Below are positions 1 to 64,000 of a stretch of 64,000 bases of DNA, piece after piece. Each line of letters starts with the position of its first letter. The stretch's first letter is position 1. The notes under the pieces were generated by a model that was not told the origin of the DNA, did no database searches, and saw only the letters and a list, made by a program, of their open reading frames with translations. The position numbers and the translations under genes are program-made. The stretch is from Oscillospiraceae bacterium. Its GTDB lineage: Bacteria > Bacillota > Clostridia > Oscillospirales > Acutalibacteraceae. Location: NCBI GenBank assembly GCA_015066015.1, contig SVPE01000009.1:1-64000 (forward strand), read 5' to 3'.

Positions 1-2
1 AA

Positions 3-140
3 ACCGGATATTGGTTGGAATTGCTGTTTAAGACAAATTACATATCTGAAGATGAATACAAATCTCTTGATTCCGCTTGCACAAGTATTCGTGTTATGCT
101 GATTTCCTCAATTAACACCGCAAAGGAAAATGCGAAATGA
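3..140 (+). CDS. four-helix-bundle protein, C-terminal fragment (cut by window edge)
   Basis: An open frame runs from the window edge to TGA at 138-140 and gives about 45 residues. It contains YWLELLFKT, then an acidic stretch, then TSIRVMLISSI. This is the pattern of the last two helices of the four-helix-bundle family named after 23S rRNA intervening-sequence proteins. The biochemical role of that family is unknown. The stop overlaps the next start as ATGA, so the two genes are probably translationally coupled. The N-terminal half lies outside the window, so neither the start nor the full length can be judged. Confidence 0.65.
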   Translation, partial: TGYWLELLFKTNYISEDEYKSLDSACTSIRVMLISSINTAKENAK

Positions 141-541
141 GTAAAAATACTTGTTATACATACTTCAGAGTTACCGGTGATTTCGATCCAGATCTTGTAA
201 CAGCGCGGTTGGGATTACAGCCTGATAAATTTTGGAAAATTGGCGATAAGCGCCGTAACGGATCTGAATATGATTTTGCATCGTGGGAGATTGGTTACTG
301 CGAAGAATATGATGTGCTAACAGAAAATCAAATGCATAAAACGATTGCGCCGCTTATAGACAAGATTGATCGTTTGAATGAAATTAGAAGCGAATTCAAT
401 GTTGTTTTTACTTTAGAAATTGTTCCGACTGTATATGCAGATAATACAAGTCCGTGTCTTGCTCCTTCTTTACAGGTAATTGATTTTTGTTATGCAACAA
501 GAACTGAAATTGACATTGATTTATATGTAGAGCAAGTATGA
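137..541 (+). CDS. DUF4279 domain-containing protein
   Basis: This 134-residue protein begins with TYFRVTGDFDPDLVTARLGL, followed by a KIGDKR turn and a WEIGY strand. That is the recognisable opening of DUF4279 proteins, and the length suits a single-domain member. It has no signal peptide or membrane segment, so it is probably cytoplasmic. The function of DUF4279 is not established; members often sit in accessory regions and some are suspected immunity proteins. The ATG overlaps the preceding stop by ATGA and has a weak AAAGGAAAA site upstream. The coding sequence is more AT-rich than the purine operon, which fits an accessory origin. Confidence 0.7.
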   Translation: MSKNTCYTYFRVTGDFDPDLVTARLGLQPDKFWKIGDKRRNGSEYDFASWEIGYCEEYDVLTENQMHKTIAPLIDKIDRLNEIRSEFNVVFTLEIVPTVYADNTSPCLAPSLQVIDFCYATRTEIDIDLYVEQV

Positions 542-603
542 TCACGCACCTTTTCGATTTTCTTACCCCACTTTACGCACCGTTATACTGCTCTTTCGCA
601 CAA

Positions 604-642
604 AAAGACCGCATTTGTCTTTATGACAATGCGGTCTTTTTT
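604..642. terminator. bidirectional intrinsic terminator
   Basis: A 12-bp perfect stem (AAAGACCGCATT at 604-615 with AATGCGGTCTTT at 628-639) has T-runs on both strands. It lies between the convergent ends of the DUF4279 gene and the ZIP transporter gene and can serve both. Confidence 0.85.
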
Positions 643-647
643 ACTTT

Positions 648-1418
648 TTACCCCAGCGCCACATCAAGACTCATCATAATCACAAAGCCCAGGGCAAAAA
701 AGAGCATTCCCCTGCCCTTGCCCTTTTCTGTGCTCATTTCCTCAGAAAGCTCGTTCATCACAACAAAAATCATTGTTCCTGCCGCAAAGGAAAGAAAATA
801 CGGCATCAACGGTGAAAACAGTCTTGCGAATATAAGCGTCATCACCGCACCGACAGGCTCAACCGCACCGGATAACACACCGTAAAGAAAAGCCCGTAAT
901 TTACCTCTCTCCCGTGAATAAAGGGGCAGCGAAACGATAGCGCCCTCGGGGATATTCTGAATTGCAATACCCAGGGAAAGAGAAAGAGCCGAGGAAACAG
1001 AAAGCTCATCGGGATAATTCATAAGCGCCGCAAAAACAAGTCCTACCGCCATACCTTCGGGAAGATTGTGCACCGTAACGGCAAGTGCGGTTATAAAGCT
1101 GTTTTTGCCGTATTGCTGTACCTTTGATAAGCCCTCAATCATCCTTTCGCCGGCAAGCATAGCTGCAATACCCACAAAAAATCCTGCTGCCGACGGCAAA
1201 AAAGCAAGTCTCCCCAGCTCCTTTGCATGGTCAATCGAGGGAAGCAGAAGACTCCACACTGATGCGGCAAGCATTACCCCTGACGCAAAGCCGCTGAGGC
1301 AATCCGTAAGCGCCGCCCGGCGGTTCTTTTTCATAAAAAATACGGCAGCACTTCCAAGTGCCGTGCCAAAAAAGGGTAAAAGTATACCCGTTATTACAGT
1401 TAAAAGCAAATTGTCCAC
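648..1418 (-). CDS. ZIP family metal transporter
   Basis: This 256-residue polytopic membrane protein has about eight hydrophobic segments. It carries the two signature helices of the ZIP (zinc/iron permease) family: HNLPEGMAVG in helix IV and IQNIPEGAIV in helix V. Their His, Asn and Glu residues form the binuclear metal site. Members import Zn2+ or other divalent cations across the plasma membrane. Family length and the HNLPEG spacing fit the GufA/ZupT-like bacterial branch. The chosen start is GTG at 1416-1418 with only a weak GGGAC upstream, so the exact N-terminus is uncertain. The gene stands alone, downstream of purL on the same strand and separated from it by a terminator. Substrate specificity cannot be read from the sequence. 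Confidence 0.9.
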   Translation of the reverse strand: MDNLLLTVITGILLPFFGTALGSAAVFFMKKNRRAALTDCLSGFASGVMLAASVWSLLLPSIDHAKELGRLAFLPSAAGFFVGIAAMLAGERMIEGLSKVQQYGKNSFITALAVTVHNLPEGMAVGLVFAALMNYPDELSVSSALSLSLGIAIQNIPEGAIVSLPLYSRERGKLRAFLYGVLSGAVEPVGAVMTLIFARLFSPLMPYFLSFAAGTMIFVVMNELSEEMSTEKGKGRGMLFFALGFVIMMSLDVALG

Positions 1419-1481
1419 CGTCCCATATTTACTGTAAGTCCTTTACAGTATATGCCAACGGTGGATTTTTGACATAAAATG

Positions 1482-1522
1482 CGCCCCGCTTTACTTCAGC
1501 TGAAGTATGCGGGGCGTTTTTT
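1482..1522. terminator. terminator after the purine operon
   Basis: A GC-rich stem (CGCCCCGC at 1482-1489 with GCGGGGCG at 1509-1516) encloses a smaller ACTTCAGCTGAAGT palindrome and ends in a T-run on the plus strand and CATTTTA on the minus strand. It sits just beyond the stop of purL and closes the ten-gene operon. Confidence 0.8.
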
Positions 1523-1533
1523 GATTTCAGATT

Positions 1534-4500
1534 TTATTTATTGAAGTATCTGACTGCTGCCTCAAACATACGGATATCGTATTCACCGGGTACATTACAG
1601 TACAGTCCGTTACCGATTCTTTCGCTGTGTCCCATCTTACCGAATACACGGCCGTCAGGTGAGGTTATACCCTCGATAGCACAAAGAGAACCGTTGGGAT
1701 TGAAGTCGATATCTGAAGTAGCGTTACCGTCAAGGTCAACATACTGTGTTGCAATCTGACCGTTAGCTGCAAGCTCCTTGATAAGCTCGGGAGAAGCGAG
1801 GAACTTACCTTCGCCGTGAGAAATAGGCACATTTACTATATCGCCTACATTCATAAGGCTGAGCCAGGGTGACTTTATTGATGCAATACGTGTATGCACT
1901 ATTCTCGACTGGTGACGGCTGATATTGTTAAAGGTAAGGGTCGGACAATTCTCATCAGTATCAATAATCTTACCGTAGGGAACAAGACCGAGTTTTATAA
2001 GAGCCTGGAAACCGTTGCATATACCGCACATAAGGCCGTCACGGTTATCAAGAAGGTCGGTAACTGCTTCTTTGACTGCAGGGTTACGGAAGAAAGCAGT
2101 GATAAACTTGGCTGAACCATCAGGTTCGTCACCGCCGGAGAAACCACCGGGAATGAAAATCATCTGAGCTTCCTTTACCTTCTTTGAGAAGCCTTCAACG
2201 CTCTTGGCAACGTCTTCGGCAGTAAGGTTTCTGATTACGAAGATTTCAGCCTCAGCACCTGCTTTTTCTACTGCGCGCGCAGAGTCATATTCACAGTTTG
2301 TACCGGGGAATACGGGAATAAGCACCTTGGGTCTTGCGACTTTATTTGCAGCAGTTGCAGTACACTTGCCTTCAAAGGAGAATGTGGGGATTTCGCCCTT
2401 ATCCTCTTTTGCCTTTGTGGGATATACATTCTCGAGAGTTGCACTGTGCAATTTGTAAAGCTCATCAATTGCGGCACTGTCATTTTCAAGCGTAATAACT
2501 GCCTCTTCGGTGGTTGCACCTATTTTTATTACACCGGGAAGCTCAACATCCTCAGTAAGCTCTGCAACAATGAAGCCCCACATACCGAGATGCCAGTTTT
2601 CACCGAGAGCTGCAGTTGACTTAAAGCCGATGTTGTTACCGAAGGACATCTTCATAACTGCTTCGCCGATGCCGCGCTCTACTGCCCATGAAGCCTTGAC
2701 CTTACCTTCCTTACAAAGGGTGTGGAAAGCGTCCCAAGTTGATTTAAGACTTTCGGCACTCTCATCAGCTGCGCCGAAGAGATATACGGGATGGTTTGCC
2801 TCTTTGAATTCGGGACTGATGACATCCTGCTTTCTGATGGGAGCAATTGCGAAGGAAATAAGTGTAGGCGGAACATCCTTATCAAGGAAGGAGCCCGACA
2901 TTGAGTCCTTACCGCCGATAGCAGCAGCACCGAGTTCAAGCTGTGCATCAAGAGCACCGAGAAGAGCTGCAAAAGGCTTACCCCAACGCTCAGGCTCTGT
3001 TCTGAGCTTTTCAAAAAATTCCTGAAGGGTAAGGTATGCTTTTTTATAGTCACATCCTGCAGCAACAAGCTTTGCAACAGAGTTGTAGATCGCAGCGTGA
3101 GCTCCTGTATAAGGATCAACCGAAAGATGGTCGGGATCACAACCCCAGCTGAATACACTTGCCTGATCTGTTTCCTGGCCGGGAAGAACTGGCAACACTG
3201 CTGCCATGGACTGAGCGGGAGTAAGCTGACGCTTACCACCGTAAGGCATTGTAACACTGCCTGCACCGATAGTTGAGTCAAAACGCTCAACAAGACCGCG
3301 CTGGCTTGCAGTGCGAAGATCAGCTGCCATTTCACGAAGTGAAGAGAACATAGCCTTGCTTAATACCGAAAGGTCCTTTTCCGTTACTGCAACGTCAGTA
3401 TGCTTTACTGCACCGTTGGTATCAAGGAAGGCGCGGCTGAGGTCAGCAATGATGTTGCCCTTCCACTTCATAACCATACGCTCTTCTTCAGTTACAACTG
3501 CAACAAGGTATGCCTCAAGATTTTCTGACTGAGCAAAGGCGATGAATTTATCAGCATCCTCTGCGGCAACGACAACTGCCATACGCTCCTGAGATTCGGA
3601 AATAGCAATTTCTGTACCATCAAGTCCCTCGTACTTTTTACGTACTGCATCAAGATCAATCTGAAGACCGGGAGCAAGCTCACCGATAGCAACGGATACA
3701 CCGCCTGCACCAAAGTCGTTGCAACGCTTGATAAGACGGGTTACCTCTGCATTACGGAAAAGTCTCTGGATCTTTCTTTCCTCGGGAGCATTACCCTTCT
3801 GAACCTCGGAAGCCATAGTGGTAAGTGACTTCATATTGTGGCTCTTTGATGAACCGGTAGCACCGCCGATACCGTCACGACCGGTACGACCGCCGAGAAG
3901 TATGATTACGTCACCGGGTGCGGGACGCTCACGGCGGACATTATATGCGGGCGCTGCAGCTACTACTGCACCGCATTCCAGACGCTTTGCAACAAAGCCC
4001 TCGTGATATATTTCTGCAACGTGACCTGTAGCAAGACCGATCTGATTGCCGTAGGAGGAATAACCTGCTGCAGCAGTCTGACAGATTTTACGCTGAGGAA
4101 GCTTGCCTGACATTGTCTCGGCAATAGTCTTTCTCGGGTCACCTGCACCTGTAACGCGCATTGCCTGATGAACATAGGCGCGGCCTGAAAGAGGGTCACG
4201 GATACAACCGCCGATACAGGTTGCAGCACCACCGAAGGGCTCAATTTCTGTAGGATGGTTGTGAGTTTCATTCTTGAACATAAGAAGCCAATCCTGATCC
4301 TCGCCGTTAACTGTTGCAGTTACATGAATTGAACAGGCATTGATTTCTTCGCTTTCGTCAAGCTCAGGAAGAAGTCCGCGCTTTTTGAGAGTCTTTGTAC
4401 CGATAGTCGCAATATCCATGAGTGTCTGAGGACGTGCGGCAGCCTTTTCTTCACCGTAAACCTCGACACGGGCAGCAAGGTAACGCTCATAAGCCTCCTG

Positions 4501-5226
4501 CACTGCAGGATCGCTGATGCGTACATTATCAATATGTGTTGAGAAGGTTGTATGACGGCAATGGTCTGACCAGTATGTGTCAACAACACGAATTTCTGTG
4601 ATTGTGGGATCTCTTTTTTCTGTATCTCTGAAATAAGCCTGAAGGAATCTGAGGTCGTCAAGATCCATTGCAAGGCCCTTTTCGTCAAGAAGCGCTGAAA
4701 GGGCAACGTCATCCATACCAATAAAGCCTTCTACGGTAGCAACTGTTTCGGGAGCCGCATACTCAGCTACAAGGGTTTCGGGCTTTGAAAGCTCTGCCTC
4801 ACGGCTTTCAACCGCATTGATTACGTGATGCTTGAAAGCCTCAATATCAGCCTCGCTGAGTGCACCGTAAAGTGCATAAACCTTTGCAGTGCGGATAAGA
4901 GGACGTTCGCCCTGTGAGATGATCTGAATACACTGTGCTGCTGAGTCTGCTCGCTGGTCAAACTGACCGGGAAGTGCTTCCACTGCAAAAACATAAGCTT
5001 CGGGAAGCTCAACGCTGTCGGAAACGTTGTCAAGCTGTGGCTCGGAGAAAACAGTCTTTACTGCATAGTCGAATAATTCTTCTGTGATATTTTCTGCATC
5101 ATAACGGTTGAAAAGACGGATGTCCTCCAAACCTTCAATGCCGAGCAGATTCTTTGCTTCGCCAAGGAGAGCCTTTGCCTCATTATCGAGGCCTGCTTTC
5201 TTTTCTACAAATATACGATAAACCAT
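1534..5226 (-). CDS. purL: phosphoribosylformylglycinamidine synthase, single-chain
   Basis: PurL converts FGAR, glutamine and ATP to FGAM, the fourth step of purine synthesis. At 1230 residues it is the long single-chain form, with PurS-like, PurL and PurQ parts fused. An N-terminal segment of about 200 residues leads into two AIR-synthase-type repeats. The nucleotide-binding stretch contains FKNETHNHPTEIEPFGGA. From about residue 962 there is a class I glutaminase domain beginning KVLIPVFPGTNCEYD, with nucleophile Cys in GICNGFQAL and a downstream GHSER. This matches the clostridial-type FGAM synthase. It is the last gene of the operon, 20 bases after purD. GGAGG precedes the ATG at 5226. 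Confidence 0.96.
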   Translation of the reverse strand: MVYRIFVEKKAGLDNEAKALLGEAKNLLGIEGLEDIRLFNRYDAENITEELFDYAVKTVFSEPQLDNVSDSVELPEAYVFAVEALPGQFDQRADSAAQCIQIISQGERPLIRTAKVYALYGALSEADIEAFKHHVINAVESREAELSKPETLVAEYAAPETVATVEGFIGMDDVALSALLDEKGLAMDLDDLRFLQAYFRDTEKRDPTITEIRVVDTYWSDHCRHTTFSTHIDNVRISDPAVQEAYERYLAARVEVYGEEKAAARPQTLMDIATIGTKTLKKRGLLPELDESEEINACSIHVTATVNGEDQDWLLMFKNETHNHPTEIEPFGGAATCIGGCIRDPLSGRAYVHQAMRVTGAGDPRKTIAETMSGKLPQRKICQTAAAGYSSYGNQIGLATGHVAEIYHEGFVAKRLECGAVVAAAPAYNVRRERPAPGDVIILLGGRTGRDGIGGATGSSKSHNMKSLTTMASEVQKGNAPEERKIQRLFRNAEVTRLIKRCNDFGAGGVSVAIGELAPGLQIDLDAVRKKYEGLDGTEIAISESQERMAVVVAAEDADKFIAFAQSENLEAYLVAVVTEEERMVMKWKGNIIADLSRAFLDTNGAVKHTDVAVTEKDLSVLSKAMFSSLREMAADLRTASQRGLVERFDSTIGAGSVTMPYGGKRQLTPAQSMAAVLPVLPGQETDQASVFSWGCDPDHLSVDPYTGAHAAIYNSVAKLVAAGCDYKKAYLTLQEFFEKLRTEPERWGKPFAALLGALDAQLELGAAAIGGKDSMSGSFLDKDVPPTLISFAIAPIRKQDVISPEFKEANHPVYLFGAADESAESLKSTWDAFHTLCKEGKVKASWAVERGIGEAVMKMSFGNNIGFKSTAALGENWHLGMWGFIVAELTEDVELPGVIKIGATTEEAVITLENDSAAIDELYKLHSATLENVYPTKAKEDKGEIPTFSFEGKCTATAANKVARPKVLIPVFPGTNCEYDSARAVEKAGAEAEIFVIRNLTAEDVAKSVEGFSKKVKEAQMIFIPGGFSGGDEPDGSAKFITAFFRNPAVKEAVTDLLDNRDGLMCGICNGFQALIKLGLVPYGKIIDTDENCPTLTFNNISRHQSRIVHTRIASIKSPWLSLMNVGDIVNVPISHGEGKFLASPELIKELAANGQIATQYVDLDGNATSDIDFNPNGSLCAIEGITSPDGRVFGKMGHSERIGNGLYCNVPGEYDIRMFEAAVRYFNK

Positions 5227-5246
5227 AATTTTATCCTCCGTATAGT

Positions 5247-6512
5247 TTATTTTAAAGCCTGAAGAGCCTTCTGTCCGATGTCTTTTCTGTAAAAAGCGTT
5301 TGCGAAGGTAACCTTCTGAACCTTAGCGTAAGCACTGTCAATTGCTTTTTCAAGTGTTTCTTCAACAGCAGTAACACCTAAAACTCTGCCGCCTGCATTT
5401 TTAAGAACGGAATCTTCAAGCTTTGCGCCTGCAACATACACACAGTCCTTTACCTCGTCAGCGATTGTAATTTCATAACCGCTTTCATATTTCTGAGGAT
5501 ATCCTGCCGAAGCCATAATGACACAGCAAGCATTCTTATCGGCAAACTTAACCTCAGTTTCAGCAAGAGTGCCGTTGGTTGTTGCCTTCATAACCGTAAG
5601 AAGATCGCTTTCAAGAAGGGGCAGAACAACCTGAGTTTCGGGGTCACCGAAACGGCAGTTATACTCGATAACCTTCGGGCCCTTTTCAGTGAGCATAAGA
5701 CCGAAATAAAGACAGCCGCGGAAGGTTCTGTCCTCTTTATTCATAGCATCAATCGTCGGAAGGAAAATCTCCTTCATGCATCTGTCGGCAACTTCCTTTG
5801 TGTAATAGGGATTCGGGGCAACCGTACCCATACCGCCGGTGTTAAGACCCTTATCTCCGTCAAGTGCACGTTTATGATCCATTGATGAAATCATCGGCAC
5901 AACAGTCTTGCCGTCAGTAAAGGAAAGAACCGAAACCTCCGGACCGGTAAGAAACTCCTCAACAACTACCTGGCTTCCGCTTTCACCGAAAATTTTATCC
6001 TCCATCATTGACTTTACTGCCTGCTTAGCCTCATCACGGGTCATAGCTATGATAACACCCTTACCAAGGGCAAGACCGTCAGCCTTGATAACCGTGGGAA
6101 CAGGAGCAGTTTCGAGGTAAGTCAGAGCACTTTCAAGGTCGGTGAAAACTTCATATTCAGCAGTGGGAATACCGTACTTTTTCATAAGATTCTTTGAGAA
6201 AACCTTACTGCCCTCGATGATTGCCGCCTTTTTTTCGGGTCCGAAGCAGGGAATCCCGAGTTTTTTGAGCTCGTCAACACATCCGAGAACAAGAGGGTCG
6301 TCGGGAGCAACAACTGCATAATCAATTGCATTTTCTTTTGCAAAAGCACAGATACCCTCTATATCGGTTGCTTTTACGGGCACACAGGCAGCGTCTGCGG
6401 CAATACCTCCGTTACCGGGAAGAGCAAAAATTTCAGTAATTTCTTTGTTTTCCTTGAGCTTTTTGATGATGGCGTGCTCACGTCCGCCGCCACCTACAAC
6501 CATAATTTTCAT
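5247..6512 (-). CDS. purD: phosphoribosylamine-glycine ligase (GAR synthetase)
   Basis: PurD is an ATP-grasp ligase joining phosphoribosylamine and glycine, step two of purine synthesis. The protein opens with the nucleotide-fold motif VVGGGGREHAI. It contains DGLALGKGV in the ATP-grasp lid and NTGGMGT plus EYNCRFGDPE in the catalytic region, at the usual 420-residue size. I place the start at ATG 6510-6512 because AAAGGAG lies nine bases upstream. An in-frame ATG at 6539 would add nine residues overlapping that ribosome site, so it is unlikely to be used. Glycine for the reaction is the product of the upstream glyA. Confidence 0.95.
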   Translation of the reverse strand: MKIMVVGGGGREHAIIKKLKENKEITEIFALPGNGGIAADAACVPVKATDIEGICAFAKENAIDYAVVAPDDPLVLGCVDELKKLGIPCFGPEKKAAIIEGSKVFSKNLMKKYGIPTAEYEVFTDLESALTYLETAPVPTVIKADGLALGKGVIIAMTRDEAKQAVKSMMEDKIFGESGSQVVVEEFLTGPEVSVLSFTDGKTVVPMISSMDHKRALDGDKGLNTGGMGTVAPNPYYTKEVADRCMKEIFLPTIDAMNKEDRTFRGCLYFGLMLTEKGPKVIEYNCRFGDPETQVVLPLLESDLLTVMKATTNGTLAETEVKFADKNACCVIMASAGYPQKYESGYEITIADEVKDCVYVAGAKLEDSVLKNAGGRVLGVTAVEETLEKAIDSAYAKVQKVTFANAFYRKDIGQKALQALK

Positions 6513-6542
6513 AGAAAAATTATCTCCTTTATAAAACACCCT

Positions 6543-6570
6543 AAGGTGACAGTAAAAAAACCGTCACCTT
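6543..6570 (-). terminator. intergenic hairpin between glyA and purD
   Basis: AAGGTGAC at 6543-6550 pairs perfectly with GTCACCTT at 6563-6570 across an A/T-rich loop. No strong T-run follows on the minus strand, so it may be a weak attenuator or an mRNA processing or stability element within the operon rather than a full terminator. Confidence 0.45.
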
Positions 6571-6582
6571 TGATTATATGTA

Positions 6583-7821
6583 TTAATAGATGGGAAACTT
6601 TTCGCAAAGAGCCATAACCTCAGATTTTACTGTTTCCTTGCTGTTCTCAAAGTCAACAATAACTGTCTTTATCCACTTTGCAATCTTTTTCATTTCCTCT
6701 TCCTTAAAACCTCTTGAGGTAACTGCGGCAGTACCGATACGAAGACCGCTTGTAACAAAGGGGCTCTTGGGGTCGTTGGGAATTGTGTTCTTGTTTGTTG
6801 TAAGATGAACCTCGTCAAGACGGGCTTCAAGCTCCTTACCGGAAATATCAAACTTACGAAGATCAAGAAGCATAAGGTGATTATCTGTACCCTTTGAAAC
6901 GATATCAATACCTTCGGCCTGAAGAGCCTCACAAAGCACTGCGGCATTCCTTACAACCTGCTGTGCATATGCCTTGAAGTCATCGGAAAGAGCTTCGCCC
7001 AGAGCAACGGCCTTACCTGCGATAACATGCATAAGAGGACCGCCCTGTGTACCGGGGAATACTGCCTTATCAATAGCCTTCGCGTATTCCTCCTTACAAA
7101 GAATCATACCGCCTCTGGGACCTCTCAGGGTCTTGTGAGTTGTTGTTGTTACAACATCTGCATAGGGTACGGGTGAAGGATGGACACCTGCAGCAACAAG
7201 ACCGGCAATATGAGCCATATCAACCATAAGGTATGCACCAACCTCGTCTGCAATTTCTCTGCAACGTGGGAAATCAATGATTCTTGAGTAAGCACTTGCA
7301 CCTACAACAATCATCTTAGGCTTGCATTCGAGAGCGATTTCTCTCATTTTATCGTAGTCGATGGTTTCTGTTACATCATCAACACCGTAGGGAACAATAT
7401 TCCAGTACTTACCTGAAATGTTTACGGGTGAGCCATGAGAAAGGTGTCCGCCCTGAGAAAGATTCATACCCATTACGGTATCACCGGGCTGAAGAAGTGC
7501 AAAGAAAACTGCAAGGTTTGCATTTGCACCTGAATGGGGCTGAACGTTTGCGTGGTCAGCACCGAAGAGCTTCTTTGCCCTTTCTCTTGCAAGCTCCTCT
7601 ACCTCGTCAACGCAGTGACAGCCGCCGTAGTAACGCTTACCGGGATAGCCTTCTGCATACTTGTTTGTAAGAACGCTACCCGCAGCAAGAAGAACTGCCT
7701 TGGAAACAATATTTTCAGAAGCAATAAGCTCAATAAAGCTCTGTTGTCTGTCCAATTCCTTATCGCATGAAGCAAAAACCTCTGCATCGTACTTTTCAAG
7801 TTCATTAAAATAATTAAGCAT
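6583..7821 (-). CDS. glyA: serine hydroxymethyltransferase
   Basis: GlyA is a PLP enzyme that moves the serine hydroxymethyl group to tetrahydrofolate, giving glycine and methylene-THF. The protein has the full 412-residue length. The family segments are present: [10 protein letters not shown] near the start, [22 protein letters not shown], and the PLP-lysine motif [14 protein letters not shown] near residue 225. Its place between the AICAR formyltransferase and purD genes makes sense, because PurD consumes glycine and both transformylases need one-carbon folates. GGAG lies six bases before the ATG. A hairpin separates it from purD downstream. Confidence 0.97.
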
Positions 7822-7843
7822 CTGTTTCTCCTTAATATCTGTA

Positions 7844-9028
7844 TTAGTGGTGGAAAAGTCTCATACCGGTAAATGACATTACCATACCGTACTTATCAGC
7901 ACATTCAATAACTGCATCGTCTCTGATTGATCCGCCGGGCTCTGCAATATATTTTACGCCGCTTCTGTATGCTCTTTCGATGTTATCGGAGAAGGGGAAG
8001 AATGCATCGGAGCCGAGTGCAACGTCTTTACAAGTAGCAAGATAAGCGTCCATTTCTTCTCTTGTGAAGGGCTCGGGCTGTGAGGTAAAATACTTCTGCC
8101 AGTTGCCGTCCGCACACACATCCTCTTCGTTCTTGTTGATGTAGCCGTCGATTACATTGTCTCTGTCAGCTCTGCCGAGAGTGGGAAGGAAGGGAAGGTC
8201 AAGCACCTTATCAGCCTGACGCAGGAACCAGGTGTCAGCCTTTGTACCTGCAAGACGTGTGCAGTGGATTCTCGACTGCTGACCTGCACCTACACCGATT
8301 GCCTGACCGTCTACAGCATAGCATACGGAGTTTGACTGTGTATATTTAAGAGTTATAAGAGCGATGATAAGGTCGCGCTTTGCACTTTCGGGGAGCTCCT
8401 TGTTTTCAGTAACAATGTTCTGAAGAAGCTCTTCATTGATTTTAAAGTTGTTTCTGCCCTGAACGAAGGTGATGCCGAATACCTGCTTGTGCTCAGCCTC
8501 ATCGGGCACATAATTTTCGTCGATTTTTACGATGTTGTAGTTGCCCTTTCTCTTCTGCTTGAGAATTTCAAGAGCCTCATCGGTATAGCCGGGAGCGATA
8601 ACGCCGTCGGAGATTTCACGCTTTATAAGCTTTGCGGTGAGCGCATCACAAACATCAGAAAGTGCAACCCAGTCACCAAAGGAGCACATTCTGTCAGTAC
8701 CTCTTGCTCTTGCATAGGCGCAGGCAAGGGGGCTTTCATCAAGGCCCTCGATATCGTCAACAAAGCAGGCTCTCTTAAGCTTGTCGGAAAGAGGGAGACC
8801 GACTGCTGCCGATGTGGGGCTTACGTGCTTGAAGGATGCGACACAGGGAAGACCTGTTGCTTCCTTTACTTCCTTAACGAGCTGCCATGAATTGAATGCA
8901 TCAAGGAAGTTGATATAACCGGGTCTGCCGCAAAGAATCTCAATAGGGAGATCGCTTCCGTCGTGCATATAAATCTTTGAAGGCTTCTGATTGGGATTAC
9001 AGCCGTACTTGAGTTCAAATTCTTTCAT
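7844..9028 (-). CDS. AICAR formyltransferase, stand-alone (no IMP cyclohydrolase domain)
   Basis: This 394-residue protein corresponds to the transformylase part of PurH. It contains [18 protein letters not shown], the conserved Lys-His catalytic region, and [17 protein letters not shown] plus the C-terminal [10 protein letters not shown]. The reaction is AICAR plus 10-formyl-THF to FAICAR, the ninth step. The usual N-terminal IMP cyclohydrolase domain of bifunctional PurH is absent. The next operon gene supplies that activity with a different fold. This split is known in a number of Clostridia and archaea. AAGGAG precedes the ATG. Confidence 0.93.
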
Positions 9029-9071
9029 TTTCCGTATCTCCTTTTACTTTAAATTATGCTTTGATTCCTTA

Positions 9072-9788
9072 TCAGTTGTTCTTGTTGACAACTCTTGTTT
9101 CTGTTGCGCCGCTTTCGATATCAATGTATCTTACGAAAAGTGAAACCTTATTATCCTCATTGAGGTTGTTCCAGATAAGATCGGTGAGCTCGTCAATATT
9201 TACATCGGGAAGCTCAAGGGTTTTGGGCTCGCCTTCAAATGAAGGAAGAGGATCGCCGTCACATTTATATGTGTGGATGAACTTTGCTCTGCCGCAAAGA
9301 GGATCGGAGTAAGCATATGTAAATCTTTCGCAGGAGCTGTCGTCGCCCTCGGCACTCTTGAGAATTGACATTGCATAGTTCATACCCTCTTTTTCAAGAC
9401 GGATGATACCTGAAATTCTGGGAGTGAAGTTGGGCTTGTCGTCTTCAAACTCTCTTGTACGGAGAGACTGCTCAAAGGTCATCTGCTTATCCATAAGCTC
9501 GTAAATTGTATCGGTCTGGTCACCGTTTGTGACGATTGTCTTGTTACCGAGTACTCTTACGGGATAATAGATGATAAGGTGAGGGTCAGTCATCTTGCTT
9601 TCGTCAAAAGCCTTTGTACGCATATCCTCGCCTTCAAGCACAAAAACGCGATTGCGGCTGTTTACGCTTCTTCCCATAATGAAGTAAGCCGTAACTGCCT
9701 TTTTGCCGTCAGCACTTTTTCCGATGATGATACCTCTGCCGTGATAAGCAAGTGAATTGAGTTCTTCTTTGATTGTTGAAACTTTCAT
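9072..9788 (-). CDS. IMP cyclohydrolase, archaeal PurO type
   Basis: This 238-residue protein opens with LNSLAYHGRGIIIGKSADG and continues with VTAYFIMGRSVNSRNRVF. That matches the PurO-like IMP cyclohydrolase family, which has an Ntn-hydrolase-like fold unrelated to the PurH N-terminal domain. It closes FAICAR to IMP, the last step of the pathway. Position supports the call: it follows the transformylase-only protein's partner genes in the operon and fills the activity that enzyme lacks. It starts four bases after purN ends, with GGAGAG upstream. Family membership is clear; the activity is inferred from homology and context. Confidence 0.9.
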   Translation of the reverse strand: MKVSTIKEELNSLAYHGRGIIIGKSADGKKAVTAYFIMGRSVNSRNRVFVLEGEDMRTKAFDESKMTDPHLIIYYPVRVLGNKTIVTNGDQTDTIYELMDKQMTFEQSLRTREFEDDKPNFTPRISGIIRLEKEGMNYAMSILKSAEGDDSSCERFTYAYSDPLCGRAKFIHTYKCDGDPLPSFEGEPKTLELPDVNIDELTDLIWNNLNEDNKVSLFVRYIDIESGATETRVVNKNN

Positions 9789-9792
9789 TAGC

Positions 9793-10422
9793 TTACTCTC
9801 CTATATATACTTTATTATTTTTTACCTCTAGTCTGTCCTGACAGAAAAGGCTTACAGCTTCGGGCAGGATATTCCACTCTGCCTCCACCATAACTCTCTT
9901 CTGCAGAATTTCGGGGGTATCCCCTTCTTTTATTTCAACGGCCCTCTGGAGAATAATTTCTCCGCCGTCGGGGATTTCGTTTACAAAATGCACCGTTGCG
10001 CCCGTCACCTTAACACCCTTTGCGAGTGCGGCCTCGTGAACGTGAAGTCCGTAGAAGCCCTTACCGCAGAAGGAGGGAATAAGCGAGGGGTGAACATTTA
10101 CGATTCTGTGGGGATATGTCTTTGTGAAGTTTTCTGAGAGGATACTCATAAAGCCTGCAAGAACAATGAGGTCGATTTCATTTTCCGTAAGAAGGGAAAT
10201 AATCTTTTCCTCAAAGGCCGCCTGACCTCCGAGCTCCTTTTTTATTACTGTTTCGGTTTTTATGCCCGCGTTTTTCGCTCTTTCGAGAGCATAAGCACCG
10301 CTTACATTTGAAATAACAAGGCTGATGGAGCCGTTTTTTATAATGCCGCTTTTTTCTGCATCAATGAGTGCCTGAAGATTTGTTCCGCCGCCTGAAACGA
10401 GGACTGCAATTTTCTTACCCAT
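9793..10422 (-). CDS. purN: phosphoribosylglycinamide formyltransferase
   Basis: PurN transfers the formyl group of 10-formyl-THF to GAR, the third step. The protein has 209 residues. The N-terminal KIAVLVSGGGTNLQAL forms the phosphate-binding loop. LAGFMSILSENF and NVHPSLIPSFCGKGFYG carry the catalytic Asn and His, and the downstream VTGATVHFVNE is the usual Asp-loop region. The ATG shares one base with the purM stop (TAATG), so translation is coupled to purM. It is the folate-dependent enzyme, not formate-dependent PurT, in keeping with glyA in the operon. Confidence 0.96.
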   Translation of the reverse strand: MGKKIAVLVSGGGTNLQALIDAEKSGIIKNGSISLVISNVSGAYALERAKNAGIKTETVIKKELGGQAAFEEKIISLLTENEIDLIVLAGFMSILSENFTKTYPHRIVNVHPSLIPSFCGKGFYGLHVHEAALAKGVKVTGATVHFVNEIPDGGEIILQRAVEIKEGDTPEILQKRVMVEAEWNILPEAVSLFCQDRLEVKNNKVYIGE

Positions 10423-11474
10423 TACAGAATCACCTTTTCATCGCCTTCGATAATCTCACCTATAACATAAGCATCTATGCCGTTTTCCCTGAGAACGGAA
10501 AGTGAAAGCGAGACCTCATCTGCAGGAACAACAATGCTCATACCGACACCCATATTATAAGTATTATACATATCACGCTCGGGAATGTTGCCCCATTTTG
10601 CAATGACATCGAAGATGGGAAGCACCTTCACGGCGGACTTGTCAATCTTTGCACAAAGTCCGTCGGGAATTGAGCGGGGAATATTTTCATAGAAGCCGCC
10701 GCCCGTGATATGGGAAATACCCTTTACCTTCACCTTTTCAATAAGGGCAAGAACGGGCTTTACATAAATCTTTGTGGGAACAAGAAGAGCCTCGGCAATG
10801 CTTTTTCCGCCAAGCTCTTCACGTGCAACGTAGAGCTCAGGGTTGTTGTTGTCAATATCAAAAACCTTACGGCAAAGGCTGAAGCCGTTGGAGTGGATGC
10901 CCGTCGAAGGAAGAGCAATAACAACATCTCCTGCTGCCATCTTACTGTTGTCAATCATTTTCGGCTTGTCAACGACACCTACAGCAAAGCCTGCAAGGTC
11001 ATAATCCTCTTCAGGCATAAGACCGGGATGCTCTGCAGTTTCGCCGCCTATAAGAGCACAGCCTGACTGTACGCAACCCTCAGCAACACCGCTTACGATT
11101 TCTGCAATCTTTTCGGGAACATTCTTGCCGCAGGCAATATAATCGAGGAAAAACAAGGGCTTTGCACCGACACAGATAATGTCGTTTACGCACATAGCAA
11201 CCGCATCGATACCGATAGTATCGTGCTTATCCATAAGAATTGCAAGCTTTACCTTTGTTCCGCAGCCGTCGGTGCCGGAAACGGAAATGGGATGCTCCAT
11301 TCCTGCGATTGAGCTGAGGTCGAAGCAACCTCCGAAGCCGCCTACATCGTCAACCGAGCCCTCGTTACGTGTTCTTGCAACGTGCTTTTTCATAAGCTCC
11401 ACCGATTTGTAGCCGGCGGTAATATCTACACCTGCAGCTGCATAGCTTGCAGAAAAAGAATTTTTATGATCCAT
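10422..11474 (-). CDS. purM: phosphoribosylformylglycinamidine cyclo-ligase (AIR synthetase)
   Basis: PurM cyclises FGAM to AIR with ATP, the fifth step. The 350-residue protein starts SYAAAGVDITAGYKSVELMK and contains the family signatures VDDVGGFGG, SGTDGCGTKVKLA and GGETAEHPGLM. It belongs to the same fold as the AIRS halves of PurL. GGAG precedes its ATG and the stop overlaps the purN start by one base. Length and motifs show no truncation. Confidence 0.97.
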   Translation of the reverse strand: MDHKNSFSASYAAAGVDITAGYKSVELMKKHVARTRNEGSVDDVGGFGGCFDLSSIAGMEHPISVSGTDGCGTKVKLAILMDKHDTIGIDAVAMCVNDIICVGAKPLFFLDYIACGKNVPEKIAEIVSGVAEGCVQSGCALIGGETAEHPGLMPEEDYDLAGFAVGVVDKPKMIDNSKMAAGDVVIALPSTGIHSNGFSLCRKVFDIDNNNPELYVAREELGGKSIAEALLVPTKIYVKPVLALIEKVKVKGISHITGGGFYENIPRSIPDGLCAKIDKSAVKVLPIFDVIAKWGNIPERDMYNTYNMGVGMSIVVPADEVSLSLSVLRENGIDAYVIGEIIEGDEKVIL

Positions 11475-11495
11475 TTTATATTCTCCTGTGTTATT

Positions 11496-12920
11496 TTATT
11501 CTTTACCGGTCCAACAATAGGTGCAGACACAGTCCTCGGGAAGTCCGATTGCCTCGAGAAGTCCCTCTATGCTCTGATATCCCAGAGATGCGAAGCCGAG
11601 CTTTTTACAGATACAGTCGAGCATATTTTTTCCTCTTTCTGTTGAAGCATCTGCATATTCGGCAATGTGCTTCTCACCCTCTTCACCTTCAAGCTCAAGA
11701 ATTGTTCTTCTTGCAATCAGGTCACTGTCTGAGGTGTTCCGTGAGAAGTTGAGATATTTACAGCCATACATAATAGGAGGACAGGCTGATCTCATATGTA
11801 CTTCCTTTGCTCCGTGGCTGTAAAGAAATTCAACGGTTCCCTGAAGCTGGGTTCCTCTTACGATACTGTCATCAACAAAAAGAAGACTTCTGTCCTTGAT
11901 AAGCTCGTGAACCGGAATCATCTTCATTTTTGCAACACGGTTTCTTTCCTTCTGGCTTGTGGGCATAAAGCTTCTCGGCCAGGTAGGAGTATACTTGATG
12001 AAGGGTCTTGCAAAGGGAATGTCACTTTCGTTGGCGTAGCCTATTGCATGAGGAGTGCCCGAATCGGGAACACCGCTGACGGAATCGATATCGCTGCAAA
12101 GACCCTTGGCTTTTTCGTCTCTTGCCATAATTTCGCCGTTACGTGTACGCATCACCTCAACATTAACGCCCTCATATTTTGAATTCGGGTAACCGTAATA
12201 AGTCCAGAGGAATGCGCAGATACGCATTTTCTTTTTAGCCTCACTGAGCACGGTTACTTTCTCGGGAGAAATTTCAACAATTTCACCCGGACCAAGCTCT
12301 TTGTAAAATTCATAATCCAGCTTTTCATAAGCAAAAGATTCAAAGGAAACACAAAAGCCCTCCTCGTCCTTGCCCACGAGCACCGGAGTTCTTCCGAGCA
12401 GATCTCTTGCAGCAATTATGTGCCCGTCCTGCTTAAGGATAATAATTGAAAGCGAGCCTTCGATTTTTTCCTGTGCAAAGCGGATACCTTCACTGAAGCT
12501 GCTTTTCTGATTTATAAGTGCTGCTGCAAGCTCCGTCGAGTTGATTCTGCCTCCCGTCATCGCGGTGAAGTGGCCACCACTGAAGGAAAGATACTGATTT
12601 ATAAGCTCATCAGCATTGTTGATAACGCCTACGGTTGTAATTGCATAGGTACCGAGATTTGAACGCATCAGAAGCGGCTGAGGATCAGCATCACTGATGC
12701 ATCCGATACAGGCATTTCCGCTCATTTCGTCGGTAACACCCGCAAACTTTGTACGAAAGGGTGAATTCTCAATATTGTGGATATCCCTCTGAAAACCCTT
12801 TTTTTCATTCACGGCAGCCATACCGCCTCTGCGGGTACCCAGGTGCGAATGATAGTCAACACCGAAAAACACATCGAGAACTACATCTCTTTTAGAAGTT
12901 GCGCCAAAAAAACCGCCCAT
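11496..12920 (-). CDS. purF: amidophosphoribosyltransferase-like protein lacking the glutaminase Cys
   Basis: This is the PurF-family member of the operon and the candidate for the first committed step (PRPP to phosphoribosylamine). The protein has 474 residues. An N-terminal class II glutaminase-type domain contains SHLGTRRGGMA and GVINNADEL. A phosphoribosyltransferase domain has the PRPP loop LLFVDDSIVRGT near residues 344-355. Cys residues in KMRICAF, MYGCKYL and the C-terminal CTYCWTG match the positions of the 4Fe-4S ligands in Bacillus-type PurF. The oddity is the N-terminus MGGFFG: normal PurF begins MCGI or MCGVF, and that Cys is the nucleophile. The DNA reads ATGGGCGGT. It may be ammonia-dependent, regulatory, or served by another glutaminase; a second, Cys-bearing PurF may exist elsewhere. 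Confidence 0.85.
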   Translation of the reverse strand: MGGFFGATSKRDVVLDVFFGVDYHSHLGTRRGGMAAVNEKKGFQRDIHNIENSPFRTKFAGVTDEMSGNACIGCISDADPQPLLMRSNLGTYAITTVGVINNADELINQYLSFSGGHFTAMTGGRINSTELAAALINQKSSFSEGIRFAQEKIEGSLSIIILKQDGHIIAARDLLGRTPVLVGKDEEGFCVSFESFAYEKLDYEFYKELGPGEIVEISPEKVTVLSEAKKKMRICAFLWTYYGYPNSKYEGVNVEVMRTRNGEIMARDEKAKGLCSDIDSVSGVPDSGTPHAIGYANESDIPFARPFIKYTPTWPRSFMPTSQKERNRVAKMKMIPVHELIKDRSLLFVDDSIVRGTQLQGTVEFLYSHGAKEVHMRSACPPIMYGCKYLNFSRNTSDSDLIARRTILELEGEEGEKHIAEYADASTERGKNMLDCICKKLGFASLGYQSIEGLLEAIGLPEDCVCTYCWTGKE

Positions 12921-12936
12921 TTATTTACTCCTTATA

Positions 12937-13617
12937 TTATGCGAAGAAAAGCTCTGAAAGTGTCATAGGATCAATGTACTTGCCATCTTTGTAAACACGC
13001 ATATTGCCTGATGCGATTTCGTCGATGAGCATTACATTACCTTCAGCATCGTAGCCGAATTCAAACTTGATATCGTAAAGAACAAGACCCTTTTCCTTGA
13101 GATCATCAGCAACTATCTGAGTAATCTTCTGAGTCATTTCCTTGATATCGTCATACTGTTTGTCTGTCATTACTCCAAGAGCAACAAGTGCATCCTTGAT
13201 TACAAGAGGATCGCCCTTTTCATCATTCTTGAAGGTCATTTCAACATATGCGGGAAGGTCTGCGCCTTCTTCTATATAATCGCCGTAACGACGGATGAAG
13301 CTGCCTACAGCCTTATGACGGCAGATAACCTCAAGACCGTGACCGAATACCTTTGCGGGAAGAACCTCCATGGTTGTATCGTCAAGGTTTGCGTTTACAT
13401 AGTGAGTCTTGATGCCTGCTGCATTAACTTTTTCAAAGAAATAAATTGACATACGAAGGTTTACGTCGCCGACGCCTTCAATTGTAAGACCTACTGCATT
13501 TTCACCGGGATCGAAAACGCCGTCTTTACCTGTGCAGTCGTCCTTGAACTTGAGAAGGCAGTTACCGTTGTCAAGCTTGAATACGTCCTTTGTTTTACCT
13601 GTGTAAATCTTTTCCAT
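12937..13617 (-). CDS. purC: SAICAR synthetase
   Basis: PurC joins CAIR and aspartate with ATP to make SAICAR. The 226-residue protein begins [13 protein letters not shown], the usual SAICAR synthetase opening. It contains [31 protein letters not shown] and [11 protein letters not shown], with the acidic [10 protein letters not shown] metal/ATP site near the end. I use ATG 13615-13617, which has GGAGG eight bases upstream; an upstream in-frame ATG at 13632 would sit on that site. The next expected enzyme, PurB, is not in the window. Confidence 0.95.
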
Positions 13618-13685
13618 TTTAAATACCTCCAAAAAATATAATTAAATTAATTTTTTATCATTTTTAACATCTGCGTTCAGCCGTC

Positions 13686-14180
13686 TCAGGAATTGAACTC
13701 TGCTTCAGCCTTTGCATTTTTTTCGAGAACGGCTTTTGTGTCAGCCTTTCTCTTTGCCATAAGCTTTTCTGCGAGAGTATCGTCACTCACGGCAAGTATC
13801 TCAATAGACAACAAGGCGGCATTGACAGCTCCGTCAATAGCAACTGTAGCTACAGGGATACCGGAAGGCATCTGCACAGTTGAAAGAAGAGCGTCAATAC
13901 CGTCAAGATATTTTGATTTCATGGGTATACCGATAACGGGAAGAGTTGTATTTGCGGCAATAGCGCCTGCAAGGTGAGCTGCCATACCGGCCGCAGCTAT
14001 AATACAGCCGAAGCCGTTCTCTCTTGCCCTTACAGAGAAATCTCTTGCTTCCTCAGGGGTGCGGTGAGCCGAGAAGATATGAAGCTCAAAGGGTACACCG
14101 AACTGTCTGAGAGTATCTGCAGCCTTTGAAACAACAGGCAAATCGCTGTCGCTTCCCATAATGATTGCTACTTTTTTCAT
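13686..14180 (-). CDS. purE: 5-(carboxyamino)imidazole ribonucleotide mutase / AIR carboxylase
   Basis: PurE makes CAIR, the sixth step. The 164-residue protein has [11 protein letters not shown] at the start, the FSAHRTPEE active-site His segment and [20 protein letters not shown], as in bacterial PurE. It is the first gene of the operon, preceded by GGAGG and a 280-base leader with a ZTP riboswitch. No purK lies in the window. Whether this is a class I mutase needing PurK elsewhere, or a class II enzyme acting directly on AIR and CO2, cannot be settled here. Confidence 0.95.
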
Positions 14181-14200
14181 TTTGAAAACCTCCTTTGAAA

Positions 14201-14230
14201 GAATGCAGAATGCTTAATGCAAAATGCAGG
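14201..14230. repeat. short degenerate tandem repeat in the purE 5' region
   Basis: The units GAATGCAGAATGC, TTAATGCAAAATGC and AGG follow each other just upstream of the purE ribosome site, giving a run of three to four AATGCA-type repeats. It may be simple-sequence drift; no function is evident. Confidence 0.4.
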
Positions 14231-14308
14231 ATTGATTATTTGATAAACTGAATATGCATACCCGTAAGGGGTGAAGATGCAAAAGTAAGAAGCCTTCCTT
14301 TTCCGCTA

Positions 14309-14356
14309 AAAAAAAGAAAAAAGGCACACTCACACAGAGGACGAAAATCCCCTTGC
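14309..14356 (-). terminator. expression-platform terminator of the purE leader
   Basis: On the minus strand an AGGGGA/TCCTCT hairpin (14353-14348 with 14341-14336) and surrounding G/C pairs precede a long U-rich tract at about 14322-14309. It follows directly on the 3' end of the ZTP aptamer. A GCC just before the U-tract could pair with the GGGC that ends the aptamer, so ligand binding would prevent terminator closure. That mutual exclusion is inference from the sequence. Confidence 0.6.
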
Positions 14357-14361
14357 AAGAA

Positions 14362-14432
14362 GCCCAGACGGTCGACTGATATTATATTTCCCCGATCCGT
14401 GTGGTGAACTCCACTTATCCGTCAGTTTCAAG
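14362..14432 (-). promoter_or_regulatory. ZTP (pfl) riboswitch aptamer
   Basis: Read on the minus strand, the leader contains ACTGACGGATAAGTGG, a small hairpin closed by GTGG/CCAC, and a variable spacer. It then has GACCGTCTGGGC, the hallmark 3' box of the ZTP/ZMP riboswitch. The order and spacing match clostridial pfl RNAs. The aptamer binds ZMP/ZTP, which builds up when 10-formyl-THF is short at the AICAR formyltransferase step, an enzyme encoded in this operon. A terminator follows immediately, so it is probably a transcriptional ON switch. Confidence 0.9.
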
Positions 14433-14469
14433 GGAACTTACCCCGTTACAGGGCGATTTTTACTTTACG

Positions 14470-14499
14470 ATTATAGCATAATAATGCAATAAATGTCAA
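14470..14499 (-). promoter_or_regulatory. promoter of the purine operon
   Basis: On the minus strand TTGACA (14499-14494) and TATAAT (14475-14470) are separated by 18 bases. Transcription would start near 14463, giving a leader of about 280 bases that contains the ZTP aptamer. Both hexamers are consensus. Confidence 0.88.
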
Positions 14500-14595
14500 C
14501 CGAAAAAGATGCGTAAAAGTAATTTTGACATTAAGGACAAAGAATATCTTAAAAGCTTGACTTTAGTTGTAAATTTTGACTTTTTTACGCCTTTG

Positions 14596-14624
14596 TTGAC
14601 AGCCTCCGTAACCTTTGTTATAAT
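14596..14624 (+). promoter_or_regulatory. promoter of the sialidase-like gene
   Basis: TTGACA at 14596-14601 and TATAAT at 14619-14624 are 17 bases apart, a perfect sigma-A promoter 30 bases before the ATG. It diverges from the purine promoter. Confidence 0.88.
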
Positions 14625-14654
14625 TGAAAAAGCTGAAACAAAAGGAGAACAGAT

Positions 14655-16007
14655 ATGAACAGAACACTGTGTATTATTTTGATTGTTACCGGTATAATCC
14701 TGATTGCCACGGGCGGTTTTTTCCTTACAAAAAAGCCGGACGGCTTCACGGGTTCGGACTATACCATACCCGAGATTGACCTGAGTGTGATGCCTGAGGA
14801 ATACAGGGGCACCGACCTTGAATATCTATATGAGCTTTCCGTTGTGGATAACTCAAGGGACTATATGGCTCATCCCGACAGCGTGCTGCTTAAAAACGGC
14901 ACTATTCTCACCTTTTACCCTGCCGGTCACGGTAAGGGAGCCGTACAGAACAAGATAAGCACCGACGAAGGTAAAACCTGGACCGATGAGCTCACAGACA
15001 CACCGAAAAGCTGGGAAAGCTCCCTTGAAACCCCCACTGTTTACCGTCTCACCTTTACCGACGGAAAAACACCCGACAAGCTCATTATGATTTCGGCAAA
15101 CTCCAAATGGCCCGATATGGAAACTCCCGGCGGCTTCAACTGCTCCGTCTCAACCGACGAGGGCGAAACCTGGACAGAATTCGAGCGCTTCTACGACTAT
15201 GAAAGCGGCTACAATCTTACACCCATAGTTGCTATGTCGAGTCTTACGCAGCTCAAGGAAAACGGCGAATTTACCGACAAGTGGATGGGCCTTTTCCACG
15301 ACAGCGAATTCTACAACTACAAAACAATCCTCACCTTTGACGAGGAAGGCAATCCGCAGTGGAGCAAACCCGAAAAATACTTCTCAGCATACAGAGCCGC
15401 AGAGCTCGCCTCAAATATGTGCGAGGTTGAGGTTATCCGCTCGGACATGGGCAAAGGAGACGAGCTTTGCCTTATTACAAGAAGTAACTCAAAGAAGATG
15501 AACTCCCTTATCTCCTTCTCCAATGACGAGGGTAAAACCTGGAGCAGACCCGTCGAAGCCCCTGCCGCACTCAACGGCGAGCGTCACAAGGCAGAATACA
15601 CTCCCGACGGCAGACTTTTCATTACCTTCCGTTCAATTGAACGAGGCGAAAAAGCCCGCGACAATGCCACAAGAAAGGATACGCGCGGTTGGATAAGCGA
15701 GGGACTTGTTGCCTGGGTAGGCACCTATGACGACCTTAAAAACGGTAGTGAGGGACAGTACAGAATTAAAATCGCCCACATCTACAACGACAATCAGAGA
15801 ACGCCCCGCTATTATGCAAACTCTGACACCGGCTACTGCGGAAACGTAGTACTCGAAGACGGCACAATCGTTACCTCGGGCTATGGCAAGTACGATCCCG
15901 AATTAAAAGCCTCCGACGGAAAAACGCTTAAAACAAGCATCTGCTCAAAGAGGATTAATCTGAAGGATACAGACAGAATCCTTGCAGATATACTGAGCAA
16001 AAAATAA
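14655..16007 (+). CDS. sialidase-like BNR/Asp-box protein, membrane-anchored
   Basis: The 450-residue protein has an N-terminal hydrophobic anchor (about residues 4-24) and then an extracytoplasmic domain. Three Asp boxes of the S-x-D-x-G-x-T-W type are visible: STDEGKTW, STDEGETW and SNDEGKTW. They mark a six-bladed propeller of the sialidase superfamily (GH33-like). The usual early arginine motif (F/Y-R-I-P) is not seen; the corresponding stretch reads YMAHPDSVLLKNGT. Glycan hydrolysis is therefore plausible, but sialic acid specificity is not assured. The neighbouring GH95 gene supports a role in host-glycan use. AAGGAG precedes the ATG. Confidence 0.75.
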   Translation: MNRTLCIILIVTGIILIATGGFFLTKKPDGFTGSDYTIPEIDLSVMPEEYRGTDLEYLYELSVVDNSRDYMAHPDSVLLKNGTILTFYPAGHGKGAVQNKISTDEGKTWTDELTDTPKSWESSLETPTVYRLTFTDGKTPDKLIMISANSKWPDMETPGGFNCSVSTDEGETWTEFERFYDYESGYNLTPIVAMSSLTQLKENGEFTDKWMGLFHDSEFYNYKTILTFDEEGNPQWSKPEKYFSAYRAAELASNMCEVEVIRSDMGKGDELCLITRSNSKKMNSLISFSNDEGKTWSRPVEAPAALNGERHKAEYTPDGRLFITFRSIERGEKARDNATRKDTRGWISEGLVAWVGTYDDLKNGSEGQYRIKIAHIYNDNQRTPRYYANSDTGYCGNVVLEDGTIVTSGYGKYDPELKASDGKTLKTSICSKRINLKDTDRILADILSKK

Positions 16008-16012
16008 AGACC

Positions 16013-16048
16013 AAAGCGACCGCTTTTGAGTGGCCGCTTTTGTTTTTT
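16013..16048 (+). terminator. intrinsic terminator
   Basis: AAAGCG-A-CC pairs with GG-C-CGCTTT across a short loop and is followed by TGTTTTTTAT. It closes the sialidase-like gene. The convergent lipoprotein gene ends at 16047, inside the T-run. Confidence 0.8.
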
Positions 16049-16709
16049 ATTCAACTACAGTATCTGTTTCAGGTACATCCGGCTCCGTTGTTTCGGGCTC
16101 GGTTGTGTAAGTTTCAGCTATGGTTCTCAGCGATTCAAGGATTGTTTCTACCTCTGTTTCAACGGTGGTGAAGCCCTCCGTAAGTATTTCGGAAGCTGCC
16201 TCATAGTCCTGTATCTCTACATTTTTTCCGTTGATGAGATACTCCTCTACACCGCTTTCGCTGTGATCCGAATTAATACGGCGAAGTGATTTCACAAGCT
16301 TACTGTTATTGCCGGAAAACTCAACAACATAGTATGATTCCCCACCTGTGCTTGCCGAAGGAAAAATAACCTGATTTCTTTCGTTGCTGTAATATGCCCA
16401 TCCTTCATAAAGCTTACCTAATGTGCGTCCGTAAAGCTTGATTGCCTCTTCGGCTTCATCGTCATAGGTGTAAACATCCACAAATGAACTGTTAACCTCA
16501 AGAATCAGCTCTGCCTTCTCGTCTCCGTTAACATCCTCCAGTACGGCATAGGCGTGACGTCCGTCTAAATCTATGTCTTCAAGCACGGCAACATATGCTA
16601 TCGCAGCTTCGGCAGAAACTACATCTCTTTGGATTTTACCGCAACAGGTAAGAGTCATAATTATCATCAGCACAAGAACTGCAACTGTAATTAACCTTAT
16701 TTTTTTCAT
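16047..16709 (-). CDS. putative lipoprotein of unknown function
   Basis: The 220-residue protein has a typical lipoprotein signal: MKKIR, a hydrophobic core, then LTCCG as lipobox, with the lipid-bearing Cys near residue 22-23. The mature part holds LEDVNGDEKAELILEV, an acidic calcium-loop-like stretch reminiscent of FG-GAP/EF-hand-like repeats. The Thr/Pro/Glu-rich C-terminal tail looks like a linker. It is probably on the outer face of the membrane. I do not recognise a named family. It lies between two glycan-active genes but has its own GGAG and opposite strand to the sialidase-like gene, so functional linkage is only suggestive. Confidence 0.6.
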   Translation of the reverse strand: MKKIRLITVAVLVLMIIMTLTCCGKIQRDVVSAEAAIAYVAVLEDIDLDGRHAYAVLEDVNGDEKAELILEVNSSFVDVYTYDDEAEEAIKLYGRTLGKLYEGWAYYSNERNQVIFPSASTGGESYYVVEFSGNNSKLVKSLRRINSDHSESGVEEYLINGKNVEIQDYEAASEILTEGFTTVETEVETILESLRTIAETYTTEPETTEPDVPETDTVVE

Positions 16710-16768
16710 CTTTGATCTCCGTTCCGAAATTTATAAATATTTGCCAATCGGGAATGCACAGATTATTT

Positions 16769-19204
16769 TCAGCTTATACTGTAAACCTTACCTTTTTCTG
16801 TGCTGAAGGTTGTCACACCGTTTTCAAAGGCAGTGGCTACCTCGTTTCCGTTTTCATCTTCAACGAGCATAACCTTTCCGTCATAAGCTATAGAGCAGGT
16901 GTTTCCGAGAAGTGATTTCACCTTACCCTTTCTGAGTCTGCCGTCTGCCCAGGTCATATCAACTTCAAAGCCACCCCTTGCACATATACCGGTTATCTCA
17001 CCGTTTTTCCAGCTGACGGGAAGCGCGGGAAGAAGCTGAATAAAGCCGAGATGACTTTGCAGAAGCATTTCACACACACCTGCAGTATATCCGAAGTTTC
17101 CGTCGATCTGGAAAGGCGGATGCGTGCCGAAAAGATTCTTGAGAATTGCCTTTTTAAGAATATTTGTGATGATTTCTTCACAGTCGTTACCCTGATGAAG
17201 TCTTGCATAAGAAAGAAGTCTTACCGCAAGTCCCCAACCCGTACTCTTCATTCCCCTGTCGCGAAGGGATGTCAGTGCAGCTTTTTTCATTTTCTCATCA
17301 GTTGTATCAATCTGTCTGAAGGGATAAAGCGTTAACATATGAGAAAGGTGGCGGTGCTTTTTCTGCACGCCCTTGTTACAGAAGCCTCTGAAAAAGAAAG
17401 AATCCTCCTCATACCACTCCTTTATCTGTCCCCATTTGCCGATATTTACAGGCTTGAGAAGCGGCTTCTGCTGCTTTACTTTTTCAACAATATCCTTGTT
17501 TACTTCAGCACCGAAGCCCGCCTTTTCAAGCTCATCGGCAGCAATAATCAGATCCTCATAAAGATTACAGATTATGCTCTGATCATAGGTGTTGCCCTGA
17601 GAAACAGGACCGTGCTCGGGAGAATATCCCGGTGAGCATACCAGTCTGCCCGTTTTCTTATCCTCATGAAGAAGCTGCGTCCACATAAGAGCACACTCTT
17701 GCATTGCGGGATAAATATCATTTTTAAGCTTGTTTATGTCACCTGTGAAAAGGTAATAATCAAAGCAGTTCTGCAGTGCCCAGGCACCGTTTGTCGGAGC
17801 CCATCCCCAACGCCAGGACGAGCCGGGGCCTACAAAGCCCAGAGGAGTAACCATCGTATGTATCATCCATCCCGTAGGCTTTTCATAATTGACCTCATCG
17901 CCGTTGAATTCACCAATACCGAGGGATTTTGCCGCAATGATTCTGCCGGGCTTACGAAGCGAATTTACAAAATCTATATACGGAAGCGCAGTTTCCGCAA
18001 GGTTTGCTACGTAGGCAGGCCAGTAATTCATCTGCACATTTACGTTGAAATGATAATCGCAGCACCAGGGCGGGTCGTTTTTCGCATTCCATATTCCCTG
18101 AAGATTTGCAGGAAGGGAGCCGTCACGTGAGGAAGCAATAAGCAGGTATCTTCCGTACTGAAAAAGCAGCGTGATAAGGTTGCGTCTGAATTCGCCCGTC
18201 TTCTCAAAACGCTTTAGCATATAATCGGTAGGCAGAATTGAGTCGTCCTGCTCGCCGAGGTTAAACTTCACTCTGTTATAAAGTGACTTGTAATCTGCAA
18301 TATGTGTTTTATAAAGCTCAGAAAAGCTCTTGTCCTTTACCCTTTCAACTGCAGCCGATGCTTTTTCAAGCGGGTCGCTGCCGTCAGAAAAAACAGGAAA
18401 ACTGTTAATATAATCCGTTGCAAGTGATGCTATAAAGGTAAAGCTTTTTACATCCTTGAGTATTATTCTGCCGTCCTTTGCAGAAATCTCGCCACCTTCG
18501 TGATAAAAGCTCACTGTAGCGCCGTATTTCATGGAGTTTTTATCCTTACCCGCAGGTGCATCAACGCCTGTGTTTGCCGAAACAGTACCGCTTATTTTTA
18601 TTGTGTTGCCCTCAGCGACAACAGTTGCCTCCGACTGTTCGGGAACAACATATACCTCTGCGGTAAGCACTGCATCCTCAGGCACCTGCTCCTCGTCACC
18701 CTTAAGCTTGTTTTCGCAGTCAATCTTTCCCGCAAAAACGTTGTCGGGATAAGAAACAAAATAGTGACGGGTGTAAACAACCTTGTCCTTCTGATAAGAT
18801 ACCATTGCCGAAGCCGTATCAAGGTCAAGGTCACGCAGATACTTTTCAGTTTCCTCGCCGTGGAAAAGCTGAATGTAGAGATTCATAAAGCTCTGATATG
18901 CGCCGAAACCTGTCATATCACCCTCAAGCTTTTTCATTTTGTCTGTGGCAGCAGCGGTGTCACCCTTGTCAAGCAAAGCCTGAATCTCACCGAGTGCCTC
19001 ACCTCTGTCACCGTTTTTTATGCCGCCGCAGAAGCCCTCAACATCGCCTCCACCCGACCAGAGAGTCTTTTCATTGAAATGTATAAGCTCACAGGCCTTG
19101 CCGCCGAAGACCTTTGCGCCGATTTTACCGTTACCCAAGGGCAGCGCCTGATTTTCCCAGCCGAGATAACTCATGTGAGCAGGCTCTTTATAGCATAAAA
19201 ACAT
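16769..19204 (-). CDS. glycoside hydrolase family 95 protein (alpha-L-fucosidase-like)
   Basis: The 811-residue protein opens with WENQALPLGNGKIGAKVFGG and IHFNEKTLWSGG, the family 95 N-terminal signature. The (alpha/alpha)6 barrel region contains NVNVQMNYWPA, WRWGWAPTNGAW, SPGYSPEHGP and HRHLSHMLTLYPF, and later FQIDGNFGYTAG. The Glu in SPEHGP, the Asp in DGNFG and the Asn pair in NVNVQMN correspond to residues used by GH95 inverting alpha-1,2-L-fucosidases. Some family members act on alpha-L-galactosides instead. There is no signal peptide, so the enzyme is probably cytoplasmic and acts on imported oligosaccharides. GGGAG precedes the ATG. Confidence 0.9.
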   Translation of the reverse strand: MFLCYKEPAHMSYLGWENQALPLGNGKIGAKVFGGKACELIHFNEKTLWSGGGDVEGFCGGIKNGDRGEALGEIQALLDKGDTAAATDKMKKLEGDMTGFGAYQSFMNLYIQLFHGEETEKYLRDLDLDTASAMVSYQKDKVVYTRHYFVSYPDNVFAGKIDCENKLKGDEEQVPEDAVLTAEVYVVPEQSEATVVAEGNTIKISGTVSANTGVDAPAGKDKNSMKYGATVSFYHEGGEISAKDGRIILKDVKSFTFIASLATDYINSFPVFSDGSDPLEKASAAVERVKDKSFSELYKTHIADYKSLYNRVKFNLGEQDDSILPTDYMLKRFEKTGEFRRNLITLLFQYGRYLLIASSRDGSLPANLQGIWNAKNDPPWCCDYHFNVNVQMNYWPAYVANLAETALPYIDFVNSLRKPGRIIAAKSLGIGEFNGDEVNYEKPTGWMIHTMVTPLGFVGPGSSWRWGWAPTNGAWALQNCFDYYLFTGDINKLKNDIYPAMQECALMWTQLLHEDKKTGRLVCSPGYSPEHGPVSQGNTYDQSIICNLYEDLIIAADELEKAGFGAEVNKDIVEKVKQQKPLLKPVNIGKWGQIKEWYEEDSFFFRGFCNKGVQKKHRHLSHMLTLYPFRQIDTTDEKMKKAALTSLRDRGMKSTGWGLAVRLLSYARLHQGNDCEEIITNILKKAILKNLFGTHPPFQIDGNFGYTAGVCEMLLQSHLGFIQLLPALPVSWKNGEITGICARGGFEVDMTWADGRLRKGKVKSLLGNTCSIAYDGKVMLVEDENGNEVATAFENGVTTFSTEKGKVYSIS

Positions 19205-19367
19205 ATCTTTTTTCTCCCTTTTCTGCTTGTTATACGTTTTATTATATATTCTTGATTATGAATAGTCAAGAACTTAAAAAATATGAACAAAAAAATTGAT
19301 TTTTTCTGATTGTTGTGATATTATATATAATGTATGTTTAAAAAATAATCATCAACGGAGATCCGCT

Positions 19368-19793
19368 ATGCAGTTGGACTATATTGTAAACATTGACACA
19401 AAGCAAAAAATAGAAGGAGAAGAGGAAAATCTCCAGATTATCACCCACGCCTCTTTCAACGGAAACAAAGACGATTACACCATTATTTACACCGAGCAGA
19501 ACAATGAAAACGGCGAAAGCAAAACCGAGCTCAGATGTGAAAACGGGGAAAAAATAACGGTTGTCCGCTTCGGTGACGAAATGACAACACACCTCATACT
19601 TGAAAAGGGCAGACGTCACATTTCCTGTCACAACACCCCCTTCGGTACATTCTCTATGGGCATCACGGCTCTTGAGATTGATTCGGACATGGACGAAAAA
19701 GGAGGCACTCTTCACTTCAGATATGCTACCGACATTGAGAACAATCCCCTTGGGGAAATTGTTTTCGACTTTACATTAAAGCCAAAAAAGTAA
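19368..19793 (+). CDS. DUF1934 (YwiB-like) beta-barrel protein
   Basis: From ATG 19368 (GGAG seven bases upstream) the protein has 141 residues and is rich in beta strands. It matches the DUF1934/YwiB family, small lipocalin-like proteins found in Firmicutes. The gene directly precedes argS, the same order as ywiB-argS in Bacillus, which strengthens the call. Its function is unknown. The first in-frame codons upstream (from 19296) have no ribosome site and were not used. It is cytoplasmic by lack of any signal. Confidence 0.82.
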   Translation: MQLDYIVNIDTKQKIEGEEENLQIITHASFNGNKDDYTIIYTEQNNENGESKTELRCENGEKITVVRFGDEMTTHLILEKGRRHISCHNTPFGTFSMGITALEIDSDMDEKGGTLHFRYATDIENNPLGEIVFDFTLKPKK

Positions 19794-19820
19794 AAGACCC
19801 ACAGAGAGGATTTGAAAAAA

Positions 19821-21560
19821 ATGTCAAGAACAACAGACAAAGCACAAAATCAGATAAGAAGCCTTGTTGCCGCAGCAATTGAAAAAGCACAGAAGGCTTC
19901 TCTTCTTCCCGATACCGAAAGTGCGGCATATTATGTTGAAGTCCCCGCTGACAGAAACAACGGCGACTATTCGACAAACGCTGCAATGGTAAATGCAAGA
20001 GCTTTCCGCCTTGCACCGAGAAAGATTGCAGAAATCATCGTTAATAACGCAAGCATCGAAGGCACCTATTTTGAAAAAATAGAAATCGCCGGTCCCGGAT
20101 TTATCAACTTCTTCCTTTCCGACTCCTACTATGCAGATATACTCTTTGAAATCGGTGAGGACGGAGAAAACTACGGCAGAAGTGACTACGGTAAAGGTAA
20201 GAGCATTAATGTTGAGTTCGTTTCCGCAAACCCGACCGGTCCTATGCATATGGGTAATGCAAGAGGCGGTGCTTTAGGTGACTGCCTTGCAGCAGTACTC
20301 GATTATGCCGGATATGATGTAAAAAGAGAGTTCTATGTAAACGATGCCGGCAATCAGATCGACAAATTCTCACTCTCTCTTGATATAAGATACCGTCAGC
20401 TCTGCGGTGAAAAAATCGAGCTTCCCGAGGATAGCTATCACGGTGAGGACATTGTGGAAAGAGCTACACAGTTCAAGGAAATCCACGGTGACAGCTTCAT
20501 GGCAAAAAGCGAAGCAGAAAGAAGAAAGGCTCTTGCAGAATTCGCACTTCCTCTCAACCTTGAAAACATGAAAAAGGCTATGGAGAAGTACCGCATCGAC
20601 TATGACCTCTGGTTCAGTGAGCTTACACTCCACAACGGCGGTGAGCTTCAGGAAACAATAGACATTCTCACCAAGGGCGGCTACACCTACGAAAAGGACG
20701 GCGCTCTCTGGTATAAGAACAAAGAGATTCAGACCGAGATGCTCTTAGCTCAGGGCAAAACTCAGGAATACATCGACAAGCTCGAGCTTAAAGACGATGT
20801 TCTCATAAGAGCAAACGGAAATCCCACATATTTTGCAGCAGATATTGCCTATCACAGAAACAAGCTTGAAAAAAGAGGTTTTGACAAGGCAATCGACGTC
20901 TGGGGTGCTGACCACCACGGCCACGTTGCAAGAATGAAGGGTGCCATGAAGGCAGTGGGAATTGACCCCGACAGACTTGATATTCTTCTTATGCAGTTTG
21001 TACGTCTTGTACGTGATGGAGAGGTCGTAAGAATGAGTAAGCGTACGGGCAAGGCAATCACCCTTGTCGACCTTCTCAACGAAGTACCCATCGACGCAGT
21101 AAGATTCCTTTTCAATATGAGAGAGCCCGGCTCACTTATGGACTTCGACCTTGACCTTGCAGTTGAGCAGACCTCACAGAATCCCGTTTATTACTGCCAG
21201 TATGCTCACGCAAGAATCTGCAGTATTCTCGCAAAGCTTGAAGCAGAGGGTAAAAAGGCAAGAGCCTGCACCGCACAGGAGCTTATGCTTCTCTCCTGCC
21301 CCGAAGAAAGAGAGCTTATCCGCTTCCTTTCAACTCTCGGCGATGTAATCGTCTCCGCAGCAAAGAATTATGACCCTGCAAAGGTCACACACTATGCTGT
21401 TGACCTTGCAACCTGCTTCCATAAATTCTACAACAACTGCCGCGTAGGTGTCGAAGACGAGAGCCTAATGCAGGCACGTCTCTTCCTTTGTATCTGCACA
21501 AGAGACACCCTCAAGAGCATTCTCAATATGCTCAAGGTTAATTCCCCGGAAAGAATGTAA
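19821..21560 (+). CDS. argS: arginine-tRNA ligase
   Basis: ArgRS is a class I aminoacyl-tRNA synthetase that charges tRNA-Arg. The 579-residue protein has an N-terminal Add-1 domain. The HIGH-type motif is NPTGPMHMGNARGG, with HMGN in the HIGH position, and VRMSKRTGKAI stands in the KMSKS position. The C-terminal anticodon-binding domain runs from about residue 460 and ends in the typical VNSPERM. I use ATG 19821, ten bases after GAGAGGA. A TTG at 19812 is in frame but sits on the ribosome site. It follows the DUF1934 gene by 27 bases, so it is probably co-transcribed. Confidence 0.96.
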   Translation: MSRTTDKAQNQIRSLVAAAIEKAQKASLLPDTESAAYYVEVPADRNNGDYSTNAAMVNARAFRLAPRKIAEIIVNNASIEGTYFEKIEIAGPGFINFFLSDSYYADILFEIGEDGENYGRSDYGKGKSINVEFVSANPTGPMHMGNARGGALGDCLAAVLDYAGYDVKREFYVNDAGNQIDKFSLSLDIRYRQLCGEKIELPEDSYHGEDIVERATQFKEIHGDSFMAKSEAERRKALAEFALPLNLENMKKAMEKYRIDYDLWFSELTLHNGGELQETIDILTKGGYTYEKDGALWYKNKEIQTEMLLAQGKTQEYIDKLELKDDVLIRANGNPTYFAADIAYHRNKLEKRGFDKAIDVWGADHHGHVARMKGAMKAVGIDPDRLDILLMQFVRLVRDGEVVRMSKRTGKAITLVDLLNEVPIDAVRFLFNMREPGSLMDFDLDLAVEQTSQNPVYYCQYAHARICSILAKLEAEGKKARACTAQELMLLSCPEERELIRFLSTLGDVIVSAAKNYDPAKVTHYAVDLATCFHKFYNNCRVGVEDESLMQARLFLCICTRDTLKSILNMLKVNSPERM

Positions 21561-21649
21561 CAGCACCATTAAAATATTTCTGAAAAATAAAGTAATTTTA
21601 AGCTAAGCGACCTAAACTATAAACATAAAACAAAAAAGGAGTTACCACC

Positions 21650-22339
21650 ATGAACACAGAAAAAATTCTTGTTGTCGATGATGACCTTAATATCTGCGAG
21701 CTTCTGAGACTTTATCTTACAAAAGAAGGCTATAACGTCGTTATCGTAAACGACGGTGCAAGTGCAGTTACCGCTTTCCAGGAGGAAAGTCCTTCACTGG
21801 TGCTTCTCGACATTATGCTTCCCAAGCTTGACGGCTGGCAGGTGTGCAGAGAAATCAGAAAATTCTCCGATGTACCCATCATTATGCTTACTGCAAAGGG
21901 TGAGGTTTTTGACCGCGTGCTCGGTCTTGAGCTCGGTGCTGACGACTACGTTGTAAAACCCTTTGATACCAAAGAAATCGTAGCACGAATCAAGGCAGTT
22001 CTCCGTCGCAGTGCTTCCTACACTGCAGAGGAAATCAAAGAAGTGCACTACGACAAGCTTTCCATTAACCTTACAAACTATGAGCTCAAGGTTGCAGGCG
22101 TACAGATTGATACACCTCCCAAAGAAATGGAGCTTATTTTCCATCTTGCAAAAAGTCCCAACAGAGTTTTCACAAGAGACCAGCTTCTTGACGAGGTATG
22201 GGGCTACGACTATTACGGCGACAGCAGAACCGTTGACGTTCATGTAAAACGTCTTCGCGAAAAGCTTGAAGGCGTTTCTGACAAATGGGAGCTTCGCACT
22301 GTTTGGGGTGTAGGCTACAAATTTGAAACCAAAGACTGA
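21650..22339 (+). CDS. OmpR/PhoB-family response regulator
   Basis: The 229-residue protein has a receiver domain (residues 1-120): the acidic pair DD near residue 11, phospho-acceptor Asp in LVLLDIMLPKLDG, and Lys in GADDYVVKPFD. A winged-helix DNA-binding domain follows, with EVWGYDYYGDSRTVDVHVKR. It pairs with the histidine kinase encoded 95 bases downstream. The HtrA-type protease gene after the kinase suggests an envelope-stress regulon, in the manner of VicRK/CssRS-HtrA neighbourhoods (inference). AAGGAG precedes the ATG. Confidence 0.93.
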   Translation: MNTEKILVVDDDLNICELLRLYLTKEGYNVVIVNDGASAVTAFQEESPSLVLLDIMLPKLDGWQVCREIRKFSDVPIIMLTAKGEVFDRVLGLELGADDYVVKPFDTKEIVARIKAVLRRSASYTAEEIKEVHYDKLSINLTNYELKVAGVQIDTPPKEMELIFHLAKSPNRVFTRDQLLDEVWGYDYYGDSRTVDVHVKRLREKLEGVSDKWELRTVWGVGYKFETKD

Positions 22340-22356
22340 TAAAACTCAGCTCTGAT

Positions 22357-22385
22357 GCAGGAACGCCCGTAAGGGTTGTTCCTGC
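22357..22385 (+). terminator. hairpin between response regulator and kinase genes
   Basis: GCAGGAAC (22357-22364) pairs perfectly with GTTCCTGC (22378-22385). Only TAATTTTGG follows, so it is a weak terminator at best and may tune kinase versus regulator expression. Confidence 0.5.
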
Positions 22386-22434
22386 TAATTTTGGTAAAAG
22401 GCATCAGAAACACCAGCACACGGAGGGAATCGGA

Positions 22435-23883
22435 TTGAAAAAACTGAAAAAACGTAAAAGTACTCTTCTGCGCCGATACTTCAAATCAATGGCGCTTACA
22501 ATTTCACTTGCCCTGCTCTTCTTCGGATTTCTTATGATGATTTTTATTGCAGGTCAGTGGTGGACAGACAAGGTTGATACTCTCACAGAAAACGCACGTA
22601 GCATTGCATCTGTTTACAGCTCCGCTACCGAAGACTCAAAGGTAAGTGATGAGGGCCTTCTAAAAAGCACTCTTAGCATTATGAACAGTGCCACAAAATC
22701 TGACTATTTTATATCAGACCCGGAGGGCAATATCATTCTCTGTGCTGCCGAAGGAGCAGATGTCTGTGAGAGACACAGCAACCTCAAAATTTCGAAATCT
22801 CACATGGAAAGCGCCCTTGACGGCGGATTCTCCGATTATGCCACTCTTGACGAATTCGGTGAAGGCCGTTTTCTTGTTGCAGTACCCATAAAGGTAAACG
22901 GTAATCCCGTGGCAGCCGTTTTCGCCGTAGAGGACGCCATTACAGGTCTTCTTCCCTACATTTCGAGCATTATGACGGCAATTTTTGCCATTTTGTTCCT
23001 TGCACTTCTTGTTATCTTCCTTGCAATTTACTTCATCACCAAAAGTATCACTGAGCCCCTCGGGGAAATGGAAGAGGTTACAAGCTATATCGCAAAGGGC
23101 GACTTTTCACACCGTGTAAACGTCAACTACAAGGACAGGGACTTCTCTAAGTTCGCTTCAGCACTTAACAAAATGGCTGATGAACTTGCCATTGAAGATG
23201 ACAGCCGTAAAAGCTTCGTTGCAAATGTTTCCCACGAGCTCAAAACTCCGATGACATCGATTTCAGGTTTTATTGACGGCATTCTTGACGGTACTATCCC
23301 TCCTGAGGACGAAAAGAAATACCTTCGCATCGTTTCAAGTGAGGTACAGAGACTTTCCCGTATGGTAGTTTCAATGCTCAACCTTTCAAAAATTGAAGCC
23401 GGAGAAATTTCCATAAACCTCAACAAATACGATATAGGAAAACAGATTTTTGAAACGCTCCTCTCATTTGAAAAGAGAATCGACGAAAAAAATATTACCA
23501 TAGAGGGCTTTGAAGATATGGGGGCAATATTTGCCCTTGCAGACAGAGATCTTATTCAGCAGGTGCTTTATAATCTGCTTGACAACGCCATCAAATTTAG
23601 CCCCCCTTCCGGCACAATAAGTATTTCAGCAAAAAATAGCGAAGAAAAAACAACTGTAACTATAAGAAATACCGGCCAGGGAATTTCCCCTGACGAACTT
23701 GCAAGAATTTTCGAACGCTTTTACAAGGTTGACAAATCACGAAGCTATGATACAAAGGGTGTAGGGCTCGGACTTTACATTGTCAAAACCATAGTTAATA
23801 TGCACGACGGTGAAATCACCGCCGACAGCAAGCTTGGCGAATACACTGAATTCAGATTCTCCCTTCCCCATCAGCAAAATTAA
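22435..23883 (+). CDS. sensor histidine kinase
   Basis: The 482-residue membrane protein has a first transmembrane helix at about residues 17-40, an extracytoplasmic sensor region of about 130 residues, and a second helix near 176-200. A HAMP segment follows. The HisKA box is FVANVSHELKTPMTS with the phospho-His, then the N box VLYNLLDNAIKFS and the G box GVGLGLYIVK. It phosphorylates the upstream regulator. The start is TTG at 22435, seven bases after GGAGGG; no ATG fits better. Non-ATG initiation may keep kinase levels below the regulator. Confidence 0.93.
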   Translation: MKKLKKRKSTLLRRYFKSMALTISLALLFFGFLMMIFIAGQWWTDKVDTLTENARSIASVYSSATEDSKVSDEGLLKSTLSIMNSATKSDYFISDPEGNIILCAAEGADVCERHSNLKISKSHMESALDGGFSDYATLDEFGEGRFLVAVPIKVNGNPVAAVFAVEDAITGLLPYISSIMTAIFAILFLALLVIFLAIYFITKSITEPLGEMEEVTSYIAKGDFSHRVNVNYKDRDFSKFASALNKMADELAIEDDSRKSFVANVSHELKTPMTSISGFIDGILDGTIPPEDEKKYLRIVSSEVQRLSRMVVSMLNLSKIEAGEISINLNKYDIGKQIFETLLSFEKRIDEKNITIEGFEDMGAIFALADRDLIQQVLYNLLDNAIKFSPPSGTISISAKNSEEKTTVTIRNTGQGISPDELARIFERFYKVDKSRSYDTKGVGLGLYIVKTIVNMHDGEITADSKLGEYTEFRFSLPHQQN

Positions 23884-23947
23884 TTTAAGCTAATTTTTAA
23901 CAACCCGTTGTATATTTAACAATAATTTCTTATAAGGAGATGTTACG

Positions 23948-25741
23948 ATGAACGAGAATAATAAACCTCTTTTTGATAACGGAGAAAAATATGAAGTACC
24001 CGAAGCACCGGCACATGTGGAAGCTGAACCCGAAGTAAGCTTTTCTTCGCAAGACGCTTTCCCTACTGAAGAGCCCGCTTCTACCGAAGCAGAAAACTCA
24101 CAAGCAGTTGTAGATGCCCTCTCTGCCGATGTAGCGGAAAATCCTTCTTCAGATACAGAAGATTCTCTGCCTGTTTACTCCGAGACTTCTGCAGAAGAAT
24201 ATTCCTCTTACGACAATCAGCCCGTAGTGCAGGAAAACACCCCTGCTGAAGAAACCTTTAACCCTTATGCGCCTAAAACACCGGCAGCAGATTCATTCAA
24301 CAACTATTCCTCAGTCGGCTACAATCAGGCCGCTTCAGCCTCTTCTCCCAATCAGGTTAATCCATCCTATAACCAGCCGATTAATCAGAACTATAACAAT
24401 TTCAATAATGGCTACAATCCCAACGGAGCACCGGGCTATAACTATTCACCCTATCAGCCTCCCCAGCCTAAAAACAACAAAGGCGGTAAAATTGCGCTGT
24501 TCGTTATAATCGGTATCTGCGTTTTTGTCGGACTTATTGCTATTATTTCAAGCTTCTTTGGCAGAGAGAACAACATCCCGACTAACGATGCAACCGGACC
24601 TGTAGCGGAAACTACATCCGGTTATCCCGGCTATGAAGTGCCTCCCACCTCTGCAGCAAGCACCAACGGCACTGTCGTCAGCACCACACAGAACTATGAC
24701 CAGAACATCAACTCAATCTGGGTTGCAGAAAAGGTAAGACCCAGCGTTGTCGGTGTCCTTGCATATCAGCAAGGCGAGCTCGCCGGCGAAGGCTCAGGTG
24801 TTCTCATGAGTGAGGATGCTTCAAAAAACTGCACTTACGTAATCACATGCGCGCACGTTATCAATGAGCCCGGTTGTGAATTTGTTATCCTTCTTCTTGA
24901 CGGAAGTGTTCATGAAGCAGAAATCGTCGCCCTTGACGAAAGAACAGACATCGGCGTGCTTAAGGTTAACACGACAGGACTTCCCCTTGCTGAAATCGGT
25001 GATTCAGCAACACTTAAAATAGGTGAGCCAATCTACGCAATCGGTAATCCCGGCGGCAGCGAATACTTCGGTTCAATCACAAACGGCATTGTTGCCGCTA
25101 TTGACCGTTCAATCAATGCAACCTACACAATGACCTGCATTCAGCACAACGCCGCCATCAACCCCGGCAACTCGGGCGGTGCTCTCGTAAACACTGCAGG
25201 CCAGGTAATCGGTATCAACTCATCAAAAATTGCCAGAACTGATTACGAAGGCATGGGCTTTGCCGTTCCGTCTGCAATTTTTACATCTGTTGTTGATGCA
25301 CTTATTCAGCACGGTTATGTACCCAACAGACCCGAGCTCGGTATTAAGTATGCATCCGTAAGCGATTATCAGCTCTACTCACTTATTGTTTCGATCAAGG
25401 GTCTTCCAAGAGAGTCAATTATCATCGCTGAAATTCCCGAAGGCAGTGCTCTTTCCAACACTCAGGCACAGGTAGGCGATCTTATCATCGCAGTAAACGG
25501 CAAGGAAATGGATTCCTCTGATGTGCTTCTTGACCTTATTGATACAGGTGCTGTCGGCGACACACTCACACTCACTCTTTGCAGAGTACAGGACAGAAGC
25601 TACGAAACTTCAACCTTTGATGTTACCGTTCAGCTTGTTGAAGACAAGGGTTCAATCACCACAACAACCCAGCAGGCAACTCTTCCCTCGCAAAACAACT
25701 ACGGCGACTTTGAAGATTTCTTTGACTTCTTCGGTTGGTAA
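23948..25741 (+). CDS. membrane-anchored HtrA/DegP-type serine protease with PDZ domain
   Basis: The 597-residue protein starts with an acidic, then Asn/Tyr/Gln/Pro-rich cytoplasmic region of about 180 residues. One transmembrane helix follows (about 182-203), then a Thr/Ser-rich linker. The trypsin-like domain has triad His in TCAHVIN, Asp in ERTDIGVLK and Ser in NPGNSGGAL. A C-terminal PDZ domain contains GSALSNTQAQVGDLI, and the tail is acidic and aromatic. It would degrade or refold misfolded envelope proteins. It lies 64 bases after the kinase gene with its own AAGGAG, and a strong terminator follows, so regulator, kinase and protease probably form one operon. Confidence 0.92.
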   Translation: MNENNKPLFDNGEKYEVPEAPAHVEAEPEVSFSSQDAFPTEEPASTEAENSQAVVDALSADVAENPSSDTEDSLPVYSETSAEEYSSYDNQPVVQENTPAEETFNPYAPKTPAADSFNNYSSVGYNQAASASSPNQVNPSYNQPINQNYNNFNNGYNPNGAPGYNYSPYQPPQPKNNKGGKIALFVIIGICVFVGLIAIISSFFGRENNIPTNDATGPVAETTSGYPGYEVPPTSAASTNGTVVSTTQNYDQNINSIWVAEKVRPSVVGVLAYQQGELAGEGSGVLMSEDASKNCTYVITCAHVINEPGCEFVILLLDGSVHEAEIVALDERTDIGVLKVNTTGLPLAEIGDSATLKIGEPIYAIGNPGGSEYFGSITNGIVAAIDRSINATYTMTCIQHNAAINPGNSGGALVNTAGQVIGINSSKIARTDYEGMGFAVPSAIFTSVVDALIQHGYVPNRPELGIKYASVSDYQLYSLIVSIKGLPRESIIIAEIPEGSALSNTQAQVGDLIIAVNGKEMDSSDVLLDLIDTGAVGDTLTLTLCRVQDRSYETSTFDVTVQLVEDKGSITTTTQQATLPSQNNYGDFEDFFDFFGW

Positions 25742-25760
25742 AATCAGATACAAAAACTCA

Positions 25761-25795
25761 GGGTGCTTCGTTTCGTCGAAGCACCTTTTATTTTT
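25761..25795 (+). terminator. terminator of the two-component/HtrA operon
   Basis: GGTGCTTCG (25762-25770) pairs with CGAAGCACC (25777-25785), followed by TTTTATTTTT. Confidence 0.88.
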
Positions 25796-25824
25796 AACGC
25801 CCCACGGCTTAGCCGTGGGGCGTT
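25796..25824. repeat. perfect 13-bp hairpin
   Basis: AACGCCCCACGGC and GCCGTGGGGCGTT form a perfect 13-bp stem with a three-base loop, directly after the T-run of the preceding terminator. On the minus strand it is followed by AAAAATAAAAG, on the plus strand by ACTATTAA, so it lacks a proper U-tract. It is probably a bacterial interspersed palindrome. Confidence 0.6.
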
Positions 25825-25862
25825 ACTATTAATTCGGAATCAACAAAAAACTCCGGTATTAC

Positions 25863-26026
25863 GCGCGGTGAAATAAGCCGCTTTCTCTGAAAGCGGCTTA
25901 TCAAAGAGCCCCGAAAACTTCGCTTTTTATGTCTGCAAAGCAAAGCTTTAAACTGCGACGATTTTAAAAAGGAAAGTGAGGGGGCTCTTTAGCGGCAACG
26001 CCGCAGGCGTTGCCGTTTCACCGCGC
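25863..26026. repeat. nested four-stem palindromic element
   Basis: Four perfect stems are organised as a closed junction. P1 is GCGCGGTGAAA (25863-25873) with TTTCACCGCGC (26016-26026). P2 is an 11-bp hairpin, TAAGCCGCTTT with AAAGCGGCTTA (25874-25900). P3 is AAAGAGCCCC (25903-25912) with GGGGCTCTTT (25981-25990) around a 68-base loop. P4 is CGGCAACGCC with GGCGTTGCCG (25993-26015). The stems abut almost without gaps. The element occupies the space between two convergent genes and holds no coding frame. It could be an RNA or a mobile palindrome. Confidence 0.8.
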
Positions 26027-26049
26027 TCCCCTTCTCTACCCTTAAAAGC

Positions 26050-26086
26050 AAGAATCAGGACAACAAATTACGTGTCCTGATTCTTG
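26050..26086 (-). terminator. terminator after tsaD
   Basis: AAGAATCAGGACA (26050-26062) pairs with TGTCCTGATTCTT (26073-26085), a perfect 13-bp stem 13 bases beyond the tsaD stop. The minus-strand run after it is only GCTTTTAAG, so termination may be partial. Confidence 0.7.
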
Positions 26087-26098
26087 TATAAAAAAGAT

Positions 26099-27106
26099 TC
26101 ATTTATCAATTTCCATCCCTGCAAAAGCATTCAACTCAAGCCCGGCTCTGCTTCCGGCAAGATATTCATAATACCCCTGGGAGCCGACCATTGCCGCGTT
26201 ATCACCACAAAGTGAAAGCTCCGGCAGGTATAGCTTCCAACCATGCTTTTTGCAAAGAACTTCAACTTCTCTTCTGAGCACAGAGTTAGCTGAAACACCA
26301 CCTGCCAGCACAAGTGTTGTTTGATCGTTATCGAGCATTGCCTTCTCCGTGTTTCTGCAAAGGCAGCCTGTAACTGCCCTCATAAATGAGGCACCGAGAT
26401 CCTGAACATTAACCTCCTCACCCTTTTGCTTTGTGTTGTGAATGGTGTTTATCACGCTTGTCTTAAGCCCGGAAAAGCTGAAATCATATGGGCATCCCTC
26501 CACCTTTGGTACAGGAAACTTATATGAGTCATCTTTGCCGTCCTTTGCTATACGATCAAGATTCAAACCACCGGGATACGGAATTCCCATAGCACGTGCC
26601 GCTTTATCAAGAGCTTCGCCTGCAGCGTCGTCTCTGGTTCTGCCGATTATTTCAAAATCAGTGTAATCCTTAACCTTGACCATCATTGTGTTGCCACCGC
26701 TTACTACAAGGCAAAAGAAGGGTGGCTTAAGGTCACTGTGAGTTATGTAGGATGCCGCAATGTGACTTCTGAGATGATGTACAGGCACAAGAGGCTTACC
26801 CGAAGCATAAGAAAGACCCTTTGCATAATTTACACCTACAAGCAGTGCACCGATAAGACCCGGTGCATAAGTAACAGCAATGGCATCAACCTCCTCAAGG
26901 GTCATATCAGCATCGGAAAGCGCCTTGCTTACTACAGAGGAGATTGCTTCCGCATGACGTCGGGATGCTATTTCCGGCACTACGCCACCGTATATCTTAT
27001 GCTCCTGTACCTGAGAGGCAATAACATTTGAAATTACTCTTCTGCCGTCCTCAACTACAGCCGCAGCTGTTTCGTCACAGGAAGATTCAATAGCTAAAAT
27101 TTTCAT
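26099..27106 (-). CDS. tsaD: tRNA N6-adenosine threonylcarbamoyltransferase
   Basis: TsaD installs the threonylcarbamoyl group of t6A37 on ANN-decoding tRNAs, working with TsaB and TsaE. The 335-residue ASKHA-fold protein starts ILAIESSCDETAAAV. It carries the metal-binding HHLRSH motif near residue 112, VSGGNTMMV and the late GGVSANSVLR and CGDNAAMVG phosphate-binding elements. All family landmarks are present. The next gene upstream is rimI, six bases away, a classic pairing; tsaB and tsaE are not in the window. Confidence 0.97.
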   Translation of the reverse strand: MKILAIESSCDETAAAVVEDGRRVISNVIASQVQEHKIYGGVVPEIASRRHAEAISSVVSKALSDADMTLEEVDAIAVTYAPGLIGALLVGVNYAKGLSYASGKPLVPVHHLRSHIAASYITHSDLKPPFFCLVVSGGNTMMVKVKDYTDFEIIGRTRDDAAGEALDKAARAMGIPYPGGLNLDRIAKDGKDDSYKFPVPKVEGCPYDFSFSGLKTSVINTIHNTKQKGEEVNVQDLGASFMRAVTGCLCRNTEKAMLDNDQTTLVLAGGVSANSVLRREVEVLCKKHGWKLYLPELSLCGDNAAMVGSQGYYEYLAGSRAGLELNAFAGMEIDK

Positions 27107-27112
27107 ATCTGT

Positions 27113-27565
27113 TCACCTTAAATATTTTGTCATTATAAGAGCATTTTCTGTCGGCTTCGAATAGAAATTCTTTCTTTCACCGACAGTCTCAAAACCGCAT
27201 TTACGGTAAAGAGAAATTGCCCCTTCATTACTTTTTCTCACCTCAAGAGTGATGAATGCACATTTTTGCTCAATTGCAACCTCAAGCGCATTACGGACAA
27301 GCCTTTCGGCAAAACCTCTGCGTCTTGAATCGGAGCTTACAGCAACATTAGCAATGTAACATTCATCAAGAACAATATGCATTCCCATATAAGCAACCAC
27401 TGTTCCCTCTTCTTCAAGGACATAAAATTTCGCCTGAGGATTTACTGTTTCGGAAATGAGGCTATCACTTGTCCATGGAGACGAAAAGCATTCTTCTTCA
27501 ATTTTTGCAACGAAGGCAACATCGCCGGCAGTCATTCTGCGGATTACCGCTTCTTCGTTTTGCAT
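27113..27565 (-). CDS. rimI: ribosomal protein S18 alanine N-acetyltransferase
   Basis: This 150-residue GNAT acetyltransferase has FSSPWTSDSLISE near the start, a typical RimI feature. The acetyl-CoA loop is SRRRGFAERLV (R-x-x-G-x-A position). ITLEVRKSNEGAISLYRKCGF is conserved in RimI, followed by VGERKNFYS. It acetylates the N-terminal Ala of ribosomal protein S18. It sits directly before tsaD on the same strand, as in many Firmicutes. AAAGGAGG precedes the ATG. Confidence 0.92.
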   Translation of the reverse strand: MQNEEAVIRRMTAGDVAFVAKIEEECFSSPWTSDSLISETVNPQAKFYVLEEEGTVVAYMGMHIVLDECYIANVAVSSDSRRRGFAERLVRNALEVAIEQKCAFITLEVRKSNEGAISLYRKCGFETVGERKNFYSKPTENALIMTKYLR

Positions 27566-27760
27566 AACATTGCCTCCTTTGCGAATCTTATTATATAGTA
27601 TATTTTTTTTAATGAAAAGTAAATAGTTTTTGCAATTTTTCGTAAAATGGATTTAATGTAAAAGATTTTAATATTTTTTGCTTATATTTCTTTTTTGTAA
27701 ATATTACTCATCTTAACTTGATATATAATAATAACAGAAACTTTTAAGGAGGTTTAAACT

Positions 27761-28333
27761 ATGAAAAAATTCTTAGCAATCATTCTCGCACTTATCTGTG
27801 CATTTTCGACCTGCACACTTTCAGTCGGAGCTTTAAGTGAGGATATTTTCGGTGACATCATTGAAGATCAGTTCGGTGTTACTCAGGAAAAAGATGAAGC
27901 AGATACCCTTTCCTACGGCATCCACTATTCATCAGGTACCCTTGCTACAATCACCGTTCTCTATGAGCCCGCACCCAACATCAGATTTGAAGTCCCCACA
28001 GAGGTTACGGTTACAAGCGACACTCCCATTGCTGTTGACCACGTCTGGGTCTGCTGGAAAGACAGAGAAACAGGTAAGCTTTACTACCCCGGTGACGTAA
28101 TCCTTGTTGACGGAAAAATTACACTTGAAGCTGTATGGGAAGAAAAGACAGATAATTATCCCCGTTTTATCCGCAGTGCAATTGCAGGTGTTCAGGCTCT
28201 TCTCAAGCTCATTGAAAAATTCTTCGGCTTCTTTGATGCAATCAACAGCACAAAGCCTATCGAGCCTACAGAGCCTACAGAACCTACATTGCCCGTAACA
28301 GAGCCCACCACAGTCCCCGCAGCCAACGCATAA
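27761..28333 (+). CDS. secreted protein with InlB/Flg_new-like strand region
   Basis: The 190-residue protein has a clear signal peptide (MKKFLAIILALICAFSTCT and on to VGA-LS). An extracellular part contains VWVCWKDRETGKLYYPGD and ITLEAVWEEK, which resemble the end of a Listeria-Bacteroides (Flg_new) beta-grasp repeat. A hydrophobic amphipathic stretch, FIRSAIAGVQALLKLIEKFF, is followed by an E-P-T repeat tail. The amphipathic stretch resembles the C-terminal blocks of the giant secreted proteins of this window. There is no LPXTG, so anchoring is unclear. I do not recognise a specific family. AAGGAGG precedes the ATG. Confidence 0.65.
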   Translation: MKKFLAIILALICAFSTCTLSVGALSEDIFGDIIEDQFGVTQEKDEADTLSYGIHYSSGTLATITVLYEPAPNIRFEVPTEVTVTSDTPIAVDHVWVCWKDRETGKLYYPGDVILVDGKITLEAVWEEKTDNYPRFIRSAIAGVQALLKLIEKFFGFFDAINSTKPIEPTEPTEPTLPVTEPTTVPAANA

Positions 28334-28341
28334 AACTTACA

Positions 28342-28373
28342 AAAAGAAGTCGCAAAAGCGGCTTCTTTTTTTT
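28342..28373 (+). terminator. intrinsic terminator
   Basis: AAAGAAGTCGC (28343-28353) pairs with GCGGCTTCTTT (28358-28368) around AAAA, with one G-U pair, and is followed by eight T. Confidence 0.88.
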
Positions 28374-28499
28374 GCTTGAAAAAATAATATAAAAGCTGCG
28401 CCGAAAGGTTAAAAGCATCCCCATGTTGCTCATTATAACATCGTTAAAGACTTTTTCAGTTGTATCATCAGTAACTTTCTTAGTCAAGAATCAAAAAGC

Positions 28500-28528
28500 A
28501 AACCCTGTCCATATAACGGACAGGGTTG
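28500..28528. repeat. left 29-bp direct repeat: complete terminator stem-loop
   Basis: AAACCCTGTCC and GGACAGGGTTG arms flank an ATATAAC loop. The 29 bases are identical to 28773-28801. On the minus strand this copy is followed by CTTTTTG, i.e. it retains the U-tract of the Fn3-protein terminator. Confidence 0.9.
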
Positions 28529-28772
28529 CAGCTTGTCGAAAAGTATTTTCGACAAGCTGTCGGACTGTTGAGAAAGGTGCAAGATGCCTTTTTCTTCGCC
28601 CCGAAGGCGTACAGTGGTACTCCGAGAGGGCGAAAAAATGGCAAAACAATGCAAAAATGGTCGGGATTCGATGTCCTGACCATTTTTCTTTGTAGTTTTT
28701 CTTTTAATTTTTTATCGACGTTCTTTAAGTGTTTCTGTGCATTGTTGTTCTTGTGACTTTATCGACAGTCTG
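28529..28772. mobile_element. MITE-like unit inserted in a terminator, copy 1
   Basis: This 244-base element has a 32-base palindromic head (CAGCTTGTCGAAAA / TTTTCGACAAGCTG, 28529-28560). A 212-base unit follows (28561-28772), starting CGGACTGTTGAG and ending ATCGACAGTCTG. The ends form terminal inverted repeats of about 12-15 bases (CRGACTGTYGA). Inside lie a strong hairpin with AAAAATGGTC/GACCATTTTT arms and a CGCCC/GGGCG stem. The same 244 bases recur at 58321-58564 with only a few changes, and the 212-base unit recurs again at 58566-58777. No transposase is encoded, so it would move in trans. Confidence 0.8.
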
Positions 28773-28801
28773 AAACCCTGTCCATATAACGGACAGGGTT
28801 G
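28773..28801 (-). terminator. right 29-bp direct repeat: terminator stem-loop beside the Fn3 protein gene
   Basis: The stem is AACCCTGTCC/GGACAGGGTT. It lies 20 bases beyond the stop of the minus-strand Fn3 protein gene. On the plus strand it is followed by GTTTTTTTG; on the minus strand its U-tract has been displaced by the inserted element. Confidence 0.8.
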
Positions 28802-28821
28802 TTTTTTTGTCAGCTATTATC

Positions 28822-31800
28822 TCAGGTGAGAGTAATATTCATAAGAGGTGTGCTTGTCTTGAGGATGTCTGAAGCTGCACCGTAATAATACTTTGAGCCA
28901 ATCTTCTGTACGCCTCTTACTCTGTACTGGTAATTTGTACCCTTAGTGAGGGACTTGGTGTCGGTCCACTTAAGACCCGTTGTCATACCAAGGCTTACCC
29001 ACTTACCGTTATGCAGACGGAAAATCTGGTATCCGCTTACACCCGTAAGCTTATTCCATGTAAGAGTAATAGAAGTCTGTTTCCTCTGTGTTGTCTTAAG
29101 ACCGGTTGCCTTTGCAGGAAGCGTAAGTGCAGTAACATGACCTGCAACATCACCGTAATGATACTTACCGTCAACAGTTGTAACTGCTCTTACCTTAAAG
29201 TATGAGTTTGTACCTGAAGGAAGACCGTTTATTGTAACTGAAGTGTTTTTGGTTATGCCGAGGCTCACCCACTTACTGTTTTTGTACTGGAATACTTCGT
29301 AACCCTTTGCATTTGCAACCTTTGTCCATGCAATTTTTGCTGCTGTTGCATTTGTTCCCATTACCTTGAAGGTTGTGGGCTTTGCAAGACCTGTATACTG
29401 GCTTATAATCTTGTGGCCACCCTTAATCCACTTGCCGTTTTCCTTAACTGCTGCACGCACTGCATAATGATACTTTGTAGCAGTCTTAAGACCTGTTGCC
29501 TTATAGGATGTACCGGTTACTGCTGCGATTGACTTCCATTTTCCGCCAACATACTGAAGTACTTCATAAGCCTGTGCGTTCTTAACTGCTGCCCACTTGA
29601 TTGTAATCGAGTTGGATGTGTAGGAAACGCTTGTATCTGTAACTGCACCGATAGTTGTCTTTACAGTTACAGAAACGGGAGCCGCAGCTGCATAAGTGCC
29701 GTCACTTGTCTTTTTGAGTGCGCTGATTCTGAATGAATACTGAGTGTAACTCTCAAGACCTGAAATAATAACATCGGTCTTATCAGTGATGAGAGCCTGC
29801 TCCCACTTATTCTTGCCTGCAATATATTTTTCAAGCTTATAGTGAGTTGCACCGGGAACTGCAGTCCATACAAATCTGGCACGTGATGCATCGGTAAGAT
29901 ACTTGACTGTCTTTACATCAACCTTTGCAGGAGTGGTTGCTACCTTAACCTCTTTTGCTTCGGAAGCACCGTAGCCGTTTCTTACTGCTTCAACCTTTAT
30001 ACTGTATTCAGTTGCAAAAGCGAGATTATTGATATATAACTCTGTACCTGTAATAAGCTCAGCATTGAGCTTTTCATAGTTTCCGTTTCTGAGAAGATAA
30101 ATGTTATATCCGTCGGCGCAGGGAACCTTGCCCCATACAAGCTTTACAGTTGAAACATCACTCATGAAATTAACTGCGCTTACGGGTGCAAGTGCAATGT
30201 TAACATTTCTTTCAACGGAACCGCTGTACATACCAATAAATTTAATAACTGCATTTGTCTCACCGGGAAGGTCGCTCTTTGTAGAAATAATGAAGTCCTT
30301 ACCATAAGTAAGAGCATTACCGTCAACCTTGACTGTACCGTCAGGGTAAACTACTGTTCCTGTTGCAACGCAATCGTTGACACTTGCTTCGTTTACAGTA
30401 TAAACCAGATCCTCACCCTTGAGTATAAGTGCAGCAGTAAAGGTAACAAGCGTAATAACTGCATTGTTTCTGCTGTTGAGTGTTGTGAGCACTGCAGAAA
30501 CCGTATTACCGATATTTGCATTGCTCAGAGCAGTTGTGAAAGCCTTTTCACCGTATTCAGGTAAAACAGTCTTGCCTGCCCAGTTGTTGCAGAAATACTG
30601 CATAGCCTTATAAAGGAACTCAACTGCTGAAAGGTCACCTGCAGCGTTAAGTGCCGCTACAACTGTAAGACCGAGAATGCTGTCCATATCATAAGAGAAG
30701 ATTGCTTCAAGAAGTCCCTTACTGTCGTCTGAGCCTAAAAGGAACTCCTCACTGTCAAATGAAACGCCCTTTGTCTTTGTCTCGCCGAAATAGTCGAGTA
30801 TCTTGTCAATCTTTGTGAATACTGAATCACCCTTTGAAACGGAAAGACCCATTACAGATGCACCGCCCTTATCGAAAAGGAAGTAATTCAGATAGAAGCT
30901 TGCTACTTCAAATATATCCTTACCGCCACCGGGAAGATATGCCTTACCGCTGAGATCCTTGATTTCGAAGTAATCGTATGCCCAGAAAGCAAAGAGATCG
31001 CCTGCAACCTCAAGATAGCTTACAGTATCGTCGTAAACAACGCCTGTACCGAGCTCATATGAAGTATTGATAAGAACGCGTGTTGCCATTTCTTCAAGGC
31101 TGTCACATTCTGCAAGTCCGTCATCGTATGCACCGAAATCAGAGTTTGTAAACAGAATTTTTGCAACTGCTACTGCGATTTCCTCGGCGCTCATATCGTC
31201 TGCATCAGGAATAAGACCTGACCGGATTCCTACATACTTCAGAGTGTTTTCGAGGTTTGTGCCGATATTTTCATATCCGCCTTCAATCCAGCCTGTAAAT
31301 CCGGGAACCATCTGCTTTGCAACAGTGCCGAGAACACCGTTAAGCTGATCAAGCAAAGGCTTTGATAAATCGAGCCTGAGTCCGTCGAGATTATATGTGC
31401 TTCCTTTAAGATTAACAACACCTGAAAGAGCCTTTAATGCAGCTATATCAGAGCCGGCAAGGTCTACATCAAGCTTCTTTACAACATCAATAAGGTATTT
31501 GTCAATTGAAATGTCAGCAGCAAGACAGATAAGATCTTCAACAGTTGAATCTGCATTCATTGTAAAGCCGGGAAGGTACTTATCTGTGAACTTTGAAAGA
31601 AGCGGACCGTAAATAAATTCATCGATATTGTTCTTATAGGTGTTATAAGCATTTGTGAACTCGGGAGTACCGTCCTTGTAAACAATACCTATAAGAAGTT
31701 CCTTTACAAGACCGCTTACACCATCAGCACCTAAAATGTCGTTGAGATTAACGAAATTATTTACAACGCCCATATCATAGTTGCCCTTGATAATACCGCT

Positions 31801-32268
31801 GACTACCTTACTGTTGTCGCTGAGGAAGGTAATAAGATTTCTGAGAATCTTGACATCGTCACCTGTACGCGACATACCTGTAGTCCAGTTTTTAAGGTTG
31901 ATGTCATCACCGAGCTGACCGAGCGCAGCCTTGATAAGTGCGGTAGTGGTAACATCGAAAATGTTATCAACCACAAGAAATCTTCTGAGAAGGTCAAGTG
32001 TACCGCAAAGCGCAGTAACTGATCTGAGGTCAACAGAAATCCCCTCAACAAGCTCGAAGTAAATTCCCTTGCCGCCATTAAGACCTGCGAGAACCTCATC
32101 GACCTTATCAAGCGTTGCCTCAGCGTTGTAAGTGTCTGACTTTGATGAATAGTACTTAAAGGATGACTTTACGGTTTCTGTTCCTTCTGCAGAAGCGGCA
32201 ACCGAAATGCAGCTGAAAGCCATCATAATACTAAGCACTATGCAAAGCATTTTTTTGAAAGTTTTCAT
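28822..32268 (-). CDS. large secreted protein with five C-terminal fibronectin type III domains
   Basis: The 1148-residue protein has a signal peptide ending near ASAEG. A helical region of about 640 residues, unrecognised, is followed by about five Fn3 repeats from residue 680 onward. The repeats are marked by VKLVWGKVPCADGYNIY, ARFVWTAVPGATHYKL, ITIKWAAVKNAQAYEV, AKIAWTKVANAKGYEV and ITLTWNKLTGVSGYQI. Each has the usual Y-x-V/R-A strand later. It is exported and probably cell-surface or matrix-associated. No sorting signal is visible at the C-terminus. Fn3 arrays act as spacers or bind carbohydrate or protein; the N-terminal part would carry the specific role. Confidence 0.8.
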   Translation of the reverse strand: MKTFKKMLCIVLSIMMAFSCISVAASAEGTETVKSSFKYYSSKSDTYNAEATLDKVDEVLAGLNGGKGIYFELVEGISVDLRSVTALCGTLDLLRRFLVVDNIFDVTTTALIKAALGQLGDDINLKNWTTGMSRTGDDVKILRNLITFLSDNSKVVSGIIKGNYDMGVVNNFVNLNDILGADGVSGLVKELLIGIVYKDGTPEFTNAYNTYKNNIDEFIYGPLLSKFTDKYLPGFTMNADSTVEDLICLAADISIDKYLIDVVKKLDVDLAGSDIAALKALSGVVNLKGSTYNLDGLRLDLSKPLLDQLNGVLGTVAKQMVPGFTGWIEGGYENIGTNLENTLKYVGIRSGLIPDADDMSAEEIAVAVAKILFTNSDFGAYDDGLAECDSLEEMATRVLINTSYELGTGVVYDDTVSYLEVAGDLFAFWAYDYFEIKDLSGKAYLPGGGKDIFEVASFYLNYFLFDKGGASVMGLSVSKGDSVFTKIDKILDYFGETKTKGVSFDSEEFLLGSDDSKGLLEAIFSYDMDSILGLTVVAALNAAGDLSAVEFLYKAMQYFCNNWAGKTVLPEYGEKAFTTALSNANIGNTVSAVLTTLNSRNNAVITLVTFTAALILKGEDLVYTVNEASVNDCVATGTVVYPDGTVKVDGNALTYGKDFIISTKSDLPGETNAVIKFIGMYSGSVERNVNIALAPVSAVNFMSDVSTVKLVWGKVPCADGYNIYLLRNGNYEKLNAELITGTELYINNLAFATEYSIKVEAVRNGYGASEAKEVKVATTPAKVDVKTVKYLTDASRARFVWTAVPGATHYKLEKYIAGKNKWEQALITDKTDVIISGLESYTQYSFRISALKKTSDGTYAAAAPVSVTVKTTIGAVTDTSVSYTSNSITIKWAAVKNAQAYEVLQYVGGKWKSIAAVTGTSYKATGLKTATKYHYAVRAAVKENGKWIKGGHKIISQYTGLAKPTTFKVMGTNATAAKIAWTKVANAKGYEVFQYKNSKWVSLGITKNTSVTINGLPSGTNSYFKVRAVTTVDGKYHYGDVAGHVTALTLPAKATGLKTTQRKQTSITLTWNKLTGVSGYQIFRLHNGKWVSLGMTTGLKWTDTKSLTKGTNYQYRVRGVQKIGSKYYYGAASDILKTSTPLMNITLT

Positions 32269-32317
32269 AATTCCTTTCCTCCATCTTTTTTTGTATAAGC
32301 TATGCTTTTACATTATA

Positions 32318-32347
32318 ATTTTACTATATTTAAACATCAACAGTCAA
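32318..32347 (-). promoter_or_regulatory. promoter of the Fn3 protein gene
   Basis: On the minus strand TTGACT (32347-32342) and TAAAAT (32323-32318) are 18 bases apart, about 50 bases before the ATG. Confidence 0.6.
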
Positions 32348-32433
32348 TACATAAAAACTATATTTGTCACAAAATTTAAAAAAATTAAAAATTGGACAAA
32401 ATTGCTGTTAAGATTCACGCTGTCGGATCTGCA

Positions 32434-32466
32434 CAAAAAAAGCGGCATAGTCAGACTACACCGCTT
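32434..32466 (-). terminator. intrinsic terminator
   Basis: On the minus strand AAGCGG and CCGCTT, with GTAGTC/GACTAT between, form a long stem followed by seven T. It closes the 611-residue secreted protein gene. Confidence 0.85.
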
Positions 32467-32500
32467 GTAAATATTTACATTTTAATTAAGTTTTACAAAA

Positions 32501-34336
32501 TCAGGGAGTGTACTCAAGTAACGGACCGATTGTTGAATACATATCGTAGCAGCAAACATACTTGAAGTTGAAGATATTGTAAAGTATATTGAGTAATCTT
32601 ACCCAAATCGGCTGGAAAAACGGATTGTGATGAAGACATCTGCAGTGAGTTTCATACTCAGGGTTAAGCTCCATTTGAACTGCGCAACGGTTAAGCTGAG
32701 CTTCGATATCCTGGTTGCCGTCGTAAGCTTTTTCAAGTATGCTTATTGTACCTGTACCGAGATACTTGTCATCACTTGTTGCGACCGTAACTGTGAAGGG
32801 TGTTTGGTTGTAAAGATAGCATCTGAAGATACCGTCTGCATCGGTTGTACCGGAAGCTACAAGCTGTCCGTTATTTGCTACAACGTGAACATCAGCACCG
32901 CCACGATAGTAGTCACGATCCTCACCAGAAGGAACAAGCATTTCAATATCAACTGCGTAAAGCTGTCTTCTTCTTTCGTAAACAGGAACAAGCTTGATAA
33001 CTCTCTTTCCTTCATCGTTTACTGTGAACTCATTATCATAAATACCGAGACTTGTAAGGCTTACAGTTCTGCCTATAGTACCGTTTTCATTAAGTATAGC
33101 CCACTTACCTGTCCATACGTAGATGTAATCATCGTCGGCAGGCTTTGCAAGAGCTGCAGCATCGTTGTTGAGAAGAGCAATTCCTTCTTTTGCGAGAAGA
33201 TTTGTTTCAAGGTTGATGCCGTCAAATACTGCATCGTATTTTTTGCCGTCAACTGTGTATTTAAGGAGGTTTCTCTTGCCGGCAAATAAAACATCATCAT
33301 AGAATTCAACGGTGTATTCCTTGGGCTGAGCACTGTATACGGGATAGAAATTCACATCTCCGTAAACAGGTGTTGATTCGATATCTTCATTCTTGATAAG
33401 AGTCTTGCTGTAGGGCATATATGCCTTTGTTGACCAGCCTTCAAACTTATATGTATTTACAACATCCTCTTCCTTTGCAGGAGGATTATAAAGAACACCT
33501 GCGGGATCACTGAACTTCGGTGAATCGCCGTGTAATACATACTGAGGATTGGTTACGGGAGAAACTGCATTGTTTGCAGAAAACTCAAAGAACTGTACTC
33601 TGTGCATAATAGGTCCGTTTTCGTCCTTGGTAAGTCCTTCGAAAACAGGGTAAAGCTTTGTATTCTTTGTAATTACAAGGTCTGCGCGGCAGTCCTCATC
33701 ACCCAGATTATCTTCCATTGTAGCGTCTGCAAGGTCTGCATCCTCTGTCCAGCCAATGAAAAGATATCTTGCAAATTCAAGAGTCTTCTCACGGAAGGGA
33801 GTTGATTCAGCATAAATAGCCTCTTCGCCTGCTCTTACATATGTAGTAAAGAGAGTTTTCTCTGTAAAGGTATCTGCTACCTCTGTGTAATCGATATCCT
33901 CGTTATAGCCGGCAGTGACCTTGTTGTTGATGAATTCAACAAGGTAATAAACCACTTCCTTACCGCCGTCGGTTTCATATTCCTTTACAGGGCAGCTTAC
34001 TACTTGACCGTCCTGTGTATATTCACGAAGACATGTATACTGCTTTCTATAGCTGTTTCCACCGTCAACAGGTACAAATTCGCCTGCATTGAACTTATGA
34101 CCCAGAGCACTCTTCGGGTCACCGCGGCTTACTTCCTGACCGCAGTTGATGCAGTAATAAATTGTATATCCCTCTGTTGTACAGGTGGGATTCACTACCT
34201 TGCAGTAATCGGGATTACCTACTGCAGTCTGATGGCTTGTGCAGACATTTGCTGCAGATGCAGCAAAGCTGAATGTTGTTACAAGCATGATAGCTGCAAG
34301 TAAAAGTGACAAGTATCTTTTCATTGTCTTTTTCAT
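32501..34336 (-). CDS. secreted protein with one Cys module, Flg_new-like repeats and a Cys-rich C-terminus
   Basis: The 611-residue protein has a signal peptide (MKKTMKRYLSLLLAAIMLV, cleavage near SAA). One PTCTTEGYTIYYCINCGQE module follows at about residue 50, the same module type that is repeated many times in two other proteins of this window. The middle has beta-rich stretches (YKFEGWST, NFYPVYSAQ, YTVEFYDD) typical of Listeria-Bacteroides/InlB B repeats. A transthyretin-like DADGIFRCYLY segment lies near residue 520. The C-terminus HCRCLHHNPFF, a hydrophobic helix, then YVCCYD is a degenerate version of the C-x-C-x-C-H block. Surface location is inferred; function is unknown. Confidence 0.7.
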   Translation of the reverse strand: MKKTMKRYLSLLLAAIMLVTTFSFAASAANVCTSHQTAVGNPDYCKVVNPTCTTEGYTIYYCINCGQEVSRGDPKSALGHKFNAGEFVPVDGGNSYRKQYTCLREYTQDGQVVSCPVKEYETDGGKEVVYYLVEFINNKVTAGYNEDIDYTEVADTFTEKTLFTTYVRAGEEAIYAESTPFREKTLEFARYLFIGWTEDADLADATMEDNLGDEDCRADLVITKNTKLYPVFEGLTKDENGPIMHRVQFFEFSANNAVSPVTNPQYVLHGDSPKFSDPAGVLYNPPAKEEDVVNTYKFEGWSTKAYMPYSKTLIKNEDIESTPVYGDVNFYPVYSAQPKEYTVEFYDDVLFAGKRNLLKYTVDGKKYDAVFDGINLETNLLAKEGIALLNNDAAALAKPADDDYIYVWTGKWAILNENGTIGRTVSLTSLGIYDNEFTVNDEGKRVIKLVPVYERRRQLYAVDIEMLVPSGEDRDYYRGGADVHVVANNGQLVASGTTDADGIFRCYLYNQTPFTVTVATSDDKYLGTGTISILEKAYDGNQDIEAQLNRCAVQMELNPEYETHCRCLHHNPFFQPIWVRLLNILYNIFNFKYVCCYDMYSTIGPLLEYTP

Positions 34337-34420
34337 TATTTTACCTCCTTAAATATGGCATGAGCCTCATTCAAATAAGCATAAACAGAGTTATCCTATA
34401 ATAACCCTATTGTTATTTTA

Positions 34421-34449
34421 AATATACTCCAAAATAAGGTAAATGTCAA
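34421..34449 (-). promoter_or_regulatory. promoter of the 611-residue secreted protein gene
   Basis: On the minus strand TTGACA (34449-34444) and TATATT (34426-34421) are 17 bases apart. The gene starts about 80 bases downstream with AAGGAGG before its ATG. Confidence 0.8.
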
Positions 34450-34483
34450 GTGATTTTGACTTTTAAGGATATTAAAAAAGTAT

Positions 34484-35722
34484 TTATCTTACTTGTCCGT
34501 CACCTGTAATGACATATTTTACCGTTGTAAGCTCCGGCAGACCGAGAGGTCCTCTTGCATGAAGCTTCTGTGTGGAGATTCCTATCTCAGCGCCGAAACC
34601 GAATTCTCCTCCGTCGGTAAACCTTGTTGAAGCATTGACATAAACTGCGGCAGCGTCAACACTTGAAGTAAAATAGTTTGCAGCAGTGTAGTTTTCAGTA
34701 ATGATACACTCACTGTGACCTGATGAAAACTCCATAATATGCTCTACTGCACTTTCAATATCAGATACGACCTTTACGCTGATTTCATAACCGAGATACT
34801 CTTTGGCATAATCCTCATAGGTTGCAGGAACAACATCGGTAATAATTGAAGCGCATCTTTCGTCACCGTGAACAGTCACCGATTTTTCATCAAGAGCCTT
34901 TTTGATAAGAGGAAGTGCCTTTTCGGCAATTTCTTCGTGAATCACCAGACTTTCGCAGGCGTTACAAACCGAGGGTCTGGAGGTTTTTGCATTATATACG
35001 ATGCTGACAGCCTTTTTGAGATCTGCATCCTTATCAACATAAATATGGCAGTTGCCTGTGCCTGTTTCAATAACGGGTACGGTTGAATTTTCAACGCAGG
35101 CACGGATAAGCCCCGCACCTCCTCTGGGAATAAGTACGTCAACATAGGAATTCATTTTCATCAGAGCAGTTGCAGAATCTCTGGTAGTATCCTCAACAAG
35201 CTGGATACAGTCTGCAGGAAGACCGACTCTTGCAAGAGCCTCTCTCATAACACGTACCATCGCCTTGTTTGAATTTATGGCCTCTTTTCCTCCGCGGAGA
35301 ATTACTGTGTTGCCTGACTTGAGGCAAAGAGCTGCCGCATCGACAGTGACATTGGGTCTTGCCTCAAAAATTATGGCAATTACACCAATAGGCACGGTAA
35401 CCTTTTCGATTTTCATACCGTTGGGTCTTACTTCGCCTGAAAGTACTCTGCCGAGGGGGTCGGGAAGGCTGACGATATTTTCGGCAGCTGTCGCAATGTC
35501 CTCGATTCTGCCTTTGTCAAGAGAAAGTCTGTCGAGCATTGACTCACTCATCCCGTTTGCCTTTGCCGCAAAAATATCCTCTGCATTTTCAGTAATAATG
35601 AAGTCAGCCTCTCGTCTGAGCGAAGCGGCAATCTCCTTAAGAGCCCTGTCACGAAGCTCACGAGGAGCCGTCATAAGCACACGCTCTGCTTTTTTTGCAT
35701 TTATACCAATCTGAGTGAGCAT
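34484..35722 (-). CDS. proA: glutamate-5-semialdehyde dehydrogenase (gamma-glutamyl phosphate reductase)
   Basis: ProA reduces gamma-glutamyl phosphate to glutamate semialdehyde with NADPH in proline synthesis. The 412-residue aldehyde-dehydrogenase-fold protein has IIFEARPNVTVDAAALCLKS, the nucleotide-binding GGKEAINSN, and the catalytic Cys in RPSVCNACESLVIH. The HARGPLGLPELTTVKY C-terminal signature is present. It lies 15 bases downstream of proB, so the pair is co-transcribed. GGAG precedes the ATG. proC is not in the window. Confidence 0.97.
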   Translation of the reverse strand: MLTQIGINAKKAERVLMTAPRELRDRALKEIAASLRREADFIITENAEDIFAAKANGMSESMLDRLSLDKGRIEDIATAAENIVSLPDPLGRVLSGEVRPNGMKIEKVTVPIGVIAIIFEARPNVTVDAAALCLKSGNTVILRGGKEAINSNKAMVRVMREALARVGLPADCIQLVEDTTRDSATALMKMNSYVDVLIPRGGAGLIRACVENSTVPVIETGTGNCHIYVDKDADLKKAVSIVYNAKTSRPSVCNACESLVIHEEIAEKALPLIKKALDEKSVTVHGDERCASIITDVVPATYEDYAKEYLGYEISVKVVSDIESAVEHIMEFSSGHSECIITENYTAANYFTSSVDAAAVYVNASTRFTDGGEFGFGAEIGISTQKLHARGPLGLPELTTVKYVITGDGQVR

Positions 35723-35737
35723 TTCACGTCACTCCTT

Positions 35738-36523
35738 TCATTTAGCAGTAAAAAGTGTTCCGACACTGTGACCGTCAATTATCTTATAAATATCCTGAGG
35801 GGCAGTACCGTTCATGATTATCGTGGGAATTCCCGCACCGGTTGCAATCTCCGCCGCATGGATTTTTGTCACCATACCGCCTGTGCCTCTGTCTGTACCG
35901 GCACCTCCGCAAAGTGAAAGAATTTCCTCGTTTATTTCCTTTACTACGGGAATAAAATTAGCATCGGGATTTTCATTGGGATTAGAATCAAAAAGTCCGT
36001 CGATGTCTGAAAGAATAATAAGTAAATCAGCGTGTATAAGTCTTGCAACAATAGCCGAAAGCGAGTCATTGTCTCCGTAAACAATTTCCTCTGTTGCAAC
36101 ACTGTCATTTTCATTTACAATAGGCACTGCCTCATACTCGAAAAGCTTAAGGAAGGTGTTTTCCAGATTTGTTCTTCTCTTTTCATTTTCGATATCACTT
36201 TTAGTAATAAGAAGCTGACCTGTTTTTACACCGTGTTCGCCAAAGAACTTATCATACATAAACATAAGCTCACACTGACCTACGGTTGCCGCCGCCTGTC
36301 TTCCGGGTATATCTACGGGTCTTTCTTTAAGTCCGAGCTTACCTACACCGACGCCTATTGCACCGGAGGTAACAAGTACTACTTCTCTGCCGCTGTTATG
36401 TAAATCAGCAAGAACTGAGCAAAGCTTTATCATTCTTCTGATGTTGATTTTACCTGTTTCATGGGTAAGCGTAGAGGTGCCTACCTTTATTACAATTCGC
36501 TTTGCATTTTTCATATCCTTCAT
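35738..36523 (-). CDS. proB: glutamate 5-kinase without PUA domain
   Basis: ProB phosphorylates glutamate, the feedback-controlled first step of proline synthesis. The 261-residue amino-acid-kinase-fold protein has VIKVGTSTLT, VTSGAIGVG, the substrate segment NENDSVATEE and DNDSLSA, and the ATP-site GTGGMVTK. The C-terminal PUA domain of long ProB forms is missing, as in many Firmicutes, so this is a natural short form. It starts two bases after the M16 peptidase gene, with GGAGG inside that gene's last codons. Confidence 0.96.
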   Translation of the reverse strand: MKDMKNAKRIVIKVGTSTLTHETGKINIRRMIKLCSVLADLHNSGREVVLVTSGAIGVGVGKLGLKERPVDIPGRQAAATVGQCELMFMYDKFFGEHGVKTGQLLITKSDIENEKRRTNLENTFLKLFEYEAVPIVNENDSVATEEIVYGDNDSLSAIVARLIHADLLIILSDIDGLFDSNPNENPDANFIPVVKEINEEILSLCGGAGTDRGTGGMVTKIHAAEIATGAGIPTIIMNGTAPQDIYKIIDGHSVGTLFTAK

Positions 36524-36525
36524 TT

Positions 36526-37791
36526 TTAGTTGTCCTCCCCCGAGGCTGAAAGTATTTTTCTGTATTCCTCTTCGCTTTTCACTTTGCCGACAGCAGTAAA
36601 AAGCATTTTATCCATTGTGAAATATTTCTTGTGAGCATTTTTCACATCTTCGATTTTCACATTTTTTATTTCCTCAATAATTTCATCATCTTCAACAACT
36701 CTGCCAAGCAACAAAGTGTTATATCCGACTGCGGAAAACTTGCTCTGAGGCTGCTCACGTGACATTATGAGGCTGGAAATCAGCTTTTCCTTTGCAATTT
36801 CCACCTTTCTTTCAGTAATAGCTTCAGAAAATCCCGTAATAATTTTCACAGTTTCTTTTATTGCCATCTCCTCACTTTTAGGAGCAAGACTCATAGAAAC
36901 CGCCGTGTAGCCGCCCTTAGCATAACGTGCAAGCCAGCAGTCTATACTGTAAACCAGACCAAGCTGCTCTCTGATTCTCTGATTGAGCATAGAAGACGTA
37001 CCCGTACCGAGAATGAATGCACATATCTGCAAGGCATAAAGCTCATCATGGCTTATAGGGACGCCGGGGAATGTAAGCATAATATGAGTCTGCTCTGTCG
37101 GCATCTGCTTTAAAGCAAAGCCGGCATTGAACGGAAGAGTCTCTCCGTCACATTTCTTACCCTCAGCAGAAAGCGGTGAAAAGAATTCTTCAATTTTTTC
37201 TCTCATTGATTTTTCGTCAAAGCTGCCGCTGACACCGATAATAATATTTTCACCCACATAGTTTTCGGCCATGTAGCTGAGAATCTTTTCACAGGTGATA
37301 TTTTTTACCGTATCAGTACTTCCGAGAATCTCACGGCTCAGGCTGTTGCCCTGAAAAAGCCTGCTTTCGTTAAGCTCATAACACACATCGGAAGGATCGT
37401 CCTCGCACATATAAATCTCTTCAAAAATTACACCCTTTTCCGTTTCGATGTCTTTCTCGTCGAGACGGGGCGAGGTAATCATATCAAAAAGAATGTCTGC
37501 CGCAGTCAGAATACGGTAATCAAGAGCCCTTACATAAAAGAAAGTGTACTCCTTTGTTGTATAGGCATTCACACTTGCGCCTATTTCATCCATACCTTCG
37601 GCAATTTCGAAGCCTGTTCGCTTATGTGAGCCCTTGAAAACTATATGCTCTATAAAATGGGAAATACCGTTATTATCGGCGTTTTCCTTCTTGCATCCTG
37701 CGGCTACCCATACCCCTACAGTAGCAGAACGAAGTCTGTCGTCAGGAGTAAAAAAAACTCTTATTCCGTTTGTAAGGGTGTAGTTTATCAT
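36526..37791 (-). CDS. M16 family zinc metallopeptidase
   Basis: The 421-residue protein has the inverted zinc motif H-x-x-E-H in GISHFIEHIVFKG near residue 45. The further Glu ligand lies in EKGVIFEEIYMCEDDPS about 76 residues later. The later RIREQLGLVYSI is the conserved Arg/Tyr region of M16 C-terminal domains. It resembles the processing-peptidase-like single-chain bacterial members (YmxG/PqqL type). No signal peptide is seen, so it is probably cytoplasmic. It lies between the ABC exporter genes and proB in one same-strand series. Confidence 0.9.
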   Translation of the reverse strand: MINYTLTNGIRVFFTPDDRLRSATVGVWVAAGCKKENADNNGISHFIEHIVFKGSHKRTGFEIAEGMDEIGASVNAYTTKEYTFFYVRALDYRILTAADILFDMITSPRLDEKDIETEKGVIFEEIYMCEDDPSDVCYELNESRLFQGNSLSREILGSTDTVKNITCEKILSYMAENYVGENIIIGVSGSFDEKSMREKIEEFFSPLSAEGKKCDGETLPFNAGFALKQMPTEQTHIMLTFPGVPISHDELYALQICAFILGTGTSSMLNQRIREQLGLVYSIDCWLARYAKGGYTAVSMSLAPKSEEMAIKETVKIITGFSEAITERKVEIAKEKLISSLIMSREQPQSKFSAVGYNTLLLGRVVEDDEIIEEIKNVKIEDVKNAHKKYFTMDKMLFTAVGKVKSEEEYRKILSASGEDN

Positions 37792-37806
37792 AAATTATCT
37801 CCGTAA

Positions 37807-39654
37807 TCAGTTCGCAAACTGAGAATTATAAAGCTCTGCATAGAAGCCGTCCTTTTCAAGAAGCTCCCTGTGGTTGCCTGTTTCAACAATATGTCCTTCT
37901 CTCATTACAATTATTGTGTCTGCGTCGCGTATTGTTGAGAGTCGGTGAGCAATAACAAAGTTTGTTCTGCCCTGCATAAGGTTGTATGTAGCCTTCTGAA
38001 TCTGAATTTCTGTTCTTGTGTCAACAGAGGATGTAGCTTCGTCAAGGATAAGAATGTCAGGCGAAGCGAGAATAGCTCTTGCAATTGTGATGAGCTGTCT
38101 TTGTCCCGCAGAAAGATTCGAGCCGCCTTCTTCAAGAACAGTATCAAAGCCTTCGGGCAATGTTCTTACGAAGCTGTCGATTCTTGCTGCCTTCACAGCA
38201 TTTTCAAACTCTTCCTCACTTGCATCCTCTCTGCCGTAAAGAATATTTTCCTTGAGTGTACCCTCAAAGAGCCATGTATCCTGAAGAACCATACCGAAAA
38301 TGCTTCTGAGATTTTCTCTGGTTATATCTCTGATGCTTGTACCGTCAATGAGAATATCGCCGCCCTTTATCTCATAAAAGCGCATAAGCAGATTGACAAT
38401 TGTGGTTTTACCTGCACCTGTAGGTCCTACAATAGCGACAAGATCTCCCTTTTTAACCTTAAGGTTGAAATCCTCAATAAGAGGCTTTTCGGGAAGGTAT
38501 GAGAAGGAAACATTTCTGAACTCAACGTCTCCGCCACTTTCAAGATAGGCCTGCTTAACACCGTCTTCAACCTCATCGGGCGCATCCATAAGATCGAACA
38601 CACGCTCTGCACTTGCAAGCGATGACTGAAGGGTGTTTGCGATGTTGCTCAGATCAGTAATCGGCTGCATAAGAAGCTTTGAATAAGCCATAAACGCAGT
38701 AATGTCACCTACGTCCGCCTCTTTGTTTATAATAAGATAACCGCCGATTACACAGATTATTACATAACCCGCATTATTGGCAAAATTTATAAGAGGACTC
38801 AATATACCTGAAAGGAACTGAGCCTTTCTTCCCGACTGATAAAGCTTTTCGTTAAGCTCATCAAATTCGTCAATTGCCTTCTGTTCACATCCGAACGCCT
38901 TGACTATACGGTGACCGGTGAACATTTCTTCAATATGACCGTTGATGTCACCTGTCTCCTTCCACTGCTTGCGGAAATACTTCTTTGAAAAACGGAGTAT
39001 AACCATTGCAATAACAAAGCATACCGGGAACGGTGAAAGACTTGTGATGGAAAGTGATACGCTTGTTTTCATCATAATCACAAAAACACCGATAAAGGTT
39101 ACTACAGAGGTAATAATCTGAATAAGATTATTCTGAAGTGTGTTGTTGATATTATCAATATCGTTTGTGACTCTTGAAAGGATATCACCTGTGTTGTGAC
39201 TGTCAAAGTAGGCAAGAGGAAGCTTTGAAAGCTTTCTGTTGAAGGTGTATCTTATATTTGTGATAAGCTTCTGAACAACACCTGCAATTATATAGTGCTG
39301 TAAAAAGCCGAGCACCGATGAACCGATATAAATGAAAAGTATGGTCTTTAAAATATCATAAATCGGTGTAAAGTCCATTGCACCGGTTGCAAGCTTGTTT
39401 TTGACCTGAATGTCAAGCACGGTAATGATATCACCGAGATATTTAGGTCCGAGAATAGTAAGAAGCGAGCCACCTGCTGCACACAGTACCGTAATGATAA
39501 TAGCTATTTCATTTCCCTTCAATAATCTGAAAAGCTTTTTTGCTGTGGGGAGCATCTTTTCCGGTCTTTCCTTTTCACTTCTGCGAAGGTCACGGTAAGC
39601 AGCATATCTGTCTCTTATAGCTGTTGTCTTTTTAGAGGAGTTTGTCTTTTTCAT
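37807..39654 (-). CDS. ABC exporter half-transporter, catalytically complete subunit
   Basis: The 615-residue protein has an N-terminal six-helix exporter domain (about 50-330) and a C-terminal ATPase. The motifs are Walker A GPTGAGKTT, signature NLSAGQRQ, Walker B ILILDEATS with the catalytic Glu, and H-loop IAHRLST. It overlaps the other half-transporter gene by four bases, so the two probably form a heterodimer. In such pairs one composite ATP site is degenerate; this subunit provides the complete Walker B/H-loop. Substrate is unknown; multidrug or peptide export is usual for the type. Confidence 0.93.
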   Translation of the reverse strand: MKKTNSSKKTTAIRDRYAAYRDLRRSEKERPEKMLPTAKKLFRLLKGNEIAIIITVLCAAGGSLLTILGPKYLGDIITVLDIQVKNKLATGAMDFTPIYDILKTILFIYIGSSVLGFLQHYIIAGVVQKLITNIRYTFNRKLSKLPLAYFDSHNTGDILSRVTNDIDNINNTLQNNLIQIITSVVTFIGVFVIMMKTSVSLSITSLSPFPVCFVIAMVILRFSKKYFRKQWKETGDINGHIEEMFTGHRIVKAFGCEQKAIDEFDELNEKLYQSGRKAQFLSGILSPLINFANNAGYVIICVIGGYLIINKEADVGDITAFMAYSKLLMQPITDLSNIANTLQSSLASAERVFDLMDAPDEVEDGVKQAYLESGGDVEFRNVSFSYLPEKPLIEDFNLKVKKGDLVAIVGPTGAGKTTIVNLLMRFYEIKGGDILIDGTSIRDITRENLRSIFGMVLQDTWLFEGTLKENILYGREDASEEEFENAVKAARIDSFVRTLPEGFDTVLEEGGSNLSAGQRQLITIARAILASPDILILDEATSSVDTRTEIQIQKATYNLMQGRTNFVIAHRLSTIRDADTIIVMREGHIVETGNHRELLEKDGFYAELYNSQFAN

Positions 39655-41405
39655 CTTGCTTCCTCCTCTGTAATCTGTGATGAGTAAATTTCTTTATAAA
39701 CCTCGCAGCTTTCAAGCAGCTCTGCATGTCTGCCGTCGCCGACTATCCTGCCGCCCTCAAGAACTATTATCCTGTCAGCGTCAAGAATTGTGCCCACACG
39801 CTGGGCAACAATGATAACTGTTGCCTCAAGATTTTCTCTGATAGCCTTACGGAGTGCTGCATCCGTCTTGAAATCAAGTGCTGAAAAGCTGTCGTCAAAG
39901 ATATATACCTCTGCATTTCTTGCAAGAGCTCTTGCAATGGAAAGTCTCTGCTTCTGTCCGCCTGAGAAGTTGGTAGCATTCTGACTTACAAAAGCTGACA
40001 TTCCTCCCTCAAGAGAGTCAACAAATTCATTGCACTGTGCTATTTCAAGTGCTTTCTTCAGCTCCTGCTCAGTGGCATTGGCAGAACCGTAGCGTAGATT
40101 TTCTTCGATTGTGCCGCTGAAAAGGAAGGCTTTCTGAGGAACATAACCGATACGTGAGCGAAGATCCTCCTGATACCAGTCCCTGACATCAACACCGTCA
40201 AATAACACCTGACCCTCATTGACATCGTAGAAGCGGGGAACAAGATTGATAAGACTTGTTTTACCGCTGCCGGTACAGCCTATAATCGCAGTAACCTTTC
40301 CGCTTTCTGCAGTAAAAGAAACATTATCGAGTATGGGATCCTCACCCTCGTTATAACGGAAAGTAACGTTTCTGAATTCAACCGTACCGCCGAGATTATC
40401 ATCGTGAAAAGAAGCTTTTTCCGGATTCTTTATTGAGGGCTCTATATCGAGCACTTCAATAATTCTCTTTGCGGAAATTCTGGCTCTGGGTACAATTACA
40501 AACATTGCCGCAGCCATAGTAACCGAAAAGACAATCATAATCATATAGATAACAAACGCCTGAAGGTTACCTATAGCATTTACAAGGTCATCATGCTGAG
40601 TTACGACATCCATTTTATCAAGATTCTTTGCCGCAAAAATGATAAGCAAATCAAGTGCGGCAATGATTATGACAATACAAATAGGAATAAGCACAGACAT
40701 AAGACGCTGAAATTTAAGTGTCAGCTTTGAAAGCTCTAAATTCTGCTTCTGGAAACGCTCATCCTCATAGTCGCATCTGTTGAATGCGCGGATAACACGT
40801 ATGCCTGTCAGCTTCTCTCTGATAAAACGGTTGATTGAGTCAACGAGCTTCTGTCTTCTTCTGAAAAGAGGCATTACCACCTTAAGAACAATTAAAACTA
40901 TAACTGCAATTATTGGAAGCACACCGAAAATAACGCTTGCAAGCTTCGGATTCATAATGAAAGCCATAATAACGCCGCCAACGAGCATAATCGGTGCAGA
41001 AATAATCATACGCAGACCCATAAGGACAAAGTCCTGAAGCACCTTTACATCGTTGGTGCAACGGGTGATAAGTGAAGGGGTACCTACAATGTCAATATCC
41101 TTCTGAGAAAGGCTTTCAACCTTGAGAAAAATCTCTCTTCTTAAAACCTTTCCGTAGGCTGTGGCTGTTTTACTTGAGTAGTAACTGTTAAAGCATGCTA
41201 TAATTACTGCCAGACCGGAGACCAGCATCATGTAAAATCCCATTTCCTTTATGTAGGGGATGTCACCGTTTGCGATACCTTCATTTATAAGCGAAGACAT
41301 CATAAGCGGCAGAACAAGGCTTCCGCCCTGAGCAAGCACGGCAAAAATCATTGCCGCTACTGTAGATTTTTTAATAGTCCTGAGGTGTTTTAAAAGTCTG
41401 AGCAC
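39651..41405 (-). CDS. ABC exporter half-transporter, degenerate-site subunit
   Basis: This 584-residue exporter half has a membrane domain and an ATPase with Walker A GCTGSGKTS and signature FSGGQKQR. Its Walker B reads VYIFDDSFS, Asp replacing the catalytic Glu, and the H-loop position reads VAQRVGT with Gln replacing His. These are the hallmarks of the degenerate half of heterodimeric exporters (TM287/288, BmrCD type). I use GTG 41403-41405 as start because GGGAGG lies seven bases upstream. An in-frame TTG at 41420 would overlap that site. Its stop overlaps the ATG of the partner gene. Confidence 0.92.
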   Translation of the reverse strand: MLRLLKHLRTIKKSTVAAMIFAVLAQGGSLVLPLMMSSLINEGIANGDIPYIKEMGFYMMLVSGLAVIIACFNSYYSSKTATAYGKVLRREIFLKVESLSQKDIDIVGTPSLITRCTNDVKVLQDFVLMGLRMIISAPIMLVGGVIMAFIMNPKLASVIFGVLPIIAVIVLIVLKVVMPLFRRRQKLVDSINRFIREKLTGIRVIRAFNRCDYEDERFQKQNLELSKLTLKFQRLMSVLIPICIVIIIAALDLLIIFAAKNLDKMDVVTQHDDLVNAIGNLQAFVIYMIMIVFSVTMAAAMFVIVPRARISAKRIIEVLDIEPSIKNPEKASFHDDNLGGTVEFRNVTFRYNEGEDPILDNVSFTAESGKVTAIIGCTGSGKTSLINLVPRFYDVNEGQVLFDGVDVRDWYQEDLRSRIGYVPQKAFLFSGTIEENLRYGSANATEQELKKALEIAQCNEFVDSLEGGMSAFVSQNATNFSGGQKQRLSIARALARNAEVYIFDDSFSALDFKTDAALRKAIRENLEATVIIVAQRVGTILDADRIIVLEGGRIVGDGRHAELLESCEVYKEIYSSQITEEEAR

Positions 41406-41538
41406 AGATATACCTCCCAATTGATTTTTTTAAAAGAAAGCGAGAATATCGCATAATAATCCAATTATGATAGAGTTTACCAAACAATTGTGAAGAAATT
41501 TTAAACGCAAAATTAATATGAGTATATTTAGAAATAAA

Positions 41539-41610
41539 AAAACGGAGAATGATTGCATCATCAGTTGTCAGCGTACACCGACGACCGATAAGACGCGCAC
41601 TCTCCGTTTT
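41539..41610 (-). terminator. long-loop terminator after the HAD phosphatase gene
   Basis: On the minus strand AAAACGGAGA (41610-41601) pairs perfectly with TCTCCGTTTT (41548-41539) and is followed by TTTATTTC. The intervening 52 bases contain partial GTC/GAC-type pairing, so the fold is branched rather than a simple hairpin. Confidence 0.55.
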
Positions 41611-41622
41611 AACATGTTTAAT

Positions 41623-42417
41623 TTACAGGCTATCTGCAAGCCGCACAATATCGCCGACTCCGTCAAGAACCATTGTAGGCCGGTATGCATATGTTTTCGG
41701 TGTTTCCCTTGTAGATACGCCCGAAAGCACAAGAACTGTCGATACGCCCGTTTCAAGACCTGCAACTATATCGGTGTCCATTCTGTCACCGATGATTACC
41801 GCCTCGGCAGAATGACAGCCCAGAAGCTTAAGACCCGTTCTCATCATAAGAGGATTGGGTTTGCCGCAGAAGTATGCCTCAACTCCCGTTGCCATTTCTA
41901 TAGGCGCAACAAGTGCGCGGCAGGCAGGCGCAATACCATGCTCGATAGGTCCTGAAACATCAGAGTTTGCACCGATAAGCTTTGCTCCTTCGAGAACAAG
42001 ATTTGTTGCCTTTGTGAGTGTATCAAGGGTATATGTCCTTCCCTCACCGATTACAACATAGTCAGGATTTACATCGTTCATTGTGCATCCGGCTTCATAA
42101 AGAGCATTGAGAAGACCCGCCTCACCGAGTGCATACACACTGCAACCGGGAGCCTGCTCCTTAAGAAATTCCGCCGTTGCAAGGGCACTTGTGTAAAAGT
42201 GTTCCTCCCCTACTTCAAGGCCCATTCTGTGAAGCTTCTGCTGCAGCTCACGTGGAGTCAGTCCGCTGTTATTTGTAAGGAAAAGATATTCCTTCTTCTC
42301 TCTGTTTAGCCAGTTTATAAATTCGGCAACTCCCGGAAGGATGATATTGCCGTGATATATAACGCCGTCCATATCACATATGAAGCCTTTTTTCTCATTA
42401 AAATCTATTTTTGCCAT
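41623..42417 (-). CDS. HAD-IIA family phosphatase (NagD-like)
   Basis: The 264-residue protein starts with GFICDMDGVIYHG, the HAD motif I with nucleophile Asp and the DGVI form typical of subclass IIA. FLTNNSGLTPRE is motif II. GKPNPLMM carries the motif III Lys, and IGDRMDTDIVAGLETG is motif IV. The C2 cap domain lies between motifs II and III, in line with NagD/p-nitrophenylphosphatase relatives. It dephosphorylates small metabolites such as sugar phosphates or nucleotides in the cytoplasm; the true substrate is not evident. GGAGG precedes the ATG. Confidence 0.92.
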   Translation of the reverse strand: MAKIDFNEKKGFICDMDGVIYHGNIILPGVAEFINWLNREKKEYLFLTNNSGLTPRELQQKLHRMGLEVGEEHFYTSALATAEFLKEQAPGCSVYALGEAGLLNALYEAGCTMNDVNPDYVVIGEGRTYTLDTLTKATNLVLEGAKLIGANSDVSGPIEHGIAPACRALVAPIEMATGVEAYFCGKPNPLMMRTGLKLLGCHSAEAVIIGDRMDTDIVAGLETGVSTVLVLSGVSTRETPKTYAYRPTMVLDGVGDIVRLADSL

Positions 42418-42673
42418 TTTTACCTCCGTATATATTAAAAGGATTGCTTCTTTATATAATAATTATAAGAGTATTTTCTGAAAAAGTCAACAAATTTTTA
42501 TTTATAAAATCAGCACAATGCACAAAGCATTCCTTTTGTTGTCTACAACAGAATTCCAATTTTATCCGAGCACATATTCAGCCTTTTTCAAATGCGGATT
42601 TACAGTTGATTTATATCTTATAATGTGATAAACTTTATTATATAAAAAATCGATTTAAAAGGAGAGAACTGAT

Positions 42674-43468
42674 ATGATTAAAGGAAAAAACATTGTGCTT
42701 ACAGGCTGTGACAACGGCATAGGTCTTGAGTTTCTCAAGCTTATAAAGGGTCACAACAGAATTCTTTGTGTCGACAAAAACATCGGCAGACTCGAAGCCT
42801 TCGCCGACGAAAACACCTTTATTCTTCAGAAGGATGTTTCTTCAAAGGAAGCAGTTGACGAAATTTTTGAGGTCGCCCTTGAAAAACTTGGCTCAATCGA
42901 TATTTTCTATGCAAATGCAGGTTACCCCTACTACGAAGAAGTGAACTACTGCGACTGGGACAGAGTTGCAAGAATGTTTGAGACAAACGTTTTTTCACCC
43001 ATTTACTCCTATCAGAAATATGTTGAATACCTTGCCGGCAAAAAGGGTATCTTTGCGATTACGGTTTCCGCAATCGGCACTATGGCAATGCCCGGATTTA
43101 CAATTTACAGTGCATCAAAATTTGCTATGCACGGCTTCCAGGAGGGCATCCGCTTTGAAAAGCCCGACAATGTGCAGCTTACCTGCCTTTATCCGGTAGC
43201 GACAGACACAGGCTTCTTCAAGGCTGCAAATGAGCTTCCGTTTAAAAAGCCCTTCCCCGTGCAGAAGCCGGACCACGTTGCAAGAAAGATGCTTGAAGGC
43301 ATCGAAAAAGGCAAGGATACAGTAAGTCCCTGTATGCTTTTCGGTCTTTCAAAGCAGCTTATGAAATTCATTCCTCCCGTAAAAACCGCTTATCTCTATC
43401 TGGAAAAGCGAAAGTTCAAGGAATTCAAGAATATGGTAAAAAATCTCAAGGAAGGTGCAGTTAAATGA
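42674..43468 (+). CDS. short-chain dehydrogenase/reductase
   Basis: The 264-residue Rossmann protein has TGCDNGIGLEF as the cofactor loop (T-G-x-x-x-G-I-G), NAG in YANAGYP, and a catalytic Ser region VSAIGT followed by YSASKFA (Y-x-x-x-K). PVATDTGFF lies after the active site. It oxidises or reduces an alcohol/ketone with NAD(P). The stop overlaps the start of the flavin oxidoreductase gene by ATGA, so the two are translationally coupled and probably act on the same substrate. The pairing resembles enzymes for steroid, bile acid or enoyl/keto-acid reduction, but the substrate cannot be named. AGGAG precedes the ATG. Confidence 0.9.
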   Translation: MIKGKNIVLTGCDNGIGLEFLKLIKGHNRILCVDKNIGRLEAFADENTFILQKDVSSKEAVDEIFEVALEKLGSIDIFYANAGYPYYEEVNYCDWDRVARMFETNVFSPIYSYQKYVEYLAGKKGIFAITVSAIGTMAMPGFTIYSASKFAMHGFQEGIRFEKPDNVQLTCLYPVATDTGFFKAANELPFKKPFPVQKPDHVARKMLEGIEKGKDTVSPCMLFGLSKQLMKFIPPVKTAYLYLEKRKFKEFKNMVKNLKEGAVK

Positions 43469-45540
43469 GAGACACTATCCTGGCAACACCGATGAAAATC
43501 GGCTCATGCGAAATAAAAAACAGAATTGTGCTTCCTCCTATGCTTATGGGCTTTGGTCGCTTTGACGGTAAGCCCACTGAAAAGCTGATGAATTATTACG
43601 AAGAAAGAGCCAAGGGCGGTTGCGGTCTCATCATGACAGAAATTACCCGTGTCAACGACCAGACCGGCTCAGCGGCATTTGCTCAGCTTGCCGCAAGCCA
43701 TGATTATCACATTGAGCCACTTCGTGAGCTTGCTCAGCGTGTACAGCGTCACGGAGCAAAATTCTTCGTACAGCTTCATCACCCCGGCAGACAAAATGTC
43801 GGCCTTCTTGTCGGCACAGTCCCCCTCAGCATCAGACTTGAAAAGCTGACAAGGGGAGGTTACGGTAAACTTCTTTACAAGCTGACTCCCGCGGTAGGAC
43901 CCCTTCTTCTCGACAGAGATATTGTCCCCTCAAGCGTCGCTCCCTCAAAATGCGACCCCGCATACTTTGCTGCCGGCAGAGTAAGAGCACTTCGCTATAA
44001 AGAAATCAAAAAGCTCGAACGACAGTTTATTGATGCCGCAAAACGAGTACAGAAAGCAGGCTGCGACGGTATAGAGCTTCACTCTGCTCACGGATATCTC
44101 CTTCAGCAGTTCTTAAGCCCCGTAACAAATCAGCGCTCTGATGAATACGGTGGCTCTCTTGAAAACAGAACACGATTTATCGTCAATATCCTCAGAGGCA
44201 TCAAGGAAGAATGCGGCAAGGATTTCCCTGTTGTTGTACGCCTTTCGGCTGACGAATGCTACAGATTCATCGGCAAAGAAGGTATGGGCTACACCCTTGC
44301 AGAAGGTGTGAAAATAGCAAAAATTCTCGAAGCAAACGGAGCTGACGCTATCGACGTTTCCTCTGCAGGCTACGACACCTTCAACTACTGGCTCGAGCCC
44401 GTTTCCTTTGAGCCCGGTTGGAGAAAATTCATGGCAAAAGCCATAAAGGAAGCCGTATCAATTCCCGTACTTGCAGCCAATCTTATCCGCTCACCTGAGC
44501 AGGCTGAAAAACAGATTGAAGAAGGCACTCAGGACTTTGTATGTCTCGGCAGACCTCAGATAGCTGACCCCTATTGGGCAAACAAAGCCATTAGCGGCGA
44601 AGGTACAATCAAAAGATGCATCTGCTGCCTTAACTGTATAGAATCAATGCAAAACAACGCTTACATAGGTTCACACGGTGAATGCTCCGTCAATCCCCTT
44701 GTAGGTCACGAGCAGGATGAGCTCCCCGTAAACGGCAACGGCAGAAAGGCAGTTGTTATCGGTGCAGGTCCTGCAGGACTTACCGCTGCCGACCTTTTGG
44801 CACAGCGTGGCTTTAATGTAGAAGTCTATGAAAAGAAGGCTATTGCCGGCGGACAAATTAATCTCGCATCAGCTCCTCCCGACAAAGCAAAAACCGGCTG
44901 GTTTACCGAAGACGCAGTCGCATCATGCTTTGAGCACGGTGTAAAATTCAACGCTCCTAAGGAAATTACCGTCGAAGAGCTCAGAATCATCAATCCCGCT
45001 GTTGTAATCATCGCTACAGGCAGCACGCCTGTAAAGCCGAAATTCGGCGGTGAATACAACCCCGACGAAATCTACACCTTTGAGGATGTGCTTTCAGGCA
45101 AAGCCGTAATAGAAAACGAAAAGGTTGCTCTCATCGGCTCCGGTATGACCGGTCTTGAAACCGCACACTATCTAACCGAAAAGGGCAACAAAATTACTGT
45201 TATCGAAATGGCGAAATCTATTGCTCCCGGAACATGGATGCAGCACGTTGATGACATTATGCCGAAGCTTGAAGCTTCCGGCACAGTCTTTATGACAAAT
45301 GAAAAACTTCTTGAAATTCACAAGGGATATGTAGTAACACAGAATGTCAAGAGCAAAGAAAACACCAGCATTGAAGCTGACAAGGTTGTTCTTGCACTGG
45401 GCTCACGTCCCGTAAACGCACTTGAAAACGAATTCAGAAAAGCAGGCTTCAATCCGATTGTTATCGGTGACAGTAAAAAGGTAGGCAGAATCGCCGATGC
45501 AACAAAAGCGGCATATGAAGCAGTACGCTCAATAAAATAA
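43465..45540 (+). CDS. old-yellow-enzyme type NADH:flavin oxidoreductase with FeS and FAD/NAD domains
   Basis: The 691-residue protein has three parts. The first is an N-terminal FMN TIM barrel (about 1-350), with MKIGSCEIKNRIVLPPM and ELHSAHGYLLQQFLSP. The second is a 4Fe-4S cluster segment, CICCLNCIE then GECSVNP. The third is a C-terminal FAD/NAD-binding region with VVIGAGPAGLTAADLL and VALIGSGMTGLETAHYL. This is the layout of 2,4-dienoyl-CoA reductase, trimethylamine dehydrogenase and the clostridial bile-acid enzymes BaiCD/BaiH. It reduces activated C=C bonds with electrons passing NADH-FAD-FeS-FMN. Its start overlaps the SDR gene. Substrate is unknown. Confidence 0.92.
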   Translation: MRDTILATPMKIGSCEIKNRIVLPPMLMGFGRFDGKPTEKLMNYYEERAKGGCGLIMTEITRVNDQTGSAAFAQLAASHDYHIEPLRELAQRVQRHGAKFFVQLHHPGRQNVGLLVGTVPLSIRLEKLTRGGYGKLLYKLTPAVGPLLLDRDIVPSSVAPSKCDPAYFAAGRVRALRYKEIKKLERQFIDAAKRVQKAGCDGIELHSAHGYLLQQFLSPVTNQRSDEYGGSLENRTRFIVNILRGIKEECGKDFPVVVRLSADECYRFIGKEGMGYTLAEGVKIAKILEANGADAIDVSSAGYDTFNYWLEPVSFEPGWRKFMAKAIKEAVSIPVLAANLIRSPEQAEKQIEEGTQDFVCLGRPQIADPYWANKAISGEGTIKRCICCLNCIESMQNNAYIGSHGECSVNPLVGHEQDELPVNGNGRKAVVIGAGPAGLTAADLLAQRGFNVEVYEKKAIAGGQINLASAPPDKAKTGWFTEDAVASCFEHGVKFNAPKEITVEELRIINPAVVIIATGSTPVKPKFGGEYNPDEIYTFEDVLSGKAVIENEKVALIGSGMTGLETAHYLTEKGNKITVIEMAKSIAPGTWMQHVDDIMPKLEASGTVFMTNEKLLEIHKGYVVTQNVKSKENTSIEADKVVLALGSRPVNALENEFRKAGFNPIVIGDSKKVGRIADATKAAYEAVRSIK

Positions 45541-45568
45541 GTCCTGCATAACATTAAAAATAACATAG

Positions 45569-45612
45569 AAAGGGTTTCTTTCAAAAACAATTTTAAAAGA
45601 AGCCCTTTTGAT
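45569..45612 (+). terminator. intrinsic terminator of the SDR/oxidoreductase operon
   Basis: AAAGGGTTTCTTT (45569-45581) pairs with AAAGAAGCCCTTT (45596-45608) with one G-U pair and is followed by TGATT. Confidence 0.75.
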
Positions 45613-45661
45613 TATATTTCAAAATATTCTCTTGTATATATCATAAAAAATCAGCGGCATA

Positions 45662-45861
45662 GGCGTTGTACCCGTAAGGATACAACGCCAGTTTTATTCG
45701 CCATACGGCGAGTTTTATTGCATCGCAGTTTTATTGTGCTTCGCACAGTGTTATTCGCTTCACGAGTTTGCTGCGAATAAAATAACACTGAATCCGCAGG
45801 ATTCAATAACACTATTGTCTAAAGACAATAATATCACTCTGGCGTAAGGCAGAATAACACT
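45662..45861. repeat. array of about eight small hairpins separated by a constant 9-nt spacer
   Basis: Unrelated short palindromes follow one another. The clearest are GGCGTTGTA/TACAACGCC, CGCC/GGCG, GTGC/GCAC, GAATCC/GGATTC and ATTGTC/GACAAT. They are separated by AGTTTTATT (three times) and AGTGTTATT on the left. After a central TTATTCGC/GCGAATAA stem the spacer becomes AATAACACT (three times) or AATATCACT, the reverse complement. The array thus has overall mirror symmetry. It contains no reading frame and borders an IS200-type remnant. Confidence 0.85.
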
Positions 45862-45885
45862 TGATAAAAATTAAATTTTAATAGC

Positions 45886-46488
45886 GCACTTACTCACCAC
45901 CGGAGGTGTAAGTGCAATCATAACCACTAGTAAACTAGTGGTTTGCTCGAACCCTATAAGGGTTTATACTTGCAGACCCCTGTAAGGGGTGTTGAAGGTT
46001 TACCATAGCATCGCTATCACAGGCGGCCACTATAAGTGGCTGTCTGTGCTTTTTATTTGTTTCCTTTCTTTGCGAACGGATCCATATATTCTTTCATGGT
46101 TATTTGATCTCTCGCCATATCATCTTCTAACTGATTCCGTATATAACTTTTTATAGCTTTTTCGTTTTTGCCAACCGTATCGGCAAAATATCCCCTGCAC
46201 CAAAAATGTCTATTACCATACTTATATTTTAAATTTGCATGTCTATCAAATATCATCAATGCACTTTTGCTCTTGAGTGTTCCGACAAACTGTGCTATAC
46301 TCATATACGGTGGTATATTCACACCTGTAACTCGAATGTGCTGTGTGCTTTATCTCGTTTTTTATGTTAAAAACCTCCTTTATTTTGTTGTGAATGTCTG
46401 GTAAACCTTCACTTACATTATATCGGAGGTTTTTCTTTTGCCAAGGCTTTTTATCCACCACTGGCAGAACCAGTGGTTTATTTGCGCT
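45886..46488 (-). mobile_element. decayed IS200/IS605-type insertion sequence
   Basis: The element is bounded by subterminal hairpins: GCACTTAC/GTAAGTGC (45886-45915) and CCACTAG/CTAGTGG on the 3' side of tnpA, and CCACTGG/CCAGTGG (about 46455-46475) on its 5' side. A run of further small hairpins (AACCCT/AGGGTT, ACCCCT/AGGGGT, GCCACT/AGTGGC) lies between 45951 and 46040. It carries one broken tnpA and no tnpB. The exact ends are estimated. Confidence 0.65.
46053..46361 (-). pseudogene. tnpA: IS200-type transposase TnpA, internally deleted
   Basis: The 3' part encodes IPPYMSIAQFVGTLKSKSA, RHFWCRGYFADTVGKNEKA and IKSYIRNQLEDD, which is the C-terminal half of Y1 transposases with the catalytic Tyr. 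The 5' end, in another frame, still encodes KNEIKHTAHSSYRCEY behind a good AAAGGAGG. The start codon reads ATA instead of ATG. The roughly 50 residues in between, which hold the HUH metal motif, are deleted, and the join is out of frame. The protein cannot be functional. Confidence 0.8.
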
Positions 46489-46626
46489 AAAGCAACAAAA
46501 ATGAGAGGTAACACGGTTTTATCCGTATTACCTCTTTTTATTTATTTGCTATTCCGAATTATTAGTTTTATTTCTGCAATTGCTACCTGTGGAGCAGGGA
46601 AGAAATGTAGGAAATTCAAACACTAT

Positions 46627-46655
46627 TTGCAAAGCACATTTGTTTATGGTATAAT
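46627..46655 (+). promoter_or_regulatory. promoter of the AT-rich orphan gene
   Basis: TTGCAA (46627-46632) and TATAAT (46650-46655) are 17 bases apart, with GGAGG at 46673-46677 just downstream. Confidence 0.75.
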
Positions 46656-46684
46656 GATAAAAACTTGTTTTTGGAGGTGTCGTG

Positions 46685-47284
46685 ATGATTGAAAAATTAG
46701 AGTATTGGTTTTCTAAATGTTCAGACTGTTTATTGCATCCAGAATATACAAAATTGTTAGATGAGCTGTATAATTACGAGCTTAATCAAGAAATAATAGA
46801 TTTCCTATGCGATAAAGCAACCTCAAAAAAACATTGGTGCGAAATAAGATTTGAACACTTGAAAATATTGTTACTAAACGAAACCTCATTTAATTATGAC
46901 TTAAAGCAATTTTATTTTGACTCCTTAAAAAGATGTCGTCGATTGTGGTTAAAAATGTTCTACATAAGAGGCTATGCTTTATATGCTAGCGAAGCAGAAC
47001 TTTTACCTATTATGAAAAAACTTCAACAACAATTAGAAAAAAATCACGATTATATAGATTACGAATACATTTTGTCAGAAGCAGGTTTGCCCTATCTTGC
47101 TGAAAAATACAATTATACTTACCTCAAAGAGACTCTTGAAACAGCCAAAAATGAGTATCAAAAAATAGACCCTCTTTTAAGAGGTTATTTCACAATGAAT
47201 GAAAAGTTAGAACACATTGATTTGATCAGCAACGAAGAAGCACTGAAACGTTCAAAGGAATTTCTTGCAAAACATAAAATATAA
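46685..47284 (+). CDS. hypothetical AT-rich orphan protein
   Basis: The 199-residue protein starts at ATG 46685, seven bases after GGAGG; a GTG at 46682 is also in frame but too close. It appears wholly alpha-helical, with many Lys, Glu, Leu and Tyr, Cys/His near the N-terminus, and no signal or membrane segment. I do not recognise a family. Codon choice (TTA, AGA, ATA, AAA) is clearly AT-biased against the neighbouring operons, and it is bracketed by transposon remnants. It has its own promoter and terminator. An accessory role such as immunity or phage defence is possible but unsupported. Confidence 0.7.
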   Translation: MIEKLEYWFSKCSDCLLHPEYTKLLDELYNYELNQEIIDFLCDKATSKKHWCEIRFEHLKILLLNETSFNYDLKQFYFDSLKRCRRLWLKMFYIRGYALYASEAELLPIMKKLQQQLEKNHDYIDYEYILSEAGLPYLAEKYNYTYLKETLETAKNEYQKIDPLLRGYFTMNEKLEHIDLISNEEALKRSKEFLAKHKI

Positions 47285-47299
47285 CTATAAAAGAACGAA

Positions 47300-47332
47300 A
47301 ATCCCCACCGAGAATGGTGGGGATTCACTTTT
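47300..47332 (+). terminator. intrinsic terminator of the orphan gene
   Basis: AATCCCCACC (47300-47309) pairs perfectly with GGTGGGGATT (47316-47325), followed by CACTTTTAT. Confidence 0.8.
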
Positions 47333-47344
47333 ATAATAAGAGTA

Positions 47345-47378
47345 CAAAAACTCCCCATATTCTTTCGAATACGGGGAG
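47345..47378 (-). terminator. minus-strand terminator
   Basis: On the minus strand CTCCCCGTATTC pairs with GAATATGGGGAG (one mismatch) and is followed by TTTTTG. It ends the transcript of the Cys-module protein gene and the possible tnpB remnant. Confidence 0.8.
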
Positions 47379-47400
47379 CTGATTGCTAGTTTAATAGCTG

Positions 47401-47550
47401 TTATACAGCTACAACTGATGTAGGAGAATTCGCGAAACCCTTGATATTACTGGGGTTCAGCTTAATTCCTTCATCCCTTGATTGCTGCCTGTGGGGCAAC
47501 AAGTCTAGCGATAAAAACCGTCTTAAAACTTTCCTTAACAGTACGTCTTA
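47401..47550 (-). pseudogene. possible C-terminal remnant of a TnpB-like protein
   Basis: A minus-strand frame without a usable start reads LLPHRQQSRDEGIK, then LNPSNIKGFANSPTSVVAV and a stop at 47401. The DEGIKLNP type ending and its closeness to an IS200 remnant suggest the tail of an IS605/IS1341 tnpB, with the adjacent hairpin as transposon end or guide-RNA region. The similarity is short, and I cannot exclude chance. Confidence 0.35.
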
Positions 47551-47574
47551 TACACCGCTGATTTTTTTATTAAT

Positions 47575-50031
47575 TTATCCTCTGCCGAAAAGCTTTCCGA
47601 GGAAGCCGACCTCATCATAATGAGCGACACCGCATTTACAGTACTGATTGATACCGAGCATCTGATAAAGAGTTCTGATGATTCTGAATATAATTGCTCC
47701 TATACCGCTTGTGCTGTGACAGTCACAGGTGCAATTGTCGGTATCCTTGTAAGCCTTACAGATCTTACAGATTTCACTGCCGTCATCATACTTGTGACCG
47801 TTAGCAGGAAGTGGCTGGCTTGGGAAAGTGGCCTTACATACTGCACAGTATGCCTCAGGTGTTGAACCGGGTGTTGTGCAGGTAGGCTCAACACCGGGGA
47901 CAGTTACAATAAGAACGTGCTCTGTCTTGTCAAAGTATACCGTTTCAAGATAATCACAGTTCGCACATGCCTTATAGCTTGAGCCCTTTGCGGTACAGCT
48001 GGGATTACCTACTATTGTCCAGTTTTCATCAAGCTCGTGACCGAGAGGATCAACAATATCGCTGATAATCGCTGTATCCATACAGTCGGGACAGTATGTT
48101 GAGGTATATCCTGAGGTTGTACAGGTAGGCTCAATAACTACAACCTTAAGGTTAGGATGTCCTGAATAGTTCTGTGCAAGAGTGTAATCATCACTCTGTC
48201 CGCACTTTGTGCATACTCTTACGAGCTTCTCGTTACCCTTTGCCTTGTCGCCACAGTTGTATATACTTGTAAGATCATAATTGCCGTAGGTGTGTTCAAC
48301 AGGAAGCTCTGCGGTTTCTTCGAATCCGCATACAAAACATTTTCTTACCTTTTCGCCCTTTTCTGTGCAGGTACTCTCTTCAGTAACAACCCACTCACCG
48401 AAAACGTGCTCAGGAACAATTTCTGCTTTTTCCTCTGCATCGCAGAACTTACAGTATCTTACCTTTGAGCCTTTTTCTTCATCAAGTAAACCGTTTTCCA
48501 TTGTGTGTACGGGATATTTAATGATCTCCCACTCACCGAATTCGTGAGTTACGGGAATTGTTATATTTTCTTCTGTAGCGCAAACCTTACAGTATCTTGT
48601 GTATTTACCTTCCTTGCCGCTGAGACCGTCCTTTGCACAGGTAGGAACCTCTGAAACAAACCATTCACAGAAGTCGTGCTCCTGAACATAGGTCTTTGTT
48701 TCCTTTTTGCCGCACTTAAGACAGAATCTTTCCATTTCGCCTTCGTTACCGGATTCACAATCGGATGCTTTTGTAATAACCCAAAGACCATATGTATGAA
48801 GGGTAGGAACAATGAAATACTTTTCGAAATTACAGTCATTACATTTTGCAAGCTTTGAACCCTGCTGAAGCTTTGTTTCATCACAGTTCATTACTTTTAC
48901 TTCTGTCCAATCAAGGTAATTATGCTTTGTGGGAAGCTCTTCGGTTATTGTTTCGGAGCAGTCCGCACACTTCTTTACGCGAAGGCCTGTCATTGAGCAG
49001 TTAGGCTCAATAGTTGTCTCCCATTCACCGAAGTTATGCTTTCCGTTTGCGGGAAGAATCTCTTCAACTCTGTCAGCGGTAGGATGATAGATGCACCCCT
49101 TGCTTCTCAGACCGTTAACGCAGCTTGCTTCCTTTTCGATAATCCATTCACCGCTTACATGCTTATCAGGATCAATGGGAAGTACTACATCATATTCAAG
49201 ACCGCAACCTGTACATCTGCGCTTTTCGGAGCCTTCAGTAACACAGGTGGCAGGATTACTGCTGAGAACCTGATACTCAACCTGGCTGTGCTGAGGTATA
49301 GGATCCTTTACACGTTCTTTACAGTCCGAGCAGATACCGGGAACATAACCGTCACTGTAGCAGGTAGGTTCAACTGTTGCTGACGGATCCCACACAATAT
49401 TAACGTGGTTTTCGGGATCGGAATAAGCTTCCTTTTCCTGCTGGGGACAGCGGTTACCGTTCAGGTCACAATTGAGACAGAATCTTGTTCTTTCACCGCT
49501 TCCGTTTACACAGGTTGCCTCCTTGGTGATAATCCATTCGCCCATAACATGAGCTGATGTGTCAATGGGAAGAGTTCTTGTTTCCATCGCAAAGCAGGAT
49601 GTACACATAACAAACTCATAACCGGCTACCATACATGTAGCAGATTCACCGTAGAGTCTTTTGAAATTATGCTTCGGAATAGGTCTTGTTTCACGGGTGG
49701 TATTACACTCGATGCAAATCCTTACTTCCTGACCTTCTCTTTCGCAGCTGTTGACAACTGTGACCTGCCAGGGGCCGAGAACATGAGCATTCGGGTCAAT
49801 AGGAATAGCAGCCGTTACTGTTTCGTGACATATTGGGCAGCTTGTCTTTTTACTGCCTTCCATTCTACAGCTGGTAGGTCTGACAATTTCCCACACTACG
49901 GAAGGATCATCTTTCAGCGCTTCGTGATCACAGTCAGCGGCGCTTACGGAAAAAGCTGAGCTCATAACTGAAAAAATCATAAGAAGACTGAGAAAAAGTG
50001 AAAGTGCTTTTTTAGTTGTTTTAGCTTTCAT
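47575..50031 (-). CDS. secreted protein made of about 17 Cys-x-x-Cys modules
   Basis: After a signal peptide (MKAKTTKKALSLFLSLLMIF, cleavage near SAAD) the 818-residue protein is almost entirely a string of modules of the form T/S-C-x3-G-x5-10-C-x-x-C. Examples are PTCTTSGYTSTYCPDCMD and STCTEKGEKVRKCFVCGFEE, alternating with H-x-Y/F-G-x-W-strand linkers. The end is CTCDCH, a hydrophobic stretch, then CKCGVAHYD. Cys pairs may form disulfides or bind metal. I use ATG 50029-50031, preceded by AGGAGG; an in-frame start 48 bases upstream overlaps that site. Surface location is inferred and function unknown. Confidence 0.75.
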   Translation of the reverse strand: MKAKTTKKALSLFLSLLMIFSVMSSAFSVSAADCDHEALKDDPSVVWEIVRPTSCRMEGSKKTSCPICHETVTAAIPIDPNAHVLGPWQVTVVNSCEREGQEVRICIECNTTRETRPIPKHNFKRLYGESATCMVAGYEFVMCTSCFAMETRTLPIDTSAHVMGEWIITKEATCVNGSGERTRFCLNCDLNGNRCPQQEKEAYSDPENHVNIVWDPSATVEPTCYSDGYVPGICSDCKERVKDPIPQHSQVEYQVLSSNPATCVTEGSEKRRCTGCGLEYDVVLPIDPDKHVSGEWIIEKEASCVNGLRSKGCIYHPTADRVEEILPANGKHNFGEWETTIEPNCSMTGLRVKKCADCSETITEELPTKHNYLDWTEVKVMNCDETKLQQGSKLAKCNDCNFEKYFIVPTLHTYGLWVITKASDCESGNEGEMERFCLKCGKKETKTYVQEHDFCEWFVSEVPTCAKDGLSGKEGKYTRYCKVCATEENITIPVTHEFGEWEIIKYPVHTMENGLLDEEKGSKVRYCKFCDAEEKAEIVPEHVFGEWVVTEESTCTEKGEKVRKCFVCGFEETAELPVEHTYGNYDLTSIYNCGDKAKGNEKLVRVCTKCGQSDDYTLAQNYSGHPNLKVVVIEPTCTTSGYTSTYCPDCMDTAIISDIVDPLGHELDENWTIVGNPSCTAKGSSYKACANCDYLETVYFDKTEHVLIVTVPGVEPTCTTPGSTPEAYCAVCKATFPSQPLPANGHKYDDGSEICKICKAYKDTDNCTCDCHSTSGIGAIIFRIIRTLYQMLGINQYCKCGVAHYDEVGFLGKLFGRG

Positions 50032-50069
50032 ATTTATACCTCCTGAACAAATTACAAATTCACACAATA

Positions 50070-50098
50070 ATAATAACATTTTTTAGCAATGCAGTCAA
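50070..50098 (-). promoter_or_regulatory. promoter of the 818-residue Cys-module protein gene
   Basis: On the minus strand TTGACT (50098-50093) and TATTAT (50075-50070) are 17 bases apart, 40 bases before the ATG. Confidence 0.75.
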
Positions 50099-50110
50099 CA
50101 CCTAAAAACA

Positions 50111-50140
50111 AAAAAAGCCCCCCAAAGGGGAGCTTTTTTA
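50111..50140 (-). terminator. intrinsic terminator of the giant protein gene
   Basis: On the minus strand AAAGCTCCCC pairs with GGGGGGCTTT around TTT(G) and is followed by further T. It ends the 5.4-kb gene just before the next promoter. Confidence 0.85.
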
Positions 50141-50146
50141 CTGATA

Positions 50147-53100
50147 TTAATAGTGTACTGCACCGCAAGCACAGGAGTGATTGATCTTAAAGAGTTTCCA
50201 GAAGAAGTTCACGATCTTGTAGATAAACTGCATGAACCAGCCTTCCTTATGGCAGATACAACCACACTGGTTTTTGCCGTCGTTGTAGAATGCACTGTTA
50301 CATTCATCACACTTACCGTCAGCATCGTTGTCAGCGTGACCTGTTGCCTTGTAAACTTCCTTACCTCTTTCTTCAAGACATACTACACATCTGTAATATG
50401 CACTGTGACCGTCTCTCTCGCAGGTTGCAATTTCAGCAGGCTGCTCGAGCCAGTAGTGTTCTGCAAGCTCACCGAAAGCATATACAAGCTTTTCGCCGCA
50501 ACGGATACATGTATACTCTCTCTGCTCTGCCATTGTACAGGTCTTCTCACTTACTACACGGTACTGAGTATAATCAACAAGGTGATTATCGGGAGTCTCG
50601 GGACCTTCATACTTAAGTGTTTCCGGCTCTGTCTTAACCTTACAGTTTTCACATTCGTAAATTACGTAACCGTCCTTTTCGGGAGTGGGCTCAACACGTA
50701 CATAAACTACATAGCTATGTTCGCCTTCGCTGATTGTCTGCTGCTTCTTTTCACCGCAGACTGCGCAAACGCTTTCCTGAACAACACCTGTTGAACAGTC
50801 GCCGCCGATTGTTACCCATTCGCTCCAATCGTGTTCTGCGTTACCCTCATAAACAGTTTCTGTCTTGTAAGCACCGCATGTGCACTCATAGTATTTGATT
50901 GTGGGATCACTGCAGCTTGTACCAACTACAGTCTTGTCTTCATTAAGAACATAATTATGTTCGCCTGTTGCAGGAATTGTAGATGCTGAATTCGGCTTCA
51001 TTGCTTCACATACTTCACAGTAAATTGCCTTGTAGCCTACAGTACCGCAGGTAGCTTCCTTGATTACCTTGTAGTCAGCAGCCCACTTATGAGCAACACC
51101 TGCTGAAGGAATGATCTCAGTCTTAACCTTGGTACAGCCTTCGATTACACAGTGATACTTCTTGTAACCGTCTTCGTCACAGGTGGGATCCTTTGTTTCA
51201 TAGGGGTCCTCTTCCCATTCTGTACAGGGAACTGTATCCTTGCTTACGGTGATAAGCTTCTTGCCGGCATCGGTAGTAGGATCAAATTCCTTCTTGCCGC
51301 CGTCGTCAAGGAAGAACTTGCCACAGTCTGCACACTTGTAATATGCCTTGTAGCCGTCTTCGGTGTGAGTAGCTTCCTTGCCCTCGATATCTACAAGATT
51401 TGTATGAACAGTTTCATCCTTAAGTGAGCAGAGACCCTTACAAATCTCGCACTTGTCGGTGTCAACGCAATTGAATGTATGCTTATATGTGTAACAAGCA
51501 TCCTCAGTAATTACACCGCAGATTGTACACTGAGCGAAGTGATACCACTTATTGTCAGCGCGTCTTGCTTCGATCTTTGTGTCGTAATCAGGCTCAGTGG
51601 TCTTCTTGCCGAGAGTCTTAACGCCGTCAGCATCGGTGGTGATTTCAGCCATATATTCGGGAATATATTCGCCGTATACATGCTGACCGTTTGCCTTGAT
51701 GGTTGTGCCCTTTTCTTTAAGAGCCTTCTTGTTCTGTTCTGCAGTATTGCCTTCTACATAGCAGCACTTGTAATAAACATCACCGGTATGACCGTCTTCT
51801 TCACAGGTTGCTGCCTTCTGGTTTTTAACAACTGTTTCGTTGGGTGTTGCGTGGTTGTTTGTATCAATTGCAAGCTCTTTCTTCTGAGTTGCAGCTGCAA
51901 CGCCTTCGCTTTCAACGCAGGTTGAGCACTTGTAGGTTACTTCGCCCTTTGCGATACAGGTTGCGGCAACTCTTGTACCTTCAACTTCAATGTCAAATGT
52001 ATGAGCAAGCTGTTCTGTTGCTGTACCTGCCTGCTTAAGTGCATTACAGCAGTCATAGTAGTAGTTACCGGTGAAGCCGGGAGCCTGACAGGTTGCATCG
52101 TAAGCACCGTCAAGATGGTTTGCTTCTGTGCTATGGTTATCGGGATCAAACTCGCCGTATGTTGCTTTACATGTAGCACATTCTGCAAGCTTATTACAGT
52201 AAGCAGTACCACCGGCGCAGTCTAATGTCTCAGTTGCAACTTCAGCTACATCAGCCTTACAGGTTGTACAGCTTCTTGTATGCTTGTCTTCACCGTCAAC
52301 CTTTGACCAAGCGCCGTAGATATGATCTTTCTTTTCAATTACTTCAGGTGTTTCGACATTTTTGTTACAAGCAGTACACTTACGATATGCTTCTGTACCT
52401 TCTGTCTGGCAGGTTGAGTCAACCTTCGGAACAGTAACAACTGTCTTGTGGTTAGCGCTGTCAACTTCGCCGTAGGCCACCTTACATTCTGTACAAACTT
52501 TCTTGTCTACGCAGTTTGCAGTTCCGCCTGAGCAATCCTTAGTTTCTGTAGCCTTTTCAGTGCCGTCTGCACAGGTGTCACAGACTGCAGTGTGTGTGCC
52601 GTCGCCGTTTGAAACGTACTTTGTGAACTTATGAGCCTTGAGTGTGCCGGAAACCTTTTCAATTTCATAGGTGCCGCACTGATCACAATATCTGTATGCG
52701 CTGTAGCCGGGATCCTGACAGGTTGCGACCTTACCCTCGTAATCCTTCATATTTTCGTGAGGATGAACCTTGGGGTCAGCGGTAATGACTGTACCCTTTT
52801 CAATAACTGCATCGCAGCCGAGGCAATGTACATCACCTGTATAACCGTTTGAATTACACTTTGCATCAAGAGCGCCTACTGTCTTTGTTCCTTCATCCGT
52901 ATGATTGTTAGGATCAAGTGCCTTGGTCTCACTGTAACCGTTTCCGCAGGTTTCACATTCATACAATGTATAACCTTCAGTCTTACAGGTTGAAGCAACA
53001 TCCTGAGTTACTTTGTATTCGCAATCAGCAACGTTTCCGTATGTTTTGCAACCGTTTTTACATAAGTATGCGTGTGTTTTGTTGCCGTTATATTGTATAT

Positions 53101-55594
53101 TGCCTGTGTAATCGTGACCAGTGGGGTCAGGCTCGCCGTATGGATGCTCACCTGTAAGCTCTACCTTACAATAATCACAGTGGTTATTGTAAACTGCAGG
53201 AGCTACGCAGGTTGCCGGATCTTTAAGAGTGTCATAATCATGATGAGCTGACCACTTATGCTGAAGCGCAGGAATTTTTTCAGCTTCAACTGTTGTCACA
53301 GTTGTTCCGGCTTCATCCTTGTAGTACTTATTACAAGTTGAGCAACTATAATACTCGTTATTACCCGGTGTGCCGCATACAGCAGCAACAGCAGCAATCT
53401 TTGTCATTGAGTGAGCAGCCTTGTCAAGAGTCTTTTCATAAGTCTGACCGCATTCTCCTGAAGTACAGGTGTAAACTTCCTTACCTTCCTTTTCACAGGT
53501 TGCATCAGTTACTTTGGGGTCACCCCAGGTGTGTTTTTCCGTTGCACCCGTAACTGCCTTACCGTCAACCATAAGACCGTAGGCACCGCACTGGGTGAAG
53601 CGTGTACACTGACGGTAGTGAGTACCATCTTTACCGCCTGTAGCTGGAACATAAGCACCCGTGAAGTTGTGCTCGGGACCCTTTGTTTCAAGAGCATCGG
53701 GGATACCGTCGCTGTCATTATCTGTATAGTCTGTAACCTCTGCTGTGCAGTTTGCATCCGTGAAAATCTTATTACATACGCTACATGTCCAGAATGCTAC
53801 ATTACCGTCACCGCCGCACTGATTTGTTACATCCTTGGCTGCGGTTGCGGTTGCCTTATGAGCTACAAGAGGAAGCACCTTAGTCCATGTTGCACCGCAA
53901 TCCTTACAGGTGTACTTTTCATAGCCTGCTTCAATACAGGTTGAAGCCTTTGTTTCAGCGTCACCGGCATCTACTAAACCGTCATTGTTCTTATCCCAGT
54001 TATGATCTACGCTTTCGCCCTCGTCAAGTCCGGGCCAGCCGTAAGTGCCGCACTGTTCAAAGCGTACGCACTTTTTCCAGTGAGTACCGTTTTCGCCGTC
54101 TTCTTTTATAGTAATTGCACCGCTGAAATCGTGACCGTTAATCTTATCGATTGTTTCAGTTCTGATGTCAACCTTACCGCATATCTGACAATCGTAAGTC
54201 TTTATGCCGTTCTCGGTACAGGTTTCTTCCTTATCAATCGTACCGCTGTTTTCTACATGGGCCTGAGTCTGAACATAACCGCAGACGGTGCAGGTTCTTG
54301 AGTGGTCATCGGCATTCTGTGACCAGGCACCGTAGGAGTGGTCGACTGCTAAATTGGCAACTTCGGAGATTGTAATATCATCAGTAACTGTCGTAACATA
54401 CTTTGAAGTATCCCAGCTATATGTCTGGTGTTGTTGCTCGGAAACCTGCTTGATTGTATTTGGATAGTTAGCTGCAAGTGCAGCACAATCAACCGATGCG
54501 CCGTAGTTGTAAGTATGTGTGCCAACTTCGTTACTGTCTACATCTTTAAATGTAACTGTGTAGGTCTGAAGGGTAAGGTTTGCCTTTGCATTGTTAAATC
54601 TTGTAACAGCGGCTGAAGCAGCATTAGCATAACCTATATAGTCATTCTGTGTATCGTTCACATAGTTATTGGGCTTTGCGGCAATAAGATCCTTAACTGC
54701 TGCTACATATTCAGCAATCGAATCCGTTGTATACTTTGCAGCATTATTTTTGAGTGTTGAGATAGAGTAAGTGCCCGTGCCGAGTGCCTCATTGAGAGCA
54801 GCCTTGAGGGGCTTGTAGTTGACAACATAAATGTGATTAGTTGCTTCCTTAGAATAAGTATAGACACTACCTGTACCCTGAGACCTCTGGTTACCTGACC
54901 AGCCCCAAGTTACAGTAATATCCCTGTAAAATTCATTGTCACTCATTGCGTCAGTAAACTGAAGTCTGTTAGCAAACCAGGTATTTGAATTAACGGTCCA
55001 ACAGTAGGTTGAGTTTATGCTGCCATTATTGGTAGCTGCATTCTGATTACCGGGGGCACTGATAACCCACATAAAGTTAGCGCGTCCATCGGAAGCATAC
55101 CAATTATGAGCAAGTGAGAGACCTGCACCGCTTGCTATGTAGCTTGAATACATTCTGATGTTGTAGCTACTGCCCCTAGGCTTCATTGCAACCATAACAC
55201 CTGCCTGAGGTGTAGTAACACCATCATAAAGGAATATGTATGTACCGTGATACCATTCTATTGTTGCAGCACCGCTATCTTTAAGGTTTACTGAGCCTGT
55301 GCTTGCAGTTACTACATTACAATCTGATGCATAAAGAATATTTTTATAAATATTGGGCTCGTTATCCTGATTGTCACCGTTATAAGCCCAATTGAGGTCA
55401 GTGATTGTAGCAACATTGGTATCAAATGTACCGATGGTATTAAGCGCAGTGATATTTTCACCCGAAATAGTGGTAGCTGAAACCGCACTTGCATGATTAT
55501 GCTCACCTGGTACAAACACCCAGGCTGACATAAGCATCATTACTGCCATAAGCACTGACAATGTCTTTTTTGCGTATGTTTTTGTTGTTTTCAT
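50147..55594 (-). CDS. giant secreted repeat protein with Cys modules and Cys-rich C-terminus
   Basis: The 1815-residue protein has a signal peptide (MKTTKTYAKKTLSVLMAVMM, cleavage near SAVSA). A beta-rich lectin-like N-terminal region of about 250 residues is followed by a FIVAR-like helical segment (around 265-345, with AAVKDLIAA and FNNAKANL). After that come about 20 complete and 10 partial Cys modules such as STCIEAGYEKYTCKDCGATW. The C-terminus is CGCICHKEGW, a hydrophobic/basic helix, then CACGAVHY. No LPXTG or transmembrane anchor is seen. It is likely a very long surface or matrix protein; module function is unknown. AAGGAGG precedes the ATG. Confidence 0.78.
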   Translation of the reverse strand: MKTTKTYAKKTLSVLMAVMMLMSAWVFVPGEHNHASAVSATTISGENITALNTIGTFDTNVATITDLNWAYNGDNQDNEPNIYKNILYASDCNVVTASTGSVNLKDSGAATIEWYHGTYIFLYDGVTTPQAGVMVAMKPRGSSYNIRMYSSYIASGAGLSLAHNWYASDGRANFMWVISAPGNQNAATNNGSINSTYCWTVNSNTWFANRLQFTDAMSDNEFYRDITVTWGWSGNQRSQGTGSVYTYSKEATNHIYVVNYKPLKAALNEALGTGTYSISTLKNNAAKYTTDSIAEYVAAVKDLIAAKPNNYVNDTQNDYIGYANAASAAVTRFNNAKANLTLQTYTVTFKDVDSNEVGTHTYNYGASVDCAALAANYPNTIKQVSEQQHQTYSWDTSKYVTTVTDDITISEVANLAVDHSYGAWSQNADDHSRTCTVCGYVQTQAHVENSGTIDKEETCTENGIKTYDCQICGKVDIRTETIDKINGHDFSGAITIKEDGENGTHWKKCVRFEQCGTYGWPGLDEGESVDHNWDKNNDGLVDAGDAETKASTCIEAGYEKYTCKDCGATWTKVLPLVAHKATATAAKDVTNQCGGDGNVAFWTCSVCNKIFTDANCTAEVTDYTDNDSDGIPDALETKGPEHNFTGAYVPATGGKDGTHYRQCTRFTQCGAYGLMVDGKAVTGATEKHTWGDPKVTDATCEKEGKEVYTCTSGECGQTYEKTLDKAAHSMTKIAAVAAVCGTPGNNEYYSCSTCNKYYKDEAGTTVTTVEAEKIPALQHKWSAHHDYDTLKDPATCVAPAVYNNHCDYCKVELTGEHPYGEPDPTGHDYTGNIQYNGNKTHAYLCKNGCKTYGNVADCEYKVTQDVASTCKTEGYTLYECETCGNGYSETKALDPNNHTDEGTKTVGALDAKCNSNGYTGDVHCLGCDAVIEKGTVITADPKVHPHENMKDYEGKVATCQDPGYSAYRYCDQCGTYEIEKVSGTLKAHKFTKYVSNGDGTHTAVCDTCADGTEKATETKDCSGGTANCVDKKVCTECKVAYGEVDSANHKTVVTVPKVDSTCQTEGTEAYRKCTACNKNVETPEVIEKKDHIYGAWSKVDGEDKHTRSCTTCKADVAEVATETLDCAGGTAYCNKLAECATCKATYGEFDPDNHSTEANHLDGAYDATCQAPGFTGNYYYDCCNALKQAGTATEQLAHTFDIEVEGTRVAATCIAKGEVTYKCSTCVESEGVAAATQKKELAIDTNNHATPNETVVKNQKAATCEEDGHTGDVYYKCCYVEGNTAEQNKKALKEKGTTIKANGQHVYGEYIPEYMAEITTDADGVKTLGKKTTEPDYDTKIEARRADNKWYHFAQCTICGVITEDACYTYKHTFNCVDTDKCEICKGLCSLKDETVHTNLVDIEGKEATHTEDGYKAYYKCADCGKFFLDDGGKKEFDPTTDAGKKLITVSKDTVPCTEWEEDPYETKDPTCDEDGYKKYHCVIEGCTKVKTEIIPSAGVAHKWAADYKVIKEATCGTVGYKAIYCEVCEAMKPNSASTIPATGEHNYVLNEDKTVVGTSCSDPTIKYYECTCGAYKTETVYEGNAEHDWSEWVTIGGDCSTGVVQESVCAVCGEKKQQTISEGEHSYVVYVRVEPTPEKDGYVIYECENCKVKTEPETLKYEGPETPDNHLVDYTQYRVVSEKTCTMAEQREYTCIRCGEKLVYAFGELAEHYWLEQPAEIATCERDGHSAYYRCVVCLEERGKEVYKATGHADNDADGKCDECNSAFYNDGKNQCGCICHKEGWFMQFIYKIVNFFWKLFKINHSCACGAVHY

Positions 55595-55829
55595 AAGAAA
55601 GTATTCCTCCTTACTAAATATTTGCCGTCGTTCTCTGAGACGGCTTTCGATTTTTTCCCGCAGAGCCTTTCACCGCAGGAGGCTTTTTGTTAAAGGTCAA
55701 AAAATGCTTTCCGATTTCACCTGACCTCCGTGAAATTTGTTCGGTAAAACACATTATTTCCCTCAGTTGAGTTGTCCGCCCCGCGGACAGTTTTTCGCAA
55801 AAGGGTATAATTCACCCTTATAATTACAC
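55595..55829 (-). ncRNA. long structured 5' leader of the giant protein gene
   Basis: The transcript would carry about 235 untranslated bases. On the minus strand the stems are, in order: AAGGGT/ACCCTT, TGTCCG/CGGACA, TTTCAC/GTGAAA (competing with GGTCA/TGACC), and GCCGTC/GACGGC just before the ribosome site. I could not match the conserved cores of c-di-GMP, c-di-AMP, cobalamin, SAM, glycine or lysine riboswitches. It may still be a cis-regulatory RNA. Confidence 0.5.
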
Positions 55830-55835
55830 ATTGTT

Positions 55836-55864
55836 ATTATATAAAATTGCCATAGAAAAATCAA
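55836..55864 (-). promoter_or_regulatory. promoter of the giant secreted protein gene
   Basis: On the minus strand TTGATT (55864-55859) and TATAAT (55841-55836) are separated by 17 bases, about 240 bases before the ATG. Confidence 0.75.
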
Positions 55865-55945
55865 TATACTTTTTAATATTTTGTTAATCGACCCTTAGAA
55901 AAAAATAAGAGCAAGTTTTGTGCAAGTTGACGAGGTATAGCCCAC

Positions 55946-56030
55946 GGCGTCGCATCGACGAACAAATAAATATTTGCCGCCCATATAGGGCGGCATTACG
56001 TGCGGGCTTGCTTGGCGCCGATGCGGCGGC
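55946..56030. repeat. GC-rich imperfect palindrome with inner hairpin
   Basis: Outer arms GGCGTCGCATCG (55946-55957) and CGATGCGGCGGC (56019-56030) match inverted at ten of twelve bases. Inside lies a perfect TGCCGCCC/GGGCGGCA hairpin (55975-55995). It is 3' of the M20 peptidase gene but lacks a T-run on either strand, so it is more like an intergenic palindrome than a terminator. Confidence 0.5.
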
Positions 56031-56041
56031 ACTACATTTCT

Positions 56042-57382
56042 TTATTTTAAATTTTTCATCAGTTCTGTATAGAATTCTATCATTTTAAGGTAATCATCGA
56101 CAGGAAGTCTCTCGTTTGCGGAATGCACCGTTGAGAAAAGGTCGTCATTAAGGCGGAATGCACCGAAGCGGTAAATTTTATCGCAGATTTCAGCAAAGTG
56201 ACGTGAGTCTGTACCTGCATTGAGGATGAAGGGTGAAACGCCCACATCGGGGAATACCTTCTTTACCGTTTCGCTTATGTAATCGAACGCCTGGGTTTTA
56301 TAATCTGAAATTTTCGGCGGATCGGAACGGTCAAGGATCTCAACAGTTACATCCTTGCCTGCAACCTTCTTTATGTGAGCAACAATTTCCTCGAGAGTAT
56401 CCTGAGGTGCGATTCTCACCTTAATTTTAGCTGTTGCAATCTCGGGGGTCGCTCCGGACTCGGTAGGAGTCGCCTCATATCCGTTGATGATTATAGCAGA
56501 GCGTATCATTGCGGCAGTATCGGCATTACTCTCCATCGCCTTTTTGATAACAGGCTTGAGATATGCAACGTTTTCAAACACCTTATTGAGAGGCCCCGAC
56601 ACATAGGGCGCAAAGCTCTGAAGCATACCTTCAAGAGCGGGTGTTATTGTCGCCTTTGAGGGTGAAGAGTCAATCTTATTGAGAGCCCTTATAAGCTTGA
56701 CGGGAGCAGAGACCTTATCCCCCGCCGAGGTAGCCTTTGCACCGTGAGCTGCATTTTTTGCCTTAGCCGTAAGCTTCAGATTTGCCCAACCCTTTTCCGA
56801 AAGAGCTATCATGGCAAAGGGGGTCTTGATACCCATAGGAAGATTCGACATAATTGCACCGCCCTCATCAAGGACAAAACCGGGCTGAACGCCTCTTTCA
56901 ACGAACAGCTCAACTATTTTCGGCATTGTGTCCCCTGCAACCTCTTCGGCATTGCTCGATGCGAAATAGATATCTCTTTCGGGAACAAAGCCCTCTTTCA
57001 CAAGGTTGTTGATACCCTCTAAAACAGCGGCAATGATGCACTTAGTGTCAATAGTGCCTCTGCCCCAGATGCAGCCGTCGTGAATTTCAGCCTCAAAAGC
57101 GGGATGCTCCCACTCCTGGCCCTCATCGGAAACAACATCGTGGTGAGCCATAAGCACCATCGGATTCACGGCTGTCTTTCCCTTCCAGCGAAGGAGGATG
57201 CCGAATTCATTTACAAGCTCAGCTTCAAGTACAGAGAAGGCATCGGGGTAAAGCTCCTTCAAAAGAGGAAGAAATTTTGCAAATTCTTCTTTATCGAAGT
57301 TTCCGTCCTTTGCGGAAACAGTTTTAACTCTGATAAGCTCCTGAAAGCGTGAAACAGCTTCATTTACGATTGTTTGTGACAT
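56042..57382 (-). CDS. M20 family metallopeptidase
   Basis: The 446-residue protein has the M20 zinc-site motifs in order: LMAHHDVVS (first His ligand), GRGTIDTK (bridging Asp), SNAEEVAG (general base and Glu ligand), VLDEGG and a late NAGTDSRHF. A dimerisation domain is inserted in the middle. The pattern is close to the PM20D1/carboxypeptidase S branch, which hydrolyses peptides or N-acyl amino acids. No signal peptide, so cytoplasmic. The nearby GH3-type enzyme, which makes acyl-amino-acid bonds in plants, gives a speculative functional link. AAGGAGAG precedes the ATG. Confidence 0.92.
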   Translation of the reverse strand: MSQTIVNEAVSRFQELIRVKTVSAKDGNFDKEEFAKFLPLLKELYPDAFSVLEAELVNEFGILLRWKGKTAVNPMVLMAHHDVVSDEGQEWEHPAFEAEIHDGCIWGRGTIDTKCIIAAVLEGINNLVKEGFVPERDIYFASSNAEEVAGDTMPKIVELFVERGVQPGFVLDEGGAIMSNLPMGIKTPFAMIALSEKGWANLKLTAKAKNAAHGAKATSAGDKVSAPVKLIRALNKIDSSPSKATITPALEGMLQSFAPYVSGPLNKVFENVAYLKPVIKKAMESNADTAAMIRSAIIINGYEATPTESGATPEIATAKIKVRIAPQDTLEEIVAHIKKVAGKDVTVEILDRSDPPKISDYKTQAFDYISETVKKVFPDVGVSPFILNAGTDSRHFAEICDKIYRFGAFRLNDDLFSTVHSANERLPVDDYLKMIEFYTELMKNLK

Positions 57383-57445
57383 AAAATCTCTCCTTTGATT
57401 TTTCTGCGACTATTTTAGCACTAAAAAATGGGTTTGTCTATATTT

Positions 57446-57476
57446 AAAGACGGTACTTTGCAAAAATACCGTCTTT
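57446..57476. terminator. intrinsic terminator
   Basis: AAAGACGGTA (57446-57455) pairs perfectly with TACCGTCTTT (57467-57476). It ends the minus-strand membrane protein gene that stops at 57481. T-runs occur on both strands. Confidence 0.8.
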
Positions 57477-57480
57477 TTGT

Positions 57481-58203
57481 TCATTTGAATGGCCAACTGC
57501 GCATTTCATAATCAAGAGAATCAAGTATGTACTCAAAGTTTATACGCTTGTCGGTTTTGCTTGTAACGGTAATATAATTACCGCCGGCGACTATATATTC
57601 CATATCACAGTCTTTAAACTTTTTCAGTTTTTTTGAAGCCTTGGAATAAAAAAACAAAGGAACGGCACCAAAAACAAAGGTGATAAAAGAGTATCCTATA
57701 GACCATTCCTCATCAATAAAAGGAGCAGCAAAGCTTACTAAAACAAAAATTGCACAAAAACACTTGACAAGAAAATACAACAAGGTATAGAAAGATATCA
57801 GAATTCTCTTATCATTATCATCAGCAAAGTATTGTTTCTCCGCCGTATCCTCTCCGGTAGTAAAAAAAGGAATTATACAAGATTTAAATTCAAGATAATG
57901 CTCATTTACTTCAAGGATTGCATAATAATCATTGACATCAACAACACAGTCAAAATTTGTGTAAAACACCGGTGCAATTCTACGTCGATAGGTTGTTTTG
58001 TGCGCGGGAGCTTCGCATATGCGTATCAACGAACCGTAACGGTCACAATGCTTTATATGTATAAGTTCTTCATCGCCTTTGTCAATTTCAATTTTTTCAG
58101 TTTCGCCTGTACTGATTTCCGTTGTAGTGATTTCACCGTCAATGGTATATCTGACGAAAAATTTACGGGAAGTACAGTTTTTGATCCTCAACGTTCTTGT
58201 CAT
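57481..58203 (-). CDS. membrane protein of unknown function
   Basis: The 240-residue protein has an N-terminal beta-rich soluble part of about 130 residues (RIKNCTSRKFFVRYTIDGE and on). Two hydrophobic helices follow near residues 137-160 and 165-185, then a charged KASKKLKKFKDCD loop and a soluble C-terminal segment. There is no signal peptide, so both soluble parts are probably cytoplasmic around a helical hairpin. I recognise no family. GAGGT precedes the ATG. The repeat array lies directly upstream of its start, so the insertion may have displaced its promoter. Confidence 0.6.
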   Translation of the reverse strand: MTRTLRIKNCTSRKFFVRYTIDGEITTTEISTGETEKIEIDKGDEELIHIKHCDRYGSLIRICEAPAHKTTYRRRIAPVFYTNFDCVVDVNDYYAILEVNEHYLEFKSCIIPFFTTGEDTAEKQYFADDNDKRILISFYTLLYFLVKCFCAIFVLVSFAAPFIDEEWSIGYSFITFVFGAVPLFFYSKASKKLKKFKDCDMEYIVAGGNYITVTSKTDKRINFEYILDSLDYEMRSWPFK

Positions 58204-58298
58204 CGTTACCTCGCATTTTAGTCATTGATTTCATATTATCATACAGGACTTTTTCTGTCAAGAAACAAGTTATCCCTCATTGCTTACCGCTGAAAAAA

Positions 58299-58320
58299 GC
58301 ACCGCAAAACTGCGGTGCTC
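58299..58320 (-). terminator. left 22-bp direct repeat: displaced terminator stem-loop
   Basis: AGCACCGCA and TGCGGTGCT arms form the hairpin. The 22 bases are identical to 58778-58799. On the minus strand this distal copy is the one followed by the U-tract TTTTTTC. Confidence 0.88.
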
Positions 58321-58564
58321 AGCTTGTCGAAAAGTATTTTCGACAAGCTGTCGGACTGTTGAGAAAGGTGCAAGATGCCTTTTTCTTCGCCCCGAAGGCG
58401 TACAGTGGTACTCAGAGAGGGCGAAAAAATGGCAAAACAATGCAAAAATGGTCGGGATTCGATGTCCTGACCATTTTTCTTTGTAGTTTTGTTTTTAATT
58501 TTTTATCGACGTTCTTTAAGTATTTTTGTGCATTGTTGTTCTTGTGACTTTATCGACAGTCTGA
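58321..58564. mobile_element. MITE-like unit inserted in a terminator, copy 2
   Basis: These 244 bases have the same length and order as the unit at 28529-28772: the 32-base palindromic head (58321-58352), then the 212-base unit starting CGGACTGTTGAG and ending ATCGACAGTCTG. Differences between the two loci are a handful of substitutions. Confidence 0.82.
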
Positions 58565-58565
58565 C

Positions 58566-58777
58566 AGACTGTTGAGAAAGGTGCAAGATGCCCTTTTCTT
58601 CGCCCCGAAGGCGTACAGTGGTACTCAGAGAGGGCGAAAAAATGGCAAAACAATGCAAAAATGGTCGGGATTCGATGTCCTGACCATTTTTCTTTGTAGT
58701 TTTGTTTTTAATTTTTTTCGACGTTCTTTAAGTGTTTCTGTGCATTGTTGTTCTTGTGACTTTATCGACAGTCTGAG
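58566..58777. mobile_element. MITE-like unit, copy 3 (tandem, without the palindromic head)
   Basis: A second 212-base unit follows one base after the first, starting CAGACTGTTGAG and ending CGACAGTCTG. Its end octamers CAGACTGT and ACAGTCTG are perfect inverted repeats, which defines the true ends of the mobile unit. The inner AAAAATGGTC/GACCATTTTT hairpin is conserved. Confidence 0.82.
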
Positions 58778-58799
58778 CACCGCAAAACTGCGGTGCTTT
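58778..58799 (-). terminator. right 22-bp direct repeat: terminator stem-loop next to the GH3 gene
   Basis: The hairpin lies six bases beyond the stop of the GH3-type gene, but the bases following it on the minus strand are now CAGACTGTCG of the inserted element instead of a U-tract. Termination is probably shifted to the distal copy at 58299-58320. Confidence 0.8.
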
Positions 58800-58804
58800 C
58801 ATTA

Positions 58805-60475
58805 TTACTCATCAATATGTGCGAAGAAAAACTCTTTTCTTTCGTCTGTGTTGATAACGGTAACGGGCTTGATCTGATTGAGAACTCTGCCCTGCTTCTT
58901 GAGCATATCCTTGTAATCGTTGTAGGTGTTCTTTTTAAGAAGAACAACCTTGGGATCGCCGATCATGCCCCAACGACGGTACTTGAAGTACTTTTCGTTA
59001 CTCTCGTTGAGCCACTTGTCGAGGCACTCCTCAATTTCAGGAAGCTTATCCTTTGAAATCTCGCCCTCGGGCTCTGCAAACATCATGTAGCGAACAGGGT
59101 CGCTGTCCTTATCGTCATAGAAGCTGTAGCCCTTGAAGGAGATGCCCAATTCATCCTGAACCTTCGCAGCTGCCCAGTCAACCATCTGAGTAGTTGTCTT
59201 CTCGTTTGCGATGTTCATTGCAAGATTGTTTCTGTAAAGGAACTCAATCTTGGGAGTCTTGTTGTAGTAGCCGGTAACGCGTACAACGTCTTCAATCTGA
59301 TAACGGTAAAGACCTGAGAAGTTTGTAACAACAAGCTCGTAATCCTTGCCTACCTCAACCTCGCCGATGGTGAGAGGTCTCTCACATTCAGGATCGTCAA
59401 CGGGAATGAACTCGAAGAAGATTGAACGGGGAAGAAGAACCGCATCGTTTACGTCAAGCTCTACAGGCATAGCCATATAGCCTTCGGCGGCAGCATAACC
59501 CATATTATGAATGGGAGCATCACCTGTGTGCTTACGGAGCTTCTGAACATAGAACTTGAGGTTTGAACCGATCATACCGTAGGACCATGCAAACTTCGGC
59601 CAGATTCTCGGTGCGATGGGGTCATCGAAGCCCTTTTCACACTCGCGTCTGATTTCAGCAGCACGCTTGGGCATAGGCTTGAACTTCTTTTCCCACTTGG
59701 CGCGAAGCTCAGGGGGGCACTTGATGCTCTTATCGATTGTGCCGAGCTCAATATCCTTGCACATAAGCTCCCAGTTCTGCTCAAGGTAGTCGAACATACC
59801 CGTAAGAAGGGTAACAACCATTGAGCCGAGGAAGGAAACGTCCTTTCTCTGAAGAGCGAAGCGAAGATGGAAGTATGTTGAATCAACTGCATCCTCGTTT
59901 TCGGGATACATAAAATCGTTGGGAGTTGTCATAAAGAACTTTGAAATAGGCTTGAGGTAGGTGAAGGGAACCTGACCTGCACCGTTACCCATCTTACCGT
60001 CCCTCATCTTATGACCTGTAAGAATAACCGCAACGGGACCTATCTGCTTGGGGAATTTCTTGCCATGCTTTTCAAACCAGAGCTTAGCGCAGGCAGGAGT
60101 AGCCGCAAAGCCCATACACTGCATATTCCATACAGCCTTACCTGACTGAGGAAGAATCTTAGGCTTACCTACTGAGCCTGATGATGTGCAGTATCTTACG
60201 CACTTTCTTGCCATCATAAGATTTTCTTCGCCGTCAAGCATACGTTCAACATAATCTGAATATGTATCATAGGTCGAAAGAGGCACGATTCTCTGGAAAT
60301 CTTCAACAGAGTGAACGTCCTTGAAGCCGATTTTCTTTCCGTATTCCGTATCCTTGTTTTCGTCCATAATCTGGAGAAGGATCTGTTCCTGAGTTTCAAC
60401 AGGAATGGATGTAAAGTGGTTAACGCCCTTCAAAACCATGTTTCCGAGCATTACGCCGATATCTGACATTGCCAT
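58805..60475 (-). CDS. GH3 auxin-responsive-promoter family protein (acyl-adenylating enzyme)
   Basis: The 556-residue protein shows the three adenylate-forming motifs of the ANL superfamily in GH3 form: CTSSGSVGKPKILP near residue 90, GYAAAEGYMA near residue 330, and LYRYQIEDVVRVTGY near residue 400. Plant GH3 enzymes activate acyl acids with ATP and join them to amino acids. Bacterial homologues exist in gut Clostridia and Bacteroides, but their substrates are not well established. The protein is cytoplasmic and its gene stands alone with GAGGT before the ATG. Amide-bond formation on a carboxylic acid is the likely chemistry; substrate is unknown. Confidence 0.85.
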   Translation of the reverse strand: MAMSDIGVMLGNMVLKGVNHFTSIPVETQEQILLQIMDENKDTEYGKKIGFKDVHSVEDFQRIVPLSTYDTYSDYVERMLDGEENLMMARKCVRYCTSSGSVGKPKILPQSGKAVWNMQCMGFAATPACAKLWFEKHGKKFPKQIGPVAVILTGHKMRDGKMGNGAGQVPFTYLKPISKFFMTTPNDFMYPENEDAVDSTYFHLRFALQRKDVSFLGSMVVTLLTGMFDYLEQNWELMCKDIELGTIDKSIKCPPELRAKWEKKFKPMPKRAAEIRRECEKGFDDPIAPRIWPKFAWSYGMIGSNLKFYVQKLRKHTGDAPIHNMGYAAAEGYMAMPVELDVNDAVLLPRSIFFEFIPVDDPECERPLTIGEVEVGKDYELVVTNFSGLYRYQIEDVVRVTGYYNKTPKIEFLYRNNLAMNIANEKTTTQMVDWAAAKVQDELGISFKGYSFYDDKDSDPVRYMMFAEPEGEISKDKLPEIEECLDKWLNESNEKYFKYRRWGMIGDPKVVLLKKNTYNDYKDMLKKQGRVLNQIKPVTVINTDERKEFFFAHIDE

Positions 60476-60591
60476 TGGTGTTTACCTCACTTTTTTATAA
60501 TTTTTATACCTGGGAATTAATATCCTTTATATAATACCATTTAATTGCAACATTTGTCAATCTAAATATGAACATTTTATTAAATGATACA

Positions 60592-61494
60592 TTATTTCCA
60601 GCTTATGTCCCATTTTTCTTCCAGATAGCCTTCAATTGTGCCGAAGCCCGTTATTCCGAGTCCGTAGCCCTCACCGGTACCGCTTATGGGGAGATGTTCA
60701 TAATAGCCTACTATCTCGCCCTCAGGATTAAGAGTAACGGAAACGGTCGCTCCGGAATAGTCAAAATCAACCTTTGTGAAAGTAACTATAGGAATCTCAA
60801 CGCTCGAAAGGTCAAGAGTGTCTGCCGCTGAATTGTGATGAGGAGGACGTGGATTTTCAAGTGTGCTCGATTCAGCAACAATAACAACCGTATAAACTGT
60901 ATTGGCGCCCTCGCTTGTCTTTGTAGCTTCAGCAACACCCTCCCTTGTAAGAGTAAAAGGTAAATCTCCCGGAGGGAATGTGCCGTTTGCACTCACTGTA
61001 CCTTCACCCTCGGGGTCAGGGGAGACACCGTCTGTAAAATCGTAGTCTAGTATCTCCTGCTTGACGAAGGCCTGAATTACACCGTTGATAATGTTATTAA
61101 CGGCAGGAACGCTGCTGTCAACAAGACGGATATTTATGTTCTGTACCTTATGTCCCGTGAAGTTTGCTTTATCCGACTTGAGAAGATTAACACTGTCGGA
61201 TACTGTCTTCAGAATTTCCTCGGTTTCATCAATCTGTACAGGTGCAGTTGTATCGGCAGGCTTTGTCGTCTGTGTCGGTGCAACGTCAGCATTGTCATCA
61301 GGTGCAGGCACTGTAGTGCTTGCTGTCGGCTCAATCTCCTGCTGCAGGGTCGTCTTAACGGGAGTCGTTGTACCCGTCACAGGCGAAGCATCCGTTCTGA
61401 AGGCGTTCAAACAAAAGACGAGTAAGACAAGTACCATTACGCTCAGCGCGATGATTATCAGCTGATCCTTTGACGGCTTCATCGTTTTCTTCAT
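60592..61494 (-). CDS. membrane-anchored extracellular protein of unknown function
   Basis: The 300-residue protein has one N-terminal transmembrane helix (about residues 12-30), then a Thr/Pro/Ala-rich linker of about 60 residues and an extracellular domain from about residue 90. The domain contains IIVAESSTLENPRPPHH-type and VDFDYSGATVSVTLNPEGE strands. The latter resembles the strand pattern of secreted lipid- or ligand-binding beta folds, but I recognise no family. Its linker is of the same low-complexity kind as in the lipoprotein at 16047-16709. GGAG precedes the ATG. It stands alone, upstream of and divergent from the Fur-family operon. Confidence 0.55.
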   Translation of the reverse strand: MKKTMKPSKDQLIIIALSVMVLVLLVFCLNAFRTDASPVTGTTTPVKTTLQQEIEPTASTTVPAPDDNADVAPTQTTKPADTTAPVQIDETEEILKTVSDSVNLLKSDKANFTGHKVQNINIRLVDSSVPAVNNIINGVIQAFVKQEILDYDFTDGVSPDPEGEGTVSANGTFPPGDLPFTLTREGVAEATKTSEGANTVYTVVIVAESSTLENPRPPHHNSAADTLDLSSVEIPIVTFTKVDFDYSGATVSVTLNPEGEIVGYYEHLPISGTGEGYGLGITGFGTIEGYLEEKWDISWK

Positions 61495-61636
61495 ATAACA
61501 TCACTCCGAATAAAAAAGTGTTTCTGCCGATTATTATATCATTGTGCAGAATAAAATGCAATGCTTAATATATATTGTATAGCAATCAAATCTCAGTAAA
61601 ATAATCAGAAAAATATATATTTTTTTGAAAAAGGTA

Positions 61637-61665
61637 TTGACAAGTGCAAAATCCTGCGCTATAAT
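61637..61665 (+). promoter_or_regulatory. promoter of the oxidative-stress operon
   Basis: TTGACA (61637-61642) and TATAAT (61660-61665) are 17 bases apart, both full consensus. The operator lies immediately downstream, across the expected start site. Confidence 0.92.
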
Positions 61666-61676
61666 AAAGCCACGAT

Positions 61677-61695
61677 AATGATAATGATTATCATT
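61677..61695 (+). promoter_or_regulatory. Fur-type operator
   Basis: AATGATAAT-G-ATTATCATT is a perfect 9-1-9 inverted repeat containing TGATAATGATTATCA, the Fur box core. PerR boxes usually read TTATAATNATTATAA, so two positions favour Fur over PerR. Placement just after the -10 box predicts repression, presumably by the regulator encoded next. Confidence 0.9.
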
Positions 61696-61724
61696 ATTGA
61701 ATTCAAACGATTGGAGCAGGACTT

Positions 61725-62108
61725 ATGTCAACACTTAAATCCAGCAAGCAACGGGATGCGGTGCTGACAAACCTACAGTCACGGTACGACCATCCCACCG
61801 CAGAGGATATTTTCCTTTCGGTAAGAGAAGTGATCCCCTCAATCAGTCTTGCAACGGTGTACAGGAATCTCAAGCTTCTTGAAAGCGAAGGTCTGATTCT
61901 GAAAATCCCCACCGGTGACAGTGACAGATTTGACGGTCACACTCACGGGCACTATCATCTGACCTGCATAAACTGCAGAAACGTTGTAGACCTTGATATT
62001 GACCCGGGAGTAACGGTAAACACTCTCCCCCGCGACTTTGGTGGCACTGTAACATCGCACTCACTGATGTTCTACGGCATCTGCCCCGATTGCACACAAG
62101 AAAACTAA
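61725..62108 (+). CDS. Fur/PerR-family transcriptional repressor
   Basis: The 127-residue protein has an N-terminal winged helix (LATVYRNLKLLESEG is the recognition helix). The metal-binding C-terminal half contains FDGHTHGHYHLTCINC, with H-x-H ligands and the first CxxC, and ends GICPDCTQEN with the second CxxC for structural zinc. It should repress its own operon through the Fur-type box upstream and release DNA on iron loss or peroxide. The regulated genes (peroxide and superoxide reductases) suggest a PerR-like role, while the operator is Fur-like. GGAGCAGG precedes the ATG. Confidence 0.9.
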   Translation: MSTLKSSKQRDAVLTNLQSRYDHPTAEDIFLSVREVIPSISLATVYRNLKLLESEGLILKIPTGDSDRFDGHTHGHYHLTCINCRNVVDLDIDPGVTVNTLPRDFGGTVTSHSLMFYGICPDCTQEN

Positions 62109-62135
62109 AAAAATCAAAACCTGGAGGAAACAAAA

Positions 62136-62675
62136 ATGAAAAAGTATTATTGCCCCGTATGCGGTTACGAAAGTGACGAAGCTATTGAATTCTGCCCTAT
62201 CTGTAAGGCAAAGATGAAGGAAAGAGAAGAAGGCGCAGGCATGACCTGGGCTGCAGAGCACATCCTCGGCGTAGGCAAGGAAGCAAACGTTCCTGAGGAA
62301 ATCGTAATGGGTCTTCGCGACAACTTCAACGGCGAATGCTCAGAGGTTGGCATGTACCTTGCAATGGCAAGAGTTGCTCACAGAGAAGGCTATCCCGAAA
62401 TCGGCCTCTACTGGGAGAAGGCAGCCTACGAGGAAGCAGAGCACGCAGCAAAGTTTGCTGAGCTTCTCGGCGAGGTTGTAACCGCAAGCACAAAGAAGAA
62501 TCTCGAAATGAGAGTAGCTGCTGAAAACGGCGCAACTCAGGGTAAGTTCGACCTTGCAAAGATGGCTAAGGAGCTCGGTCTCGATGCTATCCACGATACC
62601 GTTCACGAAATGGCTCGTGACGAAGCAAGACACGGTAAGGCATTCGAAGGTCTTCTTAACAGATACTTTGGCTAA
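62136..62675 (+). CDS. reverse rubrerythrin
   Basis: The 179-residue protein has an N-terminal rubredoxin-like zinc/iron finger, [10 protein letters not shown] and [10 protein letters not shown] four-helix di-iron domain follows, with ligands in [21 protein letters not shown] and [12 protein letters not shown] (the E-x-x-H pairs). The rubredoxin part at the N-terminus rather than the C-terminus defines reverse rubrerythrin, a peroxide and oxygen reductase of anaerobic Clostridia. Electrons probably come from the rubredoxin encoded three genes downstream. GGAGG precedes the ATG, 28 bases after the regulator. Confidence 0.93.
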
Positions 62676-62739
62676 TTGACTCATCGGGGGAGGCTCCACT
62701 CCTCCCCCACTACATAAATCATAAAGGAAGGGATTATTC

Positions 62740-62934
62740 ATGTTCGATTATACAATCTGCAACTGCAAAAAGGTAACTTACTTTGACGTACAGAACGCAC
62801 TCAACACCTGCAAGCACTTTGACGATGTTGAAAAGACCTTTGACGAGGTTCAGAAAATCACAAACTGCTCAACAGGCTGCGGCGGCTGTCACGGAAAAAT
62901 CCTTGATGTAATTTCAGAAATAATGAGTAAATAA
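62740..62934 (+). CDS. small BFD-like [2Fe-2S]-binding protein
   Basis: The 64-residue protein has Cys pairs ICNCKKVT and CSTGCGGCHGKI, giving C-x-C near the start and C-x4-C-x-x-C near residue 48. This is the pattern of the bacterioferritin-associated ferredoxin (BFD)-like [2Fe-2S] domain. Such proteins shuttle electrons or help release stored iron. Inside this operon it may feed the di-iron or SOR enzymes, or sense iron. GGAAGGG precedes the ATG. Confidence 0.8.
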   Translation: MFDYTICNCKKVTYFDVQNALNTCKHFDDVEKTFDEVQKITNCSTGCGGCHGKILDVISEIMSK

Positions 62935-62973
62935 GCTCTTCATATGACAAAACTATATCCGGAGGTAATTATT

Positions 62974-63354
62974 ATGAAAGAAACAAAATTCTTTATCTGT
63001 GAACATTGCGGCAATATTATAGGTGTTATTCACGATGCAGGCGTTCCTATGATGTGCTGCGGACAAAAAATGACTCAGCTTGTTCCCGGTACTGTTGAAG
63101 CAAGTGTTGAAAAGCACCTGCCCGTAGTAACGTTAAACGGCGACAAGGTTAAGGTAGAAATCGGCTCCGTTGCTCACCCTATGACTGAAGAACACAGCAT
63201 TCTCTGGGTATATCTTCAGACTGACAAGGGCGGTCAGAGAAAGAATCTCGCTGTTGGCGAAGCTCCTTCGGTTGAGTTTGCTCTCTGCAACGAAAAGCCC
63301 GTAGCAGTATATGCTTACTGTAATCTCCACGGACTGTGGAAAACAGAAATTTGA
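62974..63354 (+). CDS. desulfoferrodoxin (superoxide reductase)
   Basis: From ATG 62974 (GGAGG eight bases upstream) the protein has 126 residues. The N-terminal desulforedoxin domain has FICEHCGN and MMCCGQKM, a four-Cys iron centre. The SOR domain provides His ligands in [12 protein letters not shown] and the Cys/His pair in YCNLHGLWK. It reduces superoxide to peroxide without making oxygen, and the peroxide then goes to the rubrerythrin. In-frame codons upstream from 62944 lack a ribosome site. Confidence 0.94.
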
Positions 63355-63368
63355 AAGGAGTAACAACT

Positions 63369-63524
63369 ATGGCTAAATACGCTTGTCCCTGCGGATATGT
63401 TTACGATCCTGAGCTCGGAGATCCCGATAACGGCGTAGCTCCCGGCACTGCATGGGAAGATGTTCCCGAAGATTGGGTTTGCCCTGTTTGCGGACTCGGC
63501 AAGGATGTTTTCGAGGAAGAATAA
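63369..63524 (+). CDS. rubredoxin
   Basis: The 51-residue protein has [17 protein letters not shown] and [13 protein letters not shown]. The first site reads C-P-C-G rather than the usual C-x-x-C-G, so the first Cys pair is one residue closer than in classic rubredoxin; the second is normal C-x-x-C. It carries one electron from NADH oxidoreductases to the superoxide and peroxide reductases encoded just upstream. ATG 63369 has AAAGGAG upstream and lies 14 bases after the desulfoferrodoxin stop. Confidence 0.92.
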
Positions 63525-63541
63525 GATATATCAAACAAATT

Positions 63542-63575
63542 ACCCACGGAGAATTTTCCGTGGGTTTTTGTTTAA
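63542..63575 (+). terminator. terminator of the oxidative-stress operon
   Basis: ACCCACGGA (63542-63550) pairs perfectly with TCCGTGGGT (63557-63565), followed by TTTTGTTT. Confidence 0.9.
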
Positions 63576-63579
63576 TTCA

Positions 63580-63735
63580 AGGGCGCGGGCAAGTTTGACT
63601 CAGACGGTGAGGTGAGCACCGCCCAAGTCACCGTGGTTAATTCTTTTTAGTTAACACATAGAACCGTGCCCTGTGTTCCTGAATATGAAGCTGTAATAAA
63701 ATACTGACGCTCCCGATAAGCTCGGGAGCGCTGTT
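63580..63735 (+). ncRNA. candidate structured non-coding RNA with its own terminator
   Basis: A 9-bp closing helix (AGGGCGCGG at 63580-63588 with CCGTGCCCT at 63664-63672, one G-U) encloses two further stems. One is GACT/AGTC around CGGTG/CACCG, the other GTTAA/TTAAC. AACACA/TGTGTT (63652-63677) is a competing pairing. A strong CGCTCCCG/CGGGAGCG hairpin (63708-63730) follows as terminator, with a weak T-run. No reading frame is evident. I could not match it to tmRNA, SRP RNA, RNase P, 6S or a known riboswitch core. Confidence 0.5.
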
Positions 63736-64000
63736 TAATTTCAGTCTGCACTTTTATCCATCTCGGCCAATATCTTCTATTTTGTGTTTTTATTTTTCCG
63801 GGATAATGAATTGATTTTCACGCTATCCGTACTCTGTCTTCCGTTACTTATTGTAATCACTTATCCGCATGTAATCATAGCCCTCGCTTTTCCGTCTGTC
63901 AAGCGCATAGCTTCTTTTTATCAGGGTACTACACTTGTTAGTTACACATTAAGCCTCAAACCTTCTGCACCTGTATCTTCTCTTGCCCTCACTTTTCTTG
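63736..64000. other. unassigned right edge
   Basis: No convincing gene, promoter or repeat is seen. The plus strand is pyrimidine-rich. Two overlapping minus-strand frames remain open to the window edge for only about 15-19 codons (stops near 63943), too short to call a partial gene. Confidence 0.5.

Follow-up and report, generated by a model that had tools for sequence, protein, structure and literature searches.

We show by sequence comparison that the MITEs described here, and the autonomous elements of one clade of the IS1182 family, mostly lie between direct copies of a whole hairpin that is specific to each locus, and that two empty alleles carry one copy. The MITE was very probably mobilised in trans by an IS1182-family DDE transposase with CAGnYTGT-like ends, which would strike an extruded hairpin and duplicate it whole. 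We also think it rather probable that this DDE clade reads the fold of its target as a ruler, joining at the two 5' feet of a cruciform, so that duplications would range between about 20 bp and 47 bp or more and usually comprise one whole hairpin.

Anatomy of the unit in the window

The window is the whole 64,000-nt stretch that was analysed, from contig SVPE01000009.1 of an Oscillospiraceae bacterium. The original prediction placed in it a 244-base unit with terminal inverted repeats between identical 29-base terminator hairpins, with T-tracts on the outer sides only, and the sequence confirms this (locus 1, Table 1). The two identical copies of the 29-nt hairpin AAACCCTGTCCATATAACGGACAGGGTTG start 273 nt apart and enclose exactly 244 bp (28529-28772); an A-tract precedes the left copy and a T-tract follows the right one, each on the outer side. 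A terminator scan calls both copies outward, the left on the minus strand (28527-28501) and the right on the plus strand (28774-28800). The left end of the unit is a 31-nt palindrome, H31, whose outer arm is similar to the right terminal repeat. Like a MITE, the unit is without a transposase gene and multi-copy in its own genome; the sole frame of at least 80 aa over it (90 aa, 28423-28695) was treated as chance. Its internal hairpin differs in the stem from copy to copy and from species to species; the loop TTCGATG often persists, though not in every copy.

Table 1. Features of the two MITE insertions in the window
Feature	Position	Strand	Remark
Locus 1, A-tract beyond left hairpin (T-tract for leftward transcripts)	28493..28497		minus-strand terminator scan
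Locus 1, left copy of 29-nt terminator hairpin	28500..28528		
H31, 31-nt palindrome at MITE left end, 14-bp arms and 3-nt loop	28529..28559	+	
Inner left terminal repeat CGGACTGTTGAGAAAGG	28561..28577	+	1 nt after H31
Structured core, long stem with compensatory changes between species	28578..28652	+	
Internal terminator-like hairpin with A/T tails, loop TTCGATG	28653..28687		
Right terminal repeat CTTTATCGACAGTCTG (read outward, CAGACTGTCGATAAAG)	28757..28772	+	
Locus 1, right copy of 29-nt terminator hairpin	28773..28801		
Locus 1, T-tract following right hairpin	28802..28808	+	
Locus 2, left copy of 22-nt terminator hairpin, different from that of locus 1	58298..58319		
Locus 2, H31 and two tandem units (58352-58563 and 58565-58775), 1-nt spacer	58320..58775	+	
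Locus 2, right copy of 22-nt hairpin	58776..58797		

A second MITE insertion in the window (58298-58797) has its own 22-nt hairpin on each side and holds a tandem array. In this array and in those at L005, L008, L016 and L064, the second unit is without H31, is joined through a 1-nt spacer and starts at the inner left terminal repeat.

Folded as RNA, the 244-bp unit reaches -100.2 kcal/mol, where shuffled versions average -57.9 (z -9.45). An alignment of 22 core sequences, to which a second MITE family contributes two, supports a 15-pair structure in which 95.4% of cells pair, with a covariation score reached by none of 500 shuffles; two weaker measures, six pairs changed on both sides and 14 further pair types, were reached by 14 and 84 of 500 shuffles, respectively. 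The core structure is either constrained or has been passed on with compensations. A search of Rfam assigned it to no family at the thresholds used, the three matches listed (E 0.13 to 0.8) each lying below the gathering score. The second MITE family occurs in the same genome (L031-L044; for example L034:1968-2062), and the structured core is common to both families. Its ends, GGGGTTGTTGCATTAAG, resemble those of GGGGCTGT-type IS1182 elements, so that two sets of ends accompany one core.

Flanking repeats of MITE copies

A BLAST search with the locus 1 stretch against its own genome returned 63 matches, 21 of them with E 1.1e-58 or better, and across 59 genomes including its own there were matches in at least 25 genomes and at least 2 of 26 genera. 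Among the loci fetched, a script recognised 69 sites with an H31-like end, 51 of which also had a recognisable right end; the two-sided test set comprised 50 sites with sufficient flank, from 10 genomes of one genus. At 40 of these 50 the left flank repeats the right, with a score above 5.0, the 99.5th percentile of 2450 mismatched flank pairs. The score exceeds the control maximum of 21.0 at 28 sites; that maximum came from the mismatched pair L161/L191, a probable exchange pair, and the next-highest control scored 8.5. The 40 sites divide into 36 with whole locus-specific hairpins (34 by automatic criteria, plus L171 and L185, which have weaker stems), two with partial hairpins and two without a hairpin. 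Other copies had been expected to show flanking hairpin duplications as well, and a whole hairpin at 36 of 50 sites, or 37 when L166 with its matching stems is admitted, together with the two partial cases, bears this out. Within the genome of origin, 11 of 13 two-sided sites pass the flank-repeat test, nine with whole and two with partial hairpins.

We called a hairpin strong when it exceeded the 95th percentile of 1000 shuffled flanks. By this measure 43 of 50 left ends of the element, and likewise 43 of 50 right ends, have a strong hairpin no more than 3 nt away. The repeats measure 22-30 nt, their length tracks the span of the hairpin (r 0.82 over 34 clear sites), and the feet of the hairpins are the ends of the repeats. 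An outer T-tract, counted as at least six T among the 12 bases that span the outer end of the hairpin, accompanies 38 of 43 right copies; of 1150 control 12-mers taken further out, 241 reach this count. The left copies have an A-rich outer side in 36 of 43 cases, and 11 of the 43 also have at least six T in 12 bases on the inner side.

Between the two hairpin copies of a site, loops diverge far more than stems (differences at 15 of 149 loop positions and 11 of 699 stem positions over 34 sites), as if selection kept both stems. At three sites the flanking loops are mutually reverse-complementary: AAC/GTT at L003, GGC/GCC at L023 and GA/TC at L111. We considered these inversions as a sign of mechanism; since loops diverge far beyond stems, substitution could also produce a perfect inversion in a handful of loops this short.

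The ungapped flank-repeat test is failed by 10 of the 50 sites. At L166 the stems match and the loops are unequal in length; at L012 and L024 the left side is damaged; and at L153, L173, L175, L178 and L179 the left and right hairpins are different, for which exchange between copies could be the cause. L161 and L191, both in genome G030, have flanking hairpins A/B and B'/A', which look like the pattern left by reciprocal exchange (recombination) between two MITE copies. Among the 40 sites that pass, the repeats at L057 and L180 lack a hairpin and measure 9 and 11 bp, and the right hairpin copy is partial at L005 and L016.

A candidate mobiliser in the IS1182 family

The MITE was most likely mobilised by one transposase clade of the IS1182 family, that with CAGnYTGT-like ends. 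The genome of origin (91% complete, 42 contigs) holds no intact CAG-clade transposase, only a short IS1182-family relic (NCBI model, 40 profile positions, E 3.6e-4), whose 47 aa are 55% identical to a member of the clade; the classical IS1182 domain PF13751 has no match there. The end of this relic, CAGACTGTCGAAAAAG, adjoins a terminator hairpin and is matched by the MITE end CAGACTGTCGATAAAG. L050 was examined as an autonomous copy and rejected, as the stretch holds host genes and the relic. Within the genus, CAG-ended relatives occur in G000, G007, G023 and G029, the last with a fragment whose 293-aa open frame is 73.6% identical to a clade member. The transposase with matching ends that the original prediction looked for is thus found among CAG-ended IS1182-family elements.

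End types were examined at 60 loci (1, 30 and 29 from three search sets; first set, 22 loci). A first grouping sorted 38 elements into 17 with CAG ends, 14 with GGGGCTGT, four with xxCTGTTGACAAA and three with CACTGAAAAA. When the other 22 loci were rechecked, L126, L254 and L265 proved CAG-ended on both sides and L120 and L128 at the left end only, with 17 left unplaced. The same whole hairpin stands on both sides of 15 of the 19 two-sided CAG-ended elements (L106, L107, L108, L110, L111, L112, L126, L254, L255, L256, L257, L259, L260, L263 and L264); at L265 it is only partial on one side, and at L104, L105 and L261 the hairpins differ between sides. For 21 elements with other ends, inspection of the flanks showed no shared whole hairpin, L113 having a left flank of 2 nt only. 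The MITE and the autonomous CAG-ended elements therefore have the same target and the same type of duplication, with whole-hairpin repeats in most copies of each.

In a tree of 38 transposases, in which L115 was flagged as a long branch and other long joins occur, the 17 CAG-ended sequences fall on one side of a branch with support 88/56, present in 92% of 200 bootstrap trees; the same branch has support 100/100 after L105 is dropped. The transposase P0002 scores 403.5 bits with the curated model NF033551 (cut-off 270) and contains PF05598 and PF13751, which assigns the autonomous partners to the IS1182 family. With NF033593, which we take to be the model covering IS1202, it scores 86.1 bits, below the cut-off of 325 for an ISNCY/IS1202-type assignment.

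Duplication length, empty alleles and the target's fold

A DDE transposase normally makes target duplications of one fixed length. A comparison of identical elements in Enterococcus departs from this and is the strongest single result of the analysis. A 1517-bp element, identical over its full length at L283, L288 and L289/L291 (the last two being one site), is flanked by direct repeats of 27, 47 and 21 bp, respectively, and each repeat is the local palindrome to within one base at either end. One enzyme thus makes duplications of different lengths, set by the target. Two close relatives of the element, L284 (96.9% identical) and L290 (94.8%), have repeats of 22 and 21 bp, and L287, annotated as ISEfa7 family, has a 21-bp repeat with 7-bp palindromic arms.

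Empty sites had been expected to carry a single hairpin. In an exact pair of alleles from Enterococcus plasmids, a 22-nt hairpin occurs twice in filled L284 and once in empty L285, with 400-bp flanks that are 99.3% and 99.5% identical; this is not the outcome of IS1272-type insertion, in which the hairpin is removed without duplication. L286, a further empty allele, corresponds to the L283 site; it too holds a single hairpin copy, with one base different. Among 60 listed records (356 with any match), the two flanks form one uninterrupted stretch in 14; its length, 1165-1176 bp, is what a single hairpin would give, and one of the 14 was read in sequence. The three duplication lengths of the 1517-bp element, together with the one-hairpin empty allele, argue that it is the target's fold that sets the length.

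A further site concerns the MITE itself. The insertion L023 in the genome of origin directly follows a gene that, by the reading of its product, looks like a putative rubrerythrin; of 34 genomes in the genus, 32 have a match to this gene. The element is absent from the site in all 13 relatives reported, and 10 of the 13 have a predicted hairpin following the gene. These hairpins differ in sequence, so the relatives' sites are not exact parental alleles.

The original prediction of a mechanism that recognises terminator hairpins and duplicates them whole gains support from the 36 MITE sites, the empty alleles and the CAG-ended elements; nothing favours the copying route it also named over DDE transposition with gap repair. 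In the mechanism we propose, a CAG-clade transposase would strike a target extruded as a cruciform (or paired hairpins), and gap repair would copy each hairpin, making the duplication as long as the hairpin. Bidirectional terminators would contribute T-tracts on both outer sides, so that each copy could still terminate in its outward direction and insertion would do little harm; we infer from anatomy alone that termination is preserved after insertion. Whole-hairpin duplication by this mechanism appears well supported at the level of sequence.

It is very improbable that the enzyme has a fixed stagger of about 25 bp and merely prefers palindromic DNA, in the manner of other IS families with long fixed duplications. 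The MITE repeats would suit such an enzyme, as most fall in a narrow range at the 34 clear sites, but their ends are the feet of hairpins, and the identical 1517-bp copies have repeats of three lengths, each equal to the palindrome of its site. Insertion between terminators that were already doubled, or recombination joining two elements, would involve no target duplication at all and could account for sites with unlike hairpins, such as L153, L178, L179 and L161/L191. We find this scarcely credible, given one hairpin in each of the empty alleles L285 and L286, 14 contiguous records of single-copy length, and the missing element at the rubrerythrin site in every relative reported.

The state of the target when it is struck is a separate matter. 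Structure-specific transposition could act on single-stranded hairpins, at replication forks or in transcription bubbles at terminators, in place of extruded cruciforms. Terminators undergo transcription, single strands fold easily into hairpins, and a single-stranded target could leave the same sequence mark as a cruciform; we regard this as unlikely, if far from negligible, because direct duplication requires joins to both strands at opposite feet, which is simplest with a cruciform given DDE chemistry and the model in PMC5678879.

Joining at the feet of an extruded cruciform is the reading we favour. The 21-47 bp range for an identical element, always equal to the palindrome of the site, points to recognition of DNA shape. 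A mobile element can in this way colonise terminators with a terminator left on both sides, and whole-hairpin duplications would be natural marks by which cruciforms or hairpins in the DNA of living cells could be scored. If the fold does serve as a ruler, insertion into terminators would be nearly harmless, and a pathway so far encountered only as a drawing would be realised naturally, as a sister to the hairpin-removing mode of IS1272.

The direct repeats recorded in ISfinder for IS1182-family elements vary widely. Hairpin targeting by this family is already known, and the duplication of a whole hairpin with a length set by structure is new as far as our searches reach. IS1272 and TnSha1 resemble the present elements in having an IS1182-family transposase, in inserting at inverted repeats and terminator hairpins without a common target sequence, and in the extra left terminal repeat of some copies (PMC5678879, PMC4923244). 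They differ in that IS1272, an IS1182-family element of Staphylococcus, is reported to replace the hairpin without duplication (PMC5678879) and TnSha1 to delete it partly (PMC4923244), whereas the MITE and the CAG clade duplicate it whole. With removal by IS1272 and duplication by the CAG clade within one IS family, the two modes are directly comparable. Duplication of the whole hairpin is drawn as pathway b of the model by Wan et al. (PMC5678879); we found no report of it as an observed outcome in the literature searched.

Among other relatives, the staphylococcal ISSau3 and ISSep1 match a GGGGCTGT-type query at about 31% identity and are absent among the best 25 of 1703 records listed for a CAG-type query. 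The Enterococcus element studied here is about 76% identical at the DNA level, along some 1430 bp, to ISEfa7 and related Enterococcus IS1182-like elements; we found no description of the target mode of ISEfa7 in the literature searched. Like other bacterial MITEs, the present ones are short, non-coding and multi-copy, with terminal repeats matching a full IS. Unlike them, they have a left end with an added palindrome, a core that covaries, and a duplication that is a whole hairpin rather than a few bases.

A different arrangement is seen at L109, where an IS1182 element with GGCGCTGTTGACAAA ends lies inside a hairpin loop, flanked to left and right by the loop bases ATTTT. It resembles pathway c (loop duplication) of the model in PMC5678879.
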